Shown in pieces: positions 1-14,709 of a stretch of 14,709 nt of DNA. Made by a program: the position numbers and the translations under genes. Positions within the stretch are counted from its first letter, which is position 1. Every line of letters begins with the position of its first letter. The DNA is from Candidatus Mcinerneyibacteriota bacterium (GTDB taxonomy: Bacteria > AUK180 > JAQVHJ01), in the NCBI GenBank assembly GCA_030630935.1, contig DAOVMD010000023.1:1-14709 (forward strand). The letters run 5' to 3'. The notes under the pieces were generated by a model. The model was not told the origin of the DNA, searched no databases, and worked only from the letters and a program-made list of their open reading frames with translations.

Positions 1-380
1 AAGATACAATCGAACTTGCAAGGGACCAGAAATTTATCAGGACAATTCTTGGCCGGATTCGCCATATCCCTGAGTTATTTGCAACTAATGCAAACATTCG
101 TTCTTTCGGGGAACGCATAGCGGTTAACACACAACTTCAAGGTTCGGCAGCTGACCTGATAAAGAAAGCTCTTATAGAAATTTATTTTGAATTCAAGAGA
201 CTTGGTTTGCAAACTAAAATTATTCTTCAGGTTCATGATGAGTTGGTTTTTGATGTTCCCATTTCGGAAGTCGAGGATGTAAAAGGAATCATTCGTGATA
301 AGATGGAGAATGCAATGAAATTAAATGTTCCAATAATAATTGATATTAACGAAGGTAATAACTGGGCAGAAGCCCATTAA
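1..380 (+). CDS. polA: DNA polymerase I, C-terminal end (partial)
   Basis: This is the last 125 codons of family A DNA polymerase I; the gene begins upstream of the window and the first complete codon starts at base 3. The polymerase fills gaps in replication and repair. What is visible is the fingers/palm part of the polymerase domain: a TILGRIRHIPEL segment that matches the family's T-x-x-GR-x-R-x-x-P stretch, then ERIAVNTQLQGSAADLIKKA (family: ER-x-A-x-N-x-x-x-QG-x-AADI-x-K), then the palm motif C QVHDELVFDV, whose HDE (bases 234-242) holds the metal-binding Asp and its Glu neighbour. The end NEGNNWAEAH closely follows the usual C-terminus (NW-x-x-AH). Exonuclease domains cannot be judged. 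The stop is 11 nt before coaE, so the two are probably co-transcribed. Confidence 0.96.
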   Translation, partial: DTIELARDQKFIRTILGRIRHIPELFATNANIRSFGERIAVNTQLQGSAADLIKKALIEIYFEFKRLGLQTKIILQVHDELVFDVPISEVEDVKGIIRDKMENAMKLNVPIIIDINEGNNWAEAH

Positions 381-391
381 AGGAGAGACAA

Positions 392-982
392 ATGATAATC
401 GGTGTAGCCGGAGGAATAGGTTCTGGGAAAACGTCAGTTGCAGAGATTTTTAAAGTTGATAAATTCGGGATTATTCATGCTGATTTAATTGCAGCAGAAA
501 TCCGCCAGGATCCCGAAGTAAAAAACAAATTCGTTGAAGCTTTAGGAGATGATATCCTTTCTGACGGAGATATCTCGAAGGAAAAGTTACTTGAAGCGAT
601 TTTAACTGATACTCTTCGTCCGAAAGTAAATGCAATTATGCATCCGGAGATAAAATTACATATTGAACAGCGGATTAAATTATTAGTCCATGAAGGTTTT
701 CATGATATAGTAATTGATGCTCCGATTTTCAGTCAGCTTGGTTTAAAGCCTTTAGTTGATATTCTGATATATGTAAAGAGTAATCTTGGTAATAGGATCA
801 TGCGCATTAAAAAGCGGAAACATTATATTGAGAGTACTATTTCCAAATTAATTTTCATCCAGGGCGGTGAGGAGTCCTTAGAAGCGGAAGCTGATTATGT
901 GATTGATAATAGTGGTACGGAGAACGAATTACGAGATAAAGTTTTTGAATTAATAAATGTTATTAGAGAAAGACGTATATGA
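392..982 (+). CDS. coaE: Dephospho-CoA kinase
   Basis: Last step of coenzyme A synthesis: ATP-dependent phosphorylation of the 3'-hydroxyl of dephospho-CoA, in the cytoplasm. At 196 aa it has normal family length. Residues 7-14 are the P-loop GGIGSGKT. HADLIAAEI near residues 29-37 corresponds to the acceptor-site 'D-x-x-A' region. VIDAPIFSQLGL (about 109-120) matches the family's 'PLLFE-x-x-L' block. The end FIQGGEESLEAEADYVIDNSG is the familiar 'Q-x-x-x-x-x-x-ADYVI-x-N-x-G' nucleotide-binding end. The ATG has a clear AGGAG (381-385) six bases upstream. The last four bases, ATGA, overlap the start of the next gene, which suggests translational coupling to a membrane protein with no obvious link to CoA. 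Confidence 0.96.
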   Translation: MIIGVAGGIGSGKTSVAEIFKVDKFGIIHADLIAAEIRQDPEVKNKFVEALGDDILSDGDISKEKLLEAILTDTLRPKVNAIMHPEIKLHIEQRIKLLVHEGFHDIVIDAPIFSQLGLKPLVDILIYVKSNLGNRIMRIKKRKHYIESTISKLIFIQGGEESLEAEADYVIDNSGTENELRDKVFELINVIRERRI

Positions 983-2265
983 ACCATAGGTTTTTATGTT
1001 TACTATTGTTACTGTTGATTTTTACCGGTCTTTGTGAGTCAACTGAAATTAAATTATCTTCATTAGGTGATTGTGATATTGTAATTTCTGATGAAACAAA
1101 TCAAATTAATTTATGGTGGTTTTCTAATAATCCTGCAGGACTATACTGGAATTCTTCAAGGGAATATACGTATAACAGGTTTTTGGGCGATTCGCAAAGT
1201 TCAGAGGGTGATGATTCTAAATTCCTTACATATTCCGGGACACTTGGATATTTCTATCCTTTTGGTAATCGCTCCGCATTTACGACCGAGATAGGAATAT
1301 CTAATTCCGAACTTGTAACTGGGAATGAAGAAGAAGATCTTGGTAAAGGTAATCTTGTTTTAGTAGGGTATAATATTATTTTACAGAAGTTCCTTTCAGT
1401 TGGAGTATCGGGTAAATACTCAGTTCAAAATTCCATTGATTTTATTGATTCACTGCAAATAACCTCAACCTGTATTAACTGGAATATTGGTATTGCATTT
1501 CAATTAGGAGATCATTTCCAGTTAGGTTTCAGTGTATTCCCATCATATATTTCATATGAGAACCAGTATCTTGAGGACATTTCGGAATTCAAATTAAATG
1601 GTGAAAACTTCGGAAGCTCACTTAATATAATTGGAAACCAAGGTGAAGATATTCAATTTGGATTGAACCTGTCAACAGAGAGTAATGACATTTCACCTGA
1701 AGCGGAGATTGATTTGGAATCGATATTACCCGAAACCGTACTTTATTCGACGTTGAATAAAAGATCATTCAAATTTCAACTCAGGCATGAAATGTTAGAT
1801 AAATCAATTACTTACGGATTTACTGCATTGCTTGAATCAAAATCAGAGGATCGAAGAAATAAAGCAGATGATTATCTTTATAATCAGGATAAGACATTAG
1901 TTGAATTTGGCTTGGGCCTATTGATTAATCCGAGGGATTTTATATTAATCTGTTCAGAATATTATTCTTTTGAAGAAAGGGAAGAAGATTTAATTTCTGG
2001 GGCATCATTGAAAAACCTTGGTTCTCGTCAGAAGTACGGTATGGAAATCCGAATCTTTAAGAGGTATTATCTCCGCGGTGGTTATGTCTTTTCAGATTCT
2101 GAGCATAGTCAAGATAAAAAATTGACATACGGATTAGGGTATCATGAAGGAACCAAAACAATAGTTGATCTGTTTTATACCATTGAGGAGGCCCATTTTA
2201 TTAATGGAGAAGATAAGCGCATTATAAATTCCAGGTTTGGGTTCTCAAGCAGGATTAATTTTTAG
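979..2265 (+). CDS. Outer-membrane beta-barrel protein, function unknown
   Basis: A 428 aa exported protein. It begins with a typical signal peptide (MNHR followed by a run of Leu/Ile to about residue 17); there is no convincing lipobox, because the residue before Cys19 is Leu. The mature part alternates polar and hydrophobic residues throughout, with aromatic girdles, and ends in ...SRFGFSSRINF. A terminal Phe is the usual BAM-recognition end of outer-membrane barrels. An NNPAGLYW stretch near residues 50-57 resembles the 'NPAGL' motif near the N-terminus of PorV/PorQ/UPF0164- and FadL-like barrels, so a barrel of that broad group is likely; the substrate is unknown. It overlaps coaE by 4 nt and is followed 8 nt later by mnmA, so it is probably co-transcribed with both. 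Family assignment is inference from pattern, not from a search. Confidence 0.75.
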   Translation: MNHRFLCLLLLLLIFTGLCESTEIKLSSLGDCDIVISDETNQINLWWFSNNPAGLYWNSSREYTYNRFLGDSQSSEGDDSKFLTYSGTLGYFYPFGNRSAFTTEIGISNSELVTGNEEEDLGKGNLVLVGYNIILQKFLSVGVSGKYSVQNSIDFIDSLQITSTCINWNIGIAFQLGDHFQLGFSVFPSYISYENQYLEDISEFKLNGENFGSSLNIIGNQGEDIQFGLNLSTESNDISPEAEIDLESILPETVLYSTLNKRSFKFQLRHEMLDKSITYGFTALLESKSEDRRNKADDYLYNQDKTLVEFGLGLLINPRDFILICSEYYSFEEREEDLISGASLKNLGSRQKYGMEIRIFKRYYLRGGYVFSDSEHSQDKKLTYGLGYHEGTKTIVDLFYTIEEAHFINGEDKRIINSRFGFSSRINF

Positions 2266-2273
2266 GTGAAGAG

Positions 2274-3311
2274 ATGAAGATTGCAATAGCAATGAGTGGC
2301 GGGATCGATAGTTCAGTTGCTGCTTATTTATTGAAAAGAGCAGGTTTTGACGTGACCGGCTTCACGCTCGTTTTAATTGATAAAAACAATAACCAACATA
2401 TCGAAGATGCAAAGATCACAGCGGATTTAATAGGGATTGAACATAAGGTTCTTGATTTAAGAACAGAGTTTCAAAAACAGATTTTAAGTTATTTCACAGC
2501 GGAATATTTGAAGGGACGAACCCCGAACCCCTGTATTAAATGTAACAGAACAATTAAATTTGGAATGTTCCTATTTGAGAAATTAAAAGAATATGGTGAG
2601 AAAATTGCAACGGGTCATTATGCAAGGATCGAATTTAATGCAGGCGAAAAAAAATACTATTTAATGAAGGGAAAGGATTCGAAGAAAGATCAATCTTATT
2701 TTCTCTCCACTCTAAATCAGGACCAACTCTCGAGGATTATTTTTCCCATATCAGATTATTTAAAAAGAGATATTATTAAGATTGGGAATGAGCAGAAATT
2801 TCCCGCTGTTCAGACACATGAAAGTAATGAATTATGCTTTATTGAGACAGGGCATTATTCTGATTATATTAAATCGGTATCTAACCTGAAAATGGAGCCT
2901 GGAGAGATTGAATATATTGACGGTACTAAACTTGGGGAACATACAGGAATAATTAATTATACCCTCGGTCAAAGAAAAGGACTCGGGCTCACCTGGAAAG
3001 AACCTTTATACGTGATAAGAATACTGCCGGATGAAAATAAAATTATTGTCGGGGAAAACGAACATCTCTTCTCGACTGATTTTATAGTGAATGAGTTTTT
3101 CTGGGTTGATGAAGGATTTAAAAATAAAACGAAATTTTCAGCTGAAGTTAAGATCAGATATTTAAATCCTCCAACTTCCGCGGAAATTATTAATAATGAA
3201 AACGGTTCAGTCCTAATCAAGTTTCAGAAACCTGTAAGAGCAATTACTCCGGGACAGCATGCTGCAGTCTATTTCAAAGACTCGGTGGTTGGTGGCGGCA
3301 GTATAAATTAA
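2274..3311 (+). CDS. mnmA: tRNA-specific 2-thiouridylase MnmA
   Basis: Catalyses the 2-thiolation of U34 in the wobble position of Lys, Glu and Gln tRNAs, taking sulfur from a persulfide relay and activating the uridine with ATP. The 345 aa length is normal. Residues 8-14 (SGGIDSS) are the PP-loop ATP pyrophosphatase motif. GRTPNPCIKCNRTIKFG contains the catalytic Cys90 (E. coli Cys102 in 'LCN'), and NELCFIE contains the persulfide Cys188 (E. coli Cys199). GHYARIE and KKDQSYFL are further family signatures. The C-terminal part ends with the beta-barrel segment GQHAAVYF..VVGGGSI. Both catalytic cysteines are present, so the enzyme should be active. A GGTGA (2264-2268 region) supplies the ribosome binding site, partly inside the preceding stop codon. 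Confidence 0.97.
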   Translation: MKIAIAMSGGIDSSVAAYLLKRAGFDVTGFTLVLIDKNNNQHIEDAKITADLIGIEHKVLDLRTEFQKQILSYFTAEYLKGRTPNPCIKCNRTIKFGMFLFEKLKEYGEKIATGHYARIEFNAGEKKYYLMKGKDSKKDQSYFLSTLNQDQLSRIIFPISDYLKRDIIKIGNEQKFPAVQTHESNELCFIETGHYSDYIKSVSNLKMEPGEIEYIDGTKLGEHTGIINYTLGQRKGLGLTWKEPLYVIRILPDENKIIVGENEHLFSTDFIVNEFFWVDEGFKNKTKFSAEVKIRYLNPPTSAEIINNENGSVLIKFQKPVRAITPGQHAAVYFKDSVVGGGSIN

Positions 3312-3330
3312 GAATTATTCAGGAGGTTAA

Positions 3331-4686
3331 ATGAAGAAGAATGTGATAATAATCGGTGGGGTTGCTGGTGGAACAAGTGCCGCAGCAAGTGCAAAACGTT
3401 TGAATCCTGAGTTGGATATTAAGATTTTTGAAGCAAAGAAAAATATCTCAGTCGGGTCATGCTCATTCCCATATTATATCGGAGGTTTAATTGATGACCC
3501 GAAAAAGTTGTACTATTTTACTCCTAATACCTTCTTTAATAAAAAAGGAGTTGAAGTATTTACAGAACATTTGGTAACGGAAATAAATTTAAATAAAAGA
3601 TGTGTTTTAGTTAAGAACCTGAAGAATAATAGTTTCTTTGAAGAGAATTTCGATGTTCTTGTAATTGCCACCGGGGCAAAACCTATTCAGCTAAAGGTTC
3701 CGGGTCGGGAACTTAATGGGATTTTCAATCTAAAATTTTTCGATGATGTAATTCAGATTAAAGAATATATGAATAATAATTTAATAAAGAAAGTTGGCAT
3801 CATTGGCGGGGGAAATATTGGTTTGGAATTAGTTGAGAATTTCTCAAGGTTAGGGATTACTCCTGTCGTTATTGAGAAGTTACCCCAGCCCGCTGCAACT
3901 TATGATACTGAGATTATCGATAGTATTTTAAAGGAATTAAATCATAAAGGCATTGAGATTATTACAGATACGACTGCTCAGGAATATCTCGGGTCGGAAG
4001 GTAAGGTTTCTGCTGTGAAGACCGATAATGGAGTATTCGAAGTTGATATGGTAGTTGAAACGATTGGAATTCGACCAAATTCAGAGATTTATAAAGACCT
4101 TGGTTTAAAGATGCTTCCCAATGGAGCATTATTTACCAACTCAAAATCACAGGCGGAAGGTTACTCAAATATTTATGCAGCTGGTGATTGTGCTGGAGTG
4201 AAAAACTTGATTACAGGGAAGATGGATTATTTTCCATTAGGAACAACTGCAAATAAACAAGGTCGAACTGCAGGGAATAATATCGGGGGAGTTCTGGATA
4301 CTTACAAAGGTACCGCAAAAGCTCAAGTCTTTAAATTATTTGATCTGGAGATTGGGAAGACCGGTTTGACCGAAGCTGAATCAAAGTCTTCCGGTTTTGA
4401 GACCATTGCAATTACGCTGGATCTAAAAAATAAAAGCTCAGTCTTTGAGAAGTCAGGAACAATCAGAATTAAACTCATTGGAGATAAAAACACACACCGA
4501 ATCCTGGGTTGTTCCATGATTGGGATTGAAGGCGTTACAAAACGATTAGATCTTTTTACTTCTTTAATTACTTATAAAATTCCCCTTGAAGACGCTAAAT
4601 ACCTTGACCTGAACTATTCCCCGCCATTCTCAACAGTTTGGGATATCTCTGCAATCGCAATCCAGAAACTTATCACAAAAATGTGA
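3331..4686 (+). CDS. CoA-disulfide reductase-type FAD/NAD(P)H oxidoreductase
   Basis: A 451 aa flavoprotein of the single-cysteine pyridine nucleotide-disulfide oxidoreductase group (CoA-disulfide reductase, NADH oxidase, NADH peroxidase). FAD binding: IIGGVAGGTSAAASAKR (7-23) and IYAAGDCAG (281-289). The ATG linker VIATGAKP is at 111-118, and the NAD(P)H Rossmann motif GIIGGGNIGLELVE at 156-169. The single redox cysteine is Cys44 in VGSCSFPYYIGG, at the place of Cys43 in the Staphylococcus aureus enzyme, whose usual context is 'NCGLPYYIGG'. The C-terminal dimerisation domain ends LDLNYSPPFSTVWD, with Tyr429 at the place of a Tyr known to assist catalysis in CoA-disulfide reductases. Substrate choice (CoA disulfide, O2 or peroxide) cannot be read from sequence. 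A very strong AGGAGGT precedes the start. Last gene of the first run. Confidence 0.88.
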   Translation: MKKNVIIIGGVAGGTSAAASAKRLNPELDIKIFEAKKNISVGSCSFPYYIGGLIDDPKKLYYFTPNTFFNKKGVEVFTEHLVTEINLNKRCVLVKNLKNNSFFEENFDVLVIATGAKPIQLKVPGRELNGIFNLKFFDDVIQIKEYMNNNLIKKVGIIGGGNIGLELVENFSRLGITPVVIEKLPQPAATYDTEIIDSILKELNHKGIEIITDTTAQEYLGSEGKVSAVKTDNGVFEVDMVVETIGIRPNSEIYKDLGLKMLPNGALFTNSKSQAEGYSNIYAAGDCAGVKNLITGKMDYFPLGTTANKQGRTAGNNIGGVLDTYKGTAKAQVFKLFDLEIGKTGLTEAESKSSGFETIAITLDLKNKSSVFEKSGTIRIKLIGDKNTHRILGCSMIGIEGVTKRLDLFTSLITYKIPLEDAKYLDLNYSPPFSTVWDISAIAIQKLITKM

Positions 4687-4696
4687 ATAAAAGACA

Positions 4697-4722
4697 GAGA
4701 GCAGAGAATAGAGAGCAGAAAA
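4697..4722 (+). repeat. AG-rich 26-bp repeat, copy 1
   Basis: Ten bases after the oxidoreductase stop lies a 26-bp AG-rich stretch that matches 12735-12760 at 22 of 26 positions, in the same orientation. Both copies end in AGCAGAAAA. It is low-complexity, so part of the match could be compositional. Confidence 0.5.
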
Positions 4723-4756
4723 CAGTCGTTTTATAGGAAATAAAAAAACGATTGAT

Positions 4757-4790
4757 TGTCATTGCGAGTCCGAAGGACGTGGCAATCTCA
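4757..4790 (+). repeat. TGTCATTGCGAG palindromic repeat, copy 1
   Basis: A 34-bp element with arms TGTCATTGCGAG and GTGGCAATCTCA around a 10-bp middle. It folds as ATTGC/GCAAT (4761-4765 with 4782-4786) enclosing GTCC/GGAC (4768-4771 with 4775-4778) with a GAA loop. A second copy lies inverted at 13141-13178 with 12/12 and 11/12 identical arms and an unrelated middle. Elements with this arm sequence are dispersed in many bacterial genomes, from memory; the mechanism that spreads them here is unknown. It lies 70 nt after the stop of the oxidoreductase gene. Confidence 0.75.
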
Positions 4791-4797
4791 TTTTTTT
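4761..4797 (+). terminator. Possible terminator after the first gene run
   Basis: The palindromic repeat stem (5 bp plus 4 bp with an internal loop) is followed after CTCA by seven consecutive T's (4791-4797). This has the layout of a Rho-independent terminator, but four bases separate stem and T tract and the stem is interrupted, so it is only a candidate. It would end transcription of the polA-to-oxidoreductase run. Confidence 0.35.
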
Positions 4798-4881
4798 AAA
4801 AGACAAAAGAAAATAAAAAAAAGAAAATATTTTTACAGAGACTTTTACGAGACTTGTAAGGGACTTATTTATATTGTTATA

Positions 4882-4933
4882 TTTGTTTAAAGCGAACAAT
4901 GGGGGTTCACCACCATCAGTAGCTCTAAACAAA
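4882..4933. repeat. Two-storey inverted repeat (palindromic element), copy 1
   Basis: An outer 12-bp inverted repeat, TTTGTTTAAAGC (4882-4893) against GCTCTAAACAAA (4922-4933), pairs at 11 of 12 positions. It encloses an internal loop of GAACA and CAGTA and then an inner 18-nt palindrome at 4899-4916 (ATGGGGGT, TC, ACCACCAT; one mismatch). The inner palindrome and the following CAG recur at 14635-14655. It lies 80 nt upstream of the -35 box of the ATPase operon. It could be a transcribed RNA hairpin, a protein-binding site or a miniature mobile element; the sequence does not decide. Confidence 0.65.
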
Positions 4934-4957
4934 AGCATTGAAATATATAATGCTAAT

Positions 4958-4985
4958 CATTCTTCATTCTTCATTCTTCATTTTT
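4958..4985. repeat. Heptamer tandem repeat CATTCTT
   Basis: Three perfect CATTCTT units in a row (4958-4978) and a fourth imperfect one (CATTTTT, 4979-4985). The period of seven and the lack of a reading frame around it mark it as a simple intergenic repeat, open to slippage. Confidence 0.8.
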
Positions 4986-5012
4986 ACTTTTTAATTATTT
5001 TTCTTTTATTTC

Positions 5013-5041
5013 TTGACTTATATAATAAAAAATGATATAAT
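5013..5041 (+). promoter_or_regulatory. Sigma70-type promoter of the ATPase operon
   Basis: TTGACT (5013-5018) and TATAAT (5036-5041) are separated by exactly 17 bases. Eleven of twelve hexamer positions match the housekeeping consensus. Transcription would start near 5048, giving a leader of about 20 nt before the ATG at 5067, too short for a riboswitch. Surroundings are AT-rich, so chance matches occur, but spacing and placement are right. Confidence 0.75.
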
Positions 5042-5066
5042 TTAAAATTAAAAAAGAGAAGAAAAC

Positions 5067-5378
5067 ATGGAAGATAAAATACAACTGATTAGAGAAAAAG
5101 AGGCTTCTGCCCTTGAAAAAATCGAAGTGGCCAAGGCTCAATTAGAGAAAGATCTTGTTGCGGAGGTTAGGAAGTTAGATAACATCCTAAAGGCGCTCAA
5201 GGGAGAATTTATTGATAAAGAAAAATCAAAATGCAATGATACGGAAAAAGAAGCATTAAAGAAAGCAGAGTCAAATAAATTAGAGACTGACAAGAAAATT
5301 ACAGAGTTATTAAAGACCACATCTACTCTGAAAGATAAGTTAATTGTTAAAATAACTGATAACCTATTAACAGATTGA
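5067..5378 (+). CDS. ahaH: A/V-type ATPase subunit H (G), peripheral stalk
   Basis: A 103 aa, highly charged, almost entirely coiled-coil protein, rich in Lys, Glu, Leu and Ala, without a signal or membrane segment. Its start, IREKEASALEKIEVAKAQLEK, has the E-x-x-A-x-x-x-I-x-x-A-x-x-x-x-x-x spacing typical of the H/G stalk subunit of archaeal and Thermus-type rotary ATPases. That subunit pairs with subunit E to form the peripheral stalk linking the catalytic head to subunit I. Position confirms it: first gene directly before subunit I, as in archaeal HIKECFABD and Thermus GILECFABD operons. Low-complexity coiled coils are hard to assign by sequence alone, so context carries much of the call. 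Ribosome binding site (AGAGAAG) is weak; the gene is the first after the predicted promoter. Confidence 0.78.
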   Translation: MEDKIQLIREKEASALEKIEVAKAQLEKDLVAEVRKLDNILKALKGEFIDKEKSKCNDTEKEALKKAESNKLETDKKITELLKTTSTLKDKLIVKITDNLLTD

Positions 5379-5384
5379 GATTCT

Positions 5385-7373
5385 ATGTCCATTGAGAAAT
5401 TAAAGAAAGTTGTTGCAATAGGTCATAATTCCCTGAAAAAGCGATTTTTAGCAAAATTACATAAAGAAGATATTCTCCAGGTCGAGAATATAATTGAAAC
5501 TTACCAGGATTCTGATTTACTTCAAGCTCAATCAGTTCATGATTCAGGATTAGAAGAGATTATAAAGAACATTAAATTCCTCATAGACCTCTTTGAACCT
5601 TATAAAGAGCAGGAAGGTTTTTTATCCGGGATGTTCAGCTCAAAGATTGAACTTAATGACTCCGAGTTTAATAAACTCATCAGAGAGTTTGATGTTAAGG
5701 AGCTTTATTTTAAATACCAAAAAATTCATAATGAGATAAATACACTTTATATTCGCAAGAATAATTTATTAGTCAAGGAAGAACAATTAAAGCAATGGGT
5801 CGACTTAGATATTCCTCTTGAAGAGCTTGGGAAAACTGAAAGTACAGTTTCAACCCTGGGTTATTTAAAGTCAGATGATTTTTATGATTTTGCAGAAGAT
5901 CTTAATGAGCTGAAGTATATTGAGATTGAACGAATTTCATCCAGGTCAAATGATATTTTTGTTTTTATAATTTATCACAAGAATATTTCACCCCAGGTTT
6001 CTCAGATTTTTAATACTTATGATTTAAAGTTGGTTTCATTTCCTAACGAGACGAGTTTGGTCAGGCAAAGGTTAATTGCTATTACTGAAATGATTGAAAC
6101 AATTGACAAGGATATCAATGTTCTTGAAGAGCACATTAAGGAAGGGGTTTCAAATCTTTCACAGATATATGTTACGTACGATTTCTTCCAGGTAGAACAA
6201 GAGCGTTTGAAAGGTGAAGAGAACCTTGGTTTAACCGAAAAGACTTTTACATTAATTGGTTGGCTGCCGGAGAAGCATATAAAAGCATTCAATTCTATTA
6301 TTTCTGAACCTGAATTTAAATTGCTTGATATTGAAACATCTGATCCAAGCGAAGAAGATACACCACCAATTTTATTTAAAAATTCTAAAATCGTGAAACC
6401 GTTCCAATTCATTACCGACCTTTATGGACGTCCAAGTTATTTCGAGATTGATCCCTCTTTTTTCTTCTTACCTTTCTTTACTTTATTTTTCGGGATCTGC
6501 TTAACAGATGGTGGTTATGGTCTTGTGATGTTATTGGTTTTAGGGTCATTATTTATTATTCCAAGTGTCCGGAAAAAGATGAAGAATATCCCGGCATTGT
6601 TAATGATTTTATTTCTCTCCAGTATCCCAACTATTATTATGGGGGTCTTAACAGGTGGTTTCTTTGGAATTACAATACCTGTTCACTTAAAAAAATATAT
6701 ACTTCTTGATCCGCTTGACCCCGAAAAGGGAATGACTTTTATGAAGTTTGCAATTTTTGTCGGATTAATACATATTATGATTGGATTCATAACAGGTTTT
6801 GTGAAGCAGTGGCGGCTTGGAAATAAACAAGAAGCACTTCATAAAAATATTCCATGGTTATTAATAATTCCGTCATCAGTACTTTTAGTTTATAAATTTT
6901 TAGGTGCATCAGTTCCCACAACCATCCCGTTAATAGTTTTTGGGGTTGGAGTTTTATGGATAATTTTATTTGATTCATATGAAACCAAGAACCCGATAGT
7001 TCGGGTTTTTATGGGAGCTTATAATGCATTCTTCGGCATGACCGGATTATTCGGGGATGCGCTGTCGTACTTAAGACTTTTTGCGATAGGTCTTTCAACA
7101 GGAGTACTCGCATTAGTTATCAATATTCTGGCTGTAACTATTAAAGATATGATACCCATACCTGTGGTGGGAGTAGTTTTGATGATTATCTTTTTGATAA
7201 TTGGGCACATCTTAAATTTAGCAATAAATGCATTAGGCGGTTTTGTTCATACATTACGACTTCAATTTGTGGAGTTCTTCCAAAAGTTCTATGAAGGCTC
7301 CGGTCAGGAGTTTATAACATTTGGACCAAAATTCAAATATATAGATATTAACAATTCAAAAGAGAATAATTAG
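5385..7373 (+). CDS. atpI: A/V-type ATPase subunit I (a), ion-channel stator
   Basis: Membrane stator subunit of the rotary ATPase; it forms the two half-channels for the ion beside the K ring. 662 aa, normal length. Residues 1 to about 350 are the soluble arm that joins the peripheral stalks. The rest holds about eight membrane segments beginning at FFFLPFFTLFFGICLTDGGYGL (359-380). The essential channel arginine is Arg564 in GDALSYLRLFAIGLSTG, and VHTLRLQFVEFFQKFYEGSG (621-640) contains the second conserved arginine, Arg625, and Glu630. The C-terminus is short and soluble. It starts six bases after the H stop with only a GAG as ribosome binding site, so its translation probably depends on that of the previous gene. 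Confidence 0.96.
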   Translation: MSIEKLKKVVAIGHNSLKKRFLAKLHKEDILQVENIIETYQDSDLLQAQSVHDSGLEEIIKNIKFLIDLFEPYKEQEGFLSGMFSSKIELNDSEFNKLIREFDVKELYFKYQKIHNEINTLYIRKNNLLVKEEQLKQWVDLDIPLEELGKTESTVSTLGYLKSDDFYDFAEDLNELKYIEIERISSRSNDIFVFIIYHKNISPQVSQIFNTYDLKLVSFPNETSLVRQRLIAITEMIETIDKDINVLEEHIKEGVSNLSQIYVTYDFFQVEQERLKGEENLGLTEKTFTLIGWLPEKHIKAFNSIISEPEFKLLDIETSDPSEEDTPPILFKNSKIVKPFQFITDLYGRPSYFEIDPSFFFLPFFTLFFGICLTDGGYGLVMLLVLGSLFIIPSVRKKMKNIPALLMILFLSSIPTIIMGVLTGGFFGITIPVHLKKYILLDPLDPEKGMTFMKFAIFVGLIHIMIGFITGFVKQWRLGNKQEALHKNIPWLLIIPSSVLLVYKFLGASVPTTIPLIVFGVGVLWIILFDSYETKNPIVRVFMGAYNAFFGMTGLFGDALSYLRLFAIGLSTGVLALVINILAVTIKDMIPIPVVGVVLMIIFLIIGHILNLAINALGGFVHTLRLQFVEFFQKFYEGSGQEFITFGPKFKYIDINNSKENN

Positions 7374-7380
7374 GAGGTAG

Positions 7381-7842
<462 letters not shown>

Positions 7843-7853
7843 GGAAAGCAGCT

Positions 7854-8456
7854 ATGGCGATAGAAGATATTTTACAGAAAATCGACGAAGAGACTCAGGA
7901 AAAGATTAAAGAATTAAAAGAAGAATATAAACAGAAGATTGATAAAGTAAAAAATGATAATAACACTCTCTCCGATGATCTTAAGAAACGCTTGAATATT
8001 CATTTAGATAAGAAAGTTAACGAAGTAAGAAATCGAATTATAACAACTTCCTTACTTGATGAGAGGAAACGATTACTTAAGGTAAAAACCGATTCAATAA
8101 AAGAGATCTTTGATTTATTAAAAGAGAACATCAAAAAATTACCTCCAAATGATAAGAAGAAGATCTTTAAGAAATTTATAGTGAAGAATTTAGAGTCGGG
8201 GACTGAGAGCCTGGTTATTGATAAGAAGAATAAGTGGTTCAATGAGAAATTCCTTAAGGAATTGGAAAAAGATTTAGCATCAAAATCAATTAAAAAAAGT
8301 GAACTCAAGTTCTCGAAGGAAGACCTACCATTGATTGGTGATGGGGTAATTATCCGTAGCGAATTTTATGAGGTTAACTTAACTGTTGATTCCATAATCC
8401 AGGAGGAAGAAGATCGCTTGAAAACATTAATTGTAAAAGAACTTTTTGGAGAATAA
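7854..8456 (+). CDS. atpE: A/V-type ATPase subunit E, peripheral stalk
   Basis: 200 aa, the usual size. Residues 1 to about 95 form a long charged coiled coil (MAIEDILQKIDEETQEKIKELKEEY...), which wraps with subunit H. The rest is the globular C-terminal domain that binds the top of the catalytic head, including ...LPLIGDGVIIRSEFYEVNLTVDSIIQEEEDRLKTLIVKELF, which matches the family ending 'GG-x-x-x-x-x-G-x-x-x-x-NT-x-x-x-x-L-x-x-x-x-x-x-x-x-x-x-x-LF'. The start lies 11 nt after K, with AGGGA (7841-7845) overlapping the K stop. Lys content is very high. Confidence 0.92.
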   Translation: MAIEDILQKIDEETQEKIKELKEEYKQKIDKVKNDNNTLSDDLKKRLNIHLDKKVNEVRNRIITTSLLDERKRLLKVKTDSIKEIFDLLKENIKKLPPNDKKKIFKKFIVKNLESGTESLVIDKKNKWFNEKFLKELEKDLASKSIKKSELKFSKEDLPLIGDGVIIRSEFYEVNLTVDSIIQEEEDRLKTLIVKELFGE

Positions 8457-8469
8457 ATAGAGGAGCTAT

Positions 8470-9486
8470 ATGTACGAAATATTTAAACCGAAGTTCAGTC
8501 AAGATACAAAGTATGCATATTCTGTTGGAAGAGTTCGCGGGATGGAAGTTCGGCTTATGACTTCGCAGCAGATTGAAAGGTTGATTGAAACCGAGACAGC
8601 AAATGAATTTATAAATGAGTTAAATGAAACAGGCTATAAGAAATATATTCAATTCTTAAGTCCTGATTCAGATTTTGAAATAATACTACTTACAATTCTG
8701 AAAGATTTCATGAAGGAGCTTGGTAATCTATGTAGTGATAAAGATATCTTTTATGCTCTGAGTTTACCCTTTGATATTCATAACTTGAAGTTGATTTTAA
8801 AGAGATATTTAGCCGGGGAGGATTTCAAAGGTAACAATTATATTTCACTAGGAAATTATCCTGTTGAATTATTTGAAGATCTTCTGAAGGAAAAACGTTA
8901 TGATGAACTCCCTGTAGATTTCCAGGATTCGGTTAATGCAATTATTAAGGATTATTCAGCGTCTGAGAACATAAATATCGTTGATATATTTCTTGATAAA
9001 TTATTATATAACCGTTGGATTGTAATAGGTAAATATTTAAGGATTGAATACCTGGTCAATCTTGCAAGAATTTCCATTGATATGGCTAACTTTGGAATGC
9101 TTCTTAGAATAAAAGGTTTTAATCGTAATCCAAGATTATTACGGATTTCATTAATCGAAAACGGTTTTTTCCCGAATGAATATTTAATTGATTTATTTGA
9201 TAATGATTTCAAGGTAATAGTGCAGTTATTAAATGAAGACCCATACCGTAAACCTTTTATTGGGATAGAAGATAATATGACAGTGATTGATGTGATTGAG
9301 AGATTTGAAGTCAATGCAAGGCATCTTATCCTTGAATATTGTAAACTGGCAAATTACGTTTCGTTCGGAGTTGAACCTTTAATCGCGTTATATATCAGGA
9401 AAAATGAAGAGTTACGAATATTACGCACAATTTATCTTGGGAGAAAAAACAACTTTTCAAATGAACAGATTAAAAAATTATTATGA
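8470..9486 (+). CDS. atpC: A/V-type ATPase subunit C (d/AC39 family)
   Basis: 338 aa protein of the V0D/AC39 family. It caps the K ring and couples it to the central shaft (D and F subunits). The start YAYSVGRVRGMEVRLMTSQQIERLIETETANEFINEL is the family's opening 'YAYA-x-x-R-x-R-x-x-E-x-x-L-x-x-x-x-x-x-x-L'. The rest is all-helical with three related helical repeats, and the end ...[35 protein letters not shown] matches the usual 'P-x-x-Y-x-x-x-x-E-x-E-x-x-x-x-R-x-I-x-x-x-K'. AGAGGAG precedes the ATG. The stop overlaps the F start by four bases (ATGA). Its shaft partner D is not in the window. Confidence 0.93.
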   Translation: MYEIFKPKFSQDTKYAYSVGRVRGMEVRLMTSQQIERLIETETANEFINELNETGYKKYIQFLSPDSDFEIILLTILKDFMKELGNLCSDKDIFYALSLPFDIHNLKLILKRYLAGEDFKGNNYISLGNYPVELFEDLLKEKRYDELPVDFQDSVNAIIKDYSASENINIVDIFLDKLLYNRWIVIGKYLRIEYLVNLARISIDMANFGMLLRIKGFNRNPRLLRISLIENGFFPNEYLIDLFDNDFKVIVQLLNEDPYRKPFIGIEDNMTVIDVIERFEVNARHLILEYCKLANYVSFGVEPLIALYIRKNEELRILRTIYLGRKNNFSNEQIKKLL

Positions 9487-9800
9487 ACCCAATTGCATTT
9501 TTAGGTGATAAAGAAAGCATAACCGGATTTAAAGCTTTTGGAGTATCAATATATATAGTTGATGACCCTGAAAAAGTAAAACCGGTTTTTGATGAGGTTA
9601 TAAAAAATCAGCATAAGCTGGTTTTCATTACGGAAGACCTTGCAGATTATTTGGATGATGAAATTAATAAATATTTTTCACAAGCTTATCCAATCATTTC
9701 TATTTTCCCGGGTTTGAAGGAATCTTCGTCGTCGGGTGAAGAAAAGATTTTAAGAATAATTGAACTGACTGTTGGTTCAAATATTTTGAAGGAGAAATAA
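9483..9800 (+). CDS. atpF: A/V-type ATPase subunit F, central shaft
   Basis: 105 aa, normal for the shaft subunit F (NtpG in E. hirae), which sits on subunit D and regulates ATP hydrolysis. Start [21 protein letters not shown] is the family pattern 'I-x-x-x-GD-x-x-x-x-GF-x-x-x-G'. [14 protein letters not shown] matches 'I-x-x-TE-x-x-A-x-x-x-x', and [31 protein letters not shown] the nucleotide-binding-like end with P-x-I-x-x-x-P. Translation is coupled to subunit C by the ATGA overlap. The protein it is known to clasp, subunit D, is missing from this operon. Confidence 0.9.
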
Positions 9801-9801
9801 T

Positions 9802-11586
9802 ATGTCAAAAAATGTCAAAGAGAAAATTGGTAAGATTAGAAAAGTTTCTGGTCCCCTTGTAATTGCTTCTCAGATGGAACATGCAAAGATGTATGATGTT
9901 GTAAAAGTTGGGGAGAAGAATTTAATAGGCGAGATTATTGAGATTCATAGTGACGAAGCCTACATCCAGGTTTACGAGGAGACGGGAGGACTAGGTCCTG
10001 GTGAGAACGTTTATTCTACAAATGAACCTCTAAGTGTTGAGCTTGCCCCTGGATTATTAACTTCCATCTATGATGGAATCCAAAGACCTTTGGATAAGAT
10101 CAGAGAGATTTCCGGAGATTACATCACAAGAGGTATTGACGTTCCCGGGATTGACCGGGAGAAGAAATGGGAATTTAAAGCGGTTTTGAAAAAAGGCGAT
10201 GCGGCAGTTCCTGGTGATATAATTGGAACTGTTCAAGAGACAGAAATTATTGAACATAGGATTATGATTCCCCCGCATTTCCCAAATGGAAAAATTAAGG
10301 AACTTAAATCGGGCACTTTTACTGTTACTGAAATACTTGGAACTTTAGAGACAGATAAGGGTGATTTTGAATTAAAAATGATGCACCGTTGGCCAGTTAG
10401 GAAATCCAGACCAATATTAGAACAACTTCCACCAACAATTCCCCTAGTCTCAGGTCAAAGAGTTATTGATGCGTTTTTCCCGATTGCTAAAGGTGGAACT
10501 GCTTGTGTTCCTGGACCATTCGGTTCTGGGAAAACAGTAATTCAGCATCAGTTAGCAAAGTGGGCAGATGCTCAGATTATTGTTTATGTTGGTTGTGGAG
10601 AAAGAGGTAATGAGATGACTGATGTTTTAATGGAGTTCCCTGAATTGATCGATCCGCATACCGGAAAACCTTTGATGTCACGAACAGTCCTGATTGCAAA
10701 TACGAGTAATATGCCTGTTGCTGCACGCGAAGCTTCTGTTTTTACCGGCATAACAATCGCTGAATATTTTAGAGATATGGGATATTCGGTTGCTTTAATG
10801 GCTGATTCAACCAGCCGTTGGGCAGAAGCAATGAGAGAGATTTCCGGTCGATTAGAAGAGATGCCCGGGGAAGAAGGATATCCAGCCTATTTAGGGTCAA
10901 AGATTGCCAGTTTCTATGAACGAGCAGGAAGAGTAAAATGCTTGTCAGGGAAGGGTGATAGGGAAGGAGCACTTTCAGTAATTGGTGCAGTATCTCCTCC
11001 AGGTGGGGATTTCTCTGACCCGGTTGTTCAGTCAACATTGAGGGTGGTTAAGGTTTTCTGGGCTCTTGAATCTGCACTTGCATATACCAGACATTTTCCT
11101 GCAATTTCATGGTTGAATTCATATTCACTGTATCATGATAATATCGAAGAATATTTAGTAGAAAAAATTAGTAAAGATTGGCCGGATATGACAGCTGAAG
11201 CAATGCGAATTCTTCAGGAGGAATCTGAGTTAATTGAGATTGTTCGATTAGTTGGTAAGGAGACCCTGTCAAAGAATGACCAGTTAACTCTTGAGACTGC
11301 AAGGTCAATTAGAGAAGATTTCCTGCATCAGAACGCATTCCATGAAGTGGATACCTATACCTCTTTTAAGAAAATGTATAAGATGTTGGGTCTAATCTTA
11401 ACCTTCCATCATCATGTCCGTAGTATCCTGGATAAAATTACTCAGCCAATTGAAGATGTCTTTAATTTACCGGTTAGAGAAAAAATTGTAAGAGCAAAAT
11501 ATATTCCGGAAAACAATTTAGATGAATTTGAAAAGATTGCGGAGAGCTTTAAAGAAGAACTTTCTAATTTAGCAAAATGGGGTTAA
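9802..11586 (+). CDS. atpA: A/V-type ATPase catalytic subunit A
   Basis: ATP-hydrolysing subunit of the rotary head. 594 aa, normal. An N-terminal beta-barrel (about 10-75) is followed by the extra 'non-homologous' domain of A subunits (about 115-190). Walker A is GPFGSGKT (238-245), the form used by archaeal A subunits; the catalytic glutamate is Glu267 in VGCGERGNE. Walker [11 protein letters not shown] is at 331-340, followed by the hallmark [27 protein letters not shown] and [18 protein letters not shown] helical C-terminal domain completes it. All catalytic motifs are intact. AAGGAGA lies upstream, and it starts 2 nt after F. Three A subunits normally alternate with three B subunits; no B gene follows. 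Two bases after its stop begins a protease gene. Confidence 0.98.
11579..11582 (+). promoter_or_regulatory. Ribosome binding site deciding the prsW start
   Basis: GGGG, inside the last codons of subunit A, lies six bases before the ATG at 11589 and makes it the preferred start. The upstream ATG at 11577 has no purine-rich Shine-Dalgarno at the right distance (it follows TTCTAATTTAGCAA). Confidence 0.55.
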
Positions 11587-11588
11587 AA

Positions 11589-12575
11589 ATGAGTATGCTT
11601 CCTTGGATTTTATTATTTTTATCGGTTTTAGCTGCAACTATTCCATATATATTATTGGTTTTATTTATATGGTGGATGGATAGATATGAACGAGAACCTT
11701 TTGGGTATGTGGTTCTATCAACTCTATGGGGTGCGATAGGCGCAATTATTATTGGTATTATTTTTAGTCTAATATTATTGATTCCGGCAGCCATGTTAGT
11801 TGGAAAAAATATGGCAGATTTATTCGGAACAATTTTAATCGCTCCAATCGCAGAAGAGATTTCAAAGGGGATTTTTATATTAATTATCTTCAAATCATTA
11901 CAGTTTGATAATGCAACAGATGGGTTCGTATATGGTGCTGCAAGCGGTCTTGGTTTTGCGATGACTGAGAACTTCCTCTATTTCAGCCAATCCGTTGGAA
12001 GTTTACAGAACTGGATAATAATTGTAGTATTAAGAACACTCTTTACCGGAATTATGCATATGATAACTTGTGCAATATTCGGTGCAGCAGTTGGTTATGT
12101 GAAATATAATAAATCAATGGCAAAAAAGATACTCATACCTCTATTCGGTTTGGGTATTGGTATGGGAATCCATTCAATCTGGAATATTACTGCAGTTTGG
12201 CAGTCAAAAGATCCAAATACCTATCCGCTTGTATGGGGAATTCTTCTTCTCTTTATTGCACTTACAACTATTATAGTATTATTTCTATTATCGCTTTCTA
12301 ATGAAAGGAAAATTATTATTAAACACCTAACTGCAGAATCGGAGGCGGGGCTCATCCCCAAAGAACATATCTTCTATATTTCAAACTTCCTGAAACGGAA
12401 TCGCCCTGGTTGGATTCATCCGAGTATTAGAAAAAAATATATTGATTGTGCAGTGCACCTTGCATTTCGCCAAGATCAACTTGAAAATGCGGGTAATCCA
12501 AAGAAAATTGAACTCCTGAAACGTGACATTGAAAAACAACGTCAGGAGATAAAAAGACTTCTTGGTAAGGAATAA
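11589..12575 (+). CDS. prsW: PrsW-family intramembrane protease
   Basis: Polytopic membrane protease of the PrsW (CPBP-like glutamic) family; the Bacillus subtilis member cuts anti-sigma factor RsiW. 328 aa from this start; an ATG at 11577, overlapping subunit A, would add four residues. Eight or so hydrophobic segments fill residues 4-237. Family motifs in order: DRYEREP (31-37), APIAEEISKG (85-94) with Glu89-Glu90, FVYGAASGLGFAMTEN (113-128), RTLFTGIMHMITCAIFGAAVGY (149-170) with His157, and GMGIHSIWN with His195. After the last helix comes a charged soluble tail of about 90 residues (237-328) ending in a short coiled coil, an extension whose role I do not know. The gene follows subunit A by two bases, so it should be translated with the ATPase. 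The substrate is unknown; an anti-sigma or membrane protein is only a guess. Confidence 0.88.
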   Translation: MSMLPWILLFLSVLAATIPYILLVLFIWWMDRYEREPFGYVVLSTLWGAIGAIIIGIIFSLILLIPAAMLVGKNMADLFGTILIAPIAEEISKGIFILIIFKSLQFDNATDGFVYGAASGLGFAMTENFLYFSQSVGSLQNWIIIVVLRTLFTGIMHMITCAIFGAAVGYVKYNKSMAKKILIPLFGLGIGMGIHSIWNITAVWQSKDPNTYPLVWGILLLFIALTTIIVLFLLSLSNERKIIIKHLTAESEAGLIPKEHIFYISNFLKRNRPGWIHPSIRKKYIDCAVHLAFRQDQLENAGNPKKIELLKRDIEKQRQEIKRLLGKE

Positions 12576-12604
12576 GCATCAAGTATTAAATGCTTACAAT
12601 ACTT
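12573..12604 (+). other. Two overlapping, mutually exclusive hairpins at the prsW stop
   Basis: TAAGCAT (12573-12579, including the stop codon) pairs with ATGCTTA (12590-12596), and AAGTATT (12581-12587) pairs with AATACTT (12598-12604). Each stem is 7 bp; the two interleave, and the linkers are too short for both to form as a normal pseudoknot. No T tract follows, so this is not a standard terminator. AT-rich, could be chance. Confidence 0.35.
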
Positions 12605-12691
12605 AGTCTCAATCTAGATCTGTTATATTTAAATAAATGAATTAATACGTAAAAAATTATCATTCTCATAATAGTCATGAATGGCGAATTC

Positions 12692-12708
12692 GGTTAACTC
12701 TGTTAACC
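12692..12708. repeat. Perfect 7-bp hairpin GGTTAAC
   Basis: GGTTAAC (12692-12698), loop TCT, GTTAACC (12702-12708). The second arm also overlaps an alternative 8-bp inverted repeat, TAACCTCA (12704-12711) with TGAGGTTA (12763-12770). No T tract follows. Confidence 0.6.
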
Positions 12709-12734
12709 TCACAGAGACTTGAGATCTGAGAAAT

Positions 12735-12760
12735 GAGAACAGAAAATTGAAAGCAGAAAA
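12735..12760 (+). repeat. AG-rich 26-bp repeat, copy 2
   Basis: Matches 4697-4722 at 22 of 26 positions in the same orientation. It is preceded at 12711-12720 by ACAGAGACTT, which is also present at 4835-4844 in the other gap, though in a different order relative to the 26-mer. Confidence 0.5.
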
Positions 12761-12792
12761 AATGAGGTTATCTTCTTTTTCAGTAAGAGTAT

Positions 12793-12895
12793 GAGTAAGT
12801 GTAAGAGACGTTTGAGATAAAATACTCCCCGATTAGGGGAGCACCCATGAACCACTATTTCGGGTTCAGGGCTAAAGAACTCTTACTTCTTACTC
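12793..12895 (+). ncRNA. Candidate structured RNA with a three-way junction
   Basis: A long-range stem closes the region: GAGTAAG (12793-12799) pairs with CTTACTC (12889-12895), and TAAGAG (12802-12807) with CTCTTA (12880-12885), separated by a 2x3 internal loop. Inside stand two hairpins: CTCCCC/GGGGAG (12825-12830 with 12836-12841, loop GATTA) and CCC-A-TGAACC/GGTTCA-GGG (12844-12853 with 12863-12871, one bulged A). Together they form a three-way junction of 103 nt. A weak promoter-like pair, TTGAAA (12747-12752) and TATCTT (12769-12774), lies just upstream. The strand is uncertain, as the stems are nearly symmetric. It could also be a miniature mobile element with inverted ends. No family is recognised. 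Confidence 0.4.
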
Positions 12896-12901
12896 GAACT
12901 G

Positions 12902-12923
12902 AAGTTTCCGAGAGGAAACTTTT
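12902..12923 (+). terminator. Perfect 8-bp hairpin with GAGA loop, weak terminator candidate
   Basis: AAGTTTCC (12902-12909) and GGAAACTT (12914-12921) are fully complementary around GAGA, a GNRA-type tetraloop. Four T's (12920-12923) overlap the end of the stem. It comes right after the branched fold and could terminate that RNA or the ATPase-prsW transcript. The T tract is short and then turns to CCCC, so termination is uncertain. Confidence 0.4.
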
Positions 12924-13035
12924 CCCCAGGCTATGAATCTTTTTCATAAGAATCGCAAACGATTTAAAAAAGTCTAAGCGAAGCGAGTTTTTATTTTTAT
13001 ACATTTCATACGGGAGGGTTAAGTTCAATTGGTCA

Positions 13036-13054
13036 GGGTTAAGGGCCTTAACCC
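13036..13054. repeat. Perfect 9-bp inverted repeat GGGTTAAGG
   Basis: GGGTTAAGG (13036-13044), a single G, then CCTTAACCC (13046-13054). A related GGGTTAAG occurs just upstream near 13016-13023. It is the strongest simple palindrome in the gap between the convergent genes; no T tract follows on either strand. Confidence 0.65.
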
Positions 13055-13103
13055 CTACTGCAACATAATAAATAATGCAAAGCAATCTTAAATTACTAAT
13101 ATT

Positions 13104-13121
13104 AAATCATAAATCATAAAT
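13104..13121. repeat. Heptamer tandem repeat AAATCAT
   Basis: Two perfect AAATCAT units (13104-13110, 13111-13117) and a partial AAAT. Same period as the CATTCTT repeat at 4958, different sequence. Confidence 0.6.
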
Positions 13122-13140
13122 GTGCAGCGAAGCGAAACTA

Positions 13141-13178
13141 TGAGATTGCCGCGGTCGCTTCGCTTTCTCGCAATGACA
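13141..13178 (-). repeat. TGTCATTGCGAG palindromic repeat, copy 2
   Basis: 38-bp element, inverted relative to copy 1. Read on the minus strand its arms are TGTCATTGCGAG and GCGGCAATCTCA; the middle is 14 bp and contains GCGAAGCG. It begins 24 nt after the stop of the minus-strand TPR gene, so, like copy 1, it stands just 3' of a gene and in the same sense. No T tract follows, so it is not a standard terminator. Confidence 0.75.
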
Positions 13179-13202
13179 TTCTTTTGTGTTCGAATGATTA
13201 GT

Positions 13203-14222
13203 TTAATTCGTAATATTCCAAAAATTATTCTCTTTAATGAGAATGAATTGTCTTTTTCCGGAGACTGAATAAGTTTTCCCTATAGAGAATTTGGGATTTT
13301 TCCCTGCCATATCTTCTCCTGAATATATTCCTGAGATGGAAACCTTACAGTCAACAACAGCATTATCTCCGTCAACTATCAAATTCAATTCAGTAACTTT
13401 GTATTTCAAATTATCAAATAGAGTAAACCAGAAATCATTATAGTAGGCAACAATATCCTCATGTCCTCCAATTGAACTCGCTGCTGATTTTGAATATAAA
13501 GTTCGTATAACTTTAATGTTTTTTCTTTCAAATGAAATTCCAAGTGTCATTATTGTATTCTTTACTTTTTCTTTATCTGATCCGATCGGAGCTGAAGTCG
13601 TAGGTGTACTACCAAGCTTTTCAAGTCCCTCAATTATCTTTATCATTTCCAGGGCTTTCGCTTTATTCTCTCCATATACTAAGAGGAATTCTGCTTTTGC
13701 CTGAGGCAATTTATCATTCGTCATTAATTCAAGCCCCTTAATATAATGATCTTTTACATCTGTACCCCCGCCTAATTTTTTTATCTTAGCTTTCGCAGTG
13801 GGAATTAACTGCTTTTCTGCATTTGGAAATCTTAAGAATTTTTGAAATGCAATTATCGCATCATTTTTCTTCCCCTGTTTATCATAAACAACTCCCAGGT
13901 TATAATAAATTATCGGTTGATCTGCTTTTAATTCAAGGGATTTATTGAATGCAGCAGCTGCTTCACTCCACTTCTTTTCCTTTGATTTCGCAATACCCAA
14001 TAATGAATAACAATGGGTAATTCTGTCTTTTATTTCAATCTCTTGTGAAGGATCAAATGTTAGGACTATTTTATATTCTGCAATTGCAGCTTCATACTTT
14101 TCATTTGAAAGATAGTTATCCGCAATTCTTTTATGCCTTTCTGCTGTCTCGACATTACCACCAAATACTACAATTGAAAATAGTACAATCAAAATAAATG
14201 TTATACTTAATACCTTTTTCAT
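13203..14222 (-). CDS. Exported TPR protein with C-terminal NTF2-like domain
   Basis: 339 aa. Signal peptide MKK plus a hydrophobic run to about residue 20 (ends VVFGG; no lipobox Cys), so it is sent to the periplasm or stays anchored. Three TPR-like repeats follow: about 29-62 (HKRIADNYLSNEKYEAAIAEY..DPSQ), 66-103 (..WSEAAAAFNKSLELKAD) and 104-137 (IIYYNLGVVYDKQGKKNDAIIAF). A helical part continues to 203, then a Ser/Thr/Pro linker (205-215). Residues 216-339 (DKEKVKNTIMTLGISFERKNIKVIRTLYSK..., then strands ending GKRQFILIKENNFWNITN) look like an NTF2/SnoaL fold, a cone used for ligand binding or assembly. Function unknown. It has its own promoter and a strong AGGAGG (14228-14233), and converges with prsW. 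Confidence 0.8.
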   Translation of the reverse strand: MKKVLSITFILIVLFSIVVFGGNVETAERHKRIADNYLSNEKYEAAIAEYKIVLTFDPSQEIEIKDRITHCYSLLGIAKSKEKKWSEAAAAFNKSLELKADQPIIYYNLGVVYDKQGKKNDAIIAFQKFLRFPNAEKQLIPTAKAKIKKLGGGTDVKDHYIKGLELMTNDKLPQAKAEFLLVYGENKAKALEMIKIIEGLEKLGSTPTTSAPIGSDKEKVKNTIMTLGISFERKNIKVIRTLYSKSAASSIGGHEDIVAYYNDFWFTLFDNLKYKVTELNLIVDGDNAVVDCKVSISGIYSGEDMAGKNPKFSIGKTYSVSGKRQFILIKENNFWNITN

Positions 14223-14243
14223 GCCTTCCTCCTATTTTTCACT

Positions 14244-14272
14244 ATTTTAACATATAATTAAACTAAATTCAA
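14244..14272 (-). promoter_or_regulatory. Promoter of the TPR gene
   Basis: On the minus strand TTGAAT (14272-14267) and TAAAAT (14249-14244) stand 17 bases apart, each matching 5 of 6 consensus positions. The start of transcription would fall near 14237, about 15 nt before the ATG at 14222 and just ahead of the AGGAGG. The surroundings are AT-rich, so moderate confidence. Confidence 0.55.
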
Positions 14273-14281
14273 GAAAAAATA

Positions 14282-14327
14282 GTTCAAGTGTTCAAATGTT
14301 CAATGCATGCTTTGCATGCGTTCAAGT
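14282..14327. repeat. GTTCAA octamer repeats with a GCATGC hairpin
   Basis: Three octamers in tandem, GTTCAAGT, GTTCAAAT and GTTCAATG (14282-14305), then GCATGC-TTT-GCATGC (14305-14319, a perfect 6-bp hairpin), then another GTTCAAGT (14320-14327). Two more GTTCAA lie at 14361 and 14388. Not coding. The phased GTTCAA units could be a protein-binding array near the TPR promoter, or simple repeat drift. Confidence 0.65.
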
Positions 14328-14337
14328 GTTATTGTAG

Positions 14338-14357
14338 AGACGTGCCATAGCACGTCT
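14338..14357. repeat. Perfect 8-bp palindrome AGACGTGC..GCACGTCT
   Basis: AGACGTGC (14338-14345), loop CATA, GCACGTCT (14350-14357). It is preceded by GTAG. From memory, short elements of the type GTAGAGACG..CGTCT are dispersed in cyanobacterial and Bacteroidetes-group genomes; this one has the same core. It sits inside the GTTCAA array. Confidence 0.7.
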
Positions 14358-14435
14358 ATTGTTCAATTGTTAAAGTGTTATTAAACCGTTCAAGTGTAGG
14401 GAATCGTGATTAAAATATTTTTCTTTTATTTTTTT

Positions 14436-14462
14436 AGTTCTCTTAAGTTCTCTTAAGTTCTC
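14436..14462. repeat. 10-bp tandem repeat AGTTCTCTTA
   Basis: Two perfect AGTTCTCTTA units (14436-14445, 14446-14455) and AGTTCTC (14456-14462), after a T-rich tract. Confidence 0.75.
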
Positions 14463-14479
14463 CCGATACGCTTCGCTAT

Positions 14480-14511
14480 GCAGGATCTCCTCCCTTCGGT
14501 CAGCGACCTGC
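14480..14511. repeat. Inverted repeat GCAGG..CCTGC
   Basis: GCAGGATC (14480-14487) pairs with GA-CCTGC (14505-14511) with one bulged base, around a loop with CCTTCGG. Just upstream (14469-14476) is CGCTTCGC, the octamer also found in the TGTCATTGCGAG copy 2. Probably part of a dispersed intergenic element. Confidence 0.4.
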
Positions 14512-14544
14512 TAAAGAAACATATTTTTCGCATTCAATTGTTTT

Positions 14545-14627
14545 CCTAATGTTATTCTTTACAATCATGGTCAAGATCAAACTGACCTTGACTGAAGTTT
14601 AGAACTTTAAAAAGTATTATCATTAGG
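14545..14627. other. Branched inverted-repeat fold upstream of palindrome copy 2
   Basis: CCTAATG (14545-14551) pairs with CATTAGG (14621-14627), with several further pairs inward (TTATTCTTT against AAAGTATTAT, interrupted). Inside are GTCAAG/CTTGAC (14570-14575 with 14587-14592) and AAGTT/AACTT (14595-14599 with 14603-14607, loop TAG). This would make a three-way junction of 83 bp, followed eight bases later by the 18-nt palindrome. AT-rich; unproven. Confidence 0.3.
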
Positions 14628-14634
14628 CATAGCA

Positions 14635-14652
14635 ATGGGGTTTTACCCCCAT
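14635..14652. repeat. 18-nt palindrome, copy 2 of the two-storey element
   Basis: ATGGGGTT, TT, ACCCCCAT, followed by CAG. It matches the inner palindrome at 4899-4916 in length, stem and the trailing CAG, with sequence changes in the stem middle (GGGT/ACCA there, GGTT/ACCC here). AGC(..)A precedes both and TTTAAACAAA-like sequence follows both (14661-14668 TTAAACAA; 4926-4933 TAAACAAA). The outer stem of copy 1 is not well preserved here. Confidence 0.55.
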
Positions 14653-14709
14653 CAGATGATTTAAACAAACCTAAACAATATTAGTACGTTAATCATAAGT
14701 CACTTTAAA

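Follow-up and report, generated by a model that had tools for sequence, protein, structure and literature searches.

Gene content of the window

The window, i.e., the whole stretch of DNA that was analyzed (14,709 nucleotides), spans contig C276 from end to end. It belongs to a metagenome-assembled genome (MAG) that totals 3.16 Mb over 471 contigs and is 80% complete. Open reading frames, together with Pfam and NCBIfam family searches, gave the plus-strand gene order H-I-K-E-C-F-A, followed by prsW. The first gene (5067-5378) encodes a subunit G/H-like coiled-coil protein of 103 aa that matched no Pfam or NCBIfam family and was named for where it lies, ahead of I, an arrangement shared with the sister family described below. 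It is followed by the genes for V/A-ATPase subunit I (5385-7373; PF01496, E 7.7e-32), the double-hairpin proteolipid subunit K (7384-7842; PF00137, and above the cut-off of the NCBIfam K equivalog), subunit E (7854-8456; PF01991), subunit C, or AC39/d (8470-9486; PF01992), subunit F (9483-9800; PF01990) and the catalytic subunit A (9802-11586; TIGR01043/NF003220), which is intact and full length at 594 aa. All seven subunit genes are open reading frames, and neighboring genes of the operon either overlap or are separated by no more than 13 nt.

The place usual for B and D is occupied by a gene for a PrsW-family intramembrane protease (11577-12575, plus strand; PF13367, E 1.2e-36), and neither B nor D is found anywhere in the window. 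The reading frames pass cleanly across the A-prsW junction. Three positions were considered for the prsW start: an in-frame ATG at 11577, which would overlap A; the ATG at 11589, two nucleotides past the A stop codon, which ends at 11586; and 11595, with which the start in the sister genus aligns. On the far side of a gap (12576-13202) lies a convergent gene that family searches assigned to a TPR protein (13203-14222, minus strand). An earlier note on this DNA had described the same gene order, an intact A, prsW two bases beyond it, an operon without B and D and a convergent gene to the right of the gap, all of which is borne out here, with I, K, E, C, F and A identified by family matches and H by position. 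The note had also called the gap repeat-rich, and in this it was mistaken: the repeat scan found no direct or inverted repeat of at least 12 nt in 12576-13202. A few short direct repeats, of the GTTCAAGTGTTATT kind, occur near the contig end (14277-14529).

Scans for promoters and terminators returned counts at chance level, and one site was worth mention. This is a promoter-like sequence, TTGACT-17-TATAAT with an extended -10 TG (5013-5041, plus strand), which has 11 of 12 consensus matches and lies 25 nt before the H start codon. As the site count in the region is no higher than expected by chance, its identity as the operon promoter is suggestive only.

The prsW product scored 126.6 bits against PF13367 (gathering threshold 23.5), which places it in the PrsW family by domain. 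It shares with PrsW intramembrane proteases an EExxK motif and two histidines in predicted membrane segments, and differs in being a 332-aa protein with an added C-terminal part. Residues E93, E94, K97, E131, H161 and H199 are invariant in both genera of the window's family; the catalytic residues are presumably among these glutamates, lysine and histidines. The NCBIfam equivalog for PrsW, the RsiW site-1 protease (NF033739), was not reached (63.3 bits vs a cut-off of 225), and the protein is therefore counted as PrsW-family only, not as an RsiW-cleaving PrsW.

B and D on a separate contig

The earlier note reasoned that B and D must lie at another locus unless the A-prsW junction is a rearrangement or assembly artefact, and proposed a genome search for them as a separate operon and a comparison of gene order in relatives. 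A search of the genome with A matched three contigs: C276 itself, C112 and C447. In the available part of the genome this search found no other alpha/beta-type subunit, such as that of an F-type ATPase. Contig C447 (12.6 kb) carries gspE-aspS-phoH-yqfF-ybeY-B-D-orf332 and a radical SAM gene; the names gspE, aspS, phoH, yqfF and ybeY rest on inspection of the sequences and on conserved gene order rather than on family searches. Both B (C447:7687-9111, 474 aa) and D (C447:9120-9749, 209 aa) are intact, and the GC contents of C276 (0.347) and C447 (0.351) are alike. The genes for A, B, C, D, E, F, I and K, which define a V/A-type rotary ATPase, are thus all found in one genome, distributed over the window and C447. 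A single operon for all of them, which is usual and not defining, was not found, as B and D lie on C447, and likewise apart in G001. By gene content, then, the ATPase lacks no parts; B and D appear in another operon of the same genome.

A second ATPase is partly encoded on contig C112 (3.9 kb), where an A gene, truncated and with 53% identity to that of the window, precedes its own B and D and a USP-like gene. The D genes of C447 and C112 both scored above the Pfam cut-off. G001 (L071) has a second A/V-type ATPase in the order C-I-K-F-E-A-B-D-USP, and runs that match it in part or resemble it occur in L006, in L079 of the sister family and in L186 of the distant genome G267. The K subunits of L071 and L079, seen in G001 and G002, are without the Na+ ligand set discussed below, so the second ATPase is probably proton-driven.

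Gene order was compared with one other genus of the window's family, represented by an independent draft genome (G001), and with five genomes of its sister family (G002-G006). Contig C220 of G001 ends inside A, with prsW 1 nt past A and 67% identical to the window prsW, and contig C195 carries yqfF-ybeY-B-D-orf332, whose products are 91% (B), 86% (D) and 81% (orf332) identical to those of C447. Both junctions, A-prsW and ybeY-B-D, therefore recur in an independent assembly, in agreement with the earlier note's view of a real, settled arrangement. Because the MAG is fragmented, the assignment of C447 to the same cell depends on this parallel and on the tree position of its B. The G001 A (L069) contains an in-frame TAG in its C-terminal part, roughly 140 nt inside the contig border at which the gene breaks off; this could be a contig-end or sequencing error, or a real lesion.

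In the sister family the operon is contiguous (H-I-K-E-C-F-A-B-D-orf332) and the aspS-phoH-yqfF-ybeY cluster is elsewhere. All five genomes have B immediately behind A; in four of them D and orf332 come next, and the G005 contig ends inside B. The order is the same as in the window up to A, and A (67-68% identical), B (75-81%), D and orf332 are all orthologous; the difference is that the sister-family operon is unsplit and has no prsW, and that the phoH-yqfF-ybeY cluster is without B-D. B was found behind ybeY in none of the five genomes. The gene after ybeY is amidohydrolase-like in three; in G006 a 178-aa gene intervenes before an amidohydrolase-like gene, and in G005 an intergenic gap is followed by a gene on the opposite strand.

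The gene orf332 (about 335 aa; L007:9762-10760, plus strand; L070:3790-4791, minus strand; L074:11961-12968, plus strand) comes directly after D in each of the two families of the class, and has moved along with B-D. Its product matched no Pfam family above the cut-off (weak match to DUF4388, E 0.024), and its AlphaFold2 model, confident in roughly the C-terminal two thirds only, gave no meaningful fold match. It is possibly an unrecognized accessory protein of this ATPase.

Probably one enzyme from two loci

Maximum-likelihood trees were built separately for A and for B. In the A tree the window A branches next to the A subunits of the sister family (98/96), and in the B tree the C447 and G001 B subunits together form the sister group of those of that family (98/97). 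The A and B copies of C112 group with the second ATPase of relatives. As both halves of the split operon are placed beside an intact operon in which B, D and orf332 form an unbroken run, these three genes probably left as one block. The joined order was taken as ancestral since it is by far the commonest: 77 of 80 named loci have B immediately after A. The simplest history is a single move of B-D-orf332 to a place behind ybeY in the ancestor of the family. By this comparison the split is a genuine feature that dates back to the level of the family and has persisted through the divergence of two genera.

The closest solved structures to A, B and K are subunits of the Enterococcus hirae Na+-ATPase (3VR2 for A; NtpK, 2BL2, for K). 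When K was aligned to 2BL2, residues L61, T64, Q65, Y68, Q110 and E139 (E. hirae numbering) were all matched. The Na+ ligands of E. hirae NtpK are Leu61, Thr64, Gln65, Gln110 and Glu139 (PMC2359735), and the window K has all five of this Ntp-type set. Subunit A keeps the P-loop, GPFGSGKT, and the GER motif. In the sequence alignment the C447 B has an arginine at 350, aligned to R350 of E. hirae B, so that the P-loop in A and the arginine in B of the Ntp type are both present; R350 is taken here to be the arginine finger. The E. hirae ntp Na+-ATPase has the identical K ligand set and the same kinds of subunit (I, K, E, C, F, A, B and D); the arrangement here differs from the ntp operon in that its genes occupy two loci, B-D-orf332 follows ybeY, prsW follows A and a small H-like gene comes first.

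The explanation preferred here, with a probability of roughly 0.93, is that the window holds half of a split Na+-translocating V/A-ATPase operon from which B-D-orf332 has moved, and that the complete enzyme is assembled in trans. The matching A and B trees, the GC contents, the E. hirae structure matches and the kept residues make a complete Na+-ATPase from two transcripts the most likely outcome. In the family ancestor, the B-D-orf332 block would have been excised precisely at the end of A and reinserted in the phoH-yqfF-ybeY cluster, downstream of ybeY, and a prsW gene would have come to occupy the vacated place directly behind A. One transcript would supply H, I, K, E, C, F and A from the window locus and another B and D from the phoH-ybeY locus, and the products would join in trans as an A3B3 head, a D-F shaft, peripheral stalks and an I/K membrane part. 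Co-expression of the two halves and assembly of their products are predicted, as is Na+ as the transported ion. The prsW gene would be a mere passenger on the transcript.

An addition to the split-operon reading would be a functional tie between prsW and the ATPase: the protease, translationally coupled to A, might for instance turn over the membrane part of the enzyme or control its quality. The tight A-prsW junction suggests cotranscription and perhaps translational coupling, a gap of 1-2 nt is kept in two genera, and the protease motif residues are conserved. Tight spacing alone is, however, common among unrelated operon neighbors, and in a sample of 386 genomes no prsW adjoined A outside the window's family; the next best prsW relatives in that sample were at most about 36% identical and lay either at a distance or on a different contig. 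In the sister family the PrsW-like proteins are remote ones only (26-31% identical), encoded elsewhere in the genome. A functional tie is accordingly considered unlikely. Still more doubtful is a family-specific two-locus control in which the PrsW made directly behind A regulates the amount or assembly of the Na+-ATPase, and the transfer of B-D to the phoH-ybeY operon brings the two parts of the head and the shaft under separate control.

It is very improbable that the window A pairs with the B and D of C112, leaving the C447 B-D genes as orphans or serving something else. A second A-B-D set is indeed present in the genome, but C112 has its own A beside its B and D, and the trees pair the window A with the C447 B, and the C112 A with the C112 B. 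Moreover, an intact C447 B that shares 91% identity with its counterpart in the other genus implies strong constraint. No better placed is the idea of a degrading ATPase that has shed its head and shaft genes, with prsW in their place. The stop in the G001 A fragment near its contig end might speak for it; however, the seven window subunits are open, the functional residues of A, K and B are kept, and B and D are intact in both genera. The faintest case is that of a misassembly or binning artefact at the A-prsW junction, with B and D truly following A. In its favor are the fragmented MAG and the direct A-B order at nearly all named loci of other genomes; against it, the independently assembled G001 repeats both junctions at 67-91% protein identity and the frames read cleanly across. 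Misassembly is thus excluded as the main cause, and both it and decay were rejected on the G001 parallel and the intact residues. Of the options that the earlier note had offered, B and D at another locus is borne out by the genome search, and the arrangement is a real rearrangement relative to the sister family.

Other split operons

In the 386-genome sample, in which the coordinates of A and B were compared by eye, the B accompanying most A genes was no more than about 0.4 kb away and shared both contig and strand with A, and in about ten genomes (e.g., G007, G009, G126, G078 and G272) 1-8 kb lay between them. In G130 and G267, A and B-D are on different contigs, well inside them or flanked by other genes. 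There (G130, L177/L178; G267, L175/L176), F-A is in one place and B-D lies in another, beside a DnaK-like gene and plsY-gpsA. The two genomes resemble the window's family in having A and B-D on different contigs, and differ in the insertion place and in having no prsW. Their shared B-D neighborhood and their grouping in both the A and B trees suggest that they probably represent one further split event. Judged from gene order and trees, the split of A from B-D arose at least once more outside the window's family. A literature search found no paper on that family. In Ignicoccus hospitalis, the ATP synthase cluster is disrupted and the genome is predicted to encode the complete enzyme (PMC2614490); its ATPase genes are likewise spread over separate loci, with different insertion places and no prsW. 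These further cases make the split a rare but recurring arrangement.

The rotary ATPase head requires A and B in equal numbers. That such an enzyme can nevertheless be run from two unrelated operons offers a small natural test case for operon order as a constraint on the assembly of large complexes. When an ATPase operon on a metagenomic contig looks 'incomplete', the absent subunit may still be encoded elsewhere in the genome. The finding itself is a family-level gene-order variant of a known enzyme, of limited wider interest, and does not change ideas on mechanism.

In G285 (82% complete; L185), an F-A pair is followed by a nitroreductase-like gene, and no B match was listed. In G007 (L072) and G009 (L073) the ATPase genes are spread, with several unrelated genes between them, and may represent stages of operon break-up.
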